This document shows positions 1-64,000 of a stretch of DNA of 64,000 nucleotides, one piece after another (positions within the stretch are counted from its first letter, which is position 1; each line of letters begins with the position of its first letter). Where the stretch lies: assembly GCF_009731355.2 (NCBI RefSeq), contig NZ_AP022810.1:1268001-1332000 (forward strand), in the 5' to 3' direction. The position numbers were made by a program, and so were the translations under genes. This DNA is from Desulfuromonas sp. AOP6. Lineage in GTDB: Bacteria > Desulfobacterota > Desulfuromonadia > Desulfuromonadales > SZUA-540. The notes beneath the pieces are model-generated. The model was not told the DNA's origin and searched no databases. It saw only the letters and a program-made list of their open reading frames with translations.

Positions 1-2870
1 ACAGCGGTACCTCCAGCTACGATCCTGCAACAGGTAAATTCAATGAAGTCAATTCGCTGCTGAACAGTGCCGGCGAACTGATGAAACCCTTCAAATACAC
101 TGACCTGACTGACTTTGCTAAAAAGGTCGACCTGTCGCTGGCCGGCAACATCATGGATTGCGGCGAGTGTCACGTCGGCGGCGGCGCCATGGAGTATGTG
201 CCCTACACTGTGCTGGGCGCCCGCACCCCCCTGCGGGATATCAAGAGCGTCGATGTCAATGGTTTCGGCCCGATTCTCAAGACCGATATCACTGCCTTCA
301 ACTACTTCATCGACAACTACGACGTCGATGGCGATGGCGACAAGAATGAAGTAATGCATATCGATTACGCCAACACGGGTGTGATGGAAGTCGACTGCTT
401 CATGTGTCACTTGCAGGGCTACCAGTATGAAGAGCGTAATACCGTGCTGCGCAAGGCCAAGATCGATGCCACCCGCGCGGTTGGCGCCGGGTTCGCCACG
501 GAAAACGCGGTGGTATGGGCCCCCACGGCCGACGAGGCTCCTTCCGGTTACGGTAACACTGTTGTTTATGACCCCGCCAAGCTGGCCAAGGACGTGAATG
601 GCAATGCCATTATTCCTTCGGGCTTCTTCGCTAATTTCGTCAAACGTACGCCGGCCTCCGAGAACTGCGCCTCCTGTCATATGGGTGAATACGCCGTGGA
701 CTGGAAAAAGCGCGGTGATCACTGGGAAGCCGAGCACGATTACGAAGTCCATTACATGTACGGGTGCATGGGTTGCCACGAGCGCATGCCTACGGCCGCT
801 CAGCCTGGTCCCTTTACCTCGGAGGATGGCGGAGCCTATCCGTTCATGGGCACGGGACTGCTCGGCCACGATCCGGCCAAGGGTAATGCGCCCTACAGTT
901 CTCTCTACAACGGCAATGACAACGTGGCCTTTAAGGGCTGTGAGGGGTGTCACCTCACCGGCACCAATGGCGCCGAACAGTTCGGCGCGCCCGATCCCAC
1001 CGCGGCTCACCAGGCTGCCGGCCTTACCGCCAGTATCGTGCAGAGCGGCATTGACGGCGTCGCCAACATCAGTCACATCGACCTGATGGATTGCTCGGCT
1101 TGTCACAGCCGCAAAATATCCAGCAGTGTGTGGAACACCGGCGGTGCCGTGGTCGATGCCACCGGCGCCGATCCGGTCGGGCGTCTGGCCGACCATGAGA
1201 ACGAGTTCGTCGATCGCAACAATATGACCGATCGTACCGGGCTGGCCTGGTACAATGGCAAACTGTTGCGGGTAGGTATCCTCAATACCATGTTCTATCG
1301 TGATAAAAACGACATCGACTTCGATGCCAACCTCGATGGGCGTGGCGGCGGCATGGATGCGCTGCTCATGACCCAGGTGCTGGCCGTCAATGAGACCAAC
1401 GGCTGGAAGTCCCTCACCGAAGATACACACGGTAACGTGACGGCGGCGGCGATCGATGCCCGTGTCGCCGCCATGAACGCCGCGGTCGACGCCTGGGCCG
1501 GCGTTACCGGCAAGGCGCAGACCAAGCTGTCCTTCATGGGAGTCCCCTTCAAGGATCAGCACAGTGTCTCCCCCGCGGCGCTGGCTTGGGGCGCAAATGG
1601 CTGCGCCGACTGCCATGCCGCTGGGTCTGAATTCTATCGCGGTGCCATGCGCATGGTCGGAGACGACATGACCATGTACTGGAATGATGACTTCGTCCCC
1701 TACACCAAGGCCAACGGCTCCACACAGGCCACGGACTTCCACCCCAATACCAAGAACAAGGTCGCCAATCGCTCTATCGCCGTGTCGGCGACTAACGGCA
1801 CCCTGAGTCTGGATGCCGATGGGGATGGGACACCGGAAAGTTACAAGACGGTGCGGGATGTCGATCGTTCCGAAACCCTGTATGAAGGCACCTTCATGAC
1901 CAACGCCGACTTCGCGGATGCCTACAGCTCCACGGGAGCTATCGGGTTTGCCGGTAACGAAAAGGGGTGGCTGCTGAAGGTTCAGGCCAAGGATACCGCA
2001 ACGGGTGTCATCACCACCCGTACCCGGGCCATTTCCGGCAACGTGGCCGATTTGACCGCTCTGCTGGCCAATCTGGGCGGGTTTGCCACGGGTGATTTTG
2101 AATTCACCATCACCGACAATGGCGCCGGGGGGATCACCCTTACGGCCGATGCTGGGTACCAGATTCGGCTGCATCCCCAGGCGGATTCGGGTAATTTCAT
2201 GATTGCCAACGCCCAGTGGAAGGCCGCTCCCGTCAAGGGTATCAATGGTGTCGATTACTCCGGTCGCGACGCCTGGCTCGCTTATCTGGACACTCTCAAC
2301 AACGCGGCCGCCTTCGGTATCGGCGTGGATCCGGTGGCCGTCTTCTCGGCACCGACCACCGAGGTTGCGGTCAACACGGCCTTTGACTTCGTGGCCGACA
2401 CCAGCGTCAACACCCAGGGAACCTTCGCGTATTCCTGGCTGATCAACGACGGCAGCGGTACGACCCTGACCGGCGCCACCGCCAGCCACAGCTTCACCAA
2501 GACCGGCAGCTTCCTGGTGACGCTGTATGTCGAAGATGAGGAAGGCAAGCGGGCTGCTGATTCCAAGTACGTCAAGGTCGTGGCACCGGCACCCGACACC
2601 ACCATCAGCTACACGCAGATTGCCGGTACCAACAGTGCCGAAGTCACCTTCGCCAACATGCCGACCCACACCCGCCTGCTGCTCTACTGGGGGGACGGTA
2701 CCTACCAGTGGGTTACGGACGACCAGGCAGAGCTGACAGTGACCAAGGCCTTCCGAGCCGTATCGACTTATGACAAGGGGGATCACTACGAGTACCTGAC
2801 CCGCGTCTATGTCTACAACGGCAGCACACGGGTGGACTACGAGACCACCACTGTTTCACTGGTAAAATAA
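1..2870 (+). CDS. Multiheme c-type cytochrome with PKD-like C-terminus, 5' end outside window
   Basis: The reading frame is open from base 3 with no stop upstream, so the first in-window ATG at 81 is internal and the true start lies left of the window. Seven CxxCH heme-binding motifs are visible (CGECH, CFMCH, CASCH, CMGCH, CEGCH, CSACH, CADCH). By comparison with the paralogue at 5678-9475, an eighth is expected in the missing N-terminus. After the heme region comes a PKD-like beta domain (about nt 2316-2590) and a final beta-rich segment with the motif YWGDGTY. The product is expected to be exported and to carry electrons in the periplasm or at the cell surface; no acceptor can be deduced. 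The last ~185 residues are nearly identical to those of the paralogue. A strong hairpin follows the TAA stop. Confidence 0.9.
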   Translation, partial: SGTSSYDPATGKFNEVNSLLNSAGELMKPFKYTDLTDFAKKVDLSLAGNIMDCGECHVGGGAMEYVPYTVLGARTPLRDIKSVDVNGFGPILKTDITAFNYFIDNYDVDGDGDKNEVMHIDYANTGVMEVDCFMCHLQGYQYEERNTVLRKAKIDATRAVGAGFATENAVVWAPTADEAPSGYGNTVVYDPAKLAKDVNGNAIIPSGFFANFVKRTPASENCASCHMGEYAVDWKKRGDHWEAEHDYEVHYMYGCMGCHERMPTAAQPGPFTSEDGGAYPFMGTGLLGHDPAKGNAPYSSLYNGNDNVAFKGCEGCHLTGTNGAEQFGAPDPTAAHQAAGLTASIVQSGIDGVANISHIDLMDCSACHSRKISSSVWNTGGAVVDATGADPVGRLADHENEFVDRNNMTDRTGLAWYNGKLLRVGILNTMFYRDKNDIDFDANLDGRGGGMDALLMTQVLAVNETNGWKSLTEDTHGNVTAAAIDARVAAMNAAVDAWAGVTGKAQTKLSFMGVPFKDQHSVSPAALAWGANGCADCHAAGSEFYRGAMRMVGDDMTMYWNDDFVPYTKANGSTQATDFHPNTKNKVANRSIAVSATNGTLSLDADGDGTPESYKTVRDVDRSETLYEGTFMTNADFADAYSSTGAIGFAGNEKGWLLKVQAKDTATGVITTRTRAISGNVADLTALLANLGGFATGDFEFTITDNGAGGITLTADAGYQIRLHPQADSGNFMIANAQWKAAPVKGINGVDYSGRDAWLAYLDTLNNAAAFGIGVDPVAVFSAPTTEVAVNTAFDFVADTSVNTQGTFAYSWLINDGSGTTLTGATASHSFTKTGSFLVTLYVEDEEGKRAADSKYVKVVAPAPDTTISYTQIAGTNSAEVTFANMPTHTRLLLYWGDGTYQWVTDDQAELTVTKAFRAVSTYDKGDHYEYLTRVYVYNGSTRVDYETTTVSLVK

Positions 2871-2887
2871 CAACGTAGGATAAAAAA

Positions 2888-2911
2888 GGGGCCCGGCAGC
2901 AGCCGGGCCCC
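2888..2911 (+). terminator. Rho-independent-like hairpin after the first cytochrome
   Basis: A ten-base-pair perfect G+C stem (2888-2897 with 2902-2911) has an AGCA loop and begins 17 bases after the cytochrome stop. The downstream T tract is poor, so termination may be inefficient on its own. A second hairpin follows at 2949-2980. Confidence 0.65.
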
Positions 2912-2948
2912 TGCAAGAAATGTTTTGTCACTGTGTCGGTATGAAATA

Positions 2949-2980
2949 AAAAAGCCCGGGAATGAACTCCCGGGCTTTTT
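2949..2980. terminator. Bidirectional terminator between convergent genes
   Basis: A twelve-base-pair inverted repeat (2949-2960 with 2969-2980) is flanked by an A run on the left and a T run on the right, as expected for termination in both directions. It separates the cytochrome gene from the end of the minus-strand response regulator. Confidence 0.85.
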
Positions 2981-3002
2981 GCCGTGTAGTGCCAAGGCCG
3001 AT

Positions 3003-3671
3003 TTACAGGGTTTCCAGATCCACCAATCCCAGCTTGACCGCATAGCGCACCAGCTCGACCCGGCTATGAATTTCCAGTTTCTTCATGAGATTGGCCCGAT
3101 GATTCTCGGCGGTTTTGGGACTGAGGCCCAACTGTTCGGCAATGGCTTTGGTCGTGTGCCCTTCTACGATCAAACGCATGATCTGCTGCTCGCGGGGGGA
3201 GAGCAGACTGTAGCGTTCGTCACTGGCCGATTCCTTGCCATCGCCTGAAACGAGCTGTCCCACAACTTCCTGGGACACATTGCCATCCAGATAAAATTCG
3301 CCGCGCAGCAAGGTGTCCATGGCCTGGACCAGTTTGGCGCTGGTGGCCTCCTTGACCACGTAGCCATGAGCGCCGGCCTTGAAAGCCTCAGCCACATATT
3401 CGAAACGCGGATGCATGCTCAGCATGAGGATCCGTACTCCGGGCTGACTTTGGGAGATGCTGCGCGTCACTTCAATGCCGGTCATATCCGGCAGCGAGAC
3501 ATCCATGGTCATGAGGTCGGGCCGCAGGTCCTGGGCCAGCCTGAGGGCGTCCTGACCATTTCCCGCTTCGCCGATGACCGTATAGCTGCCGGTGCGGGCA
3601 ATCAGACTTTTGAGTCCCTCGCGGAAAAGCGGGTGATCGTCAACCAGTAGAACGCGTTTTTTGGGAGTCAT
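3003..3671 (-). CDS. NarL/FixJ-family response regulator
   Basis: This 222-residue protein has an N-terminal receiver domain and a C-terminal LuxR-type helix-turn-helix. The acidic pair is D11-D12, the likely phospho-acceptor is D57 (MTMD), the switch Ser is S85 and the conserved Lys is K107. The HTH begins near LSPREQQIMRLI and contains the recognition segment KTAENHRANLMKKL. It lies 33 bases downstream of a HisKA_3-type histidine kinase on the same strand, so the two are an operon and very probably a cognate pair. Its location between two large cytochrome genes suggests control of extracellular electron-transfer genes, but this is inference. Confidence 0.92.
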   Translation of the reverse strand: MTPKKRVLLVDDHPLFREGLKSLIARTGSYTVIGEAGNGQDALRLAQDLRPDLMTMDVSLPDMTGIEVTRSISQSQPGVRILMLSMHPRFEYVAEAFKAGAHGYVVKEATSAKLVQAMDTLLRGEFYLDGNVSQEVVGQLVSGDGKESASDERYSLLSPREQQIMRLIVEGHTTKAIAEQLGLSPKTAENHRANLMKKLEIHSRVELVRYAVKLGLVDLETL

Positions 3672-3704
3672 GGGATTTTCCTGTCAATGCAGTGGAGGTT
3701 AGAA

Positions 3705-5114
3705 TCAATTCCCCGTGATAGGGATTTCGATCAGAATACGGGTGCCCTTTCCCGGCGCTGAAGCGACCCTGAACTTGCCGTTTAGAAACTGGACTCTTTC
3801 GAACATGCCTACCAGCCCGAGTTTGTTGCCACTGTTGATCGGGTTCATCTGATCCTGGAGGTTGAAGCCAGCACCATTGTCTTCAATGCGCAGCAGAATG
3901 TCGGGGTGGGAGGCGGTAAGCCGTATGGTCACCTGTCTGGCTCCGGCGTGTTTCACCACATTGTTCAGAGCCTCCTGAATAATGCGATAGATATTGATTT
4001 CTGCGTCGCTGCTCAGTTTGACCTCTTTCATCCCCCCCGTCTTGAAGTCGATAGACAGGGAGTGCATCGATTTGACCTTTTCCATGTGGTCATGGACTGC
4101 GTCGACCAGGCCGAGCCGTTCAAGAGAGGAAGGTCGCAACGCGCCGGAGAGTTTTCGCACGGAGTTGATAGCCGAGAGGATATTCGCGTTGATGGCCATC
4201 AACCGTTTCTGAATGTCCTCGGGTTGAGAGCCAAGATCTTCAGCCAGGGTTTCCGTAGCCATTTTTACCGCATTGAGCCTTTGGCCCAGGTCATCATGCA
4301 GCTCCCGCGAAATGAATTTGCGCTCCTCTTCCTGGGCGTTCAGCAGACGGTGGGATAGTGCGCGTATTCGCTGTTCCGATTCTTTCCGGCTGGTGATATC
4401 GCGGGCCACTGCCAGTTTGGCAGGTTGGTTAAGCCCCGGCATGCGGATGCCCAGTTCAATGACCGAATACCAGGCGCTGTTGGCCTGGTTGAAAAATTCC
4501 TTGTACAGCGGTTCTCCTGACTTGAAAACTTCATCGCGGCTGCAATCGTCACATGGAGAGTTCAAGCCCCGGCACAGTTTGTGACACGGATCTGTACTGA
4601 TGTCGCCCTGGCAGGATTCCAGCATTTTTTTATTGGCATAGACGATTTTGTGGTCTTCTGAGACCACGTAGACACGATCCTCCATGGCATTCAGCAGAAG
4701 CCGCAAAGTTTGTTGAGAGATGACCATGGCCTCGGCCATGACCTGGCAGTCGGTTTGATCCTTGAATGTGCCGATAATAGCCGGCTTCCCATTGAATTCA
4801 ACTCTTTTAGTCTCGATCTCCATCCAGAAGATGGTTCCATCCACGCGCGCGGATGGTTGCGCCCAGCCGGTGTGGGAAATGTCCTCGGAAATCATTCGGT
4901 CGTGCATGTCTTTAAAGAGGTCCAGGGTCTCCGCATCGGGATAGACTTCCGTGAACAGGTCCTGTTGAAGCAGGCTGTTTTTATTAGGGAAGCCAAAGAT
5001 GTCGGCAAAACGCTGGTTGAGGTAGATGAGCCTGTTGTCCTGACAGACGTAAGTTCCCAGGGTGAGGTTCTCCGCGATGGTTGTCCCCAGGCTGGACTCC
5101 GTTTCAATCTGCAT
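3705..5114 (-). CDS. PAS-PAS histidine kinase, NarX/DesK type, with cysteine-rich second PAS
   Basis: The 469-residue protein has no membrane segment and should be cytoplasmic. The first PAS domain (about 15-125) is followed by a second (about 140-245) carrying five clustered cysteines (C168, C177, C181, C188, C191). The HisKA_3 dimerisation domain has the motif RELHDDLGQR with phospho-accepting H273, and the C-terminal HATPase has the N box NNVVKHA and the G box DNGAGF. The start at 5114 is supported by an AGGAGGT ribosome-binding site nine bases upstream. It is co-transcribed with the downstream NarL-type regulator. The Cys cluster could bind a metal or sense redox state; nothing in the sequence names the signal. 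Confidence 0.9.
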   Translation of the reverse strand: MQIETESSLGTTIAENLTLGTYVCQDNRLIYLNQRFADIFGFPNKNSLLQQDLFTEVYPDAETLDLFKDMHDRMISEDISHTGWAQPSARVDGTIFWMEIETKRVEFNGKPAIIGTFKDQTDCQVMAEAMVISQQTLRLLLNAMEDRVYVVSEDHKIVYANKKMLESCQGDISTDPCHKLCRGLNSPCDDCSRDEVFKSGEPLYKEFFNQANSAWYSVIELGIRMPGLNQPAKLAVARDITSRKESEQRIRALSHRLLNAQEEERKFISRELHDDLGQRLNAVKMATETLAEDLGSQPEDIQKRLMAINANILSAINSVRKLSGALRPSSLERLGLVDAVHDHMEKVKSMHSLSIDFKTGGMKEVKLSSDAEINIYRIIQEALNNVVKHAGARQVTIRLTASHPDILLRIEDNGAGFNLQDQMNPINSGNKLGLVGMFERVQFLNGKFRVASAPGKGTRILIEIPITGN

Positions 5115-5677
5115 GGTTTGGTGACCTCCTGTCAGGATGATGGTGCCTTTCCTGTTGTGAATAGATCTTCATCTATGCAAGTTCAGGGCCTGAACATTTA
5201 TTTATGGTCATTTACCCATGTCTGGTCAAATAACCACCCCGCCTCTGTTTTTCACTGAGGGGCCGGGCCTCACTGGCATCTTTGAAAATGCCCCAAAAAC
5301 TTAGGTAAAAGCACCTGTGTTGCCTGGGGGTTAAGCCCCAGAATGAAAAAATATTTCAAAAAAAATGAAGCCGTCATTCTAGGGAATCGTTCATCCATAT
5401 TCTTTAATATCAATAGGATAGAATTTTCTCATTCTTTGCGGCTCATTTGGCGGCCGTTTGTGGCCTGGGTCATCTGTATGCTTGGTATCGTGGTTGCTAT
5501 ACAGGATGTCAGCTCTTTTCTCTTATCCCTATGCAAACCGCTTGCCCAGCCTGGATGATCCCCAAAATCGTCTCGTTGGGTCTGCGGAGAAAGGAAGGTC
5601 GAAGGAACTTCGGTTTTTCATTTTTATTGCATTCGCATTGTGTGGAACTAACAAATGATGAAGAAAGGATAGACGCA
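5115..5677. other. Divergent intergenic region upstream of the octaheme cytochrome gene
   Basis: This 563-base region lies between the divergent kinase and cytochrome genes and should hold promoters for both. It contains a -24/-12-like element at 5483-5498 facing the cytochrome, and an inverted repeat (CTGGGG / CCCCAG) near 5325-5342. A small hairpin at 5600-5612 is followed by a T-rich tract and could act as an attenuator in the leader. No convincing protein-coding gene was found here. Confidence 0.6.
5482..5498 (+). promoter_or_regulatory. Candidate sigma-54 promoter of the selenocytochrome gene
   Basis: The GG at 5484-5485 and GC at 5496-5497 are exactly ten bases apart, in the context TTGGTATC-GTGG-TTGCT, which resembles the consensus TGGCACG-N4-TTGCW with three mismatches in the -24 element. 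The predicted transcript would start about 12 bases further on, giving a leader of roughly 170 bases before the ATG at 5678. Sigma-54 control of cytochrome genes is common in this lineage, but this site rests on the motif only. Confidence 0.4.
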
Positions 5678-8600
5678 ATGAAGAGGAGGAGTTTGACAAG
5701 ATGGGTGCTCGGTGGGGCGCTGGCGGCAGCCGGCCTGACCCTGAGTGCCGGTCTGGCGTTTGCCGCCCACCCGCCGGTGACGCTTTATACCTATGAAGAA
5801 TTGGCCATGCAGTACGGCATGGAAAAGATGCCGGTCCAGGTCGATCCCAACACCTTACGCGGTTTCCCTTACAGCCCCAAGCAGACCTGCGGAGGCTGTC
5901 ATGAGTATACGCAGATCTCCGATCACGCCTTCCACGCCGCCCTGGGCATGCACGAGTGGCAGGACACGGCGGATGGCGAGTTCAAAATCGACGATCCCAA
6001 TGTCATCAAACCCTGGACGCAGTCCGGGGCCATGTGGGGCAAGTGGTGAAGTCCCTCTCTTCGCCAGGTGGCGAACTTCATGGATCAGAACCCTGCAACA
6101 CCCGCAGTTGATGACAAGTATTATACGGAACAAGAATTTTTAGCTCAGACCGACCTGACCACTTGGGACATGGCGGTTTACTGCGGCACCTGCCACGTCG
6201 GCGGCGGTTTTGGTGAAAAAGACCGCAACGGTGTGCGCCTCTCGATGAAAAATCCCGCCGGCGGTATGGACCCTGGCGCGGCAGGATTCTCGCTGACCAC
6301 GCCCTACAATGCCTACAACCACTATGTGTTCGAGCTGTTCACCAAAGACACAGGACTGCCGCAACATGTGGTCGCCCAGGCTCCCTGGGCTTACCCGGTC
6401 TATGAGGGCATGGAACCTGTGACGGCTCCGCAGGGTTGGGGCCAGGCAATGACCATGACCCTGCCCGATGGCTCTGCCATGCCCGTGGCCGATGGTCAAC
6501 TCCTGATGCCCAACGTCAAGGAGATGGACTGCCTTTACTGTCACTTTAAGGGCTATAACAACCTCATGGCCTCGGTGATGACCTACAGTGGTGCCCATAA
6601 CGCGGCTCCCATGGCCGGTTCTGGCCTGATGGACACCAACAGCCTCAGCCCCACCTACCAGGGCTATACCGTGGATGCAGGCAATGGCAAGACCCTGATG
6701 GGCGCGCCAGCCATGGTCACTATGGATCAAAACGGCCTCGTCAGCCTGAGCGATTATGCCCTGGGCAATCTGCGGGGGAATCCGGATGAGGCCAACTGCC
6801 GTCAGTGCCATGCGCCAAGCTCCCTGGAAGATCTGCCGGACATGATGCGAGATTTCCTCTCTTCGGCGCCCATGGTCTATACCGGCAACTTCTCCCAGTC
6901 CTTTACCGGTCTGGCCATGCCGTCTTTCGACTTTAACGCTCCCTTCGGCAATACCTGGAACTGGACAGAAGCCCCTCTGGGAGCGCCCTATCCGCCAGGT
7001 CTGGCCTATCCGACTTCAGGGATTCTCACCGTTGGCGACGTCATGGCCGGCATGGGGATCATCGGTGGCAACTGGGCCTACATCCCTTCCATCGGCTTCC
7101 CTGCCGCCATGGGGCCCACGGTCTACAATACGGGCATCTTCCCCTTTGGCCCCAACGGCATGCCGGCAGCCGAGCTGCTGGATCCCTACGATCCGGCCAC
7201 TTTCGACTGGTCCGATCCCAATGCCATGCAGATTCTCATGGCCAAGGAGATCGGTGGCGGCAATCCGGCGGGCACCGGCCCTCTCTATTTCGAGGCGCCC
7301 CTGCTTGACGCCAGCGGCAATCCCACCGGCTTCATGGACCAGAACGCTCTGAAGAAGGGCATCGTGCCTTTCCCCCGCGCCGAGTGGTTCAAGCGTGGCG
7401 ATATCTTCGGCAATGCCGAGCAGGAAGTGCATCTGGCCATGGGCTGCGAAGGCTGCCACATGGATACAAACACCACCAAGGTCGATCAGTATGATGCGGA
7501 AGGCCGCATCGTCTTTGACGGCAAGAGCCAGTGCGACCCGGGTCGCGGTTTCGATGCGGCCAGCGGCGTTGAAAACGGTACGCTTGTTGACGGAGTGATG
7601 TTCGACTCAAACAACACGGTGAAAAAGTGCGCCGACTGTCACGTTACCGGCAAAAATTCCGATGGCGTGGCGATCAACACCTTTGGTGCGCCCGACCCAA
7701 CCGCTGCCCACCAGGCCGCCGGCTTGACCGCCAATCTGGTTCAGGCTGTTGGTCCGCAGGGTCTCGTGCCCGGCAATCACCTTGACATCATTGACTGTAC
7801 GGTCTGCCATGTCTATAAAAAGCAGATGGCCGCACGCCTGCTCGATTCCACCTCAGGTCATCGTTTCCCGACCATGGTGGGCTTCGACGAGTCCCAGGGC
7901 ATGCTGGGCATGTTCGACGATCCCTTCGGTATGGGTATGCCGGCGGGCAGCAATGCCACCGAATGGCAGCCGCTTTATGCCTGGCAGAAACAAGGGATGT
8001 CCGATCAGAACAGTGATCCGAACTGGCGCCGGAAGATCATGCAGATCAACATGATCACCGCCACGCTGTGGAACAACATCGGTTCCACCGTGGATGCCAA
8101 CGGCGACGGTCAGACCGGGCGTCATGCGTTGACCTACGATCCCGCCACGGATCCTGCCTACACCGGCATGGTACAGAAAACCTACTATGATCCCTGGATT
8201 CAGCGTGACCTCAAGGCCGGTCTGAACTTCGGCCCCAGTGGGTTTGCTCCCATCCCTGTCGGCTTCGGCGGCGGCGCCTATCAATCCGCCTATGCTCCCG
8301 ACGGCTCCTTCACCGGTGCCTGGCAGTATGTCGGTGTCTACGGCGGCAACATCATGTTCTCCACGCCGGAAGAAATCGAAGCCTACAAGGCCTACCGCAA
8401 TGCCATCGCCCCTGCTGTCGATGGCAAGGATTGGACCGACACCGAGCTGCTGCTCGGCGGCGCTCCTTTCATGATCACCCACAACGTACGCAGCACCGAC
8501 AAGTTCGTGCTGGGCAAAAACTGCAGTGATTGTCATGCTGCAGGCAAAGGCTTCTTCGATGGCGGCTTCAACATGACCGGTACCGCCATCAAGGCGAACG

Positions 8601-9475
8601 CCGGCGGTCAGTTTATGGCCTCTGGAGCAGAAGAACTTGTCATCGTCGCCAAAGCGACCGACCTTACCACGGCGGCTGAAATTGCCACCAAGGATGGTGT
8701 CGCTTTGGAAGTTCCCTTCGAAGAACTCGGCAATTGGGATGCCGCCACCAAGACCTTCACGCCTGAGCCGGCTGGGGCCTACAAGCGGGTGACGGATCTG
8801 GATCGCAGCGTGGCTCTTTACCCCGCTGAATCCTCCTACACGGCTGCTGACGGGACGGTCTATGCTGATCGTTCTGCCTGGGTTGCCTACCTGAACACTC
8901 TCAGCAACCCGGCTGATTTCGGTATCGGCGTGGATCCTGTGGCCGTCTTCTCGGCACCGACCACCGAGGTTACGGTCAATGCGGCCTTTGACTTTGTCGC
9001 TGATGTCAGCGCCAACACCCAGGGAACCTTCGCGTATTCCTGGCTGATCAACGACGGCAGCGGTACGACCCTGACCGGCGCCACCGCCAGCCACACCTTT
9101 ACCAAGACCGGCAGCTTCCTGGTGACGCTGTATGTCGAAGATGAGGAAGGCAAGCGAGCCACCGATTCCAAGTACGTCAAGGTTGTGGCTCCGGCACCCG
9201 ATACCACCATCAGCTACAGTCAGATTGCCGGCACCAACAGCGCCGAAGTCACCTTCGCCAACATGCCGACCCACACCCGTCTGCTGCTCTACTGGGGGGA
9301 CGGTACCTATGAATGGGTGACGGACGACCAGCCTGATCTGACGGTGACCAAGGCTTTCCGAGCCGTATCGACTTATGACAAGGGGACTTATTACCAGTAC
9401 CTGACCCGTGTCTATGTCTACAACGGCAGTACCCGCGTCGACTACAAGACAGCCACGGTTACTCTGGTTAAATAA
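5678..9475 (+). CDS. Octaheme c-type cytochrome, predicted selenoprotein (in-frame UGA at 6047), PKD-like C-terminus
   Basis: The ATG at 5678 has an AAGAAAGGA ribosome-binding site. It encodes a Sec signal peptide (basic start, hydrophobic 10-26, AFA cleavage near residue 29) followed by CGGCH at residues 71-75. The frame then meets a single UGA (codon 124, after GAMWGKW) and continues open in the same frame to 9475 with seven further CxxCH motifs (CGTCH, CLYCH, CRQCH, CEGCH, CADCH, CTVCH, CSDCH), giving eight in 1265 residues. A hairpin at 6060-6075 fits bacterial SECIS rules, so UGA is read here as selenocysteine 124. A UGA stop would separate the heme domain from its only signal peptide. 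The C-terminus has a PKD-like domain shared almost unchanged with the first cytochrome. An alternative is a nonsense mutation or sequencing error. Confidence 0.85.
6047..6075 (+). promoter_or_regulatory. Selenocysteine UGA codon and SECIS-like hairpin
   Basis: The UGA at 6047-6049 is followed ten bases later by a perfect six-base-pair stem, TTCGCC (6060-6065) with GGCGAA (6070-6075), closing the four-base loop AGGT. The loop lies 16 bases after the UGA and has a G in its first two positions, both within the published criteria for bacterial SECIS elements (loop 16-37 bases from UGA, G early in the loop). The AGGU loop also resembles the loop of the E. coli fdhF element. selA, selB, selC and selD would be needed elsewhere in the genome; none lies in this window. 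Confidence 0.72.
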
Positions 9476-9489
9476 CCATCAACCCTAGA

Positions 9490-9515
9490 CCGGGTCCGGC
9501 TTCGGCCGGACCCGG
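9490..9515 (+). terminator. Hairpin with UUCG loop after the octaheme cytochrome
   Basis: An eleven-base-pair G+C-rich stem (9490-9500 with 9505-9515) is closed by a TTCG tetraloop 14 bases after the cytochrome stop. The T tract is short and offset, so it may act mainly as an mRNA-stabilising hairpin ahead of the terminator at 9552. Confidence 0.65.
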
Positions 9516-9551
9516 ATACACCTAACTTTTCCTGTCGTGCAATGACGATGT

Positions 9552-9577
9552 GCCCGGATTCTGTTCCGGGCTTTTTT
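9552..9577 (+). terminator. Rho-independent terminator
   Basis: A seven-base-pair stem (GCCCGGA 9552-9558 with TCCGGGC 9565-9571) is followed at once by six T residues. It is a second terminator behind the octaheme cytochrome and insulates it from the downstream barrel gene. Confidence 0.85.
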
Positions 9578-9717
9578 CCTGAATAGGTTGTACGTTATTA
9601 TCACCTGCGTCGAGATGGAACGATTTTTGTGTCCAATTTACAGCAAAATCCATATGTTTTTTTGATCAATTTCCTGCCAGATGGGGCAGCCCTTTCTCTT
9701 CCCTTGGATCTGATTCC

Positions 9718-10560
9718 ATGAAGTGGTCTGTTTGTCTCCTGATACTTATACTTTGGGTTGCTCTGCCTGCCTCCGGGCAGTGTTCCAGTAAAAACAGGGA
9801 ACTCTCCTGGACTCTCATGGGAGGTGGTTATTTTCCTGATGGCGGCCGTCCTGCAAGCGATTCTGTTCTTTATGGAATCAAGCTAGGCTATACTCAACCA
9901 GGGTCCACCCTTTTTCAGACTCTGGCGTTGGAAGTTGACCTCTCGCGGATGGAGATTCGCTCGGGCACTCACAGTGAGCAAGGGTACGGAGGGCGTCTGG
10001 AGGCCCTTTACGGTTTGCGGAAGCAGGGGGTCTTTCGCCCTTTTCTGGCCCTTGGGGCCGGGGTTCTCGATCCTCCTGGTTCCCCAGACGCCGATTTTGT
10101 TGTAGCTTACGGGGGAGGGGCTTTTTATCGGCTCGGCTCCTTGTTCGGCCTGCGAGCCGATGTGCGTCATCTTTTGCCCATGTCAACGGACCACTACAAT
10201 GATTTTACAGCGACCTGCGGGATCACCATCTTCTTGGGCGGTAATCAGGCCGAACAAAAGAGAATCCCGAAAGACTCGGACAAAGATGGCGTGTCCGATT
10301 CCCGGGATCGCTGCCCTGAAACGCCACGCACTATGCAGGTGGATCGCCATGGTTGCCCGGATAACCCTCCTGACTCGGATGACGACGGCGTCGCAGATTA
10401 CCTCGACCGGTGTCCCGATACTCCAGAGGGCGCTTCCGTTGATGCAGCGGGTTGTCTGAGGGACAGCGATGGTGATGGTGTCCCCGACGCGCAGGATGAA
10501 TGTCCGCAAAATCCGCCGGGCCTGCCGGTTGATGAGCGGGGCTGCGTTCGTCTCGATTGA
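9718..10560 (+). CDS. OmpA-like outer-membrane barrel with three thrombospondin type 3 repeats
   Basis: This 280-residue protein has a signal peptide (hydrophobic residues 4-19) and a beta-rich region (about 28-175) typical of an eight-stranded OmpA-type barrel. Three calcium-binding TSP3 repeats (about 186-280) follow, with motifs DSDKDGVSD, DSDDDGVAD and DSDGDGVPD. Many relatives continue into a C-terminal OmpA peptidoglycan-binding domain; this one stops directly after the third repeat, so it is shorter than the usual architecture. The next gene begins within about 45 bases. The ribosome-binding site is weak (GGAT). An outer-membrane location is inferred; the barrel is too small to be a typical porin-cytochrome conduit. 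Confidence 0.78.
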   Translation: MKWSVCLLILILWVALPASGQCSSKNRELSWTLMGGGYFPDGGRPASDSVLYGIKLGYTQPGSTLFQTLALEVDLSRMEIRSGTHSEQGYGGRLEALYGLRKQGVFRPFLALGAGVLDPPGSPDADFVVAYGGGAFYRLGSLFGLRADVRHLLPMSTDHYNDFTATCGITIFLGGNQAEQKRIPKDSDKDGVSDSRDRCPETPRTMQVDRHGCPDNPPDSDDDGVADYLDRCPDTPEGASVDAAGCLRDSDGDGVPDAQDECPQNPPGLPVDERGCVRLD

Positions 10561-10604
10561 AACGAGGCCATTATTCACCGGTAGACCTCAATAGGGATGG
10601 TTCC

Positions 10605-11411
10605 GTGCCAAAGTTGAAACGTTACCTCCTGTGGCTTACTCTCTGTGTCCCCTGGGTCATTCTGCTGGTTTCCTTTCTGTGGGGGAGAGGGCAGGTTCAC
10701 GACTTTGCGAACCGCTGCGAATCCTGTCACCTGACCTTCAAGGGGGACGGTAGGCCTGGCAAATACACAAGGAGCATCGATTTCCTATGCATGGAGTGCC
10801 ATCATGTGTCCGCTGTGTATTCCCACCCCACCGGGATGGTGCCTTCCTTCGAGGTGCCTCAGGAAATGTCGCTGGACTGGTCGGGACGCATGACCTGTGC
10901 AACCTGCCATGATCCGCATGGCGAGAATATGATGGGCGGCGGCGACCTGCTACGGACGAAATATCGGGGCCAACTTTTCTGCCAGCAGTGTCACAATTAC
11001 TCCCTGCCTGCAGAAGGGCGGCACGGAGGCACCGGCGGACGAGCCCACTTCCGAGGCGAGACCACATCTGCTCAAAGAAAATGGACCCGTCTTCTTGACT
11101 CTGTTTCCGCCGAATGTCTGGCCTGTCATGACGGCGTCATTGCTTCGGCGACCTCCTACCGGGTTGAGGGGGAAAACGAGCCGATAACCTACAGCCAGCG
11201 GAAACTTTCCCATCCCATCGGCATCGATTATCGCCGAGCGGCGATGCGGGACAGGGAGCTGCGATCCCCGGAGGCCCTGGCCCCTTACATCACCCTCTTT
11301 GAAGGAAAAATTGGCTGCGGTTCCTGCCATAATGTATTTTCCCGGGAGAAAAATCTTTTGGTGGTCAATGACAGAGGCAGCTCTCTCTGTTTTGAATGCC
11401 ATATCAAATGA
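10605..11411 (+). CDS. Membrane-anchored heptaheme c-type cytochrome
   Basis: The 268-residue product has an uncleaved-looking N-terminal hydrophobic anchor (LLWLTLCVPWVILLVSFLW) and then seven CxxCH motifs: CESCH, CMECH, CATCH, CQQCH, CLACH, CGSCH and CFECH. The arrangement resembles NapC/doubled-CxxCH-type periplasmic cytochromes, and it probably passes electrons from the inner membrane to periplasmic carriers. The GTG at 10605 is chosen because it has a partial AGGGA site and starts just before the anchor. The frame also opens at a TTG at 10557 that overlaps the preceding stop but has no ribosome-binding site. It lies between the TSP3 barrel gene and a prolyl isomerase gene on the same strand, so all three probably form an operon. 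Confidence 0.85.
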   Translation: MPKLKRYLLWLTLCVPWVILLVSFLWGRGQVHDFANRCESCHLTFKGDGRPGKYTRSIDFLCMECHHVSAVYSHPTGMVPSFEVPQEMSLDWSGRMTCATCHDPHGENMMGGGDLLRTKYRGQLFCQQCHNYSLPAEGRHGGTGGRAHFRGETTSAQRKWTRLLDSVSAECLACHDGVIASATSYRVEGENEPITYSQRKLSHPIGIDYRRAAMRDRELRSPEALAPYITLFEGKIGCGSCHNVFSREKNLLVVNDRGSSLCFECHIK

Positions 11412-11439
11412 TTCAGCCTTTATCGGATAGGAGTTGTTT

Positions 11440-12465
11440 ATGTCCTTCAGGTATTTCTTAGCGTTAAGAAGTTTGTCGCTTATCGGTTTTTTTCTGCTGC
11501 TCTCCACCCAGGATGTCATGGCCGACGAGAGTGTCGTAGCCCGGGTTGGCGGCATTCCGATTACCACATACGAGCTCAAAAGACAGGTCAGCCGCATTCT
11601 GCCCCTGAACTCCAGTTATCATGGAGGCGTATCCAGAGAAAAGCTGGAAGAAATCAAGGAAAAAGCCTTGAGGGAACTTATCGAGCAGGGGATGAAAGTC
11701 CGATATGCCCTGGATAATGAAATCACGGTATCATCGGAGGAACTGGAGGCGCGCCTTCAGCCCGTCTGGGAAAAATTTCCGACCCCCGCCTTGTTGGCCG
11801 AAGCCCTGGAGGGAGAAAGCGTGTCGGCTTTGCGAGCCTCCGTCTACAGGGGATTGATAGCCAAAAAAGCCGAAGAAATCGCGATTGCACAGCAAGTCAG
11901 TGTGCAGGAGGAAGAGGTGATGGCATTCTATCAGGCCAACAGTCATCGCTTTTTCAGGCCCCGCATGTTTCGAGCCAGCCAGATCTTTATCAAGGTGGAC
12001 CCGCGACTGACTCTGGAACAGAAGCTTCCCTTTCTGGAAAAAGCAAAAAACCTGTCAGAACGCGGCAAGTCAGGCGAGGATTTTTACAATCTGGCCTACT
12101 ACAACTCCGAAGATGATAAACGTTTTGTGGGAGGAGATCTGGGGTACTTTCATGAAGGTCAGCTTATTGCCGATATTGAAAGAGCTATCCTGCAGATGAA
12201 GCCCGGTGAAATTTCCGGCCCGGTAGAGTCGATATATGGTTACCATGTGCTCAAACTTGTCGAGATCAAGGACCCGGTACAGCTTTCCTACGAGGAAAAG
12301 AAAGACGATATTCGCCGGGACCTGGAAAGACAGAGGTATGAAACCCTTTACAGCGACTGGATAACCTCTTTGCAGGAAACCTGCAAGGTGGAAATGATCG
12401 AGGCGGTTGATGTCGCCCGCCCTGGAGTAGGGGGACAGATAGAGAAAAGCACGCATCCTTTGTGA
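11440..12465 (+). CDS. SurA-like periplasmic peptidyl-prolyl cis-trans isomerase (parvulin type)
   Basis: The 341-residue protein has a signal peptide ending near VMADES, a SurA_N-type chaperone domain (about 25-165) and a PpiC/parvulin rotamase domain (about 170-275). The latter has the family motifs RASQIFIKV, GGDLGYF and ETEAILQM-like SIERAILQMKPGE. The ATG at 11440 is preferred over an in-frame TTG at 11434 because a TAGGAG site lies six bases upstream. It probably assists folding of exported proteins. Its position 28 bases behind a multiheme cytochrome gene suggests a role in maturing the cytochromes or barrel of this cluster; parvulin genes next to secreted cytochromes are familiar in Geobacter relatives. 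Confidence 0.88.
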   Translation: MSFRYFLALRSLSLIGFFLLLSTQDVMADESVVARVGGIPITTYELKRQVSRILPLNSSYHGGVSREKLEEIKEKALRELIEQGMKVRYALDNEITVSSEELEARLQPVWEKFPTPALLAEALEGESVSALRASVYRGLIAKKAEEIAIAQQVSVQEEEVMAFYQANSHRFFRPRMFRASQIFIKVDPRLTLEQKLPFLEKAKNLSERGKSGEDFYNLAYYNSEDDKRFVGGDLGYFHEGQLIADIERAILQMKPGEISGPVESIYGYHVLKLVEIKDPVQLSYEEKKDDIRRDLERQRYETLYSDWITSLQETCKVEMIEAVDVARPGVGGQIEKSTHPL

Positions 12466-12734
12466 AAACGCCATTAATGTGGTGATATGACCATCTTTTG
12501 TGTGGAAAATGGAGGCAAACTTTTTCAAATAGTCGAAGGACTGCCATTACATCAGTGAATTCCGGTATGAAGCTGCCAGTTTTAATGGTGAAGGAATCTG
12601 GCTAATGATCATAAAGATTCAGCTATTTAAGGCAGGTCCTCTCTTTCCCGCAGAGGTTAGGCCAAAATAATGGCCAGAAAGCAGCAAGGGGCTCGTTTTT
12701 TGCTTTTTTAATGTCCGTACCATCGCACAATTCT
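12466..12734. other. Non-coding leader region upstream of the c-di-GMP riboswitch
   Basis: No gene is supported in this 269-base stretch. It should carry the promoter for the riboswitch transcript, but no clear -35/-10 or -24/-12 pair was found. Confidence 0.5.
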
Positions 12735-12827
12735 CGCCTGACCGAAAAAAGCAAAACCAGAGAGATCTGGTGACGCAAAGCCACGGATCCGATACAGGAC
12801 AGCCGGGTTGCCGAAGTGGGTACTAAA
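12735..12827 (+). ncRNA. Cyclic-di-GMP-I (GEMM) riboswitch aptamer
   Basis: The core GEMM-I features are present in order. They are the left segment GCAAAACCAG, a stem capped by a GAGA (GNRA) tetraloop within 12757-12770, the highly conserved run GACGCAAAGCC at about 12772-12782, and the 3' arm ACAGCCGGGTTGCCG at about 12799-12813. It lies 5' of a gene for a GGDEF-EAL protein and is followed by an intrinsic terminator, so ligand binding probably controls transcription elongation into that gene. The exact ends are approximate. The variant class that prefers cGAMP exists in Geobacter relatives, so ligand identity is not settled by the sequence. Confidence 0.93.
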
Positions 12828-12839
12828 CTTCCCTGGATA

Positions 12840-12891
12840 CGTTATGGAAAAGTCATAACGCCCACCTTCGGTTTCGAGGTGGGCGTTTTTT
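12840..12891 (+). terminator. Riboswitch expression platform: terminator with overlapping alternative hairpin
   Basis: An eleven-base-pair stem (12857-12867 with 12877-12887) followed by a T tract forms a strong intrinsic terminator between the aptamer and the start codon at 12938. A second hairpin, CGTTATG (12840-12846) with CATAACG (12854-12860), shares the four bases 12857-12860 with the terminator stem, so the two cannot form fully at once. This is a plausible antiterminator switch. Confidence 0.85.
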
Positions 12892-12937
12892 ATGGCTGGC
12901 GTGAGCTCGCGCATGTTCCATTCGGGAAGAGAAAGTC

Positions 12938-15900
12938 ATGAAATTGCGTTGGAAACAACTTTTTCATGTAGGTCTGGCCGTTATTATTCTGAATCTGACC
13001 CTGTTTGTGACCTCAAGGGTCATTCTCAAGGACAGCTTTCAGGTTTTGGATCAGGAATCCGCCAGGGATAGCCTGATTCATATGGGGGAAACGCTGGACG
13101 ATGAACGGCGCTTTCTTGCCACTGTTTCGAGAGACTGGGCTCATTGGGACGACGCCTATCACTTTATGCAGGAAAACAACCTGAACTTTATCACCTCCCA
13201 TCTCCGCGATACCCTTTTCAGTGAGCTCGAACTGAATCTTTTTGCCTTCATTGACCCCTCCGGGAAGATCCTCTTCGCCCGATCTTATGATTATCATGAA
13301 AATGCTGCCGTGCCTGTCGATTGGGAGGGCATTGATCATCTGGTAAAAGAGGGCCGACTTTTTAAAGATACCGTACAGGGTAGTGGCCTTTGCGGTTTTG
13401 TGCCCGTTGCCGGGAAACCCATGCTGCTGGCTGTGCAGCACGTTCTTCCCAATACCAAGGATGGCCCATCACGCGGTTTGCTGATTTTAGGGAGGAATTT
13501 TGACCGCCCTCAGGTGGAGCGGTTGGCCCACGAACGCCACATGGAACTGACGATTCTGCCAACCCGCAGTACGGCAGGGCGTGAAGACGCCATCTTTGCC
13601 GACTTGTTTGCTTCGCGCGACGGGGTGGTGGTTGCTCAAGATGACAGGGTGAATATAGGCTACCTGCCGCTGAGAGATCTTTGGGGAAAACCTTCCTTTT
13701 ATCTGCAGGCTCAGATGCCCAGAAAAATATATCAGGGCGGAACGGGAGCAATCCGCTATTTTCTGCACTGGAATTTTTTGGTTACGTTAATTTTCGGTCT
13801 GACAACCTATGGTATTTTGAGTAAATTATCCCTTGTGCGGCGAAAACGTCGCGAGGTTGAGGCCCAGTGTCATGCCTTGGTTGAGAATCTGGGACTCGGG
13901 GTTTCCCTCGTTGACGAAAACTTTACGATCCTCATGGCCAATTCCGCAGTCGCGCGTATTTTTGACAAGGACGCCGACGCTCTGGTCGGGCGTCAATGCT
14001 TCAGAGAGCTAAAACACCGAAGAAAGCCGTGCATCGATTGCCCCGGCGCTATCGCCCTTAAAAGCGGACGTTCAGCTCGGGAAGAAATTGTCGGCCATCA
14101 TGCCGACGGATCCCCCAGGGTCGTCCGAGTTCAGGCTTTCCCCATTTTTGATGGGACTGGCAGAGCTCATCGTTTCATTGAACTTGTCGAAGACATCACG
14201 GCACAGAAAGAGGCCGAGCGTGCTCTGCGGGAGTCGAACCAGCTGGCGAAAACGGTGCTGAACAGCATCCGGGATGGCGTGGCGATCATTGAGACCTCCG
14301 ATTATACTTTCACGTCGGTCAACCGGGTTTTTCTTGAAAGTGTGGGGCTTCGTGAAGAAGACGTCATCGGCCGTTCCTGTTACGAACTTCTCCCTCAGAA
14401 ACCCTTGTCTTTCAACCCCCATGATGCCTTTTGCCCCATAGAAGAGAGCGAAAAAAGTGGTTCTCATGCTCAGGCCGACTATTCCGTGACCGATGCCCAC
14501 GGCGATATCCGCCATCTTGAGGTGTTCACCTCGCCCATCAAGAATGAGGCCGGAGACGTCTCTCAGGTGGTTTGGGTGGCGCGTGATGTGTCGGAGCGTA
14601 AAAAGGCCGAGCAGGAAATCCGTCACCTCGCCTATCACGATGCTCTGACCGGACTGCCTAACCGCAGTCGTCTTGAAGAGCGCCTGGAGCAACTTTTTTC
14701 TCACGGTCAGCCCGGCAGCCAGCAGCTGGCCATGCTGTTCCTCGACCTCGACCGCTTCAAAAATATCAATGACACCTTTGGTCATGCGATGGGAGACCTG
14801 CTCCTTAAGTCGGTATCACGGCGGCTGAGAACCAGCGTAAGGGAAGGGGATATGGTCGCCAGGCTGGGTGGCGATGAATTCGTTGTTCTTCTGGTCAGAA
14901 CAAAGAACCGCCAGGAAGTAGAGACCGTCGCCCGCAAGATTCTGGAAGTCATTTCGGCGCCTTTCTATCTGGAAGGACATAAGATATACATCACGACGAG
15001 TATCGGCATTGCCCTGTGCCCTCACGATGGCCACGAGGGCGATCTTTTGAAAAAGAGCGCCGATATGGCCATGTATGCTGCCAAGGAAAAGGGACGGAAT
15101 GCCTATCACTTTTATTCCGAGCACATGGGGCAGCAGGCTCTCGAGCGGCACCACATTGAACAGGAGCTGCGCCTGGCCCTTGAAGGGGGGCAATTTTATC
15201 TGGTCTACCAGCCGCAGTTTGATTTGCGCTCTGGCCAGCTCACAGGGATCGAAGCCCTGCTACGCTGGCGGCATCCCGAACGTGGAAGTATCTCTCCTCT
15301 GCAGTTTCTGCGCACAGCGGAAGAGACCAACCTGATCCGCCCCCTGGGGGAATGGGTGCTCGAAACCGCCTGTGCACAGAACAAGGTCTGGCAGAAAGAA
15401 GGCTTTCCCTGTGTGAGGGTATCGGTCAATCTTTCGAGCCATCATTTCCGCGATCCTGACTTCAGTCGGGTCGTGCAGGAAACTCTTGCCCGCACGGGGC
15501 TGAGCCCCCAATGCCTTGGCCTGGAGTTGGCGGAAAGCGTTCTTATGGAAAATACCGAGTCTTTGGCCCGAATTCTCCAGGATTTTAAAGATATGGGCAT
15601 CCAGTTGACCGTGGACACCTTTGATACAGGCTATGCTCCCCTGCGTTATCTCAAGCACTTTCCCATTGATCGGGTGAAAATTTCCCATGGCGCGGCCGAA
15701 ACCCTGTTCGTCGGGCAGGACAAAAAGAGTCACTTCGAAGAAATGATTCGAAAGGCGCGCCAGCTCAATCTTGAAATTATTGCCGGTGGCATTGAAACCA
15801 TGGAACAGATCGATCAACTGACAACCCTTCGCTGCTTTACCATGCAGGGCTATTACCTCGAACGGCCCCTGGCCGCCCGGGATATGCCGAGGGTATTCAG

Positions 15901-15940
15901 GGGCGGTCTTTTTCAGGGGCGATTGGTTGCAAAATCCTGA
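12938..15940 (+). CDS. CHASE4-PAS-PAS-GGDEF-EAL membrane protein, predicted diguanylate cyclase with degenerate EAL
   Basis: This 1000-residue protein has a first membrane segment (about 9-28), a periplasmic CHASE4 sensor (about 50-260) and a second membrane segment (about 275-295). Two PAS domains follow (about 305-425 and 430-555; the first holds the Cys pair PCIDC). The GGDEF domain is intact (R642-L-G-G-D-E-F648). The EAL domain keeps E772-A-L and VNLS, but the metal-binding DDFGTG loop reads DTFDTG (893-898), the KID motif reads KIS, and AEGVET reads AGGIET. It therefore most likely makes c-di-GMP and uses the EAL domain for binding or regulation. A c-di-GMP-I riboswitch in its leader implies feedback control. 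Confidence 0.9.
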   Translation: MKLRWKQLFHVGLAVIILNLTLFVTSRVILKDSFQVLDQESARDSLIHMGETLDDERRFLATVSRDWAHWDDAYHFMQENNLNFITSHLRDTLFSELELNLFAFIDPSGKILFARSYDYHENAAVPVDWEGIDHLVKEGRLFKDTVQGSGLCGFVPVAGKPMLLAVQHVLPNTKDGPSRGLLILGRNFDRPQVERLAHERHMELTILPTRSTAGREDAIFADLFASRDGVVVAQDDRVNIGYLPLRDLWGKPSFYLQAQMPRKIYQGGTGAIRYFLHWNFLVTLIFGLTTYGILSKLSLVRRKRREVEAQCHALVENLGLGVSLVDENFTILMANSAVARIFDKDADALVGRQCFRELKHRRKPCIDCPGAIALKSGRSAREEIVGHHADGSPRVVRVQAFPIFDGTGRAHRFIELVEDITAQKEAERALRESNQLAKTVLNSIRDGVAIIETSDYTFTSVNRVFLESVGLREEDVIGRSCYELLPQKPLSFNPHDAFCPIEESEKSGSHAQADYSVTDAHGDIRHLEVFTSPIKNEAGDVSQVVWVARDVSERKKAEQEIRHLAYHDALTGLPNRSRLEERLEQLFSHGQPGSQQLAMLFLDLDRFKNINDTFGHAMGDLLLKSVSRRLRTSVREGDMVARLGGDEFVVLLVRTKNRQEVETVARKILEVISAPFYLEGHKIYITTSIGIALCPHDGHEGDLLKKSADMAMYAAKEKGRNAYHFYSEHMGQQALERHHIEQELRLALEGGQFYLVYQPQFDLRSGQLTGIEALLRWRHPERGSISPLQFLRTAEETNLIRPLGEWVLETACAQNKVWQKEGFPCVRVSVNLSSHHFRDPDFSRVVQETLARTGLSPQCLGLELAESVLMENTESLARILQDFKDMGIQLTVDTFDTGYAPLRYLKHFPIDRVKISHGAAETLFVGQDKKSHFEEMIRKARQLNLEIIAGGIETMEQIDQLTTLRCFTMQGYYLERPLAARDMPRVFRGGLFQGRLVAKS

Positions 15941-16040
15941 TTTCTGCTCTTGATCCTCTCCCGATTCCTGCCAAAACCCTTCTGGCAGATAAGTCTTGAA
16001 CTAATTGCAAAATATAGATATTGTGGGTCGGTCATTCTAC

Positions 16041-16061
16041 GGCAGACTCCCGGAGTTTGCC
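16041..16061. promoter_or_regulatory. Near-perfect palindrome upstream of monoheme cytochrome gene
   Basis: Ten-base arms (16041-16050 and 16052-16061) around a single central C match in nine of ten positions. It lies 71 bases before the cytochrome start and could be a regulator-binding site; no regulator is identified. Confidence 0.35.
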
Positions 16062-16131
16062 TGGGCAGATACTGACTATCTGACGATGGTGCCTGGTTTG
16101 GAGAATTAAAAACGTTGAAGGAGGAATGTTG

Positions 16132-16473
16132 ATGAAACGCGTAATGAAAATGACCGCCCTGCTTTTGGGTTTGTTGGTTTTTGTGGCCCCGGTTTTGGCC
16201 GCATCCGACGCTGGTGGCGGCCGTGGCCGCTATCTTTTCCGCAAGGACTGCCGCACCTGCCATGGATCTGAAGGGCGCGCCGTCGCTTTGACGCCCCAGA
16301 GCCGCACGGCGGACGAATGGCGTACTTTCTTTGAAGCCGAGCAACAGAAGAACCATGCCGAAGCCTGGCAGAATATCGGCGATCGCAATCTTGATAAGAT
16401 CAAAGAGTTCGTCATGCTGAACGCCTCAGATGTCTTTTCGTCCAAGGCGGCTGACTGCTGGGATCCGAAATAG
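16132..16473 (+). CDS. Small periplasmic monoheme cytochrome c
   Basis: The 113-residue product has a signal peptide (hydrophobic about 8-20, cleavage near VLAAS) and one heme motif, CRTCH, near the mature N-terminus. This is followed by a mostly helical tail ending in a lone Cys (DCWDPK). It resembles short cytochrome c family electron carriers. The ATG at 16132 is chosen over the ATG at 16126 because AAGGAGGA ends seven bases upstream of the former but abuts the latter. It is a single-gene unit closed by a strong bidirectional terminator. Confidence 0.85.
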   Translation: MKRVMKMTALLLGLLVFVAPVLAASDAGGGRGRYLFRKDCRTCHGSEGRAVALTPQSRTADEWRTFFEAEQQKNHAEAWQNIGDRNLDKIKEFVMLNASDVFSSKAADCWDPK

Positions 16474-16500
16474 GTCAATTTTAGCCAACAAGAAAGCATT

Positions 16501-16540
16501 ACCAAAAAAGCCGCCCCTATCAGAGGGCGGCTTTTTTGGT
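16501..16540. terminator. Bidirectional terminator between convergent genes
   Basis: A sixteen-base-pair inverted repeat (16501-16516 with 16525-16540) with A and T runs on its outer sides ends both the plus-strand cytochrome and the minus-strand DUF748 gene. Confidence 0.9.
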
Positions 16541-16566
16541 TTCACTGACCCATTCTGGGGACAGTA

Positions 16567-19533
16567 TTATTTGATCAGAAGTTTGACCACAGCCTGTCCA
16601 TTCATTTTGCTTTCATCAACCGAGGATATCTGGGGTTCTATGACGAAGAGGCGTTCGGAGTCCACCTGACCGACGCCCGTCAGGTGTTCCAATGTACTGT
16701 TCGCCCGACCTATGGCGAGAAGACGCAGGTCTTCATCAGATATCTTCATGGTGTCGAGCAGAAAACTTTCTCTCTGTTCAAGAGTCTCAGCCGGCTCAGG
16801 CAGTGAAGAAGGCGTTTGAACCTTCTGAGCGTCCTGTGGCAAACTCTGCAGGGCCTGCCGATAGATCCGCTCCAGGTAAAAGGCGTACTCTTCCTCGCTG
16901 AGAGGGATATCCTCATCGGGTTTGCTGGTGTTTACCCGGGTCGATTTGAGTTTTTCCAGTTTGATCCGTTTAAGCAACTGTTTTTTGGCTAAGGCCCGAC
17001 TATCCATCACGAGGTCCACCTGCCCGGCAAGATCCATTTTAAGGCCTGGCCGTTCAAGCAGTACATTCGCGACCAAGGGTAGCTTATCCAGGGCGGCCAT
17101 GCCGAGACTGGTCTCACCCGGTTCAAAGGGGATATACTGCAAATCCTCGCCCTCGGGGATCAGGCTGCCGAGCAGGGCAAAGGGGCTTGTTGCCGCCTTG
17201 GTCATGAGGTTGACCAGAACCTGCAGAACGACCCCACCGACGCTGAACTCCGGGTCACTGAGATCCCCTCGCACGGGAATGTCCAGACTGATTTCCCCCT
17301 GTCGGTTTTTCAGCAGGGCGATGGCCAGATTGACCGGCAGACTGGTGGCATCAGGGCTTTCCACACGCTCACCTAGGGTAAATTGATCCAGAAAAACCCT
17401 GTTGTCACTTTCCAGCTGACTTCCCCGTATATCGTAATGCAGATCCAGATTCAATTTGCCTTTTTCCGTTTTGTGGCCCACGTATTTACCCGAGTAGGGG
17501 GATAAGGGGCTCAGATTGAAATTCTTAAAATCGATAGCCAGATCCAGCTGGGGAAGAGGCGCTAGAGGATTCATGGTACCCGAGACGATCAGGGGTGCCT
17601 GTTGGTCGATCCTGGCGTCAAAACGGAATTGGGCCAGAGCGGCAGGTTCCGAGGAAATACCAGTGATCTCCCCTTGCAGCTGGTCGATGGTGAGGCCATA
17701 GCTCGGGCTGATGCTACGGTCATGAACCCTGGCGAGTCCTTTGCTGAGCACGACTCTGTCGATACGCAGTTCGGGTGCTGCTGCGGCCGCCTCTTCCTCG
17801 GCATTCAAGACCTTTTCCTTTGCCGATGTCGTTGGCCCGTCACTCCTGGCGAGGCTCGCCAGGTTGATACTCCCGTCTTCGCGAACTACAAGATTCATTG
17901 TCGGAGAGTCCAGCCGAATTTCGGCGACATCAAGCTTAAACGGCGTCAGTTCCAAGGCGATGCCGTTAATTCGCAGCGCGTTCCAGGTCAGCAGATCTTC
18001 CCCCTGAATGTCGTCCTTGGTCGACAAACGGTTAATCGCGCTGGCACCGGTGAAACGCAGTTGTCCTTCCTGGTCGAAAACAAGATCACCTTGCAGCGCC
18101 AGGGAACCGTCGGCTACCAGGACATGGGAATATTCAGTGACGTATGGTTGAAAATCGGCCAGTTGGACAGAGGCGACATCCACCTTGGTTTTTAGAGCGA
18201 AGGGAGTCAGGGAGAGAGTACCTTCCCCATTGATTTTGCTGTGCTTGTTCAGGTCGAGCGCAAAGGTGAGACTGCCTTCCGTCCGCGGCAGCGTAGAAAG
18301 CCCCCTGGCCTCAAGGGTTACAGCACTGGCACCTAGAGCAATGGACTCTTTCAGGGAATGATCTCTGAACAGAACTTCGCCGTTACGCAAGCGGAAATCA
18401 TCAACGGTCAATGCCCAGGCAGGAGGGCCGTTGTTTTCTTCGCTGGTATCCTCGCCGGGCGATGGAGGAGAGCCTGTGTTTTTCTCACCTGCAGGAAGCA
18501 GGGACAGGGGGAGCAACTTCCCCTCTGACGATTGGATCAGTTCAAAATAGGGAGAATCAACATCGATCCGGGCCAGGTGGATATCGCCCGCCAATAAATC
18601 GGAATCCGCCAGAACAACCGTAGTGGCTGGAAGACGAAGGTAGGTTTTATCTTCCTGGTCAGTGACTTCCAGTTCCCTGAGGGTCAATGTTCCCGTCAAG
18701 GCCAGCCGGGAGGAACCGTCGGCTCGATCGAGGTAGGAAAGCCTGGTGTCCAGGTCGAGCAAGGCTGATTTAAGCCGTAATGTCGTAGGGTTGGGAACAT
18801 AAGCCAGGTACTCGGGGATATTGATTCCTTCCATTTTAAGGTCGATATCCGTCGCTCGGGATTCGGCGAAAAGTTTACTTCCTCCGGCAAAGGTAACCGG
18901 CGTGCCGTTAACAACCGCAGAAAAAACAGGCTCAACGAAACTTTCGATATTGCTCGGCAGGTTGGAGATGGAAGGAATGGCCAGTCGGAGATCACCAATC
19001 TGGTGGACGGTGTCTTTCGGAATATCCCGATAACGGATGGTGCCGCTATCGATTTCGATGTTATTGATGGAGAAGAGAAAGGGCCGTTTATCCCTCTTCG
19101 CTTGGGGGGGATCATCGGGCTTCTGCTCTGTCAGCAGATCGGAAAAGGAAAAAGTGTTGTCGGGCAGACGGCTAAAGTCAACGGCCGGATTCGACAGGGA
19201 TATGGATCGTAGAATCAGCGCTTTTTTGAAAAGGGAAAGACTTTCCAGATTCACATGAAGACGATCAAAGGCGATGAACCGTGTAGAATCGCCTTTGTGG
19301 GAAAGATGAAAGCCCTCCACGGTGGCGGAAAGGGTATAGGGGTTCAGTCGCACTTTGGCAATTTCCGTGTTCCTGCCAAGGGCCTCGGATAGTTTGTTTG
19401 TCAGCACAGGCTTCAGGATGAGAGGAAGGATGACGAATCCGAGCAGGCTGTACAGAGCCACAGCCATAACGCCGCTGAGGATAATTTTCTGCCAGCGGGG
19501 CATTTGTTTAAAAAAGAGGACAGAAGGAGGCAT
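16567..19533 (-). CDS. DUF748 / AsmA-like envelope protein
   Basis: The 988-residue product has one N-terminal membrane segment (about 15-40) followed by a long beta-rich region. Its repeated segments match the DUF748 type of the AsmA-like superfamily (NPYTLSATVEGFHLSHKGD at the N-terminus is characteristic). A poly-Glu/Ala linker lies near residue 575. Related AsmA-like proteins span the periplasm and move phospholipid to the outer membrane; that role is assumed here by homology. The ATG at 19533 has a GGAAG site seven bases upstream. It is transcribed alone, convergent with the monoheme cytochrome. Confidence 0.85.
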   Translation of the reverse strand: MPPSVLFFKQMPRWQKIILSGVMAVALYSLLGFVILPLILKPVLTNKLSEALGRNTEIAKVRLNPYTLSATVEGFHLSHKGDSTRFIAFDRLHVNLESLSLFKKALILRSISLSNPAVDFSRLPDNTFSFSDLLTEQKPDDPPQAKRDKRPFLFSINNIEIDSGTIRYRDIPKDTVHQIGDLRLAIPSISNLPSNIESFVEPVFSAVVNGTPVTFAGGSKLFAESRATDIDLKMEGINIPEYLAYVPNPTTLRLKSALLDLDTRLSYLDRADGSSRLALTGTLTLRELEVTDQEDKTYLRLPATTVVLADSDLLAGDIHLARIDVDSPYFELIQSSEGKLLPLSLLPAGEKNTGSPPSPGEDTSEENNGPPAWALTVDDFRLRNGEVLFRDHSLKESIALGASAVTLEARGLSTLPRTEGSLTFALDLNKHSKINGEGTLSLTPFALKTKVDVASVQLADFQPYVTEYSHVLVADGSLALQGDLVFDQEGQLRFTGASAINRLSTKDDIQGEDLLTWNALRINGIALELTPFKLDVAEIRLDSPTMNLVVREDGSINLASLARSDGPTTSAKEKVLNAEEEAAAAAPELRIDRVVLSKGLARVHDRSISPSYGLTIDQLQGEITGISSEPAALAQFRFDARIDQQAPLIVSGTMNPLAPLPQLDLAIDFKNFNLSPLSPYSGKYVGHKTEKGKLNLDLHYDIRGSQLESDNRVFLDQFTLGERVESPDATSLPVNLAIALLKNRQGEISLDIPVRGDLSDPEFSVGGVVLQVLVNLMTKAATSPFALLGSLIPEGEDLQYIPFEPGETSLGMAALDKLPLVANVLLERPGLKMDLAGQVDLVMDSRALAKKQLLKRIKLEKLKSTRVNTSKPDEDIPLSEEEYAFYLERIYRQALQSLPQDAQKVQTPSSLPEPAETLEQRESFLLDTMKISDEDLRLLAIGRANSTLEHLTGVGQVDSERLFVIEPQISSVDESKMNGQAVVKLLIK

Positions 19534-19676
19534 CGTTGGTCTTCCTTTGGTGAAGTTAAGGGCATGGGGACTATTTCTGGAAAGCTATCTCTGAAATTGT
19601 TTCACACAGAAGGGGAGTACGCAAGGGGGGCGTGGCTTTTAAGCAGGCAAAAGAGGGGCTGAGAAAAAGAGGATGC

Positions 19677-20696
19677 TTATCCTATGGCAAACAGCCGGAT
19701 GAAGTGATTGTAGAGTTCGTGGTCCAGGTCTGAGACCAGGTCCCCTTTCATCATCTTCAGGGCGTCAAAGGTGGTACGGCGCTTGTGGTAGGAACGGTCG
19801 GAAGTGAGGGCCTCGTAGATGTCGGCAATGCGACAGATGCGCGCGTAGGGATGAATCTCCACGCGCACAAGGCCGCTCGAGTATCCTTTGCCGTCGTCCC
19901 TTTCGTGGTGCTGGGCGGCGACAAGTTTGGCTTCTTCACTGATCGTTGGGCTTTTCTTGAGGATTTCAAGGCCAGCCAGAGGGTGCTGTTGCATGATTTC
20001 CCGTTCGGTCGGGGTAAGAGGACCCGGCTTGTTGATGATTTCGAGGGGGATTTTGCATTTGCCCAGGTCGTGCAGAAAAAAGCCGGCCCCCAGGCGGCGG
20101 ATGTCTTCCTCGGCTTTTTCGCCGTAATAGGAGCGCGCCAGGGCGATACCGAAAATACCGACGTTGGTGCAATGGGTGAAGGTGTTGTTGTCGTAGCCCG
20201 CCAGCTTGACCAGGCAGTTGGTCGTGCGGTCATCGCTCATGATCAGGTCGACGGTAGGAGTGATGACCTCCTCCGCCAGGCGCAAAAAGGGAGCCCGGGG
20301 ATCATCGTAGACTTTGCGCATGATTTCGCGGCAGCAATCGTAGACGGCGCCAGCTTTTTTCTCTGGGGTGCTAACCGGATCGTGCAGAATTTCCTGGGTT
20401 ACCTTCTGAATATAATCGTAATAAAGATGGGCATCTTTCTCCCGGATGAAGAGATTCTGAATGCCATAAAAGGCCAGTTTTTTTTGGATATCCCGACCAA
20501 AAGACAGGCCTTTTCCTGCAAAGAGAACATACTCCGGCTCACCTATGCGCCACAGGTGTGCGCTGACCTTGCGATAGAGGTCGCAGGGTGCGTACTGCTC
20601 CTCGTGCAGAAGGGACAGCCCGATGGATATCCATCCCTGCTGGGCCGGAGTAATTTGACTCAGCTTAGATGTCAGGTCTTCCTGTCTGTTCAGCAT
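19677..20696 (-). CDS. HD-GYP domain protein, putative c-di-GMP phosphodiesterase
   Basis: The C-terminal half has the HD pair HDLGK, the upstream His (FTHCTNVGI), and HHERDDGKGYSSG, which corresponds to the HHExxDGxGYP signature of HD-GYP proteins with Ser in place of the Pro. The N-terminal ~130 residues are not assigned to a family. The frame extends to an ATG at 20879, but those first 61 residues are Arg/Thr-rich and have no domain features, so the ATG at 20696 is taken as the start with modest certainty. Together with the GGDEF-EAL gene upstream it suggests active c-di-GMP signalling. Activity cannot be deduced with certainty because of the GYS variant. Confidence 0.85.
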   Translation of the reverse strand: MLNRQEDLTSKLSQITPAQQGWISIGLSLLHEEQYAPCDLYRKVSAHLWRIGEPEYVLFAGKGLSFGRDIQKKLAFYGIQNLFIREKDAHLYYDYIQKVTQEILHDPVSTPEKKAGAVYDCCREIMRKVYDDPRAPFLRLAEEVITPTVDLIMSDDRTTNCLVKLAGYDNNTFTHCTNVGIFGIALARSYYGEKAEEDIRRLGAGFFLHDLGKCKIPLEIINKPGPLTPTEREIMQQHPLAGLEILKKSPTISEEAKLVAAQHHERDDGKGYSSGLVRVEIHPYARICRIADIYEALTSDRSYHKRRTTFDALKMMKGDLVSDLDHELYNHFIRLFAIG

Positions 20697-21070
20697 GGAT
20701 TCTCGGCGTGTTGAGTCGACATGGGTTTCTGTGCGACCCCGCCTGCAAGGACGGGTGCCGTTTTGGGGACGTTCTTGAACAAAAATAGTCCCTTTCGCGT
20801 CCTGGAACAACGAACGGCCAGAGAATAAAGTTGTTCCCGAATGTAAAGTTATGCGGCGATCCTCAGTGTGGCTGGTCATTCTCTGGACGCTCTTCAGCAG
20901 AGACTTCCAAAAGTCATGCCAATGGGGTTTTCCTGGGTCGATTCTCCAGGTAGCCCATATTAAAGGACTTTCGGGTGACCTGCCAGAAAGGTGGCGCCAG
21001 GTATGCCGTCAAGTTGTGTCATCCAGGCATTGAATGGGGAGGCACAAGTGTAACCTGTGGCATGGAGCGG
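20697..21070. other. Intergenic region upstream of the HD-GYP gene
   Basis: This 374-base stretch lies between two minus-strand genes. It holds several short inverted repeats, for example CCTGG/CCAGG near 20931-20950 and a CAGGT/ACCTG pair within 20947-20984 on the minus strand. None forms a recognised riboswitch or terminator. Part of it (20697-20879) is open in the HD-GYP frame. Confidence 0.4.
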
Positions 21071-22234
21071 CTACGCTGAAGGAGCCGAAAAACTTTTGGC
21101 TCCCAGCCAATGAAAACCGAGCAGGCCGAGCAGCAGGGCGCCACCTGCCGCAAGGAACAAGAGGGAAGGGCCGGCTATCTCTCCTATATAGCCCAGCAGA
21201 AATGATCCGGAAAAAAGACCCAGGTCGATGCTTCCTGTGAAGATTCCCGTGATTTTTCCGCGATTTTGATAACTTTCATGACGAATGGCCATGCTGTTGA
21301 GGGTGGGAAAGAGCATGCCGTGCCCGACCCCACAAAGAAGGCCTGCCATGGCAAGCCCAAAGTTTTTCTGGACCAGAGCCAGCGTAAAAAGACCAATGGC
21401 GGTAATGGCCAGAGCCCAGGGGAGCAGGCGAATTTCACCGAGACGGTCCGCCAGCTTCCCACCCAGAAACCGAATCATGATGGCCGAACTGGCGTAGGTC
21501 AGATAGAACAGGGATATCGGAGACAAGTCGCGAGCCTCAGCAAGGGGCGCTACAAAGTTGCCGCTGGCTGCCTGCCCTATGCCGAAAATAAGGGCGAGGC
21601 CGGCTACAATCACGTGTTTTTGCCGGCGGAACAAGGTGAAAAAGGAAGGGGCCTTGCCGTGACTGGGATCAGCAGGCGTTTCGCGAAGAGGCCATTGGAC
21701 CAGCAGTCCGACGAGCGCCAGGGCTGAGGACATAACAAAAAAATGCGCGAATTCTCCATGGCGTAGCACCCATTCACCAAGGGCGGGACCTACGGCCAGA
21801 CCGATAAGTCCCGATGTCCCGAACATCCCCAGTCCTTCATTGAGGCGGTCTCGGGGAATGATGTCCGCCATATAGGTGAACACCGCAGTGAAGCAGATGG
21901 CGATGCCGATCCCATGAATTACGCGAACGACGAGCAGAGGCCAATAAAAATCGTTCAGCGACCCGGAAAAGGTGAGGTAGGTCAGGGGCATGAGAACGAG
22001 GATGAAACAGCCGCACGTATAACTCTTTTTGCGGCCCATCCGGTCAACCATCTCCGATATCCAGGGACGGCAAAGGGCGGATGCAAGGGCGAATGTCCCC
22101 ATGATGATACCGATATCTCCCTGACTCCCTCCGTGCTCTCCAATAAAAAGGGGAAAGAGGAAAAAGGCCGTAAACGAGGAGACCGTCGTGAGGTTGGCCA
22201 CAAACATCATCAGAAAGGTGGTGGTGTACAGCAT
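21071..22234 (-). CDS. Major facilitator superfamily transporter
   Basis: The 387-residue protein has about twelve hydrophobic segments and the MFS loop 2-3 motif at DRMGRKKSY, with a second copy-like motif at GKLADRLGEIR in the second half. It fits the drug/metabolite-efflux type of MFS carriers, but the substrate cannot be told from the sequence or from its neighbours. The divergent neighbour is the biotin operon, separated by about 178 bases, so a link to biotin or pimelate uptake is conceivable but unsupported. Confidence 0.85.
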   Translation of the reverse strand: MLYTTTFLMMFVANLTTVSSFTAFFLFPLFIGEHGGSQGDIGIIMGTFALASALCRPWISEMVDRMGRKKSYTCGCFILVLMPLTYLTFSGSLNDFYWPLLVVRVIHGIGIAICFTAVFTYMADIIPRDRLNEGLGMFGTSGLIGLAVGPALGEWVLRHGEFAHFFVMSSALALVGLLVQWPLRETPADPSHGKAPSFFTLFRRQKHVIVAGLALIFGIGQAASGNFVAPLAEARDLSPISLFYLTYASSAIMIRFLGGKLADRLGEIRLLPWALAITAIGLFTLALVQKNFGLAMAGLLCGVGHGMLFPTLNSMAIRHESYQNRGKITGIFTGSIDLGLFSGSFLLGYIGEIAGPSLLFLAAGGALLLGLLGFHWLGAKSFSAPSA

Positions 22235-22350
22235 GGGGTTTTACCTTTTTGCTGGAGGAAGATTCCTTATAAGTCGCTCTTAGGAAAAGGTCAAGGAAGC
22301 GATGTTTACATCCCCTGTTTTGGCAAATCATGAAAGAGGCCGGGGAGGAA

Positions 22351-22382
22351 TTGTTAACCGTCCAAGGCATGACGGTTGACAC
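22351..22382 (+). promoter_or_regulatory. BirA-type biotin operator overlapping the bioW promoter
   Basis: TTGTTAACC (22351-22359) and GGTTGACAC (22374-22382) are imperfect inverted half-sites separated by 14 bases, matching the known BirA operator layout in bacteria that regulate biotin genes. The right half-site contains TTGACA at 22376-22381, a perfect -35 box, with a weak -10 (GTTAAT) at 22398-22403. Repressor binding would therefore block the promoter. Confidence 0.8.
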
Positions 22383-22412
22383 CTTTTAAAAAGCCGTGTT
22401 AATTTCGCCGCC

Positions 22413-23240
22413 ATGGAGTCAACTCTTTACAGCATTCGTATGCACGCCACCCGGCTGGATACCCATCTCTCCGGTGCCGAGGCACTGGTGAGCGAAACTG
22501 AGCTCAAGAGAGCGGCGGCAGACCTTGTGGAGCGGGCCCTAGGCCATTCTAAGGGTAAGGCGCATAGTATCCGGATCAGCATCGATGACCTCACCGATAC
22601 CGAGGTGGTAAGGGGTCGCCTCCCTGATCTGGTCACCGTCCCTGTCGCTGATTATCTGGACGGTCGTCAGGCGGCAGCAAAACTGCTTCGCTGGGCCGGG
22701 GTCTCCAATTTCGCCATCACACGAAGCATGGAGGATCTCGGGCGGGGGGCAGCTCCTGGCAACAAGGCCATGCGTGGCGCCATGTTGGTTGACGCTGTCA
22801 GTGGTGAACGCCTTGAACCTGATACCTCCCGCGGGGTGCGGGTCAGTCGGCTTGGTCTGACTCCGGCAACTACGGACGCCTTGCGCAGTGCCCTGCAAAC
22901 CTTGGGACTGGACAACGACCATGTTCGCGAAGCCCTGGCTTTGGCTGGCAAGGTCCTGGCTTCTGGGCAGGTGCTCGCCGAGCTCTGCTGGTCCGATGAT
23001 CCCGACTACACGGCGGGTTATGTGGCGGCACCCGGCTTGGGTTATGTCCGCTTCCCCCATCTCAAACCTCTGGGTGAGGATCGCGGCGGCCGTGCTTTTT
23101 TTGTGCCCCCCGCGCTGCGAGATCTGACCTCCCTGATATTTTTTCTGCAAGAAACCCCCTGGTTGGCTGATGGCCTCGGCCACCTGCATCCCCCCATCGC
23201 TTTGGAGACGCTGCGTGAGCTGTTGGACCGAAGAGCTTGA
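22413..23240 (+). CDS. bioW: 6-carboxyhexanoate-CoA ligase (pimeloyl-CoA synthetase)
   Basis: BioW activates free pimelate with ATP and CoA to pimeloyl-CoA for biotin synthesis. The 275-residue length and the sequence blocks LYSIRMHA at the N-terminus, RGAMLVD, and RGVRVSRLG fit the family well, and bioF follows directly. The ATG at 22413 aligns with the conserved N-terminus but has no Shine-Dalgarno sequence. The predicted transcription start is within a few bases of it, suggesting a leaderless message. It is the first gene of a four-gene bio operon behind a BirA-type operator. Confidence 0.93.
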   Translation: MESTLYSIRMHATRLDTHLSGAEALVSETELKRAAADLVERALGHSKGKAHSIRISIDDLTDTEVVRGRLPDLVTVPVADYLDGRQAAAKLLRWAGVSNFAITRSMEDLGRGAAPGNKAMRGAMLVDAVSGERLEPDTSRGVRVSRLGLTPATTDALRSALQTLGLDNDHVREALALAGKVLASGQVLAELCWSDDPDYTAGYVAAPGLGYVRFPHLKPLGEDRGGRAFFVPPALRDLTSLIFFLQETPWLADGLGHLHPPIALETLRELLDRRA

Positions 23241-24390
23241 AATTCTGAAGAAACAGGATATGTTTCGCGCGTTGCGCACCGTAGACAGTTCGCAAGGGAC
23301 GAAGGTCTTGCTTGCAGAAGGGGAAGTGTTGCTGCTGTGCAGTAACAACTACCTCGGTCTGGCGAGTCATCCCGCCCTGATCGAGGCCGCTGCCAAAGCC
23401 GTCAGAGATTGGGGTGCCGGGACGGGGGGCAGCCGCCTTATTTCCGGTTCAATGACACCGCACGCACAACTTGAAGAGAAACTGGCCGCCTTCAAGGGGA
23501 CCGAGGCGGCCCTGTTGTTCAATTCAGGCTATGCCGCCAATACCGGCCTTCTGCAGGGGCTGTTCGGTCCCGATGACGTCATTTTCTCCGATGCCCTCAA
23601 CCATGCCTCCATTGTCGATGGCTGCCGTTTGTCCAAGGCAAGGACGGTGATCTATCCCCATGGAGATGCGGCCGCGCTCGAATGCTTGCTGAGTCGGGAA
23701 GAAAAAGACCGCCAAGGCCGCTGGGTGATCGTCACTGATGGCGTCTTCAGCATGGACGGCGATGTGGCGCCCCTTGTCGACCTCGTTCGCCTGAAAAAAC
23801 GATACAACGCCCTGCTCATGGTCGACGACGCCCACGGCACCGGCGTGCTTGGCGAGGGGGGGCGGGGCACCGCCGAGCACCTGGGTTGTCTGGAAGAGGT
23901 GGATCTGCACATGGGAACGCTGGGTAAGGCGCTTGGTTGTTTTGGCGCCTATGTGGCGGCCGACCGGGTGATCGTCGACACCCTGATCAACCGATCGCGG
24001 TCTTTTATCTTTTCCACGAGCCTGCCGCCTTCGATCCCTGCCTCGGCCATGGCCGCCCTCGACATCGTGCAAAGTGTCGAAGGCGAAAGCCTGCGTCTGG
24101 CGCTCTGGAGCAATCGGGCCCTCTTTGCCGAACGCCTGCAAAGGGGAGGGCTGTCGACAGGAGAGAGCACCACGCAGATTGTGCCGGTGCTTACCGGCGA
24201 GCCGGCGCCGACCATGAAACTGGCGCAAAGCCTGCTGACTGCCGGCATCTTTGTCCAGGGCATCCGTCCGCCGACGGTTCCTGCCGGGAACTGTCGCTTG
24301 CGCGCTACCCTTATGGCAACCCATGCTCCCGGTGACCTGGAAAGAGCCGCCGACCTCATTCTGCAGGCCATGGCCGGGGTATTCCGATGA
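23215..24390 (+). CDS. bioF: 8-amino-7-oxononanoate synthase
   Basis: BioF is a PLP enzyme that condenses L-alanine with pimeloyl-CoA (or pimeloyl-ACP) to 8-amino-7-oxononanoate. The 391-residue protein has the family features NNYLGLASHP, GTGGSRLISG, DDAHGTGVLG and the PLP lysine in GTLGKALG. The GTG at 23215 is taken as the start because GGAG lies seven bases upstream and the N-terminus then begins near WTEELEIL. An upstream ATG at 23170 would add fifteen residues read through bioW. The gene overlaps the end of bioW by 26 bases, consistent with translational coupling. Confidence 0.93.
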   Translation: MSCWTEELEILKKQDMFRALRTVDSSQGTKVLLAEGEVLLLCSNNYLGLASHPALIEAAAKAVRDWGAGTGGSRLISGSMTPHAQLEEKLAAFKGTEAALLFNSGYAANTGLLQGLFGPDDVIFSDALNHASIVDGCRLSKARTVIYPHGDAAALECLLSREEKDRQGRWVIVTDGVFSMDGDVAPLVDLVRLKKRYNALLMVDDAHGTGVLGEGGRGTAEHLGCLEEVDLHMGTLGKALGCFGAYVAADRVIVDTLINRSRSFIFSTSLPPSIPASAMAALDIVQSVEGESLRLALWSNRALFAERLQRGGLSTGESTTQIVPVLTGEPAPTMKLAQSLLTAGIFVQGIRPPTVPAGNCRLRATLMATHAPGDLERAADLILQAMAGVFR

Positions 24391-25190
24391 AGACTTTTGT
24401 GCTGCCGGACGGCCGCCGGATGGCGTATCGGGAATCCGGGTCGGGGCCTGCGCTGATCCTGCTGCACGGTTGGAGTATGTCCTCTGCCGTTTTCAGTGAA
24501 GCGGTGGAGGCGTTTTCTGGCTCGTTCCGGGTATTGGTTCCTGACCTGCGTGGACACGGCCAGTCGGATCCTGGGCCAGGTTACGGGCTTGATGCCCTGA
24601 CCGGCGATGTGGCCATCTGGCTGGAAAAGATGGTGAAGGGCGAGGTGTCTCTGCTTGGCTGGTCACTTGGTGGACAGGTAGCCCTGCAACTGGCCAGCGG
24701 GTTGAAGGAGAAGGTTGCCAGAGTCATTCTGCAATCCACGACGCCTCGTTTCGTGGCCGGCGACGGCTGGAGCGCGGGACTTCCCAGCGGTCAGGTCAAG
24801 GCGATGACGCGCGACCTGCGCCGCAACTATCGCAAGGCCATGGGAGACTTTTTCGCCCAACAATTCGAAGAAGGGGAAATGTCGCGGGAACGATTCTGGC
24901 GTGTCGTTGATTTTGCCGTGCGTGCCGGTCGTCTCCCCCTTGGCGAGGTGGCGCTCGCGACCTTGGACACCTTGGCTACGGCCGATCAGAGGGCGTCTCT
25001 GGCTGATATTGATGTGCCTGTTCTGGTCGTGCATGGGGAAAAGGACCGGATTATCCCTTTTGCAGCCGGAGCCTATCTGGCTAACCACCTGCCTGTCGCC
25101 CGCCTCGCTGCTTTGCCTGCGGCTGGCCATGCCCCATTTCTGAGTTCGCCAGAGGAAGTTTTTGCGCTGTGGAGAGAGTTTTTACCATGA
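24387..25190 (+). CDS. bioH: BioH-like alpha/beta hydrolase, probable pimeloyl-ACP methyl ester esterase
   Basis: The 267-residue alpha/beta hydrolase has the oxyanion segment LLHGWSMS, nucleophile elbow GWSLGG, acid residue in HGEKDRIIP and catalytic His in AAGHAPF. These match BioH, which cleaves the methyl ester of pimeloyl-ACP to end the BioC-BioH pathway. Its start overlaps the bioF stop by four bases (ATGA) and its end overlaps bioC likewise, so operon membership is strong. The bioH name rests on context and general fold; other esterases share this fold. Confidence 0.85.
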   Translation: MKTFVLPDGRRMAYRESGSGPALILLHGWSMSSAVFSEAVEAFSGSFRVLVPDLRGHGQSDPGPGYGLDALTGDVAIWLEKMVKGEVSLLGWSLGGQVALQLASGLKEKVARVILQSTTPRFVAGDGWSAGLPSGQVKAMTRDLRRNYRKAMGDFFAQQFEEGEMSRERFWRVVDFAVRAGRLPLGEVALATLDTLATADQRASLADIDVPVLVVHGEKDRIIPFAAGAYLANHLPVARLAALPAAGHAPFLSSPEEVFALWREFLP

Positions 25191-25999
25191 CCGCATCCCC
25201 GGCTGTGCGTTCCCGCGTGCAACGTCATTTTTCCAGTCATGCCCAGGAATACGAGCGCTATGCCGTGGTGCAGGCGCGGGTCATCGAGCGTCTGGTCGGG
25301 TTGCTGCATGAGCGGGCCCCTTTCCGCGGCCCCGTGCTGGACATCGGCTGCGGTACGGGCCTTCTCGCTGCGGCCCTGCGCCCCCTGTGTCCTCAGTCCA
25401 CCCTGGTCATTTCCGATCTTGCCCACGGTATGACCAGCCAGGCCAGGTTGCGTCTGCCCGAAGCCCTGGCTCTCGATGCTGATGGCTGTGCGCTTCCCCT
25501 GGCCGCAGAGTGCTTCTCTCTGGTTTGTTCGGCATCTGTTTATCAGTGGGTGGATGACCTGGAAAAAGCCTTTGCTGACGCCGCCAGGGTGCTGATGCCT
25601 GGGGGTGTTTTCGCTTTTGCTCTTTTCGGGGAAGAAACCCTCTTTGAGTTGAAGAATTCCCATTATTTTGCCCTCTCTCAGGCAGGGAGTGAAAGAGCTT
25701 CCCATTTTCAGACTTTTCCCAGCCTGAAGGCGGTCAGCGACGCTATGGAGGGAAAGAACTTTGCCTCTATAAATTTATTTGAGGAACATGAGGTCGAATA
25801 CCATCGGGATGTTGCCCGGTTGTTACGCTCTCTCAAGGGGATAGGTGCGCAGAATGCTTCCGCAGATCGTCCGAACGGCCTGGCGTCACGACAGGTCATG
25901 CAGTGCATGACCGAACACTACACCCGGCGGCATGGCGGTCCTCAAGGGATTCCGGCCACTTATCATGTCATCTATGGATGTGGAGTAAAAGGCGGCTGA
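25187..25999 (+). CDS. bioC: Malonyl-ACP O-methyltransferase
   Basis: BioC methylates malonyl-ACP with S-adenosylmethionine to open the fatty-acid-dependent pimelate pathway. The 270-residue protein has the SAM-binding motif I VLDIGCGTGLL, the segment SASVYQWVDD typical of BioC, and an early HFSSHAQEYERYA block. The ATG at 25187 overlaps the bioH stop by four bases (ATGA) and has GGAGAG nine bases upstream; an in-frame GTG at 25169 is less likely. It is the last gene of the bioW-F-H-C operon. Confidence 0.92.
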   Translation: MTASPAVRSRVQRHFSSHAQEYERYAVVQARVIERLVGLLHERAPFRGPVLDIGCGTGLLAAALRPLCPQSTLVISDLAHGMTSQARLRLPEALALDADGCALPLAAECFSLVCSASVYQWVDDLEKAFADAARVLMPGGVFAFALFGEETLFELKNSHYFALSQAGSERASHFQTFPSLKAVSDAMEGKNFASINLFEEHEVEYHRDVARLLRSLKGIGAQNASADRPNGLASRQVMQCMTEHYTRRHGGPQGIPATYHVIYGCGVKGG

Positions 26000-26011
26000 G
26001 CAGAGATAATC

Positions 26012-27187
26012 TTACTCGACGCAGAGGATGGCGCATTTGAGATATTCCGTTTCGGGGCAGGACAACAGAATCGGGTGGTCATAGGCCTGACTGCGCATCT
26101 CCAGCAGGCGGATGGCCCGGCCCGCCTGCACGGCGGCCTTGCTCAGCGTGTCGAGGAAGATGTCCCGGCTCATATGGTGGGAGCAGGAACAGGTGAAGAG
26201 ATAGCCGCCAGGGCTCACCGCTTCCATGGCCCGGCGATTGATCGTCAGGTAGCCTTTGATGGCCTCGGGGAGCTTCTTGCGACTTTTAACGAAGGCCGGT
26301 GGGTCGAGGACAATGGTGTCGAAGGTTTGGTTCTTTTGGTTGAGGCTGCGTAGAAAATCGAAGACATCGGCTCTTTCGAAAGAACAGTGGCCTTCAACAA
26401 AATTCAGACGGGCATTTTCTCGTGCCAGGGTCAGGGCGCCTTCCGAGATGTCGATGCCCACCACCTCTTTGGCTCCGTAGCGGGCGGCATGAACCGACCA
26501 GCTTCCCGAGTAGCAGAACAAATCAAGCACCCTTTGGCCAGATACGAAAGGCTTCAAGGCCAGATGATTCTCTTTCTGGTCCAGAAAATGCCCCGTCTTT
26601 TGTCCCCCCAGAACATCAACACGGAAGCGCAGGCCATGTTCCGTCATAATGACGTCTTCGGGAAGTTCGCCTTGCAGAATTTCAACGCTGCAGTCGAGGC
26701 CTTCAAGTTCGCGCACGGCCACATCGTTACGGGCGACAATGGCTTTGGGCTGCAAGAGCTCGGTCAGCGCCTGCAGAATAGCCTGGCGTCGACACTCCAT
26801 ACCCAGGGTGAGAAACTGCAGGGAGAGCACATCGCCGTAGCGGTCGACCACAAGGCCAGGCAGGCCGTCGGCCTCGCCATGCACCAGGCGCATGGTGACC
26901 AGATCACCGTAAAAACGCTGGCGATAGAGAAGCGCCGCCCTGAAGCGGCCGTGAAAAAAACTCGGGGTGTCAATGGATTCCCTGGCGCGGGAGAGGATGC
27001 GGGCAGCAATGAGAGAATGGGGATTATAGTAGGCCATGCCCAGAAATTCCCCCCGATGCGTGAAAACCTCGACGGCCTCCCCCGGATGGGTGGAGCGGTC
27101 GAGGTTTTCAATTTCATTGCTGAATACCCAGGGGTGTCCGGCGCGGGCGCGGCGGTCGTGGCCTGCACGCAGGGTTAGTCGGGTCAT
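26012..27187 (-). CDS. rlmI: 23S rRNA (cytosine-C5) methyltransferase RlmI family
   Basis: The 391-residue protein has an N-terminal PUA domain (about 1-75) and a Rossmann SAM-dependent methyltransferase domain with VLDLFCYSGSWSVHAA, the catalytic LDPPAF and a Cys in FTCSCSHHMS. This is the architecture of RlmI, which makes m5C1962 in 23S rRNA. It starts four bases inside the upstream arsR-type gene and is probably translationally coupled to it. The substrate base is by homology. Confidence 0.9.
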   Translation of the reverse strand: MTRLTLRAGHDRRARAGHPWVFSNEIENLDRSTHPGEAVEVFTHRGEFLGMAYYNPHSLIAARILSRARESIDTPSFFHGRFRAALLYRQRFYGDLVTMRLVHGEADGLPGLVVDRYGDVLSLQFLTLGMECRRQAILQALTELLQPKAIVARNDVAVRELEGLDCSVEILQGELPEDVIMTEHGLRFRVDVLGGQKTGHFLDQKENHLALKPFVSGQRVLDLFCYSGSWSVHAARYGAKEVVGIDISEGALTLARENARLNFVEGHCSFERADVFDFLRSLNQKNQTFDTIVLDPPAFVKSRKKLPEAIKGYLTINRRAMEAVSPGGYLFTCSCSHHMSRDIFLDTLSKAAVQAGRAIRLLEMRSQAYDHPILLSCPETEYLKCAILCVE

Positions 27188-27486
27188 GGCTCCGAAGGGG
27201 CCTCGAAAAGCGACTGGACGATGCGGCGGGCTTCTTTGGAAACAACGTGATAGTAGACTTCGACCCCTTCACGCTGGCCCTCGATAATGCCCTTGTTCTT
27301 GAGAAGGGCCAGGTGCTGAGAGACGGTGGCCTGAGGAAGCGCAAGGCATTCCCAGATCTTTTTGACGTTGCATGTCTGGGAAATCAGCCCCGCGATGATT
27401 TTCAGGCGAACTGGATGCCCAAGAACCTTAAGGATTTCGGCTTCCCGATCGTAGTTCTGCATTTTGTCAAATTCCAGCTTTTCCAT
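27184..27486 (-). CDS. ArsR/SmtB-family winged-helix transcriptional regulator
   Basis: The 100-residue protein has the ArsR fold with the segments ILKVLGHPVRLKII and LPQATVSQHLALLKNKGII, the latter being the recognition helix. It has a Cys pair (TCNVKKIWEC) that differs from the classic CxC arsenic motif, so a metal or thiol effector is possible but not shown. Its stop overlaps the start of the rRNA methyltransferase gene. A region of about 250 bases upstream separates it from the divergent exchanger gene and probably holds its operator. Confidence 0.9.
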   Translation of the reverse strand: MEKLEFDKMQNYDREAEILKVLGHPVRLKIIAGLISQTCNVKKIWECLALPQATVSQHLALLKNKGIIEGQREGVEVYYHVVSKEARRIVQSLFEAPSEP

Positions 27487-27738
27487 GATTGGACCCTTCT
27501 TTCATTGGATTGTAAAATGCATTGAAATATTCGGATTTTAGTTTTCTCTTAATGCAAATGTCAAGCAGTAAGAGCAATAGTTAGAGCAGCTTCATTACAT
27601 CGCTGAAAAATGTGTGGGTATCATTGTGCTCGACTTGCCTTCTTTGTGTGGGTAAACTGTTCCACCGAACGCTAATATTCTCCCGTTTTTCCGCGGCGGA
27701 CTCCGTTCCTGGCGCGCAATGAAAGGTTCTGCTTAACG

Positions 27739-28680
27739 ATGATTATGGCTGTTGCTCTGTTTTTTGTCGGAATAGCTGTTCTCTATTATGCCGCCGAGTT
27801 TCTGGTTGAGGGCAGTTCACGATTTGCCATATCCTTTGGCATTCGCCCCCTTGTTATCGGTATGACCGTTGTGGCTCTTGCGACCAGCATGCCCGAAATG
27901 ATGGTCTCGCTGTTGGCGGCAGTCAAGGGATCCTCCGATCTGGCCGCAGGTAATATTATCGGTTCAAATATTGCGAATGTGGGGTTGATACTGGGTGTCG
28001 CCGCCGTTTTTCAACCGGTATCCGTCACCCGCAAGACCGTTCTGCGTGAAATTCCCATTATGGTCGGTGCCTCCGTGCTCCTGTGGTTTTGTGCACTGGA
28101 TGGCGTGCTCTCGGCTGGCGACGGCCTGTTGCTGGTAACCTCTCTGGGGGCCTTTCTCCTGTACTGCCTGAAAAACGCCAAAAACGAGGAAGGGGCGCCT
28201 GAAATTCCTGAAGGGATGGTGCGCAGGGAAAAGGCCCATCGTAAAAAGGATGTACTCTACATCCTTTTCGGCATCGTTGGTCTGGCTGCCGGCGCCGAGA
28301 TGATGGTGCGTTCCGGTGTTTTTATCGGCCGATCCCTCGGTATTTCCGAGATGGTTATCGGTCTCTCCGTCATCGCCCTGGGGACGAGCCTTCCCGAATT
28401 GGCTGCGTCTTCGGTAGGCGCCTGGCGCGGTGAGTCGGACCTGAGTGTCGGTAATGTTATCGGCAGTAATATCTTCAATATCTTCTTTGTGCTGGGGGTA
28501 TGCGCCCTTATCAGACCCTTGCCTATCCAGGCTTCAGTGCTGCGCTTTGAGCTGCCGATCATGATCCTGTTCAGCGCTGCCTTGATCCCCCTTATGCACC
28601 GGGGACTTGTCCTGGGGCGCCGAGAAGGGATCTTTCTTTTGGCGGCTTACCTATTGTTTATCTGGAGATTATTCTGGTGA
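27739..28680 (+). CDS. Calcium/sodium antiporter (CaCA family, YrbG type)
   Basis: The 313-residue membrane protein has about ten hydrophobic segments and the two inverted alpha repeats of the CaCA superfamily: ALATSMPEMMVS with GNIIGSNIANVG, and ALGTSLPELAAS with GNVIGSNIFNIF. These regions line the ion site, with the Glu of each PE motif binding the cation. Ca2+ export in exchange for Na+ or H+ is the family role; ion specificity is not established. It begins a three-gene run with the DUF3108 protein and the pyrophosphatase. Confidence 0.9.
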   Translation: MIMAVALFFVGIAVLYYAAEFLVEGSSRFAISFGIRPLVIGMTVVALATSMPEMMVSLLAAVKGSSDLAAGNIIGSNIANVGLILGVAAVFQPVSVTRKTVLREIPIMVGASVLLWFCALDGVLSAGDGLLLVTSLGAFLLYCLKNAKNEEGAPEIPEGMVRREKAHRKKDVLYILFGIVGLAAGAEMMVRSGVFIGRSLGISEMVIGLSVIALGTSLPELAASSVGAWRGESDLSVGNVIGSNIFNIFFVLGVCALIRPLPIQASVLRFELPIMILFSAALIPLMHRGLVLGRREGIFLLAAYLLFIWRLFW

Positions 28681-29507
28681 TGAAATCTTCAATCTTTTGT
28701 CCCCTTGGCCTTCTCTTCTGTTTCTTGATGGTCATCAGCGCCCCAGCGCAGGAAATTGCCGCTGACGAAGCGGCCCTATCCACGGTGACGCCCATTGCTG
28801 AAATATTGGGGGAAAATTACTACTATGATATTTCTTTTCTCTGGTTTGATCACCTGGCGGAAGGCCGGATCATGTTGGAGAAGGGCGAGCAGTCCGATAC
28901 CTATCGCGCCATGCTCGAGGCGAGGACCCTTGGTGTCGCGGCCTGGCTGACGGGAGACCGCGTGCAGCGTTATGTCTCGGTGATGCGGGTGGCAGATGAT
29001 GGGTCCTTGAGTTCGCTTATCTACGAATCGCACATCCTCAAGAAGAAAAAGGGCAAAATTGACAATCGGGTGAAGCGTTATACGTTTGACAGCGAAAACC
29101 GCACCATTCTTTATCAAAAATTCAAAGGTGAAAAAAAAGTGAGCGAAGAGCTTATTCCCTGGTCCCATGAGGAGTGGCCCGATGATTTTCTGACGGCTTT
29201 CTATAACTTCCGTTTGGGCAACAGTGGTCCTCTGGTCCCCGGGGCAAGCTATCGCATTCCCACATTCAAGCGGGAAGGCCCTGCGGACATTCAGATTGAA
29301 ATTCTCCCTGAAAAGGCAAGGCCCTCGAAGTCCTTTTTCCCAGCGGGTGGGCATCTTGTCAAAGTCATACTTGATCCGGATGTTTTTGAAACGGCTGGCG
29401 GCGATGTCTTTATGTGGATGGATGCCAGCGGCAGGCCAGTTAAGGGACTCGTCGAAAAAGTCATTGGCCTTGGAGATGTCAAAGGAACTATGCGTCCGTT
29501 AAATTAA
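28677..29507 (+). CDS. DUF3108 family exported protein
   Basis: The ~275-residue product has a signal peptide (hydrophobic 9-22, APAQE cleavage) and a beta-rich body with the DUF3108-like opening YYYDISFLWFDHLAEGRI. Function is unknown; members are predicted periplasmic or outer-membrane-associated. The frame begins with GTG (28677) directly followed by ATG (28680). Both overlap the stop of the antiporter gene, and the GGAG site is nine bases from the GTG, so the exact start is uncertain by one codon. Confidence 0.8.
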   Translation: MMKSSIFCPLGLLFCFLMVISAPAQEIAADEAALSTVTPIAEILGENYYYDISFLWFDHLAEGRIMLEKGEQSDTYRAMLEARTLGVAAWLTGDRVQRYVSVMRVADDGSLSSLIYESHILKKKKGKIDNRVKRYTFDSENRTILYQKFKGEKKVSEELIPWSHEEWPDDFLTAFYNFRLGNSGPLVPGASYRIPTFKREGPADIQIEILPEKARPSKSFFPAGGHLVKVILDPDVFETAGGDVFMWMDASGRPVKGLVEKVIGLGDVKGTMRPLN

Positions 29508-29536
29508 GGATGTTTTGATAGGAAGGTACTCATCGG

Positions 29537-31192
29537 ATGAGTAAACAAACCATTTATGTCATAGGTCATAAAAACCCGGATACCGATTCCATTTGCAGCG
29601 CCATGGCGTATGCCCGCCTCAAACAGCTGCAGGGGGTGCCCCAGGTGCAGGCGGCAAGGGCTGGGGACCTGAACCGGCAGACGGAGTTTGTGCTGGATGA
29701 ACTGGCCTTGCCCAGACCTCATCTCCTCATGGACGTCTATCCCCGAGTCAAGGATGTTGTTGGCGAACATGTAGTAACCATCCCAGACAAAGCGCCGCTG
29801 TCGCGGGCTCTGGAACTCTTTCACCTGCACAATATCCGCCTGCTTCCCGTGATCGACGACGACAGGCGACCACTGGGGTTGCTGTTTCTGAAAAAGGTGT
29901 CCGAGCGTTTTCTGATTCCGCGTCAGGAGAGCGAGATCCGTCGTGTCCTTGCCTCGGTGGACTCCATCCGCCAATGCCTCAAGGCCAGTATCCTCTGTCA
30001 GGCTGAAGAGGCCGGCGGCAAAGTGGAGGAACTCAACCTCTATGTCGGCGCCATGGCCTCCGCCACCTTCCAGGAACGTCTTAAAGGGTGCAGTCCCCGC
30101 GACATGGTCCTGGTGACCGGTGACCGTGAAAATATCCAGAGACAGGCGGTCGAAATGGGGGTGCGCATCCTCATCGTCACGGCCAGTCTACCCGTGTCGC
30201 CGGATGTGGTCGAGCTGGCCCAGGTCAAGGGGGTCACCATCCTCTCTACTCCCTTTGATACGGCGACAAGTGCCTGGTTGACCCGCCTGTCAACTCCCGT
30301 CAGTGAGTTGGTGACGGCGGATCACCAGAGCGTTGGTCTGCCAGATCGCCTGGAGGATTTGCGCCTGAAGCTGCTGCACTCCAAAGACCCGGGGGTGGTT
30401 GTTCTCGATGGCGAGGGGAGGGTGGCGGCAGTGGCGACCAAGAGCAATCTGTTGTCTCCCTCGCAGGTCAAGCTGATCCTGGTGGATCACAATGAACTGT
30501 CACAGGCCGTTGCCGGGGCAGACAAAGTTGAAATCATGGAAGTCATCGACCATCACCGCCTGGGAAATTTTCATACCGATTATCCGATCCGTTTCATCAA
30601 TCAACCTTTGGGCAGTACCTGTTCCCTGGTGGCTACCCTTTATCAACAGGCAGGGAGAGAGCCGGAACGGGCCATCGCCGGTCTGATGCTGGCCGGTCTG
30701 CTTTCTGATACGGTCATACTCAAATCCCCTACGACCACCGAGACCGATCGGGAAATTGCCACCTGGCTTGGCAAGCTTGCCGGTCTCGATCCTTATGAGT
30801 TCGGCCGGCGCATTTTCAGTGCCGGCAGTGCGCTGGCGGCGCACCCTTCCGTCAGGCATCTGATCCTTGCCGATTTCAAGGAATACAAAGCGGGTGAACG
30901 TGTTTTTGGCCTTGGCCAGGTGGAGGTTGTCAGTTTCCACGAATTCCACACCTTGAAAGAACAGATCACCGAAGAACTGGCTGCGCTGAAAAAAGAACGC
31001 AAACTCGACACAGTCGGCTTGCTCGTTACCGATATCGTTCAGGAGACCAGTCTTCTGCTGGCCCAGGGAAGTAAGGAGCTGCCCTACGTGATCGGTTATC
31101 CTCAGGTGGAGGAAAACCTCTTTGAACTTAAGGGGGTTCTTTCACGCAAAAAGCAGCTCGTACCTCACCTCCTTAAAGTTCTTAAAGGCTGA
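29537..31192 (+). CDS. Family II (Mn-dependent) inorganic pyrophosphatase with CBS and DRTGG inserts
   Basis: The 551-residue enzyme splits pyrophosphate. The DHH-family motifs are GHKNPDTDS (about 10-18), VDHNE, IDHH and SDTVILKSPT. Between the first motif and DHH there is an insertion of about 230 residues containing two CBS segments (around 75-120 and 260-305) flanking a DRTGG-type domain. This is the regulated CBS-PPase architecture in which adenine nucleotides modulate activity. The C-terminal DHHA2 domain follows. An intrinsic terminator lies 28 bases after the stop. Confidence 0.92.
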   Translation: MSKQTIYVIGHKNPDTDSICSAMAYARLKQLQGVPQVQAARAGDLNRQTEFVLDELALPRPHLLMDVYPRVKDVVGEHVVTIPDKAPLSRALELFHLHNIRLLPVIDDDRRPLGLLFLKKVSERFLIPRQESEIRRVLASVDSIRQCLKASILCQAEEAGGKVEELNLYVGAMASATFQERLKGCSPRDMVLVTGDRENIQRQAVEMGVRILIVTASLPVSPDVVELAQVKGVTILSTPFDTATSAWLTRLSTPVSELVTADHQSVGLPDRLEDLRLKLLHSKDPGVVVLDGEGRVAAVATKSNLLSPSQVKLILVDHNELSQAVAGADKVEIMEVIDHHRLGNFHTDYPIRFINQPLGSTCSLVATLYQQAGREPERAIAGLMLAGLLSDTVILKSPTTTETDREIATWLGKLAGLDPYEFGRRIFSAGSALAAHPSVRHLILADFKEYKAGERVFGLGQVEVVSFHEFHTLKEQITEELAALKKERKLDTVGLLVTDIVQETSLLLAQGSKELPYVIGYPQVEENLFELKGVLSRKKQLVPHLLKVLKG

Positions 31193-31219
31193 ACCTTTTC
31201 TTCCACCCTCTCTGTCTGT

Positions 31220-31244
31220 GGCCGGGCGCATCCCGGCCTTTTTT
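31220..31244 (+). terminator. Rho-independent terminator
   Basis: A seven-base-pair GGCCGGG/CCCGGCC stem (31220-31226 with 31232-31238) is followed by six T residues and ends the antiporter-DUF3108-pyrophosphatase unit. Confidence 0.88.
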
Positions 31245-31490
31245 GTCCATCATGTCTTTTTGACAAAAATTGCCCTGTCCTTGCGGAAATTCGCGCAAAA
31301 ATCCTGAAGTTTTCCTCCTGTCGATCTTGCCATAAGCACTGAACTCCCCGATGTTACAAGCCTGGCGCCCAAATGTGCGTCTGCAGATGAGCCCTTGGCA
31401 TAGAGTGTGAAGATAGACCTCGCGAGTGTCTAAACTTTGTATGGCCATCGAAGTGTTGATGGACGGGGTCCTCTTTTAAAAGGATGTGCT
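31245..31490. other. Intergenic region upstream of the DUF4015 gene
   Basis: Apart from the ribosome-binding site AAAAGGA before 31491, nothing specific was recognised in this ~246-base stretch. The downstream gene's promoter must lie here. Confidence 0.4.
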
Positions 31491-32792
31491 ATGCCGGTGT
31501 TGATGAGGTTTATCGTTCTTTTGGTGCTGTTGGGGCAGGCCTGGGGGGCCGCAGCCGAATCTTTGACTTGTGGTCATCTTTATGACGGTGTGACCGGCAA
31601 GCCCATTGAAAACGCGGTGGTCAGCAGCGGCCCACGTCTGGTGCGCACCGACGCCAACGGACATTTCGTCATGGCTTCTTCGACCAAAGAATTTCGGGCA
31701 CGGGCTCCAGGTTATCGGGTTCGTTCGTTCACCACCGCCGAGGGGCATGACATAGTCATGGAGCCTTTTTCAGCCAAGGCTTTGTATCTCTCCCATTACG
31801 GCATTGCCGAACCCATACTGCGGAATCCTGCACTGAAAATGATCGAAAACACGGAACTCAATGCGCTGGTGATTGACCTCAAGGGCGATCGCGGACAAGT
31901 CGCCTTCAAGGTGGATCTGCCCATGGCATCTGAAATTGGCGCCCAGAAAATCCTCACGGTCAAGGACGGCAAGCGCCTGTTGGCGTCCCTGAAAGCAAAA
32001 GATGTCTATACCATTGCCCGTATCGTGGTATTCAAAGACGATTTGCTGGCCAAATCCCGCCCAGACCTGGCTATCCGCACCGAACGAGGAGACGTTTGGC
32101 GTGACGGTGAAGGCATGGCTTGGGTCGACCCTTTTTTCCGTGAGGTCTGGGAATATAATATCGCGTTAGCCGAACAGGCGGCCCAGATGGGTTTTGACGA
32201 AATACAGTTTGATTACGTCCGTTTTCCGGACCGTCGCGGTCTGCGGTTCGCCAAAGAGAACCAGGAAGAAAATCGGGTTGGCGCCATTTCAGGTTTCCTG
32301 GCCTCGGCTCGCCAGCGACTGGAAGCCTATGAGGTCTTTCTGTCCGCCGATATCTTCGGGTATGTCTGCTGGAGCGAGAAAGATGTGGAAATCGGTCAAC
32401 GCCTCGAGGATCTGTCCGTCCATCTCGACTATATTTCTCCCATGCTATACCCCTCCGGTTTTGGTCATGGGGTAGGAATGTATCGTAATCCGGTTAAACA
32501 TCCTTATGAAATCATTTCCCTGTCCCTTAACAGGGCGCAGCAAAGGACAGGCCTGCCCGGCGCCCGCTTTCGTCCGTGGCTCCAGGCGTTCAGGGATTAC
32601 GCCTTTGATCGTCGATCTTTCGGAGAACACGAGATTCGCGCGCAAATTGAAGCCTCCGACGATTTCGGCAGCAGCGGCTGGATGCTCTGGAATGCCCGTA
32701 ACGTGTACAGTCAGGCTGGATTGTTGAAAAAGTCTTATGAGGCTTACGCCGATCAGATCAGTGAAGCGGAACCTGACTATCCGAAGCTTTAG
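31491..32792 (+). CDS. DUF4015 putative glycoside hydrolase with N-terminal carboxypeptidase-regulatory-like domain
   Basis: The 433-residue protein has a signal peptide (hydrophobic 4-20, AAAES) and a short beta domain (about 25-85; GHLYDGVTGKPIENAVV) like carboxypeptidase regulatory domains. A TIM-barrel-like DUF4015 domain follows (about 95-420), including the family blocks ALVIDLKGDRG, DEIQFDYVRFPD and YISPMLYPS. The Asp/Glu residues in those blocks are candidates for catalysis on a polysaccharide, but no substrate is known. The ATG at 31491 has an AAAAGGA site six bases upstream; an in-frame start 18 codons earlier lacks one. Confidence 0.87.
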   Translation: MPVLMRFIVLLVLLGQAWGAAAESLTCGHLYDGVTGKPIENAVVSSGPRLVRTDANGHFVMASSTKEFRARAPGYRVRSFTTAEGHDIVMEPFSAKALYLSHYGIAEPILRNPALKMIENTELNALVIDLKGDRGQVAFKVDLPMASEIGAQKILTVKDGKRLLASLKAKDVYTIARIVVFKDDLLAKSRPDLAIRTERGDVWRDGEGMAWVDPFFREVWEYNIALAEQAAQMGFDEIQFDYVRFPDRRGLRFAKENQEENRVGAISGFLASARQRLEAYEVFLSADIFGYVCWSEKDVEIGQRLEDLSVHLDYISPMLYPSGFGHGVGMYRNPVKHPYEIISLSLNRAQQRTGLPGARFRPWLQAFRDYAFDRRSFGEHEIRAQIEASDDFGSSGWMLWNARNVYSQAGLLKKSYEAYADQISEAEPDYPKL

Positions 32793-32856
32793 CACGCCGG
32801 GATTATCGGGCGCGTCGCGGTGGGGATGTCCTTTGTCTGGCCCAGGAGATAAAAAA

Positions 32857-32912
32857 ACCCCGTGAAGGAGGGGAATCACGGGGTAAAACCCTGGGCGTTG
32901 GTTTAACGCCCG
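32857..32912 (+). terminator. Two tandem hairpins downstream of the DUF4015 gene
   Basis: A nine-base-pair hairpin (32857-32865 with 32876-32884) with a purine-rich loop is followed by a second G+C-rich hairpin (about 32890-32899 with 32905-32914). The A run lies on the left of the first and no T tract follows the second, so terminator activity on the plus strand is uncertain. A structured RNA is an alternative. Confidence 0.45.
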
Positions 32913-33111
32913 GGCAGCATAGGTTAATCATACCCGGATAAAACAAAAAATCAACGGAAAATTAAGATGTTGTAGCTCTGTCCGAGGGGGTTTGCGGGGG
33001 CCGCCACCTTGAAATGAATCTTTTTTTTTCAACCACAAAGGGGTATAGTCACGGGCGTACGTTCTGGTGTCTGTGTGGACACTGTCATAACCTGCCCAGG
33101 AGTAAAGCCCC

Positions 33112-34014
33112 ATGCGGATTTTCACGCTGCCATCCTGTCTTGTCCTACTGACGTTTCTTGTCATCCTTGCCTGTCCCACCGGTCTTTTGGCCTCGGAAGA
33201 AAATACTCGGCAAAATATTTATCTGGAATTAGACTTTGATTTCACCAGTGGTGATTACGGTACGGATACGACCACCGATTCCTATGTCTATACGCTGCTT
33301 TTGGGCGCCTATCTTGGGTCTCGTTGGGATGTGCAGCTTTCCGCCCCTTATATCTATAAGAGCAATTCCTATCTGACCACTTCGGGAAATGTATACTATG
33401 GCTCCCGGATGACGGGTACGCCTCAGGTCGGTCAACTGGCCAACGGGGACGGGATGGGCGGTTCCGGAGGTGATGGCACTGGCGGGACGACGGATACAAC
33501 CACCACCACAATGACAGACGTAAAAGAGTCGCAGAGCGGATTTGGCGATATGTCGTTAAGTCTGGGGTGTATCCTTCTTTTTGAAAATCAGACTTCACCT
33601 CAAGTCCGAGCCTATGTCGAGGGCCGGTTGCCAACGGGGGACGAAGACAAGGGGCTTGGTACCGGTGGCTACGGTGTCGAAGGAGGATTTGAGTTATTCA
33701 AATGGGTAGGGCCTTTTTCTCTGTTGGGAAGCGGGGCCTACACCTGGCAGGAAGATAGCTCGGATATCGGGCTGAAGGAATATTGGAGCTACGAAGTCGG
33801 CCTGGGGTACGCTTTGACGGATCGTCTGCGCCCAGGTCTCTCCCTCTGGGGTGCCACAGAGCCTGCGGAGGACGTCGGAAGTCTTCTCGAAGGGAAGGCC
33901 CAGCTGAGTTATCGCACAGGATCGAGCTCGGCCATCGGCGCCTACGTCATGAAGGGACTGGCTACGTCCAGCCCTGATATGGGCACCGGATTTTTCTTTT
34001 TCTGGAATTTTTAG
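33112..34014 (+). CDS. Predicted outer-membrane beta-barrel protein of unknown function
   Basis: The 300-residue protein has a signal peptide (hydrophobic 9-27) and alternating amphipathic strands ending in an aromatic C-terminus (FFFFWNF), as expected of an outer-membrane barrel. A Gly/Thr-rich, low-complexity loop lies near residues 108-142 (a run of Thr). The fold recalls MetA-pathway-type transporter proteins, but the match is weak. AGGAG lies nine bases before the ATG. Function is unknown. Confidence 0.75.
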   Translation: MRIFTLPSCLVLLTFLVILACPTGLLASEENTRQNIYLELDFDFTSGDYGTDTTTDSYVYTLLLGAYLGSRWDVQLSAPYIYKSNSYLTTSGNVYYGSRMTGTPQVGQLANGDGMGGSGGDGTGGTTDTTTTTMTDVKESQSGFGDMSLSLGCILLFENQTSPQVRAYVEGRLPTGDEDKGLGTGGYGVEGGFELFKWVGPFSLLGSGAYTWQEDSSDIGLKEYWSYEVGLGYALTDRLRPGLSLWGATEPAEDVGSLLEGKAQLSYRTGSSSAIGAYVMKGLATSSPDMGTGFFFFWNF

Positions 34015-34661
34015 GAGGATGACAGCCCGGCCAGCAATGACGGGAGTTCACGGATATGATTGAGGACTCGGTGGGCATTGCCGAAATCGCCGCCGGCCGT
34101 GAGGCGATTGGGGATAACACAACAGCGCAACCCTGCCCTGCTGGCCGCGAGCAGCCCCCGAGGTGAGTCTTCTACGACCAGGCACTCCTCCGCTTTGAGC
34201 TCCATGCGTTCAAGGGCTTTTAAATAAGCTTCCGGATGAGGTTTGGGGTGATGGTAGTCCTCCCGGACCAGGGCGAACTCAAAGAAGGGAAGCAATCCGG
34301 TCTGCCGGTGAATAATCTGAAAGTGATTCCGGCGGCACCCTGTTACCACAACCATGCGAAACCTGTTTTTAAGTTGCAGAAGCGTATCGTGTACGCCCTC
34401 CATGGCCGTCAGGCGACCTTCCAGAAGGGACGCGTAGAGAGCATCCCGCCTTCTCCTCAAGATCTCCAGTTCCATCTCGCCATTTTCGCTTTTCACCGCC
34501 AGGGCAAGAGCGCTTTGACCCTGCGTGAGTGAAATACGTATGAAGTCTTCCTCGGATAGGCCTACCTGTCGTTCTGCCAGAATCTGTGCCGTCGCCTGAA
34601 AGTACAGGTGCTCGGTGTCGACGAGAACACCGTCATTGTCCCATAGAATAGCTTTAAGCAT
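34011..34661 (-). CDS. HAD-superfamily hydrolase, phosphoglucomutase/phosphatase-like
   Basis: The 216-residue protein has HAD motif I DNDGVLVDTE (nucleophile D8 and D10), motif II VVTGCR, and motif III/IV KPHPEAYLKAL with EDSPRGLLAA. It has a four-helix cap between residues 16 and 90, which is the beta-phosphoglucomutase/phosphoglycolate phosphatase subfamily. The substrate is unknown. The last four bases overlap the convergent barrel gene. Confidence 0.88.
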   Translation of the reverse strand: MLKAILWDNDGVLVDTEHLYFQATAQILAERQVGLSEEDFIRISLTQGQSALALAVKSENGEMELEILRRRRDALYASLLEGRLTAMEGVHDTLLQLKNRFRMVVVTGCRRNHFQIIHRQTGLLPFFEFALVREDYHHPKPHPEAYLKALERMELKAEECLVVEDSPRGLLAASRAGLRCCVIPNRLTAGGDFGNAHRVLNHIRELPSLLAGLSSS

Positions 34662-34699
34662 GAAATTTTAAGCCTTGGCAGGGTTGATGAGCTAGAAAA

Positions 34700-34737
34700 A
34701 AAGAGCCGTCCCGGCAGTTGATGAGGGACGGCTCTTT
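34700..34737 (-). terminator. Terminator of the cytochrome c7 gene
   Basis: A thirteen-base-pair inverted repeat (34700-34712 with 34725-34737), read on the minus strand, is followed by a run of T residues. It ends the triheme cytochrome transcript and separates it from the HAD gene. Confidence 0.88.
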
Positions 34738-34762
34738 GATTTTACCAAGTTTTAAGCTCAGC

Positions 34763-35035
34763 TTACTTCTTGTGGCAGTCGTTGCACTTGGTGGGGCCGG
34801 CACCTTTCTGGGTGTGGCAGTCTTTGCAGAGAGCATGACCGGTCTTCATGTCGAGTTCAAGCTTGCCGGGCTCACCCTCATGGCAGGCGGCGCAACCCAG
34901 AGAGTCACCATGGACTTTGTGGTTGAATGTAACATTACCTTTTTTGCTGTCGAGGGTGATGGTGTCGCTGGCAACAGCCAGGGAGCCAACAGCCAGGAAA
35001 GCAACGACCAGCAGAGTAGCTACCAAACGTTTCAT
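34763..35035 (-). CDS. Triheme periplasmic cytochrome c7 (PpcA family)
   Basis: The 90-residue precursor has a signal peptide (hydrophobic 5-20, LAVAS) and three heme motifs in the c7 arrangement: CAACH (48-52), CKDCH (70-74) and CNDCH (84-88). The characteristic FNHKVHG segment supplies an axial His. Such proteins shuttle electrons through the periplasm in Geobacter relatives. An AGGAGG site precedes the ATG at 35035 by about eight bases; the frame extends upstream but those codons are leader sequence. It is a single-gene transcript and is expected to be well expressed. Confidence 0.95.
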   Translation of the reverse strand: MKRLVATLLVVAFLAVGSLAVASDTITLDSKKGNVTFNHKVHGDSLGCAACHEGEPGKLELDMKTGHALCKDCHTQKGAGPTKCNDCHKK

Positions 35036-35117
35036 GTTTCTCAGCCTCCTAAAAATTTGGACGGAAGATTCCGCCTTGGTTGTCGTTAATGTATACACCG
35101 GGTTTTTAAAAATGCAT

Positions 35118-35149
35118 CCGACATCGAGTGGAATGTCGCCCGATGTCGA
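35118..35149. promoter_or_regulatory. Inverted repeat in the divergent ppcA-type / XRE intergenic region
   Basis: CGACATCG (35119-35126) and CGATGTCG (35141-35148) are perfect eight-base inverted half-sites with a 14-base spacer. They lie between the cytochrome c7 gene and the divergent XRE-type gene. It is a candidate operator for one or both genes, possibly for the XRE protein itself. Confidence 0.5.
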
Positions 35150-35288
35150 TATTGATGAAAGTAAAAACAGGGACTTAAAAATCTTTATGTCGGGCACCTT
35201 TCGCCTGCTCGAAGGTCGTTTTTAAATGATATTTGCTCTTTTTGTCTTGCTCTGGTAAAGTTTTAATCCCTTTACGGCAGAGGTGAAT

Positions 35289-36218
35289 ATGAGCGAACAA
35301 TTGCCCCCCATGGTCTGTTTGGACGGTAACCGGGTTCGAGCCATACGTGAAAACCAGAAGTTGACGCAGCTTTATGTTGCTAAAGTGGTCGGTGTCACCA
35401 CGGATACCATATCGCGCTGGGAAAATAACCGCTATCCGTCCATCAAAAAAGAAAATGTTCTGCGACTGGCCGAAGCGCTGGAGGTTGCAGTCGAAGATCT
35501 GCTCAAAAATGAAGAGGAGGCAGGAAGTGAGGGAGGGGAAGTCTCCGCCGAACCAGCAGCGTCTCGCAAGTGGCTGCTGGGACTGGTCGTTTTAATCCTT
35601 GCATCGTTGTTGGCCGCCCTGCTTTTCAAGGGCCGGGAGATGGCAGTGCCTGCGGTCCTTGCCGAGCGGATTCTGCCGGCTTATGCCGCCCCGGGTAGTA
35701 TTATCCCCGTGCAGATACACCTGAAGACGGAAGAACCAATGAAGGGGTTTATCCTCCGCGAACATTTTCCCCCCGGATGGAAGCTTATTGAGGCCAGTCC
35801 ACCGGCTTCAAGTCTTGATAATGAAAAGGGCGCTGCCCGGTGGATTATCCGTACGGGAGACAGTCGCAAACATCTTGTCTATCTGGTCAGGGTTGGCAGT
35901 TCTGAAACGCTGGCTGCAACTGCTGATTTCAGCGGCGATATCGTCGCCAATTCCGACAACCGTCAGACGCCTGCATCGATACTGGGGCAAACATCCGTCG
36001 AAATCGGTCCTTTCCAGTGGGCCGATCTTGATGGCGACCAAACCATAGATGACAGTGAAATTCTGCGCGCTTATGACATGGTTGAAGAAATGACCGGTGT
36101 TCATCTTGACTGGGAAATTGTGGACACCATTTGGGACGCTGGCAGTTACCGCTGGGAAGAAAAAACGAAAGAATTTATTCCTGTCAGAAGTGAAGGGGGC
36201 CCCTCCCAGGCAGAATGA
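35289..36218 (+). CDS. Membrane-anchored XRE-family regulator with extracytoplasmic EF-hand-like loop
   Basis: The 309-residue protein has an N-terminal XRE helix-turn-helix (about 11-72; LTQLYVAKVVGVTTDTISRW), one membrane segment (about 95-113), and a beta-rich extracytoplasmic domain (about 120-240). A twelve-residue loop D246-E257 has Asp at positions 1, 3 and 5, Ile at 8 and Glu at 12, exactly the EF-hand/dockerin calcium pattern. It could be a one-component transmembrane sensor; the signal is unknown. The ATG at 35289 follows a GAGG site; a GTG two codons earlier is possible. It is divergent from the cytochrome c7 gene. Confidence 0.85.
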   Translation: MSEQLPPMVCLDGNRVRAIRENQKLTQLYVAKVVGVTTDTISRWENNRYPSIKKENVLRLAEALEVAVEDLLKNEEEAGSEGGEVSAEPAASRKWLLGLVVLILASLLAALLFKGREMAVPAVLAERILPAYAAPGSIIPVQIHLKTEEPMKGFILREHFPPGWKLIEASPPASSLDNEKGAARWIIRTGDSRKHLVYLVRVGSSETLAATADFSGDIVANSDNRQTPASILGQTSVEIGPFQWADLDGDQTIDDSEILRAYDMVEEMTGVHLDWEIVDTIWDAGSYRWEEKTKEFIPVRSEGGPSQAE

Positions 36219-36220
36219 CG

Positions 36221-36670
36221 TTAAAACTGGATCATAAACGTCTTCATGATTCTCCCTTGAGGGGTGACGGCTTCAATACCCGCCTGGAAAGGCCTGTGTT
36301 CCAGGTCAGGCAAAGGGCCGACATAAAGGCCGGATACCCTTTCTTCCAGCCTCTGCACTGAAACTTTTTCTCCGTCGCGACCAAGAATAACCAGGCGAAC
36401 CGTTGCTTCCTTGACGGGATATCCTGCCTCGTCCTTGAGAGAGACCTGAAAAACTCTTTCGGACACAGCCATACCCAGTTTCCAGGACAGTCCTGCGCCG
36501 AAGCGTTCCTCAATGGGGTCTGCCATTTCCGACAGCTGGCTGTCCTGTGATGGGGGGGACATACTTCGTATGGCGATCTCATTCAGCAAAAGCACCAGGC
36601 AGATTAAAAAAAGGGACGCCAACATTATGGTGCGTCCTGGCCTTTTTCTTTCATCTGTTTCTGTCGGCAT
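36221..36670 (-). CDS. FixH-like membrane protein
   Basis: The 149-residue protein has one N-terminal membrane segment (about 15-35) and a beta-sandwich C-terminus resembling FixH (SWKLGMAVSERVFQVSLKDEAG; VSGLYVGPLPDLEHRPF). FixH is linked to copper/cbb3-type oxidase assembly, but no cbb3 genes lie nearby, so the role is uncertain. The ATG at 36670 is preferred because the upstream extension to 36814 looks non-coding. It ends two bases from the convergent XRE gene. Confidence 0.7.
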   Translation of the reverse strand: MPTETDERKRPGRTIMLASLFLICLVLLLNEIAIRSMSPPSQDSQLSEMADPIEERFGAGLSWKLGMAVSERVFQVSLKDEAGYPVKEATVRLVILGRDGEKVSVQRLEERVSGLYVGPLPDLEHRPFQAGIEAVTPQGRIMKTFMIQF

Positions 36671-36890
36671 CGAGTATCCATTGCTGGTTGGATAGACGTT
36701 TGGATTCTTATTCTGTACACCATCACACGTACATTTTGATACGTTTAGCTGAAAAATCAAACGTAACGGTAGAAAATCCTCAGTCATAAGTAGGGCTCTT
36801 CTGACCCGCCCCATAAAAGCCGTGACAGCAATAACGGAAAAATAAGTTGTTTCTCTCCGAGTCGGATATTGCCCAACCCATGAAAAATGT

Positions 36891-36920
36891 TTGACATTCT
36901 CGCGACGCTTTCTTTAGGAT
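36891..36920 (+). promoter_or_regulatory. Sigma-70-type promoter of the polyprenyl synthase gene
   Basis: TTGACA at 36891-36896 is a perfect -35 box. TAGGAT at 36915-36920 follows with an 18-base spacer and matches the -10 consensus at four of six positions. The start codon is 38 bases further on. Confidence 0.6.
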
Positions 36921-36957
36921 AGTGAGAATTTTTTTCAATAGAGAGTAGGGCTGTCTT

Positions 36958-37926
36958 ATGGAAAAGGCACTTAAACTTCTTCACGGTGATCTGGTTCGTG
37001 TCGAAGCCCAATTTGGAGAATATCTCGAATCGGACGTTCTGCTGATTCGCAAGGTTGGCGAATATGTTCTGGCGAGCGGGGGCAAGCGCATACGTCCTCT
37101 GCTGTTGCTCCTTAGTGCCCGCCTCGCCGGTTACCAGGGAGACCGGCATGTCGGTCTTGCCGCCGTGATTGAGTTTATTCATACCGCCACGCTGCTCCAT
37201 GACGATGTGGTGGACAGTGCCGTCTTGCGTCGGGGGGCTGCCTCGGCCAATTCGGTATGGGGCAATGAAGCCTCGGTTCTGGTTGGTGATTTTCTTTTTG
37301 CCAAATCCTTTTCTCTCATGGTTCGCTATGGCAGCCTTGATATTCTTCGTGTTTTGGCCGACGCCACCACGACGATCGCCGAAGGGGAAGTCCAGCAGCT
37401 GATCAACACCTGCGATATTGATTTGTCCGAAGAAAACTACATGAATGTGGTGCGGGACAAGACGGCTGTTCTTATTGCGGCCGCCTGTCAATGTGGCGGA
37501 ATTCTGGGGGGCTGCGATGAGAAACAGCAGCGAGCCCTCAGTGAGTTCGGCCTCGATCTGGGAGTGGCCTTTCAGTTCATGGACGACATCCTTGATTATG
37601 TCGCCGACGAATCAGAATTCGGTAAAGCCAAAGGGCACGATCTGGCCGAGGGGAAAATGACTTTGCCCCTTATCTATGCGGTCAGTCATTGTTCTGCTGA
37701 AGAGAGAGCAAGGGTTGAAGAAATCATCGGAAAAGATGAGCTCGAAACGGATGATCTGGACTTCGTCGTGGAGCTCATCGAACGCACCGGAGGTCTTGAA
37801 TATACCCGTGACCGTGCGGCTTCTCTGGTCGCCCACGCCACCCGCTATCTGGATATTTTTCCTAATGATGAGGCGAAGGTAGCTCTTTGCGAGCTGGCCG
37901 AATATGTCGTGAGTCGCCGAAAGTAA
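36958..37926 (+). CDS. ispB: Polyprenyl diphosphate synthase (octaprenyl-type)
   Basis: The 322-residue trans-prenyl transferase has the two Asp-rich motifs, DDVVD in LLHDDVVDSAVLRRG and DDILD in FQFMDDILDYVAD, which bind the Mg-diphosphate substrates, plus the GGKRIRPLL segment. Such enzymes make the side chain of menaquinone or ubiquinone. The chain length cannot be read with confidence; the ispB name reflects the closest family. It has its own promoter and a terminator after it. Confidence 0.9.
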   Translation: MEKALKLLHGDLVRVEAQFGEYLESDVLLIRKVGEYVLASGGKRIRPLLLLLSARLAGYQGDRHVGLAAVIEFIHTATLLHDDVVDSAVLRRGAASANSVWGNEASVLVGDFLFAKSFSLMVRYGSLDILRVLADATTTIAEGEVQQLINTCDIDLSEENYMNVVRDKTAVLIAAACQCGGILGGCDEKQQRALSEFGLDLGVAFQFMDDILDYVADESEFGKAKGHDLAEGKMTLPLIYAVSHCSAEERARVEEIIGKDELETDDLDFVVELIERTGGLEYTRDRAASLVAHATRYLDIFPNDEAKVALCELAEYVVSRRK

Positions 37927-37965
37927 CTGGGCATTTGCCTGTGTTTTAACCGTACCCATCCCGCA

Positions 37966-38005
37966 AAATCACCCTCCGACGTTCAGCCGGCGGGTGATTT
38001 TTTTT
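37966..38005 (+). terminator. Rho-independent terminator
   Basis: A nine-base-pair stem (37966-37974 with 37992-38000) has an internal CCG/CGG pairing and is followed by T residues to 38005. It ends the polyprenyl synthase transcript. Confidence 0.88.
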
Positions 38006-38136
38006 GTGCTGACACTTGCAATATACTGAAAATATTGCGATTACTTAGTGGCTGATGTTTGGCTCGGAACTTGCTCACCCAACAGATTGCCAGCCGGGGA
38101 CAACCCGGATAACTTCTCTGCATATGCGAGGCGGTC

Positions 38137-38373
38137 ATGAGTGAGGAAACACTTGTCCATAGCTGTCGTGTTCATTTCAGCGGTCACGACTACGATGTTT
38201 TTGTTTACAGCCGACCGGATGGCAGTCATCTGGCCAAGACCTTTTTTACTTCCCGCGACGTTATCATCAGTGATGGCATAACCCTTGACGAAGCTCTGAC
38301 CAAACACCAGCATTTGTTGCCCCTGGCGGTGACTTCCCGCGATATTCTGAGGCAGTTCCGCAAAGAAAACTGA
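38137..38373 (+). CDS. Small conserved-type hypothetical protein
   Basis: The 78-residue soluble protein begins MSEETLVHSC, has a beta-hairpin-like central part (VFVYSRPDGSHLAKTFF) and a helical C-terminus (TLDEALTKHQHLL). GAGGCGG lies just before the ATG, supporting translation. It was not assigned to a family. It lies between the polyprenyl synthase and the sensor kinase, on the same strand. Confidence 0.6.
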   Translation: MSEETLVHSCRVHFSGHDYDVFVYSRPDGSHLAKTFFTSRDVIISDGITLDEALTKHQHLLPLAVTSRDILRQFRKEN

Positions 38374-38444
38374 CCCAGTCACTCCCAGGCGTTATGCCGT
38401 TTGTTTTTCTTTAGCCGTATCCCTTTCCCTGCTATACTCCCGCC

Positions 38445-40967
38445 ATGCCGCGCCTCAATCTTCACAAAAAACTGTTGATGGCTTTCTGGGTCATCGCCCT
38501 GGCTCCCCTTGTTTTCCTGGCGGTCAACTCGAATCAGAGCATACGGAAGGTTGAATCGATACTCGTCGAGAACGCCTCCACTGCTCTCGACGACCAGGCC
38601 GCCAAAGCTCTTGTCCTCCGGGCTCAAATGGTGGCCTCGGAGGTCAGTGCTTTTTTAAGGACAGCTGAATCTGATCTCTTTGATCTGGCTGCTCTGCCGG
38701 TCGCGGCAAAACCATACCAGGATTTTTACAATCGTCATCGCCGGCAAATCTGGTATCGCGGTGGTACCAATGCAAATCCTGTAGAGATGCGGGAGGTCGT
38801 TCCCCTTTATTCGGAGCTTACATTTATTGATGCACGGGGGCAGGAAAAACTCCGTATTGTTGAAGGGAAAGTCTCACCCGTCTTGCGGGATGTCTCACAG
38901 CCCGCCAATACGACCTACCTCTCGGAAACCTATTTTGACCAAGCGCGGCACCTGCCGGCAGGACAGATCTCCGTCTCTCGACTGACGGGCTGGCATGTGA
39001 ATAAAGAAGATCAGCTCCAGGGACAACCGACCCCCGAATCCGCCATAGAGGGACGTTCATACCAGGGCGTGATCAGGCTGGCGACGCCCCTCAGACAGGA
39101 AAACGGCGACCTGATGGGTGTTGTCGTCCTTTCCTTGGACCATCGGCATCTGATGGAATTCACGCAACATATCATTCCCACGGAAGAGCATTATGTTGTT
39201 TTCCCGTCCTACGACAGCGGGAACTATGCCTTCATGTTCGATGATGAAGGATGGATGATAACGCATCCAAAATACTGGGATATTCGTGGCCTTGACGACC
39301 TGGGTGGCCTGGTGCCGCCCTACACGGTTGAATCTTCCCCTGAAGCGGTGGAAAAAGGCGTCATTCCGTATAATCTGCTTTTTGCCGGGTTTGTTCATCC
39401 AAATTATCCCGTGGCGGCCGCCGAGGTATTTGCCGGGCGATCGGGGGTGGTCGATGTCACGAATGTAGGCGGCTCCCAGAAGATCATGGCTTATGCCCCC
39501 ATCTTTTACGACCGCAGTGTTTACGCGGAAAAGGGGGTCTTCGGAGGGATAACCATCGGTGCGGAATTGGCAAATTTCCACCGACCGGCTCTGATGGCCT
39601 CCACATCGATCCGTCGCGAAATCAGCCGCTTTACCAGTCATACAGGCCTGCTGATCGGTGTGACCGGGTTGATTGTCGTGGCCGCCGCCTATCTGCTTTC
39701 CCGCAGTATTGGTCGGCCTCTTCTCCAGCTGACCGAGGGGACGAAGGAAATGGCCAGAGGGAATCTCGACGCCAGAGTGACCGTACCCAGCCGGGACGAG
39801 GTGGGCGAGTTGGCGCAATCCTTCAATGCGATGGCGGATGAGTTGCGCCGGCGTCATGAAAAGCTTGTCAAGACCCTGGCTGACCTGCGCAGTTCCCGCT
39901 ATGAAATTTTACGGGAGAGAAATTTCAAGCAAACTATCGTCGAGAATATCGAGACCGGTGTCCTCACCCTGGATCCTGAAGGTCGGGTGACCTCGGCCAA
40001 CAGCCCGGTCCTGCGTATCCTGAACCTGGATCGGGCACAGAACCCGGTTCCCCTCGAGCAGGCACTGACGTCCTGGCCTGAAATTTGGGAGGCCCTCGCA
40101 AAACCATTGGCAGAAAGCGTGGGCGGTTTCTGGAGCCAATATTTCTATCTTGAACGGGCCGGCAAACACCAGACCTTTCGCATCGCCTTGCTTCCTGTCG
40201 CCTTCAGCGGCGAAAGGGGAAGGATCGTCACGGTTGAGGACCTGACTGAGCGCACCAATATGCGGCGACGCATGGAGCGCATGGAGCGTCTCGCTTCCCT
40301 CGGTCGCCTGTCGGCGGGCATTGCCCATGAGATACGAAATCCCCTGACAGGTGTCAGTCTTCTTCTCGATGAACTGCATGACCGTCTGCTGCGTTTTCCC
40401 GACGACCAGAATCTTATTCGTCGGGCCTTGGAGGAGATGGAGCGACTCGAAGGTCTGGTGAATGAATTGCTTAATTTTTCAGTCCCTTCCGCGCCATCGC
40501 TGATGCGGACAGATGTCGCCGATGTCCTTCGCGAGACGCTTTTCTTCTGTCAGAAGCAACTGCAGAAGTCAGGGATAACCCTGCAGGAAGAGATCGCTAC
40601 GAACCGTCCCCTTGTCCCTCTTGATTTTCCCAAGATGAAGCAGGCCTTTCTCAATCTTGTCACCAACGCCATTCAGGCCATGCCGAAGGGGGGAATTCTC
40701 CGAGTGCTCATCGGCTTTAACGAGGAACAGGTCACCATTTCATTTGCCGATACGGGGCAGGGCATCGCCCCCGACCTTGTCCCGCTGATTTTTGAGCCTT
40801 TTTATACCAATAGGGGAGGGGGCACCGGCCTGGGGCTTTCCATTACCCATAATATTGTGTCCGACCATGGGGGACGCATCGAGGTGGAAAGCCGTCCCGG
40901 TGCGGGAAGCACTTTCACCATCTGGCTGCCCGTTCATCCCGAGCAGCGTCCAGATCACGACAGTTGA
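38445..40967 (+). CDS. Membrane sensor histidine kinase (Cache-HAMP-PAS-HisKA), DctB/NtrB-like
   Basis: The 840-residue protein has a first membrane segment (about 10-28), a large periplasmic double-Cache-like sensor (about 35-395), a second membrane segment (about 405-425) and HAMP (about 425-480). A PAS domain (about 495-600) follows, then HisKA with the phospho-accepting His in GIAHEIRNPLTG, and a HATPase with NLVTNAIQAM, DTGQGI and GTGLGLSI. The sigma-54 activator gene follows 157 bases later, and a DASS symporter gene with a sigma-54 promoter follows that. It probably senses a carboxylate or related ligand outside the cell. Confidence 0.9.
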   Translation: MPRLNLHKKLLMAFWVIALAPLVFLAVNSNQSIRKVESILVENASTALDDQAAKALVLRAQMVASEVSAFLRTAESDLFDLAALPVAAKPYQDFYNRHRRQIWYRGGTNANPVEMREVVPLYSELTFIDARGQEKLRIVEGKVSPVLRDVSQPANTTYLSETYFDQARHLPAGQISVSRLTGWHVNKEDQLQGQPTPESAIEGRSYQGVIRLATPLRQENGDLMGVVVLSLDHRHLMEFTQHIIPTEEHYVVFPSYDSGNYAFMFDDEGWMITHPKYWDIRGLDDLGGLVPPYTVESSPEAVEKGVIPYNLLFAGFVHPNYPVAAAEVFAGRSGVVDVTNVGGSQKIMAYAPIFYDRSVYAEKGVFGGITIGAELANFHRPALMASTSIRREISRFTSHTGLLIGVTGLIVVAAAYLLSRSIGRPLLQLTEGTKEMARGNLDARVTVPSRDEVGELAQSFNAMADELRRRHEKLVKTLADLRSSRYEILRERNFKQTIVENIETGVLTLDPEGRVTSANSPVLRILNLDRAQNPVPLEQALTSWPEIWEALAKPLAESVGGFWSQYFYLERAGKHQTFRIALLPVAFSGERGRIVTVEDLTERTNMRRRMERMERLASLGRLSAGIAHEIRNPLTGVSLLLDELHDRLLRFPDDQNLIRRALEEMERLEGLVNELLNFSVPSAPSLMRTDVADVLRETLFFCQKQLQKSGITLQEEIATNRPLVPLDFPKMKQAFLNLVTNAIQAMPKGGILRVLIGFNEEQVTISFADTGQGIAPDLVPLIFEPFYTNRGGGTGLGLSITHNIVSDHGGRIEVESRPGAGSTFTIWLPVHPEQRPDHDS

Positions 40968-41124
40968 GCCCTGTATGAGCCTGGATCCTTCCTGCCCTGG
41001 GTGGCTAAAATCCACCTTTTTTGGCCTTGCCTTTCCTGCCTTGCCCACCTAATATGTCCCTTCGCCGGCTTTTTCTGGCCAACGCCGGCCGATCTGAAGA
41101 TAAAAGCGTGGAGTTCTAGAACCT

Positions 41125-42510
41125 ATGGAAAAAATTCTGATCGTGGATGACGAGGCATTTATCCGCGAAAACCTTGAGCGCATTCTGTCGGAGGAAGGGT
41201 ATCGCCCCTTTTCGACGGATAACGGTGACGACGCACTGAAAAAAATCGTGGAAGAAGAGGTTGATCTTGTCTTTCTCGATCTCAATCTGGGCAGCCAGAG
41301 CGGCCTCGACATTCTGCGGGCCATCAAGGAAGTCGACCCTAAAGTTCTGGTCATTATCATTACCGGCTACGGTACGGTCGAAAGCGCGGTTGAGGCTCTC
41401 AAGCTGGGGGCCTACGACTACATCAAAAAACCTTTCAAAGCGGATGCCATTCGCCTGATTGTGCGCCTGGCCCTGGAAGCCCAGCACCTGCGGCGAGAAG
41501 TCCGCCAACTGCGGCGCGAAGGCAAAGATGCTCTTGGCGCCGCAGATATGGTGGGTTCCAGTCCCCAGTTGCTGCAGATCTATCGCCAGATGCGAGAAGT
41601 CGCCAAACACGAAACGGCCACTGTGCTCATTACCGGGGAGAGCGGTACCGGCAAGGAGCTGGTCGCCCGTGGGATCCACAACCTGTCTCCGCGCAAAGAC
41701 CGCCCTTTTATCGAAATCAACTGCGGCTCACTGCCGTTCAACCTACTGGAAACGGAGCTTTTTGGCCACGAACGAGGGGCCTTTACCGATGCGAAATCTC
41801 GCAAAATCGGTCTGTTTGAAGAGTCGAGCGGTGGCACCATTTTTCTGGATGAAATCGGGGAGATGGATCTCAATCTGCAGGTCAAGCTTCTGCGGGTCCT
41901 TGAGGACCGTAAGATCAGGCGGTTGGGAGGCACCCGCAATATAGACATTGATGTTCGGGTGATTGCCGCGACGAATCGGGATCTTAAAGAGGCTATTATC
42001 GAAAAGAACTTCAGGGAAGATCTCTATTACCGGCTCAACGTCTTTCCCATTCACGTTCCGCCTCTACGCGAGCGTCGTGATGATATTCCGCCCCTGCTCG
42101 ACTATTTTTTCAAACGCTTTAGCGGGGTCTTTAAAAAGAACATCCGGGAGATATCTCGTGAAGCCCTGGATCTCCTTCTGCGTTACCGCTGGCCCGGCAA
42201 CGTGCGGGAACTTCGCAATGTCGTTGAACGTATCTGCATCATGAACCAGGGCGAGGTTCTGACGCCGGAAACCCTTCCGCGTGAGATATGGGGTGAAGCA
42301 CCCCTGGAAAAGGCTCACTTCCACTTTGATATCCCCCCTGAAGGGATCATGTTCGAGCAAATCGTGGAGCAGGTCGAAAAAGAGATTATCGGCAGGGCCA
42401 TTCAGATCACCGGTGGCAATGTGGCCAAAACGGCGCGATTGCTCAATGTTCCGCGAGGAACGCTCCGCTACAAACTGGAAAAATATGAACTTGGTGGTGA
42501 CGATTCATAA
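41125..42510 (+). CDS. NtrC-family sigma-54-dependent response regulator
   Basis: The 461-residue regulator has a receiver domain (phospho-acceptor D52 in VFLDLNLG), a central AAA+ domain with Walker A GESGTGKE, the sigma-54 contact loop as GAFTDA (the common form is GAFTGA), Walker B GGTIFLDEIGEM, and a C-terminal Fis-type HTH (NVAKTARLLNVPRGTLRYKL). It should activate a -24/-12 promoter when phosphorylated by the adjacent kinase. The symporter gene downstream has such a promoter with two upstream palindromes, making it the likely target. The GAFTDA variant is found in other members and is not proof of loss. Confidence 0.94.
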   Translation: MEKILIVDDEAFIRENLERILSEEGYRPFSTDNGDDALKKIVEEEVDLVFLDLNLGSQSGLDILRAIKEVDPKVLVIIITGYGTVESAVEALKLGAYDYIKKPFKADAIRLIVRLALEAQHLRREVRQLRREGKDALGAADMVGSSPQLLQIYRQMREVAKHETATVLITGESGTGKELVARGIHNLSPRKDRPFIEINCGSLPFNLLETELFGHERGAFTDAKSRKIGLFEESSGGTIFLDEIGEMDLNLQVKLLRVLEDRKIRRLGGTRNIDIDVRVIAATNRDLKEAIIEKNFREDLYYRLNVFPIHVPPLRERRDDIPPLLDYFFKRFSGVFKKNIREISREALDLLLRYRWPGNVRELRNVVERICIMNQGEVLTPETLPREIWGEAPLEKAHFHFDIPPEGIMFEQIVEQVEKEIIGRAIQITGGNVAKTARLLNVPRGTLRYKLEKYELGGDDS

Positions 42511-42549
42511 GTAAAATGTTTCGCCGGACACTCCTTTCATCTGATTGAC

Positions 42550-42582
42550 AGCCTCCCTTGTTGCAGGGGAGGCTTTTTCTTT
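42550..42582 (+). terminator. Rho-independent terminator after the NtrC-type regulator
   Basis: An eight-base-pair stem AGCCTCCC (42550-42557) with GGGAGGCT (42567-42574) is followed by a T-rich tract to 42582. Confidence 0.88.
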
Positions 42583-42649
42583 TACAGCAGTGCGATATCT
42601 TTCAGAAAAATTAAGTTTGTTTACTTTCTGTTTCCGAGGCTGTTGTGTG

Positions 42650-42728
42650 TGGCCAAAAAAGGCCATGCCTTGTCCCTTGTTTTACGCAAAAACTATTATC
42701 TGGCCTTAAATGTGGCCAAAAGAAGCCA
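42650..42728. promoter_or_regulatory. Two palindromic candidate activator sites upstream of the symporter promoter
   Basis: A perfect palindrome of TGGCC and GGCCA arms around six A residues (42650-42665) is followed 63 bases on by a near copy (42713-42728, TGGC and GCCA arms). Both are preceded by TG. They lie about 235 and 170 bases upstream of the predicted transcription start, the usual distance for enhancer sites bound by NtrC-family activators. Confidence 0.65.
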
Positions 42729-42871
42729 GTTTTAGGCAGTGGTCCCGAGACCCCGTCTGTCCATATTTATAACAGCATTTTAATTCCATCGTCTGTTGTT
42801 GTTGAAAAAAAGGTTTAAAAACAGTCGTGTATACATACGTCCAGAGATCCATCCGCTGGTTTATCAGCCCT

Positions 42872-42888
42872 TGGCACTAGGGTTGCTT
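42872..42888 (+). promoter_or_regulatory. Sigma-54 (-24/-12) promoter of the DASS symporter
   Basis: TTGGCACT (GG at 42873-42874) and GTTGCTT (GC at 42885-42886) have the required ten-base spacing, and TGGCAC plus TTGCT match the consensus almost exactly. The transcription start is predicted about 12 bases on, giving a ~64-base leader before the ATG at 42962. Confidence 0.88.
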
Positions 42889-42961
42889 ACAGAAGGCAGT
42901 CCTTGAAACAAATGCCCTTTTCAACCTGTAATCAATCCCGGTGCAAGGAGAGAGATCAAAT

Positions 42962-44704
42962 ATGTTTTCCGTACTGATTGACCGTCTCTGGAATATGCAT
43001 GACGAGACGAAAAAACTCGTTCTTTTTAACCCTAAGTCTCTGATCAAGGATATCAAGAAGAACCTTGCCTTCAACAGTTCCAACCCCGAGCATGATGCCG
43101 ATCTGTCCGAAGAACTGGAGGATGCCCCAGCGGAGCATGCCCGTCGGATAAAGTCGAGCCCTGGCGGCATCGAGGAAGGGGAGCCACGGGAATACACCAC
43201 CCGTCAAAAAATAGGACTATTTCTTGGTCCCGTACTGGCTGGGCTGATGCTTGTCATCCCCACCCCCGCCGGCATGACGCCTGAGGCGCAGAAAATGGCC
43301 TCCATTGCTCTGCTCATGGCCAGCTGGTGGATGTGTGAATCCATCCCTATTCCGGCGACCAGTCTGCTGCCCATCGCCCTTTTCCCGCTGTTCGGGCTTA
43401 TGCCTACCGGTAAGGCGACTGCTCCTTATGCCAGCCATCTTATCTTCCTGTTCATGGGCGGTTTTATCATAGCTCTGGCCATGCAGCGCTGGAATCTGCA
43501 TCGGCGCATCGCCATGAACATTGTCAAGACGGTCGGTTTTTCTCCCAGTCGGTTGATTTTTGGCTTCATGGTGGCCACGGCGGCCCTGTCGGCTTTCGTT
43601 TCCAATACGGCGACGGCAGTTATGATGATGCCCATCGGCCTTGCTATAATCAGCCATGTGGTGGAGGAGGGTAAAAAGGAAGGGCTGGACAAAGAGATAG
43701 ATTTCTCTCCTGAAAATTTTGCCTTTGGCCTCAATCTCATGCTGGGCATTGCCTATGCCGCTTCTATTGGCGGCATCGCCACCCTGATCGGCACACCTCC
43801 CAATACCGTGCTGGCGGGTTATCTGCAGAAGACTTACGGCTATGAGATCAGCTTCGCCAAGTGGCTTCTTGTCGGGGTTCCCCTGGTAGTGGTCATGCTG
43901 CCGCTGACCTGGCTGTGGCTGACCCGGGTGGCCAACCCCATGAAACTGAAAAAGGTTCCGGGCGGGCGCGACCTGATCAATGCCGAGTTGAAGGAAATGG
44001 GTCCCATGAATACCGGTGAAAGGTGGACGGCTCTGATCTTCACCTTGACGGCCCTGGGCTGGATTTTCCGTAAGCAGATCGGTTTTCTCTTTCCTGACCC
44101 TAAAATGGTCACTGATGCGGCTATCGGCATGACAGGTGCTCTGCTCCTCTTCCTCATCCCGATCAACATGAAAAAGAACACCTTTGTCATGGACTGGCAT
44201 TGGGCTTCCAAGATGCCCTGGGGTGTGTTGATTCTTTTCGGTGGCGGTCTCGCCCTGGCCGACGGTTTCAAGGTGACCAAGCTGGCCGACTGGATCGGCA
44301 GTCAGGTCAGCCTGCTGGCGAACGCCCCGACGTTCATTCTGATTGTCGCCGTCGCCACCCTGATCATCTACCTGACGGAATTGACCTCCAATACGGCAAC
44401 GGCTGCCATGGTGATGCCTATTTTGTCGGCCGTCGCTATCGGCCTCGGGCAGAATCCTCTCTTGCTGGTGGTGCCTGCCGCCATCGCCGCCTCCTGCGCC
44501 TTTATGCTGCCGGTGGCGACACCACCCAACGCCATTGTCTTTGGGTCCGGCTATGTCACGATTCCGCAGATGGTCAAGAGCGGTTTTGGTCTCAATATCA
44601 TCGGCATTATTCTCGCTGTTGTCATCACCTATGCCCTGGTGATTCCGGTCTTTGGTGTTGTGGTCGATCAGGTACCCCAATGGGTGGTGGCTGCCGGCAA
44701 GTAA
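42962..44704 (+). CDS. DASS/SLC13-family sodium-coupled anion symporter
   Basis: The 580-residue membrane protein has an unusual polar N-terminal extension of about 75 residues and then about twelve hydrophobic segments. The two Na/substrate motifs are FVSNTATAVMMM and LTSNTATAAMVM, the paired SNT signature of the DASS family. Substrates in the family are C4-dicarboxylates, citrate or sulfate; regulation by a DctB/DctD-like pair favours a dicarboxylate such as fumarate or succinate. The ATG at 42962 follows AAGGAG; an in-frame GTG at 42941 is less likely. It is the likely target of the adjacent sigma-54 system. Confidence 0.9.
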   Translation: MFSVLIDRLWNMHDETKKLVLFNPKSLIKDIKKNLAFNSSNPEHDADLSEELEDAPAEHARRIKSSPGGIEEGEPREYTTRQKIGLFLGPVLAGLMLVIPTPAGMTPEAQKMASIALLMASWWMCESIPIPATSLLPIALFPLFGLMPTGKATAPYASHLIFLFMGGFIIALAMQRWNLHRRIAMNIVKTVGFSPSRLIFGFMVATAALSAFVSNTATAVMMMPIGLAIISHVVEEGKKEGLDKEIDFSPENFAFGLNLMLGIAYAASIGGIATLIGTPPNTVLAGYLQKTYGYEISFAKWLLVGVPLVVVMLPLTWLWLTRVANPMKLKKVPGGRDLINAELKEMGPMNTGERWTALIFTLTALGWIFRKQIGFLFPDPKMVTDAAIGMTGALLLFLIPINMKKNTFVMDWHWASKMPWGVLILFGGGLALADGFKVTKLADWIGSQVSLLANAPTFILIVAVATLIIYLTELTSNTATAAMVMPILSAVAIGLGQNPLLLVVPAAIAASCAFMLPVATPPNAIVFGSGYVTIPQMVKSGFGLNIIGIILAVVITYALVIPVFGVVVDQVPQWVVAAGK

Positions 44705-44751
44705 CTCGTAAAGAAATTCTTTTGTGACCCTGTCCCCTCAGGGTCTTTGCG

Positions 44752-44789
44752 CCCCGTTCCATGCCCTCCTCCGGAACGGGGTTTTTTTT
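44752..44789 (+). terminator. Rho-independent terminator after the symporter
   Basis: A nine-base-pair stem (44752-44760 with 44773-44781) is followed by eight T residues. It separates the symporter from hypF. Confidence 0.92.
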
Positions 44790-44863
44790 ATCCCTATAAT
44801 GCTCTATCGGCAACATTGCGTCCGGTCTGCGGGAGTGGTAAAAATAAGACTCCGGAGGCCACC

Positions 44864-47155
44864 ATGAACACCTTGCTGCGTCACAGAATAGAGGTCAGAG
44901 GAATCGTCCAGGGCGTCGGTTTCCGACCCTTCGTTTACCAGACGGCCATGCGGTTCGGGCTGTCGGGGTGGGTTCTTAATGATTCCGACGGTGTGGTGCT
45001 TGAGGTGGAAGGGGAGAAAGCGCACCTCGACGCGTTTGCCTCGGTGCTGCGGGATCAACCTCCCCCCCTGGCGGCCGTGGCAGAGATCCTTGTTAATGAA
45101 ATCCCGGTGACGGGCGAGGGAAGTTTTATCATTCGCCAGAGCCAGAGACACGGGCATCGCTCTACCGAAATTTCTCCTGACACCTTCGTCTGCGCCGATT
45201 GCCTTACAGAGCTTTTTGACCCCGCCGATCGCCGTTTCCGCTACCCATTCATTAATTGCACCAACTGCGGTCCCCGCTACACCCTCGTGACCGATGTTCC
45301 TTATGATCGTGGTTACACGACCATGGCCGGGTTTACGATGTGTCCCGCCTGTCAGCAGGAATATGACGATCCTTCTTCCCGCCGCTTTCATGCCCAGCCC
45401 AACGCCTGTCCGGACTGCGGTCCACAGGTTCTCTTGCGGGATGCCTCGGGACAGGTGGTGAATACGACCAATCCCGTAAGTGAGGCGGTCTCTCTTCTCT
45501 CGCAAGGCTGTATTCTGGCCGTGAAAGGGGTTGGCGGCTATCATCTGGCGGTCGATCCCTGCCATGATCAGGCTTTACGGAGACTGCGGCGGCGAAAAGG
45601 GCGCGATGAAAAGCCCTTTGCCCTGATGGCGGCCGACGTGACAACGGCGCGGCGTCTTGCTGTGATTGATGAGGACGGCAGACGGTTGCTGGAGAGTACG
45701 GAGCGTCCCATCGTCCTGCTCCCACAGCGATCAGGTCATGGTCTGTCGCCGCAGGTCGCTCCGCAGAATCGCTATTTCGGCCTCATGCTTCCTTATACGC
45801 CTCTGCACTATCTGCTTCTTCGTGACCATTTCGATGCCCTCGTCATGACCAGTGCCAATTTCAGCGAAGAGCCCATTGTCTTTCGGGATGAAGATGCCAT
45901 GGAGACATTGCGAGGCCTGGCCGACTATACGCTGGAACACAACCGGCCCATCCACATACGCACCGACGATTCCATTGTCCGCATTCTTGGCGGGCGCGGC
46001 CTTTTGTTGCGCCGCTCCCGCGGGTTTGTGCCACGGGCCATCCGTCTGAGCTGTCAGACGGAACCCGTTCTGGCCGTGGGGGCCGAACTCAAAAATACCC
46101 TTTGCCTGACGCGCGGTCACCAGGCCTATATGAGTCAGCACATCGGTGATCTCAAAAGTCCCGAGGTCTTTCGTTCTTTCCTGCAAACCTTTGACCACTT
46201 CCGCCATATTTTTGGAGTAGATCCCGCTATTGTGGCCCATGATCTTCATCCCGACTATCAGTCGACAGGCTTTGCCCAGCAGTTGCAGGGCAAGATGCTG
46301 GTGGGAGTCCAGCATCATCATGCCCATTTGGCCAGCTGTCTGGCGGAAAACTGCTTTGACGGTGAGGCCATCGGCGTTGTTTTTGACGGAGCCGGTTACG
46401 GCGAGGATGGTCATGTCTGGGGAGGGGAGTTTTTGCTGGGGGATTGTCGGGATTTCCGCCGAGCCGGGCATCTGGCCTATCTGCCCATGCCGGGGGGGGA
46501 TGCGGCCACCCGCGAACCGCTGCGCATGGGGCTCAGTGCGCTCTTTCACGCTTTTGGCCGGGAATTGCCGGGCCACCAGATGGTTGATGATCTCCCATCG
46601 GCTGAAATCCAGTTTTATCTGCAGATGATGGAACGTGGTCTCAATACGCCGCTGACCTCAAGTTGCGGCCGCCTTTTCGATGCGGTGGCCGCTTTGGCCG
46701 GTCTACGCTATCGGGTGAGCTACGAGGGGCAAGCGGCCCTCGAACTGGAAATGGCCATTCCGGAAACCCCTTGCGAGGAAGCGTATTCCTTTGTCCTGGA
46801 AAGGAGAGGGGAGGAACTTATTGTCAATCCTGCTGAGGTGTTTCGTGCCGTGGTGAAAGACAGACGGCAAGGTGTGGACGCCGGCCATATCAGCCTGCGC
46901 TTTCATAACGGCCTCGCCCGCATGATTCTGGATTCCTGCCTTTCTCTGCGGGATCAATACGGTCTTCAGAACGTGGCCTTGAGCGGCGGGGTTTTTCAGA
47001 ATCGATACCTGACGGAAAAGGCGCGGGCTCTTCTGCAGGCGGCTGGCTTCCATGTCCTCCTCCATTCCCTCGTTCCCCCCAATGATGGCGGCATTTCTCT
47101 GGGACAAGCTGTCGTGGCGGCGCAGCGCACTGAAGCAGGCCGGCCGGGCTGTTGA
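44864..47155 (+). CDS. hypF: Carbamoyltransferase HypF (NiFe hydrogenase maturation)
   Basis: HypF makes the thiocarboxamide on HypE that becomes the cyanide ligands of the NiFe hydrogenase iron. The 763-residue protein has all four parts: an acylphosphatase domain (about 10-95; RGIVQGVGFRPFVY), two zinc-finger pairs (CADC/CTNCG and CPAC/CPDCG, about 110-185), a YrdC-like domain (about 205-390), and a Kae1-like domain with HHHAHLASCLAE. The ATG at 44864 has a CGGAGG site five bases upstream. No other hyp or hydrogenase genes are in the window, so it is a detached member of the set. Confidence 0.95.
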   Translation: MNTLLRHRIEVRGIVQGVGFRPFVYQTAMRFGLSGWVLNDSDGVVLEVEGEKAHLDAFASVLRDQPPPLAAVAEILVNEIPVTGEGSFIIRQSQRHGHRSTEISPDTFVCADCLTELFDPADRRFRYPFINCTNCGPRYTLVTDVPYDRGYTTMAGFTMCPACQQEYDDPSSRRFHAQPNACPDCGPQVLLRDASGQVVNTTNPVSEAVSLLSQGCILAVKGVGGYHLAVDPCHDQALRRLRRRKGRDEKPFALMAADVTTARRLAVIDEDGRRLLESTERPIVLLPQRSGHGLSPQVAPQNRYFGLMLPYTPLHYLLLRDHFDALVMTSANFSEEPIVFRDEDAMETLRGLADYTLEHNRPIHIRTDDSIVRILGGRGLLLRRSRGFVPRAIRLSCQTEPVLAVGAELKNTLCLTRGHQAYMSQHIGDLKSPEVFRSFLQTFDHFRHIFGVDPAIVAHDLHPDYQSTGFAQQLQGKMLVGVQHHHAHLASCLAENCFDGEAIGVVFDGAGYGEDGHVWGGEFLLGDCRDFRRAGHLAYLPMPGGDAATREPLRMGLSALFHAFGRELPGHQMVDDLPSAEIQFYLQMMERGLNTPLTSSCGRLFDAVAALAGLRYRVSYEGQAALELEMAIPETPCEEAYSFVLERRGEELIVNPAEVFRAVVKDRRQGVDAGHISLRFHNGLARMILDSCLSLRDQYGLQNVALSGGVFQNRYLTEKARALLQAAGFHVLLHSLVPPNDGGISLGQAVVAAQRTEAGRPGC

Positions 47156-47159
47156 AAGG

Positions 47160-48122
47160 CTAGATCCCGAGGAGCTGGGCCAGCTGCAGAAGAACCTGGT
47201 CGATCGGTCGCAGCCCTGAGTTCAGAACTTTTTCCAGATCGGTAAAAGCGACCTTGCCGCAACTCAGGCCGACCATCTTCCCCGAATCCCCCCTCATGAG
47301 AGCATCGACAGTGCCGGCCCCGAAACGGGCGGCGAGGACGCGGTCAAAGGTGCTGGGCGATCCTCCGCGCTGATAATGTCCCAGAACCATGATGCGGGTC
47401 TCAAAGCCGACCTTGTCCTTGATCTGCTCACCAATGGTCTGGGCCTGTCCAACCCCCTCGGCCACCATGATGATCGAGTTGTCTCGTCCTTCTTCAAAGC
47501 GCCGCTTCAGATTGGCGCAGATTGCCTCGATATCGTAAGGCATTTCCGGGATAAGTGCGTGCTCGGCGCCACAGGCAATGGCGGCCACAACCGCCAGATA
47601 GCCGCATTTTCTGCCCATGGTTTCCACCAGGAAAGCGCGGTCGTGGGACGATGCGGTGTCTTTAAGGCAGTCGACGGCATGGATGATATTGTTCAGAGCC
47701 GTGTCGACGCCCAGAGACATATCGGTAAAGGGGATATCGTTGTCAATGGAGGCGGGAATGCCGATAACCGGAATGCCCCGCTTGTGCAATGCCTGGGCGC
47801 CGCGAAGAGAGCCGTCACCGCCGATCACCACCAGTCCCTCCACCTGGTGCCTTTTCAGCGTGGCCACGGCTGCATCAAGACCTTCTGCCGTGTGCATTTC
47901 AGGGCAGCGCGCGCTCTGCAAAAAGGTGCCCCCCCGTTGTAGAATGCCGCTGACCGAGCGGGTCGTCAGCGGTTCGGCCAGGTCGTTTATGAGGCCGTAA
48001 TAGCCCTTTTGAAAACCGACGATATCAAGTTTTTCAGCCAGGGCGGCGCGAACCACCGCCCGTATGGCGGCGTTCATTCCCTGACAGTCACCGCCACTGG
48101 TTAATACAGCCAATTTTTTCAT
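47160..48122 (-). CDS. pfkA: ATP-dependent 6-phosphofructokinase
   Basis: The 320-residue enzyme phosphorylates fructose 6-phosphate to the 1,6-bisphosphate in glycolysis. It has TSGGDCQGMNAAIR at the N-terminus, the ATP-site GGDGSLRGA, the catalytic SIDNDI (usually TIDND) and the MGRKCG segment. The Gly after GGD fits ATP-dependent rather than pyrophosphate-dependent enzymes. It is a single gene, convergent with hypF with four bases between them. Confidence 0.93.
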   Translation of the reverse strand: MKKLAVLTSGGDCQGMNAAIRAVVRAALAEKLDIVGFQKGYYGLINDLAEPLTTRSVSGILQRGGTFLQSARCPEMHTAEGLDAAVATLKRHQVEGLVVIGGDGSLRGAQALHKRGIPVIGIPASIDNDIPFTDMSLGVDTALNNIIHAVDCLKDTASSHDRAFLVETMGRKCGYLAVVAAIACGAEHALIPEMPYDIEAICANLKRRFEEGRDNSIIMVAEGVGQAQTIGEQIKDKVGFETRIMVLGHYQRGGSPSTFDRVLAARFGAGTVDALMRGDSGKMVGLSCGKVAFTDLEKVLNSGLRPIDQVLLQLAQLLGI

Positions 48123-48472
48123 ATAGGGCCTCTCCGCCTGAAAAGATTTTATCTCCGATCAACACCCATGAGTTAACCACGGACCGGCACTTTGTCAAAG
48201 AGTTGTCCCGTGGATAAGATCGGCCAAGATCACCTTATCCTATGTCAGGACCCTGCCCGATGTCATTCGCCAGACACTGCTGCCTCCTGTCAAATCTGCG
48301 AGCGTCCTCCACCGCCCTTCGGTCGGCCCTCCTTCTGTTTCCGCTCCCTGAATCATGACAAGAAAGAACACCTCTGGTGCCGAAGCCTTGGCGCGCGGAT
48401 TTTCTTTGTGCTACCCTGAAGGCGGTTTTGAAAAACTGTGTCTGTTGAATTCTCATCATTCAAGGAGATCCA
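48123..48472. other. Intergenic region between pfkA and the M16 peptidase operon
   Basis: This 350-base stretch separates the divergent pfkA and M16 genes and must hold both promoters. No convincing promoter pair, terminator, repeat or small gene was found; the AAGGAG ribosome-binding site of the M16 gene lies at its right end. Confidence 0.4.
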
Positions 48473-49972
48473 ATGATCCGTCCAACCTTTCAACGTCTGG
48501 GACTGTTTCTGTTTCTGGTTGGTCTGCTTTGTCTGCCATCCTTTGGCACGGCGGCGACTCTCGAAACCAAAGTCCAGGAGCATACTCTGGCTAACGGGCT
48601 GAAGCTTCTCCTCGTGGAGCGCCATGACTCACCCACCTTTGCCGCGTACATTACTCTCGGAGTGGGAGCTACCGACGAAACCAGTGAAAATCGTGGAGTG
48701 GCCCACTTGCTTGAGCATATGCTCTTCAAGGGGACGAAGACATTGGGTACCACCGATTACGAGAAAGAAAAGCCCCTTTTGGAAGCTATCGAACGCACAG
48801 CTGTGCAACTTGATGCCTTGAAGAGGGCTGGAGACAAGGCCGACCCAGACACTTTGGCCCGGCTCCAGCAGGAACTTAAGGCCTTGCAGGAGCGCCACAA
48901 GGAGTTTGTCGTCAAGGATGAATTCAGCCGTATTTACGCGGAAAACGGCGGGGTAGGTTACAACGCTTTTACCAGCAAGGATCTGACGACCTACCTGGTT
49001 TCGTTGCCGGCCAACAAGCTGGAGCTCTGGGCCGCCATTGAGTCTGATCGCATGAAAAACGCTGTCCTGCGCGAATTCTATACCGAACGGGAGGTTGTGC
49101 AGGAGGAGCGCCGACGGTCCTACGAGACGAATCCGGCCGGCATGCTCTATGAAAACTTGCTTGCCACAGCTTTTACCATGCATCCCTATCGCTATCCGAT
49201 CATTGGCTGGCATTCGGATATCGCCAATCTGAGTCTGGCCAAGACCCGGGCGTTTCATGACGCCTATTATGCCCCGGTCAATACCGTCATTGCTCTGGTC
49301 GGCGACATCGATGCCGACGAAGCGATCGATACGGTGGAAAGGTACTTTGGCGACATCCCGCCTGGAATACCCGTGGCCGGGGTTGAGGCCGTCGAGCCGG
49401 CCCAGCGCGGCGAGAAGCGCATTCATATTACCTTTGAGGCCGAACCCCAACTGCAGGTGGCTTTCCACAAGCCGACCCTGCCGGAGCGTGACGATTATGT
49501 CTTCGACCTCATCGACCTTATTCTGGGGCAGGGCCGCACCTCCCGGCTCTATCGCTCGCTGGTGGTGGAAAAACAGCTGGCCACGGCCGTCTCGACCTAT
49601 GGGGCTCCTGGCTCGCGTTATCCCAATCTCTTTGTCATCTCTGCCGTGCCCCGCTATCCCCATTCGTTAGCCGAGGTCGAGGCCGCCATTTATGGGGAAC
49701 TCGAGCGTCTCAGCCGCGAACCCGTATCCGAACAGGAGTTGGAGGGTGCCAGAAATCGCCTTCGCGCCGACCGCCTGCGTTATCTCAAAGGCAACAGCGG
49801 CCTTGCCCGCATGCTCACCTTCTATCAGACCGTGGCGAGAGACTGGCGGTATCTGGTGAATTACGACCGGGTAATGGACACGATTACCGCCGAGGAGATC
49901 GTCGACGTCGCCCGCCGTTATTTTCGTGCAGAAAACCGCACGGTAGCCAGCCTGAGCAAGGAGGGGATTTGA
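48473..49972 (+). CDS. M16-family zinc metallopeptidase, catalytic subunit
   Basis: The 499-residue protein has a signal peptide (hydrophobic about 11-25) and the inverted zinc-binding HLLEH motif in the N-terminal half (VAHLLEHMLFKGT). A downstream Glu (ELWAAIESDRM) completes the site. The second half includes the R/Y-type motif region (TSRLYRSLVVEKQL). M16B peptidases form a chamber that degrades peptides; export signals place it in the periplasm. It overlaps the second M16 gene, which lacks the zinc motif, so the two likely form a heterodimer. Confidence 0.92.
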   Translation: MIRPTFQRLGLFLFLVGLLCLPSFGTAATLETKVQEHTLANGLKLLLVERHDSPTFAAYITLGVGATDETSENRGVAHLLEHMLFKGTKTLGTTDYEKEKPLLEAIERTAVQLDALKRAGDKADPDTLARLQQELKALQERHKEFVVKDEFSRIYAENGGVGYNAFTSKDLTTYLVSLPANKLELWAAIESDRMKNAVLREFYTEREVVQEERRRSYETNPAGMLYENLLATAFTMHPYRYPIIGWHSDIANLSLAKTRAFHDAYYAPVNTVIALVGDIDADEAIDTVERYFGDIPPGIPVAGVEAVEPAQRGEKRIHITFEAEPQLQVAFHKPTLPERDDYVFDLIDLILGQGRTSRLYRSLVVEKQLATAVSTYGAPGSRYPNLFVISAVPRYPHSLAEVEAAIYGELERLSREPVSEQELEGARNRLRADRLRYLKGNSGLARMLTFYQTVARDWRYLVNYDRVMDTITAEEIVDVARRYFRAENRTVASLSKEGI

Positions 49973-49974
49973 GC

Positions 49975-51399
49975 ATGAAGTGGATAAAGGTTTGTCTTCT
50001 GGTTCTGCTGGCGTTCGGGGTTAACGCCTGTCTTCCGTCAGAAAAGGTGGTCGATCCCCGGCAGCTTTCTTTTGCGCCTCTGAGGTTTCAGGTGCCGGAC
50101 GTCGAGCAGCTGACTCTGCCCAATGGCATCCGGCTTTATCTGAAAGAAGACCCTGAGTTGCCGCTGGTCGATGTTACGGCCATGGTTGGGGCGGGCAGAA
50201 TCGGAGATCCCGGGGACAAAGTCGGGCTGGGGGATCTCTTCGCCGCCGCCCTGCGGACGGGGGGGGCTGGGGATTATCCACCTGACCCTTTCGAGGAATC
50301 TCTTGAGTTTCTCGCCGCGGATCTGTCGGTGGCGGCATCCACCTATGACACCACTTTGCATCTGTCGGTGCCGGCCAAAGACTTCGACAAGGGCCTGGAA
50401 CTTTTCGCCCAGCTCCTTCTGGCCCCCCGCTTTGATCCGGAACGTCTCGAAATTTCCCGCAAACAGGCCCTGGAAGGTCTTCGCCGCCAGGATGACATGC
50501 CGGGCTCTCTGGCGCAAAGGGCCCTAATGGCCGCCCTTTATCCCGGGCATCCCCTGGGGACACACCCCGAGGAGAAAAGCCTGCAGGCTATAGAGCGTCA
50601 GGATCTGCTCGATTTTCACCGAACATACTTCAAACCCGGCAATCTCTGGCTGGCCATCTCCGGTGATTTCGATCGCGCGCAGCTGTTGAACCGTCTGGAG
50701 ACCCTCTTTGGCCAATGGGCGGATGATGATTTCGTTCCCCAGGCTGTTCCCGCCGTACCGGAGTCTGCGGCGCCGGCTCTGTGGGTGGCTGCCAAGGATA
50801 TCCCCCAGACGACCATTCTGCTGGGAGAGGTTGGTCTTGAAAAGTCGGCTCCCGATCTGCAGGCTGCCCGTGTCATGAACTATATTCTCGGCGGTGGCGG
50901 TTTCAACGCCCGACTCATGCGGGAAATCCGTTCCAACCGGGGTCTGGCCTATTCCGTTTATTCCTATTACCAGATCGGCAGAAAACTTCCCGGCCCCTTT
51001 GTAGCCGGTAGTGAAACCAAAAGCAGCTCCACGCTGGAAGTGGTGCAGCTGATGCTTGCCCATATGGAACGCATGCGACAGGAACCGGTAAGCGAAGAAG
51101 AGCTGCGTCTGGCCAAAGAGAGTCTCATCAACTCCTTTGTCTTCGCTTTTACCGATACCCATGAGGTCGTCACTCAGACCATGCGCCTCGATTTTTACGA
51201 CTACCCAGCCGGTTATCTGGAAACGTATCGGGACAAGGTGGCCGAGGTGACGATCGCGGATGTCCAAGCGGCCGCCAATCGGTATTTGCACCCCGATTCT
51301 CAGGCTATTGTTCTGGTGGGTATGGGTGAAGATTTTTTCGAGATAGGCAAGGCGCTGAAACGGCCTGTGCAGTATATCCCGACGGTCTCTGACCCTTGA
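49975..51399 (+). CDS. M16-family peptidase homologue, non-catalytic subunit, probable lipoprotein
   Basis: The 474-residue protein has an M16 fold, but at the position of HxxEH it reads GLGDLFAAAL, so the zinc ligands are missing. The C-terminal half keeps the conserved GGGGFNARLMREIRSNRGLAYSVYS region that closes the substrate chamber in partner subunits. The N-terminus ends its hydrophobic segment with VNAC at the Cys near residue 19, a possible but not ideal lipobox. The ATG at 49975 has a GGAGGGG site eight bases upstream and starts two bases after the stop of the catalytic subunit gene. Confidence 0.9.
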   Translation: MKWIKVCLLVLLAFGVNACLPSEKVVDPRQLSFAPLRFQVPDVEQLTLPNGIRLYLKEDPELPLVDVTAMVGAGRIGDPGDKVGLGDLFAAALRTGGAGDYPPDPFEESLEFLAADLSVAASTYDTTLHLSVPAKDFDKGLELFAQLLLAPRFDPERLEISRKQALEGLRRQDDMPGSLAQRALMAALYPGHPLGTHPEEKSLQAIERQDLLDFHRTYFKPGNLWLAISGDFDRAQLLNRLETLFGQWADDDFVPQAVPAVPESAAPALWVAAKDIPQTTILLGEVGLEKSAPDLQAARVMNYILGGGGFNARLMREIRSNRGLAYSVYSYYQIGRKLPGPFVAGSETKSSSTLEVVQLMLAHMERMRQEPVSEEELRLAKESLINSFVFAFTDTHEVVTQTMRLDFYDYPAGYLETYRDKVAEVTIADVQAAANRYLHPDSQAIVLVGMGEDFFEIGKALKRPVQYIPTVSDP

Positions 51400-51533
51400 A
51401 CGGTGTTGACTGTCTCTAGTTCTCACCTGGCTTATTTTTGAGATAAGCAACTCATTTTATTGCAAAAAGGCCAAGGTATGCTCTAATTGTTCCAGGCCAA
51501 GGTTCCCCTGATTTGTCCTTTGTTGGAGGCTTT

Positions 51534-51935
51534 ATGACGGTTGAAATTGATATCCTTGCCTTGATTGTCGTTGTTGCGGCTGTTCTCCTTGTCGCTTTTT
51601 TAATCCCAATGATGATTCAGACAAAAAAAACAGCGCGGCAGATCGATGAATTTATTGCTCTGGCCCAGCGGGATGTTCTGCCCATGCTGCGTGAACTGCG
51701 GGAGGCGTCTGAACGTATCAACAGGGCTTCAGCCAAGGCCGAACAGGGTGTAGAACAGGTTGAAGGTCTGATGCAGTCGGTAGGGGAGGTCGGTGACTCG
51801 ATTCACCGCGTCAACCATTTCCTTCAGCATGACGTGGGTCGCTATATGGGGAATGCAGCTGGAATCTGGCTGGGCATTCGAGCCGCCAGCAAGGTGCTGC
51901 TTCGGGAAATGAACAAGAACAAAGGAGGTGACTGA
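51534..51935 (+). CDS. DUF948-type membrane protein
   Basis: The 133-residue product has one N-terminal membrane segment (about 5-27) followed by a long helical, coiled-coil-like region (about 30-115), the layout of DUF948 proteins. The function is unknown; members often lie next to YtxH genes, as here. The ATG at 51534 is chosen because GGAGG lies seven bases upstream; the frame opens seven codons earlier without one. The YtxH gene follows two bases after its stop. Confidence 0.82.
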   Translation: MTVEIDILALIVVVAAVLLVAFLIPMMIQTKKTARQIDEFIALAQRDVLPMLRELREASERINRASAKAEQGVEQVEGLMQSVGEVGDSIHRVNHFLQHDVGRYMGNAAGIWLGIRAASKVLLREMNKNKGGD

Positions 51936-51937
51936 TC

Positions 51938-52252
51938 ATGGCAGATGATTACAGAGGTTGTGGTGCTGGATCCGTTTTTCTGGCATTTGTTATGGGGGCT
52001 GCTATCGGTGGGGGGATTGCTCTGTTGACGGCTCCTCGGTCCGGTAGCGAGACGCGTGGAAAAATACGGGATCTCAGTGACGAAACGCTGGACAGGATGA
52101 AGGAACTCACCGATGAGGCTGAGGGCCGCCTGAAAGGTGTCGTTGACGAAGGCCGCGAACTGTTAAACGAGAAAAAAGATTTGATCCAGGCGGCCATTGA
52201 GGCCGGCAAACAGGCCATGGAGGCCGAGAAGGCCAAAAAGAAAGAGGCTTGA
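51938..52252 (+). CDS. YtxH-domain protein
   Basis: The 104-residue protein has a glycine-rich membrane segment (about 12-30, FVMGAAIGGGIALLTAP) of the YtxH type followed by a charged helical tail ending in a Lys-rich run. YtxH proteins are general-stress envelope proteins in Bacillus; the function here is not known. It is co-transcribed with the DUF948 gene (AGGAGGTG site) and followed by a strong terminator. Confidence 0.85.
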   Translation: MADDYRGCGAGSVFLAFVMGAAIGGGIALLTAPRSGSETRGKIRDLSDETLDRMKELTDEAEGRLKGVVDEGRELLNEKKDLIQAAIEAGKQAMEAEKAKKKEA

Positions 52253-52261
52253 GGTGAATCG

Positions 52262-52295
52262 ACCAAAAAGCCCACGCTGATGTGGGCTTTTTGGT
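52262..52295. terminator. Rho-independent, nearly bidirectional terminator
   Basis: A fourteen-base-pair stem (52262-52275 with 52282-52295) with A and T runs in its outer part ends the DUF948-YtxH transcript. Confidence 0.9.
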
Positions 52296-52325
52296 GTCCG
52301 GAATCTGAGGTGCAAGGGGTAGCGC

Positions 52326-53702
52326 ATGACAGAATGGAAGGAAAAGCTCGAACGTCTGGTACGTTTTGCCAAGACGGGCAATCTTGAAATTGACGAGAAA
52401 TGGGTGGGGCGCCAAAAGAAGTTTCTGGTCAACCCGGCCAGAGTCGCCGCCCTGGTGTTTCATGATTTCTTCGCCGATGGCTGTCTCATACGAGCCTCCG
52501 CGCTGACTTACACCACTCTCCTTTCCCTGGTGCCGCTGCTGGCCCTCATGTTCGCCCTGCTTAAAGGTCTGGGGGTGCAGAACACCCTTGAGCCGATTAT
52601 TCTGCAAAATCTGGCCGTCGGTTCCGAAGATATCGTATCCCAGGTTATCACCTACATCAATAATACCCATGTCGGCCGTCTAGGGATGGTCGGCCTTCTA
52701 GCGCTGTTGGTTACCGTTACCACCCTGATGACCAACATCGAAAAAAGTTTTAATCATATCTGGGGTGTTCAGGAAACCCGCCCTCTCATCCGCCGGTTCT
52801 CTGACTACTTTTCGGTGCTCACTATTGGACCCCTGCTGGTTATTGCCGCCATTTCCATTACGTCTACTCTGCAGAGTGAAACCTTTGGCGCCAAAATAGA
52901 AGCCTTGCCTTATGTCTGGCAGACCTTTCTGTTCTTCCTGAAATTTGTCCCCTATGTAGGCATGTGGATTGTTTTTACAGTTCTTTATCTCTTCATGCCT
53001 AACGGCAAGGTCAGCTACACGGCGGCTATCATCGGTGGCGTCTTTGGCGGAACCCTCTGGCAACTAGCTCAGTGGGCGTATGTGGAATTTCAGATCGGCA
53101 TGGCTCGCTACAACGCCATTTATGGGACGATGGCGGCGCTGCCTATCCTCATGGTCTGGATCTATATAAGTTGGCTCATTGTCCTGCTTGGTCTCGAAGT
53201 GACCTATGCCTGGCAGCATCTGCGGTTGGTTCCGAGCGATGTGCGGGCAGAACAGGTAAGTTATGCCTGCCGGCAGCATATCGCGCTGGTCATCCTGCTG
53301 CTGGTGGCCAAAAGATTTTATCAGGGAAAACCGGCCTGGACGCTGGAAGATTTTGCCCTGGAACTGGGCTTGCCGCCACGCTTGGCGGACAGCGTCCTCA
53401 GCCGTCTGGTGCATCTGGGGCTTCTGAGCAAGGGAGGAGACGAGCGGGAACCCCTGGTTTATCAGCCGGGACGTTCGCCTGAAACCCTGAAAGTTGCCGA
53501 TATCCTTAAAGCCCTTGAAGATGAAGGGATTCGATACGAAAGGATGCCATCTTCGTCCGAGAGGCAGCTTGTGCGCGATTTGGAAAATCAGATTAAAACG
53601 ACAGAAATAGACGCTCTTCAGGGTGTTACCTTGCAAGACCTGGTGAATCGTCTCGCGGATAATGACGGTGAAAAAACGGAGAAGGAAGCTGCGGCTACTT
53701 AA
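52326..53702 (+). CDS. YihY/BrkB-family inner-membrane protein with C-terminal winged-helix region
   Basis: The 458-residue protein has about six membrane segments in its first 300 residues (YihY, virulence-factor BrkB family; ASALTYTTLLSLVPLLALMFALL and GTMAALPILMVWIYISWLIVLLG are recognisable). A soluble C-terminal region of about 130 residues follows (TLEDFALELGLPPRLADSVL), resembling a winged helix. Related proteins were once annotated as ribonuclease BN, wrongly. Function is unknown. The last four bases overlap the convergent lpxH gene. Confidence 0.88.
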   Translation: MTEWKEKLERLVRFAKTGNLEIDEKWVGRQKKFLVNPARVAALVFHDFFADGCLIRASALTYTTLLSLVPLLALMFALLKGLGVQNTLEPIILQNLAVGSEDIVSQVITYINNTHVGRLGMVGLLALLVTVTTLMTNIEKSFNHIWGVQETRPLIRRFSDYFSVLTIGPLLVIAAISITSTLQSETFGAKIEALPYVWQTFLFFLKFVPYVGMWIVFTVLYLFMPNGKVSYTAAIIGGVFGGTLWQLAQWAYVEFQIGMARYNAIYGTMAALPILMVWIYISWLIVLLGLEVTYAWQHLRLVPSDVRAEQVSYACRQHIALVILLLVAKRFYQGKPAWTLEDFALELGLPPRLADSVLSRLVHLGLLSKGGDEREPLVYQPGRSPETLKVADILKALEDEGIRYERMPSSSERQLVRDLENQIKTTEIDALQGVTLQDLVNRLADNDGEKTEKEAAAT

Positions 53703-54409
53703 AAAGTACGCAGGGAAAAGGCGCCATCTTCATAAACGGCATAGCTGTACTGGGTGATCCAGTCCCCTAAGGCGATAAGAGTGCCCTCGGCGGAAGAATC
53801 GAACAGGGGTGTGTGGAAATGACCCGTGATGACCGCTTGGTGGCCTTCAACGAATAGGTGATTCGCATGGCGGCGCAGCGCCTGTTCGGGCAGATGATGG
53901 CCTTGTTTGCCGCCCCGACGTTCTTTGCTGCGACGGCTGCCCCAGCGTGAGATAGCCCAGGTCAGGTCGGGTGGTACGATGGCCATGAGAAAGGTGAGAA
54001 AGCGGCTACGAAGAAAACGCCTCAGCAGCCGGTATCCCTTGTCCTCCTGATTGACCAGGTCGCCGTGGCCAATATAGACTTTTATGCCGTCAATGGTGAT
54101 GGAACCGCCGTCGGGGAGAATGTGACAGCTGAGTTCATTCCTGAAATAGGGACCGAGGTTGAAATCGTGATTCCCTTCGACATAAACGATTTCCACCCCC
54201 TGGCCGCGCAATCGTCGCAAGGCTTCAAGCAGCGGTACATAAGGGGAAAATACCACGCTCCGGTAGCCAACCCAGAACTCAAAGATATCGCCAAGAAGAT
54301 AGAGGGTGCGTATCCCCGCTCCCTCCGATTCGAGAAAATGGAGAAGGCGCTGATAGTTGCTGTCAGCGGGGTTTAACAGGTGGGCATCGGCGAGGAAGAT
54401 ATCTTTCAT
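53699..54409 (-). CDS. lpxH: UDP-2,3-diacylglucosamine diphosphatase (LpxH-type)
   Basis: The 236-residue metallophosphatase has the motifs DAH (ADAHL), GDIFEFWVG, GNHDF, GHGD and GHFHTP, the calcineurin-like set of LpxH, which removes UMP from UDP-2,3-diacylglucosamine in lipid A synthesis. The start at 54409 gives the usual MKDIFLADAH N-terminus; the frame extends 34 codons upstream without domain features. No clear Shine-Dalgarno is seen. It is divergent from the ZIP transporter gene. Confidence 0.88.
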   Translation of the reverse strand: MKDIFLADAHLLNPADSNYQRLLHFLESEGAGIRTLYLLGDIFEFWVGYRSVVFSPYVPLLEALRRLRGQGVEIVYVEGNHDFNLGPYFRNELSCHILPDGGSITIDGIKVYIGHGDLVNQEDKGYRLLRRFLRSRFLTFLMAIVPPDLTWAISRWGSRRSKERRGGKQGHHLPEQALRRHANHLFVEGHQAVITGHFHTPLFDSSAEGTLIALGDWITQYSYAVYEDGAFSLRTF

Positions 54410-54498
54410 GGGGCGACTATAGTGAGCGTGAAAAGCAAAGTCAAGCGGCCTGCAAGGATCTGGTTCCATCGACGTGTCGCCTTTTATCGAGGGAAGAA

Positions 54499-55311
54499 AT
54501 GATCGAGACATTTTATACTCTTCATCCCGTGATGCAGGCCTTTCTGGCTACGTGCATGACCTGGCTGGTGACATCCCTAGGTGCCAGCGCGGTTTTTTTC
54601 AGCCGTCAGCCCAGCCGGAAAATGCTCGATATCATGCTCGGCTTCGCGGCCGGGGTCATGATCGCCGCCAGCTACTGGTCCCTGCTGGCTCCGGCCCTTG
54701 AAATGGCGGAAAGTCAGGGGAGCGTGCCCTGGGTTCCTGCCGCAGTGGGTTTTTTGGCCGGGGGCTTTTTTTTGCGTCTGGTCGACAAGTTTCTGCCGCA
54801 TCTGCACCTCTTTCTGCCAAGAAGCGAGGCTGAAGGGATCACCACCAAGTGGCGACGCAGCACTCTTTTTGTGCTGGCCGTCACCCTGCATAACATTCCG
54901 GAAGGACTGGCGGTAGGGGTGGCCTTCGGCGCTGTTGCCGCCGGGCTCCCCTCGGCGACAGCCCCGGCCGCCATGGCGCTTGCCATCGGCATCGCCATTC
55001 AGAATTTCCCCGAAGGGATGGCGGTATCAGTCCCCTTGCGGCGAGAAGGGGTTTCCCGTTTTAAAAGTTTTATGGCAGGCCAGTTTTCTGGCATGGTCGA
55101 GGTCTTTGCCGGAGTGATCGGCGCCGCCACCGTGATGATTTCCCAGCCTATCCTGCCCTATGCCTTGTCCTTTGCCGCCGGCGCCATGATTTTTGTCGTC
55201 GTTGAGGAGGTGATTCCTGAGTCTCAGAGCGGCAATCATGCCGATGCCGCCACTATGGGCGTTATGCTGGGGTTTACCGTGATGATGATTCTTGATGTCG
55301 CTCTGGGGTGA
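54499..55311 (+). CDS. ZIP-family metal transporter
   Basis: The 270-residue protein has about eight membrane segments and the ZIP metal-binding helices: LAVTLHNIPEGLAVGVAFGA in segment 4 and NFPEGMAVSVPLRREG in segment 5, with His, Asn, Pro and Glu ligands. It should take up zinc or another divalent metal such as Fe2+ or Mn2+; the metal is not deducible. GAGGGAAGAA precedes the ATG. The lipoprotein peptidase gene starts just after its stop. Confidence 0.9.
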   Translation: MIETFYTLHPVMQAFLATCMTWLVTSLGASAVFFSRQPSRKMLDIMLGFAAGVMIAASYWSLLAPALEMAESQGSVPWVPAAVGFLAGGFFLRLVDKFLPHLHLFLPRSEAEGITTKWRRSTLFVLAVTLHNIPEGLAVGVAFGAVAAGLPSATAPAAMALAIGIAIQNFPEGMAVSVPLRREGVSRFKSFMAGQFSGMVEVFAGVIGAATVMISQPILPYALSFAAGAMIFVVVEEVIPESQSGNHADAATMGVMLGFTVMMILDVALG

Positions 55312-55324
55312 TGTGGGAAGAGAT

Positions 55325-56275
55325 ATGATGAAAAAAACAGTCCTGCTTCTGGGTCTCTGTCTTTTGCTGACAGGCTGTATTACGGTCAAAGGACTGCTGG
55401 CTCCAGGTGCGGCGCCCCTCAAAGAGCATGTGGTCCTAGGGGAGGGTCGCGCAAAAATTCTGGTGGTCGATATCAGCGGTATCCTGGTTATGGACCGTCT
55501 GGGACCCGACTTTTTTAGCAAGCGTGATCCTGTGTTGTCCCGGATGCGGGAAGAACTGGATCTTGCCCGCAAGGACAAAAACATTATCGGGCTGCTTCTG
55601 CGTATCGACAGTTCCGGCGGGTCGGTCACGGCGAGCGATATCCTCTACCACGAAATTTCCCGTTTCGGACGAGAACGACAATTACCTATTGTCGCCCTCG
55701 TCCTCGATAAGGCACTTTCGGGTGGCTACTATGTGGCCCTTGCCGCCGATGAAATCATCGTTCATCCCACCTCCGTGGTCGGGGGCGTAGGCGTGGTGGC
55801 CCTCAAATTCAACCTGGCCGGGCTGCTGGAAAAGTGGGGAATCGCCGACGATAGCGTCAAGAGTGGCGAATATAAGGACTTCTGGTCACCACTGCGGGCC
55901 AGCAGCCCTGAAGAGGCCGCCCTGATGCAGGGGATCACCGACCGTCTGCATCAGAGATTCATCGACCTGGTAGCGGCACGCCGCGGCATCAAGGATTGTA
56001 CCTTGAAGCAGGTTGCAAAAGGCACCCTGTTCGATGCGAAGCCCGCCCAGGCCCTTCGCCTGGTCGATTCTCTCGGTTATTTCGATGAGGCTGTAGAACG
56101 GGTCTCCCAACTGGCGGGCGTGGAAAAGGCCAGGGTCATTATCTACCGCCGTCCCGGCGCCAGGGCCGGCAGTATCTATGCCGCCTCCAACCCCGTGTTG
56201 CATACGATGATGCGCCTGGAGGGAATTGCTGAGGAAATGACAGGTCCTTCTTTCCGATACCAGGTGGCCCCGTGA
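55325..56275 (+). CDS. SppA-like S49 peptidase, lipoprotein
   Basis: The 316-residue protein has a lipobox LLLTGC (Cys about residue 18) and one S49 domain. Its likely catalytic Ser is in ALSGGYYVALAAD and the general base Lys is in SGEYKDFWSP, in the order of SppA-type signal peptide peptidases. Such enzymes degrade signal peptides or membrane protein fragments. The start is uncertain between ATG at 55325 and 55328; GGGAAG lies five to eight bases upstream. The next gene starts four bases before its end. Confidence 0.88.
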   Translation: MMKKTVLLLGLCLLLTGCITVKGLLAPGAAPLKEHVVLGEGRAKILVVDISGILVMDRLGPDFFSKRDPVLSRMREELDLARKDKNIIGLLLRIDSSGGSVTASDILYHEISRFGRERQLPIVALVLDKALSGGYYVALAADEIIVHPTSVVGGVGVVALKFNLAGLLEKWGIADDSVKSGEYKDFWSPLRASSPEEAALMQGITDRLHQRFIDLVAARRGIKDCTLKQVAKGTLFDAKPAQALRLVDSLGYFDEAVERVSQLAGVEKARVIIYRRPGARAGSIYAASNPVLHTMMRLEGIAEEMTGPSFRYQVAP

Positions 56276-56736
56276 GCCATGCCACCGCAGACGAAAACAT
56301 CCCCAGGATTTCTGTCCGGATTCGTGTCGGTCTCAAAGGCGGTTTCCAGACGACTTTCAAACTCCTGAAATTTGTTCTACCCCTGTATGTGGCTGTCGAC
56401 CTGCTCAAGGGCACGGCTGTGGTTGAAATCATCGGCAGCTGGTTCGCCCCGCTGATGAAGCTTTTTGGATTGCCTGGCGAAGCCGCTTTTGCCTTTGTAG
56501 CCGCCTTTCTGCTTAACCTCTATGCGGCGATTGCCATCATGGCTCCCTTGGATTTGACCCCCTGGCAGGTTACCCAGTGTGGGTTGATGATGGGGATTGC
56601 CCACAATCTGCTGCTCGAAGGGGCTGTTCTTGGCTCCACGGGTGCTCGGGGTGGCGTCCTCACCGCCTGCCGCCTGCTCATTGCCATGCTCGTCGGCCTT
56701 GCGATGCAGGGTCTGCACACCCTTGGAGGCTGGTGA
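56272..56736 (+). CDS. Nucleoside recognition/gate-domain membrane protein, first half
   Basis: The 154-residue membrane protein has about four hydrophobic segments of the nucleoside-recognition (Gate) type (FKLLKFVLPLYVAVDLLKG; GIAHNLLLEGAVLGSTGARG). It begins with GTG, overlapping the peptidase stop by four bases, and is followed directly by a second Gate-type gene, resembling the SpmA/SpmB arrangement. Function is unknown. Confidence 0.78.
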   Translation: MSHATADENIPRISVRIRVGLKGGFQTTFKLLKFVLPLYVAVDLLKGTAVVEIIGSWFAPLMKLFGLPGEAAFAFVAAFLLNLYAAIAIMAPLDLTPWQVTQCGLMMGIAHNLLLEGAVLGSTGARGGVLTACRLLIAMLVGLAMQGLHTLGGW

Positions 56737-57173
56737 TGGAAGCTCTTGTCCCGGCCGTGCTGGGTGCCCTGAAACTGGCCCTTAAATTGGTCATCATTAT
56801 CGTTCCCCTGGTGACGCTCTTTGAGGTGCTCCGCTATATGCCCATCTTTCGCCGCGCGGGACGTGCCGTGGATCCTCTTATGCGCGGCATGGGGTTGACG
56901 AGGGATGCCGCCGTTCCCCTTTTTACCGGCATTTTCCTCGGTATTGCCTACGGCGCCGGCATCATCATCCGGGTGGCGCAGGAAAAGAAACTGCCCAAGC
57001 GGGAGCTCTTTCTGATGGGACTGTTTCTCGCCACCTGCCACGCGGTCGTGGAAGATACGCTCATTTTTGTGGTTATAGGCGGCGATGCCTGGATCATGCT
57101 CGGGGTCAGGGTATTGATTGCCGTTGCCCTGACCGCTCTGCTGGCGAGGCTGTGGAAACTGCGAAACGACTGA
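56736..57173 (+). CDS. Nucleoside recognition/gate-domain membrane protein, second half
   Basis: The 145-residue membrane protein has about four hydrophobic segments and the Gate-type blocks TRDAAVPLFTGIFLGIAYGAGII and LATCHAVVEDTLIFV. It starts on the last base of the preceding gene with GGAGG seven bases upstream, so the two halves are translationally coupled. Two such halves are likely to act together as one membrane complex; the transported or sensed molecule is unknown. Confidence 0.78.
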   Translation: MEALVPAVLGALKLALKLVIIIVPLVTLFEVLRYMPIFRRAGRAVDPLMRGMGLTRDAAVPLFTGIFLGIAYGAGIIIRVAQEKKLPKRELFLMGLFLATCHAVVEDTLIFVVIGGDAWIMLGVRVLIAVALTALLARLWKLRND

Positions 57174-57202
57174 CAGAAACCTTTTTGAAAAAGAACGATG
57201 AG

Positions 57203-58216
57203 ATGACCTGTCTGCGCCCGTTCATTCATCGAGTTTTATTAAGCGCTTCGATACTCACTGTCTTGGGCTCTGCAGGTGTTGCCACGGCCAGCGACAACGG
57301 CGGCAGTGGCATCTTCAATCTACGCTCCCAGTCTCCCATGCAGAGCCTGCGCATGGTAACCCCCTTCCAGCCGGCGGGCACCATCAGGCCAGGCTGGCAG
57401 CTTTTATTGACGGCAACTCTCTCCAATGTCTGGGCCCAGGAGAGCTCCTATGCCATGGATTACGAAATGGCCGATGTCCAGGCCATTATTGGCTACGGTT
57501 TCAGTCAACGTCTCGAACTGGCTGCCGGCTATGATAATCGCGCCTATTATGGTGGGGTTCTCGATGGCTTTATCCAGGGCTTTCACGATCTCTTCGGCAT
57601 TGATCAGAATGGGCGCGACGAGGTGCCCAAGGGGCAGAGCCGGGTCGTTCGCACGGATATCGCGTCCGAAGAATCAGACGCCGACGTCTTCAATAACAGC
57701 GGCCTTAGTCTCATGCTTAAATATGACGCCTTTGCCGGAAGCCGCTGGCTTCCAGCTATCAACATGTCAGGCTCTGTCCGTTATGGCCTCGATAACGGTA
57801 AGGCGTTCAAGAATAACCATCCCGTGGATTACGGGTTTTCGCTCGGTTTCGGTAAACGTTTCAGCGAACGTTGGTATACCCACCTGATATTTTCCTATAC
57901 GATCTTCGATCTCACCGTGGCAGGAGACTTTAATGGGTTCACTCCTATCCGCATGGAAAATCAGCAGGCCGGTGGGTTGCTCTCTTTTGGCTACGAATAT
58001 TCACCACGATGGACCTTTCTGGGCCAGTATATGGTGCAGGAGGCAGCCATCAAGGACATCAGCGGTCTTGACGAACCGAGCCACGAGATACACTTCGGGG
58101 TCAAATACAGCGCTCCACGGCGGGGGACTTTCGAATTCGCCATCATCCAGAATATCGTCAGTATGGATAACAGTCCCGATTTCGGAATTCATCTCGGCTG
58201 GACCTACCCGTTCTAG
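57203..58216 (+). CDS. DUF3187-like outer-membrane protein
   Basis: The ~337-residue protein has a signal peptide (hydrophobic about 8-22, ATASD) and an extended beta-barrel-like body ending in an aromatic residue (WTYPF). Regions such as TPFQPAGTIRPGWQLLLTAT and IGYGFSQRLELAAGYDNRAY resemble the DUF3187 family. Function is unknown. The ATG at 57203 is chosen because it begins at the signal peptide; the frame extends 17 codons into the preceding gene. Confidence 0.72.
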   Translation: MTCLRPFIHRVLLSASILTVLGSAGVATASDNGGSGIFNLRSQSPMQSLRMVTPFQPAGTIRPGWQLLLTATLSNVWAQESSYAMDYEMADVQAIIGYGFSQRLELAAGYDNRAYYGGVLDGFIQGFHDLFGIDQNGRDEVPKGQSRVVRTDIASEESDADVFNNSGLSLMLKYDAFAGSRWLPAINMSGSVRYGLDNGKAFKNNHPVDYGFSLGFGKRFSERWYTHLIFSYTIFDLTVAGDFNGFTPIRMENQQAGGLLSFGYEYSPRWTFLGQYMVQEAAIKDISGLDEPSHEIHFGVKYSAPRRGTFEFAIIQNIVSMDNSPDFGIHLGWTYPF

Positions 58217-58431
58217 AATAAAGCTGTTCGCGGAGACGGCATGGTCAAGGCCGGATAGTACCCGATACACAGGTCCCCTCAATCCCCTATGCTGATACGA
58301 ACCTGTCTTTTCTAAGGTATGCCTCCTTTGTTTTGTTTTTCGGAAAAAATGGCCGGATTCTTCTACTGTTATCAGGCAAAAACTGATAAAAATATTGATC
58401 AATGACCGTTTTGCAGGGAGATGAACGATCG

Positions 58432-59130
58432 ATGAGCGCCAAAGGGAAAGATTTTTCCGTCGTGGTACTCGATTTTGAAACGACTGGCATGGCCCCGGAT
58501 CGTGGAGATCGGGCCATTGAAGTCGGCGCCGTACGGATTGATTCCGGTCGTATCGTAGACCGTTTTCAAAGTCTCATGCATCCCGGTATGCGGGTCAGTC
58601 CCTTTATTGAAGATTACACCGGGATCACCAACGCCATGCTCAGGGATGCTCCTTCTCCCGTTGAGGTGATGCGGGATTTTCACCGTTTTTTGGGGGACTG
58701 TCCGCTGATCGCCCATAATGCGTCTTTCGACCGGCGCTTTCTGGAAGCCGAGTTCAGACGGGCCGGACTGCCTTTACCATCCGAATACGCCTGCTCCCTG
58801 CTGGTGGCTCGGCGGATTTACCCCGAGGCCCCCAACCACAAACTGGCCACTCTGGTTCATTACCGGACTTTGCCCGTCGGTAATTTTCATCGTGCCCTGG
58901 CCGATGCCGAAATGACCGCGCATCTCTGGCTAAGGATGATGGAAGATATCCGCAACCGTTGCGGTCTCAGGATGGTTCCTTTTTCCCTTATGCAGGAATT
59001 GGGAAAGGTCAAAATCAAAAGAGTGTCTGAATTTTTGGAGTCGGCCGCAGGCGACGCTGACTCTGATCACAAAAACGCGCCGGGGCTCATCTTTACCAAG
59101 ACCCTGCGAACAGGAGAATCACCATGTTGA
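58432..59130 (+). CDS. DnaQ-like 3'-5' exonuclease (DEDDh)
   Basis: The 232-residue protein has the DEDDh exonuclease set: DFETTG (Asp/Glu of motif I), IAHNASFDRRFL (motif II) and HRALADAEMT (motif III His and Asp). It could be a proofreading-like or RNA-trimming exonuclease not tied to a polymerase. The ATG at 58432 has GGAG 11 bases upstream; an in-frame ATG at 58402 lacks a site. The next gene overlaps its end by seven bases. Confidence 0.88.
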   Translation: MSAKGKDFSVVVLDFETTGMAPDRGDRAIEVGAVRIDSGRIVDRFQSLMHPGMRVSPFIEDYTGITNAMLRDAPSPVEVMRDFHRFLGDCPLIAHNASFDRRFLEAEFRRAGLPLPSEYACSLLVARRIYPEAPNHKLATLVHYRTLPVGNFHRALADAEMTAHLWLRMMEDIRNRCGLRMVPFSLMQELGKVKIKRVSEFLESAAGDADSDHKNAPGLIFTKTLRTGESPC

Positions 59131-59654
59131 TGATGAACAGAGAAACGGAAGAAAAGGGGATTCTGCAGGCGGCGCAGATGATCTGCATCGCCGCCAGGAC
59201 GGCACCCAAGGGAAGGGGCAAGGATCTACTGGTATCGGCTATTCTTGCGGGCGAGGACAAGACGGCCTTGCAACGAAAGATGGTCGAAATTGCCGAGCGC
59301 GATTCCGTGTCTTTTTTTGCCCGTGATGCCGGCAATCTTGAACAGTCTCCTGTGCTGGTGCTGTTGGGCACCCGCAAGGAGGCCATGGGATTGCCGCATT
59401 GCGGTTTCTGTGGTTTTGCCGACTGCGCCACCATGGTCAAGGCGGGCGGAACCTGCTCTTTCAACAGCGGGGACCTCGGTATTGCCGTCGGGTCTGCCGT
59501 AAGCCGGGCAGCCGATATGCGCATTGACAACCGCATCATGTATTCGGCCGGCAAGGCGGCGGTCGAGATGAAGCTTCTGGGCCCCGAAGTTGCCATCGCT
59601 TACGGCATTCCCCTGTCTGTTTCCGGCAAGAGCCCTTTCTTTGACCGCAAGTAA
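59124..59654 (+). CDS. DUF2148 ferredoxin-like protein
   Basis: The 176-residue protein contains a Cys-rich centre (CGFCGFADC with a further Cys at GGTCSF) of the DUF2148 type, which may bind an iron-sulfur cluster. Function is unknown; related proteins are common in anaerobes. CAGGAGAA precedes the ATG. It overlaps the exonuclease gene and is followed by a Nudix gene, so the three form one transcript. Confidence 0.85.
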   Translation: MLMMNRETEEKGILQAAQMICIAARTAPKGRGKDLLVSAILAGEDKTALQRKMVEIAERDSVSFFARDAGNLEQSPVLVLLGTRKEAMGLPHCGFCGFADCATMVKAGGTCSFNSGDLGIAVGSAVSRAADMRIDNRIMYSAGKAAVEMKLLGPEVAIAYGIPLSVSGKSPFFDRK

Positions 59655-59669
59655 AAGGCAGGGGAGGCT

Positions 59670-60263
59670 GTGACTGAAAAAAAGAGCGAAATATTCGATA
59701 TTGTGGACGAGAACGATCAGGTGATCGGTCAGGCGCCGCGTTCATGTTGTCACGGCGACCCGAGCCTCATCCACCGGGTGGCCCATGTGCTGGTGTTCAA
59801 CCCTGCCGGCAGCCTGCTGCTCCAGAAAAGGGCGCGAACCAAGGATATTCAGCCAGGTAAATGGGATACCAGTGTCGGCGGTCATCTCGATCCCGGTGAG
59901 AGTTATCGAGAGGCTGCTCTACGCGAAATGAAAGAGGAACTTGGGATCACGGGTATCCCTCTGACGTATCTCTATTCTTCCAAGATCCGCAATGACATCG
60001 AATCGGAGAATGTGGCTACCTATCTGACCTGCTATGATGGCGAACTGACGTTTCCCTTGGAAGAAATCGAGGAGGTGCGTTTCTGGTCAGGTGCTGAAAT
60101 TGACGCTGTCCTGGGGAGGGGGCAATTCACCCCCAATTTCGAGGAGGAATGGACCTTGTTCAAGGACTGGTGGCGACGTTTACCCATCGCCTCGGATCGT
60201 CCTGTCGCTTTTTGCGCCGGTGACAGTTTCCCGGATCTTCTGAAGGATTTGATCAATAATTAA
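59670..60263 (+). CDS. Nudix hydrolase
   Basis: The 197-residue protein has the Nudix box GGHLDPGESYREAALREM continuing KEELGI, which binds Mg and cleaves nucleoside-diphosphate-linked substrates. Its opening DIVDENDQVIG and the length resemble IPP-isomerase-like/YfcD-type Nudix enzymes; the substrate is not known. It starts with GTG three bases after a GGGGAGG site, which is unusually close. Confidence 0.88.
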   Translation: MTEKKSEIFDIVDENDQVIGQAPRSCCHGDPSLIHRVAHVLVFNPAGSLLLQKRARTKDIQPGKWDTSVGGHLDPGESYREAALREMKEELGITGIPLTYLYSSKIRNDIESENVATYLTCYDGELTFPLEEIEEVRFWSGAEIDAVLGRGQFTPNFEEEWTLFKDWWRRLPIASDRPVAFCAGDSFPDLLKDLINN

Positions 60264-60391
60264 TCAACGGGTCGCAGGTGTGATTAAAAGATCGCCAGCA
60301 CCTGAAGCCAAGTCGATAGGTCTTTTCTGTGCTTGATTAAAAAGGCTAGGCATTCCAGTGAGTTAAAAATTTGTTCGGCATTGATGGAATT

Positions 60392-60408
60392 AGGCAGGCA
60401 ATTTGCTA
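60392..60408 (+). promoter_or_regulatory. Candidate sigma-54 promoter of glnB-glnA
   Basis: AGGCAGG (GG at 60393-60394) and TTTGCT (GC at 60405-60406) have exact -24/-12 spacing and match the consensus at most positions. The predicted start lies near 60418, with a ~78-base leader containing two hairpins. Confidence 0.72.
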
Positions 60409-60422
60409 TTGTTTTGTGGAAA

Positions 60423-60472
60423 GCCGGTTATGTTTGTGCCGGCAGCCGTGACTTACTGGCCCGACAGGGCCA
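60423..60472 (+). promoter_or_regulatory. Two small hairpins in the glnB leader
   Basis: GCCGG (60423-60427) pairs with CCGGC (60439-60443), and TGGCCC (60457-60462) pairs with GGGCCA (60467-60472) around a GACA loop, in the presumed 5' leader. They may modulate message stability or translation; no known riboswitch class is recognised. Confidence 0.4.
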
Positions 60473-60477
60473 CATAA

Positions 60478-60834
<357 letters not shown>

Positions 60835-60904
60835 TTAATTTCTTCCTGTTCCGTGAACTCATTTTACAGGCCGAACGTATAACACCCGTCAAAGGAGATT
60901 AAGA

Positions 60905-62314
60905 ATGACACCAAGAGAAGTTGTCGCGTTTGCGACAGAGAACAAAGTCGAAATGGTTGATTACAAGTTCCTCGATTTCGTAGGGATCTGGCAACACTTC
61001 ACGACCCCGATCAGTGAGTTCGGTGAGGAGGTTTTCGAGGAAGGTCTTGGTTTTGATGGGTCTTCGATCCGCGGATGGCAGCCGATTCATAACAGTGACA
61101 TGACGCTCATTCCCGATCCGACCACGGCTAAAATCGACCCGTTTCCTGAAATTGCGACGCTCAGCATCATCTGCAATATCTATGATCCCATCACCAAGGA
61201 AGGCTACACCCGCGATCCCCGTTTCATCGCCCGCAAGGCGGAAGCCTACCTGAAGTCGACGGGGATTGCCGACACGGCCTATTTCGGTCCCGAGCCTGAG
61301 TTTTTCGTTTTTGACGACGTGCGTTTCTCTTCCAGCGCCAACCAGGCCTTCTACTGCGTTGATTCCATAGAAGGTGCCTGGAACACCGGTCGCGAGGAAT
61401 ACCCTAACCTTGGCTATAAACCGGCTCACAAGGGCGGGTATTTCCCGGTTGCGCCCACCGATTCTCTCATTGACGTGCGTAACGAGATGGTACAGGTACT
61501 GCAGAGCGTCGGCATGCGTATCGAGGCCTCACATCATGAGGTCGCTTCCGGTGGTCAGTGCGAAATCGACATGCGTTTCGATTCCCTGCTACACATGGGC
61601 GATACCCTGCAATGGTTCAAGTACATCATTAAAAACGTGGCCTACCGCAACGGCAAAACCGTTACCTTCATGCCCAAGCCCATTTTTGGCGATAACGGTT
61701 CGGGGATGCACTGCCATCAGTCTTTGTGGAAGGATGGCGTCAACCTCTTTGCCGGCGACGGTTACGGTGGCCTCTCCAAAATAGCCATGTACTACCTCGG
61801 TGGCATCATGAAGCACGCCAAGGCTTTGTGTGCTTTCACCAATCCCAGCACCAACTCCTACAAGCGTCTGGTCCCCGGCTACGAAGCGCCGGTCAACCTG
61901 GCTTATTCCAATCGCAACCGCTCGGCTTCCCTGCGGATTCCTGTTACCAGCAATCCCAAGTCGAAGCGCATCGAATACCGTACCCCCGATCCGTCCTGCA
62001 ACGGCTACCTGGCCTTTTCGGCCATGCTCATGGCCGGTCTTGACGGCATCGAAAATAAAATCGATCCGGGCGATCCCCTCGACAAGGACATCTACGGTCT
62101 GTCTCCTGAAGAACTCAAGGATATCCCCAATGTCGCCGGCACCCTTGAGGAAGCACTGCGCTATCTGAAAGAGGATCACGCCTTTCTGCTCAAAGGGGAT
62201 GTCTTCACGGAAGATGTCATCGAAAAGTGGATCGAGTATAAAACCGAGGCGGAGGTCAACGCTGTTCGCATGCGTCCCGTGCCCCTGGAATTTGCCCTCT
62301 ACTACGACTGCTGA
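60905..62314 (+). CDS. glnA: Glutamine synthetase, type I
   Basis: The 469-residue enzyme condenses ammonia and glutamate with ATP. Key features are [19 protein letters not shown], the metal/substrate segment MHCHQSLWK, and [11 protein letters not shown]. The probable adenylylation Tyr lies in [10 protein letters not shown], so it is a GSI-beta type enzyme regulated by adenylylation. AAAGGAGATT precedes the ATG. It is co-regulated with glnB. Confidence 0.96.
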
Positions 62315-62340
62315 TTTTGAAGGGTTAAATCTCGAAGCAG

Positions 62341-62374
62341 AAACGCCCCTGGTCCATCGTGACCAGGGGCGTTT
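62341..62374. terminator. Bidirectional terminator between glnA and thrC
   Basis: A thirteen-base-pair inverted repeat (62341-62353 with 62362-62374) with an A run on the left and T run on the right lies between the convergent glnA and thrC genes. Confidence 0.9.
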
Positions 62375-62411
62375 CTGTGTTCAGGCTTGGCGAGAAAAAG
62401 ATCCGTACCCT

Positions 62412-63800
62412 TTAAATGGCGTGTTTCTGCAGGAAATCCTTGACCGCTTTGACGTCGGCATCAATAACGACACAGCGTTTTTCACGGGATTCAATCCCTT
62501 CGAGGGGGCCCGGCCGTTCGGGATCACTGCCGATGCTTTTTTGTACCGCATCACCGAACTTGGCCGGGTGGGCGGTGGCCAGGCAGACGACAGGGTAGTC
62601 TCCTCCGGCCAATTCGCGTCCTGCCTTCACCCCAACGGCGGTGTGCGGGTCGAGGGTATAACCCGTGGCCTGATGAAAGTCCCGAATCGTGCCCAGGGTG
62701 TCGTTGCTGTCTACCGTCAAAGCCAGAAAGTCGTTGGAGACCTGCTCTCTCTCTTTGTCACTGAAGGCAAGGCGCCCGGTTGTGCGCAATGTTTCCATGG
62801 CCTCGGTCACACGGGTGCTGTCTTGTCCATAGAGATAGAAGAGGTAGCGCTCGAAATTGCTGGCCAGCTGAATATCCATGGAGGGTGAGTAGGTCTGGGC
62901 AACAGGCCCGACGCTGTAGTCGCCGTCGCGAACGAAACGGCAAAGGATGTTATTTTCGTTGGTGGCTAGAATCAGGCGCCGGATGGGAAGTCCCATGCGG
63001 CGGGCGATGTAGCCGGCAAAAATATCCCCGAAATTGCCGGTGGGCACGCTGAAATAGATTTCCTTGCACCCTGTCTCTGCGGAGACACGGCCCCAGGCGT
63101 AGAAATAGTAGACGACCTGCGCCAGCACGCGCGCCCAGTTGATCGAGTTTACCGCCCCCAGGGCATGCTTTTCCTTGAAAGCCAGGTCACCAAAGGCTTC
63201 CTTGACGATGCCCTGGCCATCGTCAAAGGTTCCCCGAATGGCCAGGTTGAACACATTGGGATCGACCACGGTGGTCATCTGCAGTTCCTGGATCGGGGAG
63301 ACCTTGCCGTGGGGGTGCAGGATGAAGATGTTGATGTTCTCCTTGCCACGCACGCCATAAATGGCGGCGCTGCCGGTGTCGCCGGAGGTCGCTCCCAGGA
63401 TGTTCATCTTTTGGCCGCTCTCTTTAAGCAGGTACTCGAACAGATTGCCGAGAAACTGCAGGGCGACATCCTTGAAGGCCAGGGTGGGGCCATGAAAGAG
63501 TTCGAGGATGTAGACGCCGTCTTTGTGAACAACGGGCGTCACGTCCGGATGGGTGAAACTCTGGTAGGAGCGGTCGATGAGATCCTTCAGGTCAGCCGCA
63601 GGGATGTCGCCAACGAATCGGGATAAAATCTGGAAGGCGAGTTCGGGATAGGCCAGTTTGGACAACGCGGCGATATCCCCCGGGGTCAGAGCGGGGATCG
63701 ATTCAGGGAGCAAAAGACCGCCATCATCGGCCAGCCCCATCATGACGGCCTCTTTAAAGGTCAGGTTGCGGACTTTGCCGCGAGTGCTCAGGTAGCGCAT
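62412..63800 (-). CDS. thrC: Threonine synthase
   Basis: The 462-residue PLP enzyme converts O-phospho-L-homoserine to threonine. It has the N-terminal STRGKVRNLTFKEAV block, the PLP lysine in LAFKDVALQF, and the phosphate-binding GATSGDTGSAA. The start at 63800 is chosen because GGAGAG lies nine bases upstream; a nearby ATG at 63809 directly abuts that site and would leave no room for the ribosome. It is transcribed alone between two terminators. Confidence 0.95.
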   Translation of the reverse strand: MRYLSTRGKVRNLTFKEAVMMGLADDGGLLLPESIPALTPGDIAALSKLAYPELAFQILSRFVGDIPAADLKDLIDRSYQSFTHPDVTPVVHKDGVYILELFHGPTLAFKDVALQFLGNLFEYLLKESGQKMNILGATSGDTGSAAIYGVRGKENINIFILHPHGKVSPIQELQMTTVVDPNVFNLAIRGTFDDGQGIVKEAFGDLAFKEKHALGAVNSINWARVLAQVVYYFYAWGRVSAETGCKEIYFSVPTGNFGDIFAGYIARRMGLPIRRLILATNENNILCRFVRDGDYSVGPVAQTYSPSMDIQLASNFERYLFYLYGQDSTRVTEAMETLRTTGRLAFSDKEREQVSNDFLALTVDSNDTLGTIRDFHQATGYTLDPHTAVGVKAGRELAGGDYPVVCLATAHPAKFGDAVQKSIGSDPERPGPLEGIESREKRCVVIDADVKAVKDFLQKHAI

Positions 63801-63874
63801 GTTTTTCATCTCTCCGTTTAAAAAAGTCGGGATATCTTAACAGGAACGATGGTCGGAGGGAAGAAAAGAAGAAA

Positions 63875-63900
63875 AAGGAGGGGCAAAAGTGCCCCTCCTT
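63875..63900 (-). terminator. Terminator of the minus-strand gene at the right edge
   Basis: A ten-base-pair stem (63875-63884 with 63891-63900), read on the minus strand, is followed by a T-rich tract. It ends the gene whose 3' part enters at the right edge and separates it from thrC. Confidence 0.85.
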
Positions 63901-63928
63901 CGGTGTTTGACAGATGGTCCGACTAGTG

Positions 63929-64000
63929 TCAGGAGCCCGAGGCTTCCTGGGCGTCGACCACGGCGACGGCGGCCATGTTGACGATGTCGGCGACATCATC
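63929..64000 (-). CDS. pta: 3' end of a gene resembling phosphate acetyltransferase (partial)
   Basis: Only the last 23 codons are in the window, on the minus strand, ending at TGA (63929-63931). The C-terminal residues DDVADIVNMAAVAVVDAQEA resemble the conserved end of phosphotransacetylase (the DIVN and final AQ pattern). The match is short, so the name is tentative. Confidence 0.5.
   Translation of the reverse strand, partial: DDVADIVNMAAVAVVDAQEASGS

Follow-up and report, generated by a model that had tools for sequence, protein, structure and literature searches.

A probable selenocysteine in a family of octaheme c-type cytochromes from Desulfuromonas and its relatives

Is a UGA codon that interrupts the gene of a multiheme cytochrome a stop or a sense codon, and if it is read as selenocysteine (Sec), what could that residue do among c-type hemes? 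The question is raised by positions 5678-9475 of the 64,000-nucleotide stretch of Desulfuromonas sp. AOP6 DNA analysed here (the window), where a sequence-only reading had proposed one gene with a single in-frame UGA at 6047-6049, decoded as Sec with the help of a SECIS-like hairpin.

The interrupted gene and its neighbourhood

When TGA is read as U, 5678-9475 translates into 1265 residues with exactly one UGA, at codon 124. The architecture proposed for the gene was confirmed: one CxxCH motif lies before the UGA and seven after it (6182 to 8536), a PKD-like domain is present in the C-terminal part, and the N-terminus upstream of the UGA looks, by eye, like a typical signal peptide (Table 1). 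We refer to this gene as class A. A tandem paralogue (class B), which the sequence-only reading had missed, starts at L022:9595 and has its own UGA at L022:9958-9960, 43 nt before the window start. The UGA sits at the same site in both genes, and both proteins read GKWU-x-P-S-x-R-Q there. The two proteins are about 30% identical overall, and their C-terminal 209 residues are 87% identical (window 2244-2870 and 8846-9475). C-terminal domains are likewise shared within one genome in L034 and L040, and this sharing suggests gene conversion of the tether domain.

Table 1. Features of the window around the class A gene
Feature	Position	Strand	Remark
Class B octaheme cytochrome, tandem paralogue, 3' part	1..2870	+	start and UGA before the window
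LuxR/NarL-type response regulator, between the two Sec genes	3003..3671	-	synteny kept in G130 and G075
PAS histidine kinase	3705..5114	-	partner of response regulator 3003..3671
Class A octaheme c-type cytochrome, predicted to contain Sec	5678..9475	+	1265 residues with U124
Predicted signal peptide (approximate)	5678..5764	+	MKRRSLTRWVLGGALAAAGLTLSAGLAFA; by eye, no predictor
Heme 1 motif CGGCH	5888..5902	+	motif scan
In-frame UGA, predicted Sec 124 in GKWUSPSLRQVA	6047..6049	+	homologue comparison
Putative SECIS hairpin UUCGCC-AGGU-GGCGAA	6060..6075	+	stem 6060-6065 (TTCGCC) with 6070-6075 (GGCGAA), loop AGGT 6066-6069; conservation, covariation
Heme 2 motif CGTCH(VGGG)	6182..6196	+	putative catalytic heme, by analogy with OTR
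Heme 3 motif CLYCH	6530..6544	+	
Heme 4 motif CRQCH	6797..6811	+	
Codon of Lys572 in FKRGD	7391..7393	+	aligned with OTR Lys153
Heme 5 motif CEGCH	7445..7459	+	
Heme 6 motif CADCH	7628..7642	+	
Heme 7 motif CTVCH	7796..7810	+	
Heme 8 motif CSDCH	8522..8536	+	
PKD domain, C-terminal, residues 1086-1169	8933..9184	+	PF18911, E=2.5e-11
Terminator-like hairpin with T run	9552..9577	+	3' of gene 5678-9475
Exported protein with TSP_3 repeats	9718..10560	+	syntenic G075 gene is an outer-membrane beta-barrel
Multiheme doubled-CXXCH cytochrome	10557..11411	+	
PpiC/SurA-type peptidyl-prolyl isomerase	11434..12465	+	

The order NHL lipoprotein, 11-heme doubled-CXXCH cytochrome, class B, divergent histidine kinase and response regulator, class A is kept in three families, with the NHL gene absent from the stretch read in G075. 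Downstream of class A lie the exported TSP_3 protein (a beta-barrel in G075), the multiheme cytochrome and the PpiC isomerase, and the G000 locus also has a large barrel-like protein without Pfam hits. By analogy, this neighbourhood looks like an outer-membrane electron conduit of the porin-cytochrome type. A tblastn search against plasmids gave no match.

Conservation of the UGA, the hairpin and the selenocysteine machinery

The first homologue set came from 17 genome contigs of Desulfuromonadaceae and Geobacteraceae (Geomonas, Geotalea and Geobacter), and every one of the class A/B homologues fetched first has TGA at the Sec site. A profile of the Sec region detected the family in 45 of the 277 genomes of the class and in 85 of the 395 genomes sampled from the phylum. 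Cultivated Geomonas and Geotalea species have members; the family was found in the window's phylum only, the one searched in depth. Across 145 distinct homologous contexts, the Sec column holds TGA in 118, Cys in 9, Ser in 12, Asp in 1 and other residues in 5, with TAA or TAG in none, and the contexts with neither Sec nor Cys are mainly Ser paralogues. The same UGA is present in at least 100 homologous genes from many genera, including tandem copies, a count inflated by near-copies as the UGA genes are partly non-independent. In complete class A/B genes the frame stays open for about 900-1300 codons after the UGA; on the draft contig L039 the two class A/B genes end 113-126 codons past it.

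On a tree built without the Sec column there are 8 changes between Sec and non-Sec, at least 5 of them forced by strongly supported branches. Cys at the site arises at least twice, and Cys and Sec members interleave. Exchange of Sec and Cys is the pattern expected of selenoproteins, and the interleaved Sec and non-Sec members together with the repeated Cys fit that pattern. The W-U-x-P-S-x-R-Q stretch around the site belongs to the best-conserved part of the family alignment, even beyond the SECIS. The octaheme core is also present in the Ser and Asp paralogues, which show that not every member needs a chalcogen. The Asp copy is a class B gene (L073:14743) of the G075 genome, which has five copies; it carries GAT at the Sec site with the 6-bp hairpin still in place, possibly a recent loss of Sec. 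Another member, L217:568-4995, has 16 CxxCH motifs and is apparently an extended Sec cytochrome.

The hairpin begins 10 nt after the UGA, with 16 nt between the UGA and the loop, and the 6-bp stem and AGGT loop lie where the sequence-only reading had placed them. That reading had held that the hairpin meets published bacterial SECIS criteria, but in single-sequence folding its z is -1.4 and 16 of 200 shuffles fold as well, so that the hairpin alone makes a weak case, and Rfam gave no SECIS match. It stands above chance because it is conserved and covarying across homologues, and on this ground the SECIS assignment was upheld. In 39 distinct UGA sequences, 94.9% of the stem cells pair, three of the six stem pairs change on both sides, and the stem covariation score is 0.319, against 0.109 +/- 0.018 for shuffled alignments and at most 0.10 for slid registers. 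Synonymous Arg changes on the 5' side (CGC/CGG/CGA) are mirrored on the 3' side by GCG/CCG/TCG, and synonymous Leu changes (CTT/CTC) by AAC/GAC. The loop is AGGU or AGUU in nearly all; its Leu codon is TTG in 77 of 77 UGA genes compared with 5 of 21 non-UGA genes (near-copies included), and where non-UGA genes use CTN the loop has no GU. The hairpin is absent from the Cys and Ser genes and kept in the single Asp gene.

The genome encodes the machinery for Sec: selA-selB-selD are consecutive at L023:2452-6836, SelB matches with 394.9 bits and tRNA-Sec with 77.3 bits, and SelD itself reads through a UGA, with Sec in SAGUAAK (the SAGUxxK motif). SelB was found in all 29 UGA-bearing genomes tested; its co-occurrence with the UGA did not separate the groups and is uninformative between them, because 45 of 46 genomes have SelB.

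How, then, is the UGA read? Read with the standard code, the frame closes at 6049 and there is a GTG start at 6068, as would suit a genuine stop, a nonsense mutation or a sequencing error in a split pseudogene or a pair of genes. Conservation makes this extremely improbable and in effect refutes it: more than 100 homologous genes, from numerous genera and including tandem copies, share the UGA, about 1000 intact codons follow it, and neither TAA nor TAG ever takes its place. c-type hemes need export, and the part downstream of the UGA has no export signal of its own. Sequencing error in particular is excluded, since the tandem paralogues and further genomes of the genus share this UGA. Decoding without selenium, with Trp or another standard amino acid inserted through near-cognate readthrough or a change of code, is just as improbable, although one distant homologue (L190) does have Trp at the site: nine homologues have Cys there, the Sec machinery with its UGA-containing selD is present, the UGA always lies directly upstream of the hairpin, and the hairpin, which is of the SelB type, shows covariation and has disappeared from the Cys and Ser genes. 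Taken together, the homologues, the covarying hairpin and the Sec genes support the original proposal, and codon 124 very probably encodes selenocysteine in this octaheme family. The sequence-only reading had taken Sec near hemes for an uncommon feature; in this family of at least 100 genes it appears instead to be the rule rather than an isolated oddity, and it has precedents among other cytochromes (see below).

Relation to octaheme tetrathionate reductase and a possible role for selenocysteine

The family profile was aligned with octaheme tetrathionate reductase (OTR) by hhalign, which gave 99.4% with a score of 177 over hemes 3-7. In single-sequence controls, reversed OTR gave 0.3%, other multihemes gave 70.6-88.9% (scores 47-58), and one OTR sequence gave 98.9%. 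From these profiles the Sec octaheme family appears to be a distant relative of OTR. In the numbering of 1SP3, residue 64 is the cysteine that OTR has between hemes 1 and 2, and residue 153 is the VKHG lysine; the second K of K/F-KRG aligns with this lysine and is Lys572 (FKRGD) in class A. Mowat et al. are said to have described Lys153 in 2004 as a ligand of the OTR active-site heme, and we take it to be the axial ligand of catalytic heme 2. The aligned Lys is kept in 9 of 9 Cys, 12 of 12 Ser, 1 of 1 Asp and 111 of 112 Sec members. Six members have Leu, Gln, Phe, Trp or Met in place of Sec, and in these the Lys is replaced by Asn or Arg; this joint loss comes from two lineages only, too few independent events for the sign test (p = 0.5). 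When hemes 1-2 were aligned alone, the local profile alignment was weak and the match of U124 with OTR Cys64 was not significant, and the correspondence of the two residues appears to be positional only.

Several OTR-family genes of the same phylum have a UGA of their own between hemes 1 and 2, in NNFU or NSFU. The OTR homologues L225, L228 and L229 have it in NNFU, and with many such UGA-bearing homologues Sec in OTR is probably common in the phylum. AlphaFold2 returned no usable model for class A residues 27-1080 (pLDDT 36) or the class B core (pLDDT 33), and PDB profile searches with the Sec proteins found the PKD domain and general multiheme matches and nothing else.

We propose that UGA 124 would be decoded as Sec by SelB and tRNA-Sec at the minimal SECIS hairpin 10 nt downstream. 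Electrons would arrive from the outer-membrane porin/multiheme conduit encoded next door and travel through the chain of hemes as far as the Lys-ligated heme 2, where a small substrate would be reduced and the Sec selenolate beside the heme would act as a nucleophile or labile ligand. The protein would be located at or beyond the outer membrane, the assignment of heme 2 as the active site and the part of Sec there being putative and drawn by analogy with OTR; the most obvious candidate substrates would be sulfur, nitrogen or selenium/tellurium oxyanions. In the distant members L207, L211 and L216 a single polypeptide carries both the Sec octaheme core and, C-terminal to it, a formate-dehydrogenase-gamma-like cytochrome b, with domain hits in L207 and L211; a quinol-driven reductase would be expected to have such a fusion. 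The conduit-like neighbours and the cytochrome b fusions make an exported octaheme reductase with Sec at a Lys-ligated heme the best reading, and the catalytic mechanism taken alone is a tentative proposal that we hold at slightly under an even chance.

The conduit-like neighbours would also suit a Sec that is real and non-catalytic, in an extracellular electron carrier whose synthesis is tied to the selenium supply by a translational switch. The two-component system between the two Sec genes and the octaheme core retained in the Ser and Asp paralogues point the same way. This alternative is nevertheless unlikely: a pure switch does not favour the replacement of Sec by Cys in at least two lineages, the OTR-like Lys is retained along with Sec, Cys or Ser, and the W-U-x-P-S-x-R-Q columns are highly conserved even outside the SECIS.

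On the catalytic reading, a large class of respiratory octaheme enzymes would employ Sec, as nucleophile or ligand, directly at the catalytic heme with its Lys ligand, and the supply of selenium would then control a step of extracellular reduction in bacteria that cycle metals and sulfur; we regard this broader picture as possible but rather doubtful. Selenocysteine enzymes mostly have thioredoxin-like folds, molybdenum/tungsten centres or NiFe centres. A Sec beside a catalytic c-heme would, if true, be a new type of selenium chemistry, set in at least 100 genes of organisms that respire metals and sulfur compounds. Because ordinary gene callers stop at the UGA, the annotated proteins of this family are probably truncated or split, and they are easily missed in proteomics of Geobacter relatives. 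With cultivated members and Cys, Ser and Asp variants available, the role of Sec is directly testable.

Comparison with known cytochrome and selenoprotein families

No NCBIfam model matches the window proteins. The openly licensed literature yielded no description of the Sec octaheme family, though an earlier one may exist elsewhere, and the family is not recognisable in most of the table of 119 selenoprotein families in a 2026 review (PMC13188914). That table includes ExtKL, GSU2204 and a GenBank-annotated OTR-family protein (PMC13188914), the last in agreement with the UGA in OTR-family genes. ExtKL and the GenBank-annotated OTR-family proteins are precedents for Sec in multiheme cytochromes (PMC13188914, PMC1914089).

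ExtKL, too, is a c-type cytochrome with several hemes from Geobacter relatives, and its gene has a single in-frame UGA (PMC1914089, PMC5877670), but it has five hemes, a size of about 50 kDa and another sequence, unlike the octaheme family of the window. The window proteins gave no hit at E<=1 to its model (NF040886, cut-off 250 bits), and membership was rejected; a separate ExtKL-type Sec cytochrome with its own UGA lies in the same genome at G000:C1:700474-701715. The GSU2204 family (NF041027) is also a listed selenoprotein family with CXXCH (PMC13188914). Membership was rejected here too, as the window proteins gave no hit, and GSU2204 genes without UGA occur elsewhere in the same genome.

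The outer-surface cytochromes of the MtrC/OmcA type resemble the window protein as exported multihemes found beside a porin and periplasmic multihemes, and the protein has a weak Mtrc-MtrF domain score below the Pfam cut-off; it differs in its eight hemes in OTR-like order and its predicted Sec. Against the OTR model TIGR04315 the window proteins gave no hit, and the best wider member reached 54.4 bits against a cut-off of 375, so membership was rejected. OTR (PDB 1SP3) nevertheless shares with the window family eight CxxCH motifs with hemes 3-7 collinear, the conserved lysine at the position of Lys153, and a Cys or Sec between hemes 1 and 2, while the window family has its predicted Sec in GxWUxPSxRQ rather than the NNF(U/C) of OTR, and extra loops and C-terminal PKD or other domains in proteins of 600-1470 aa.
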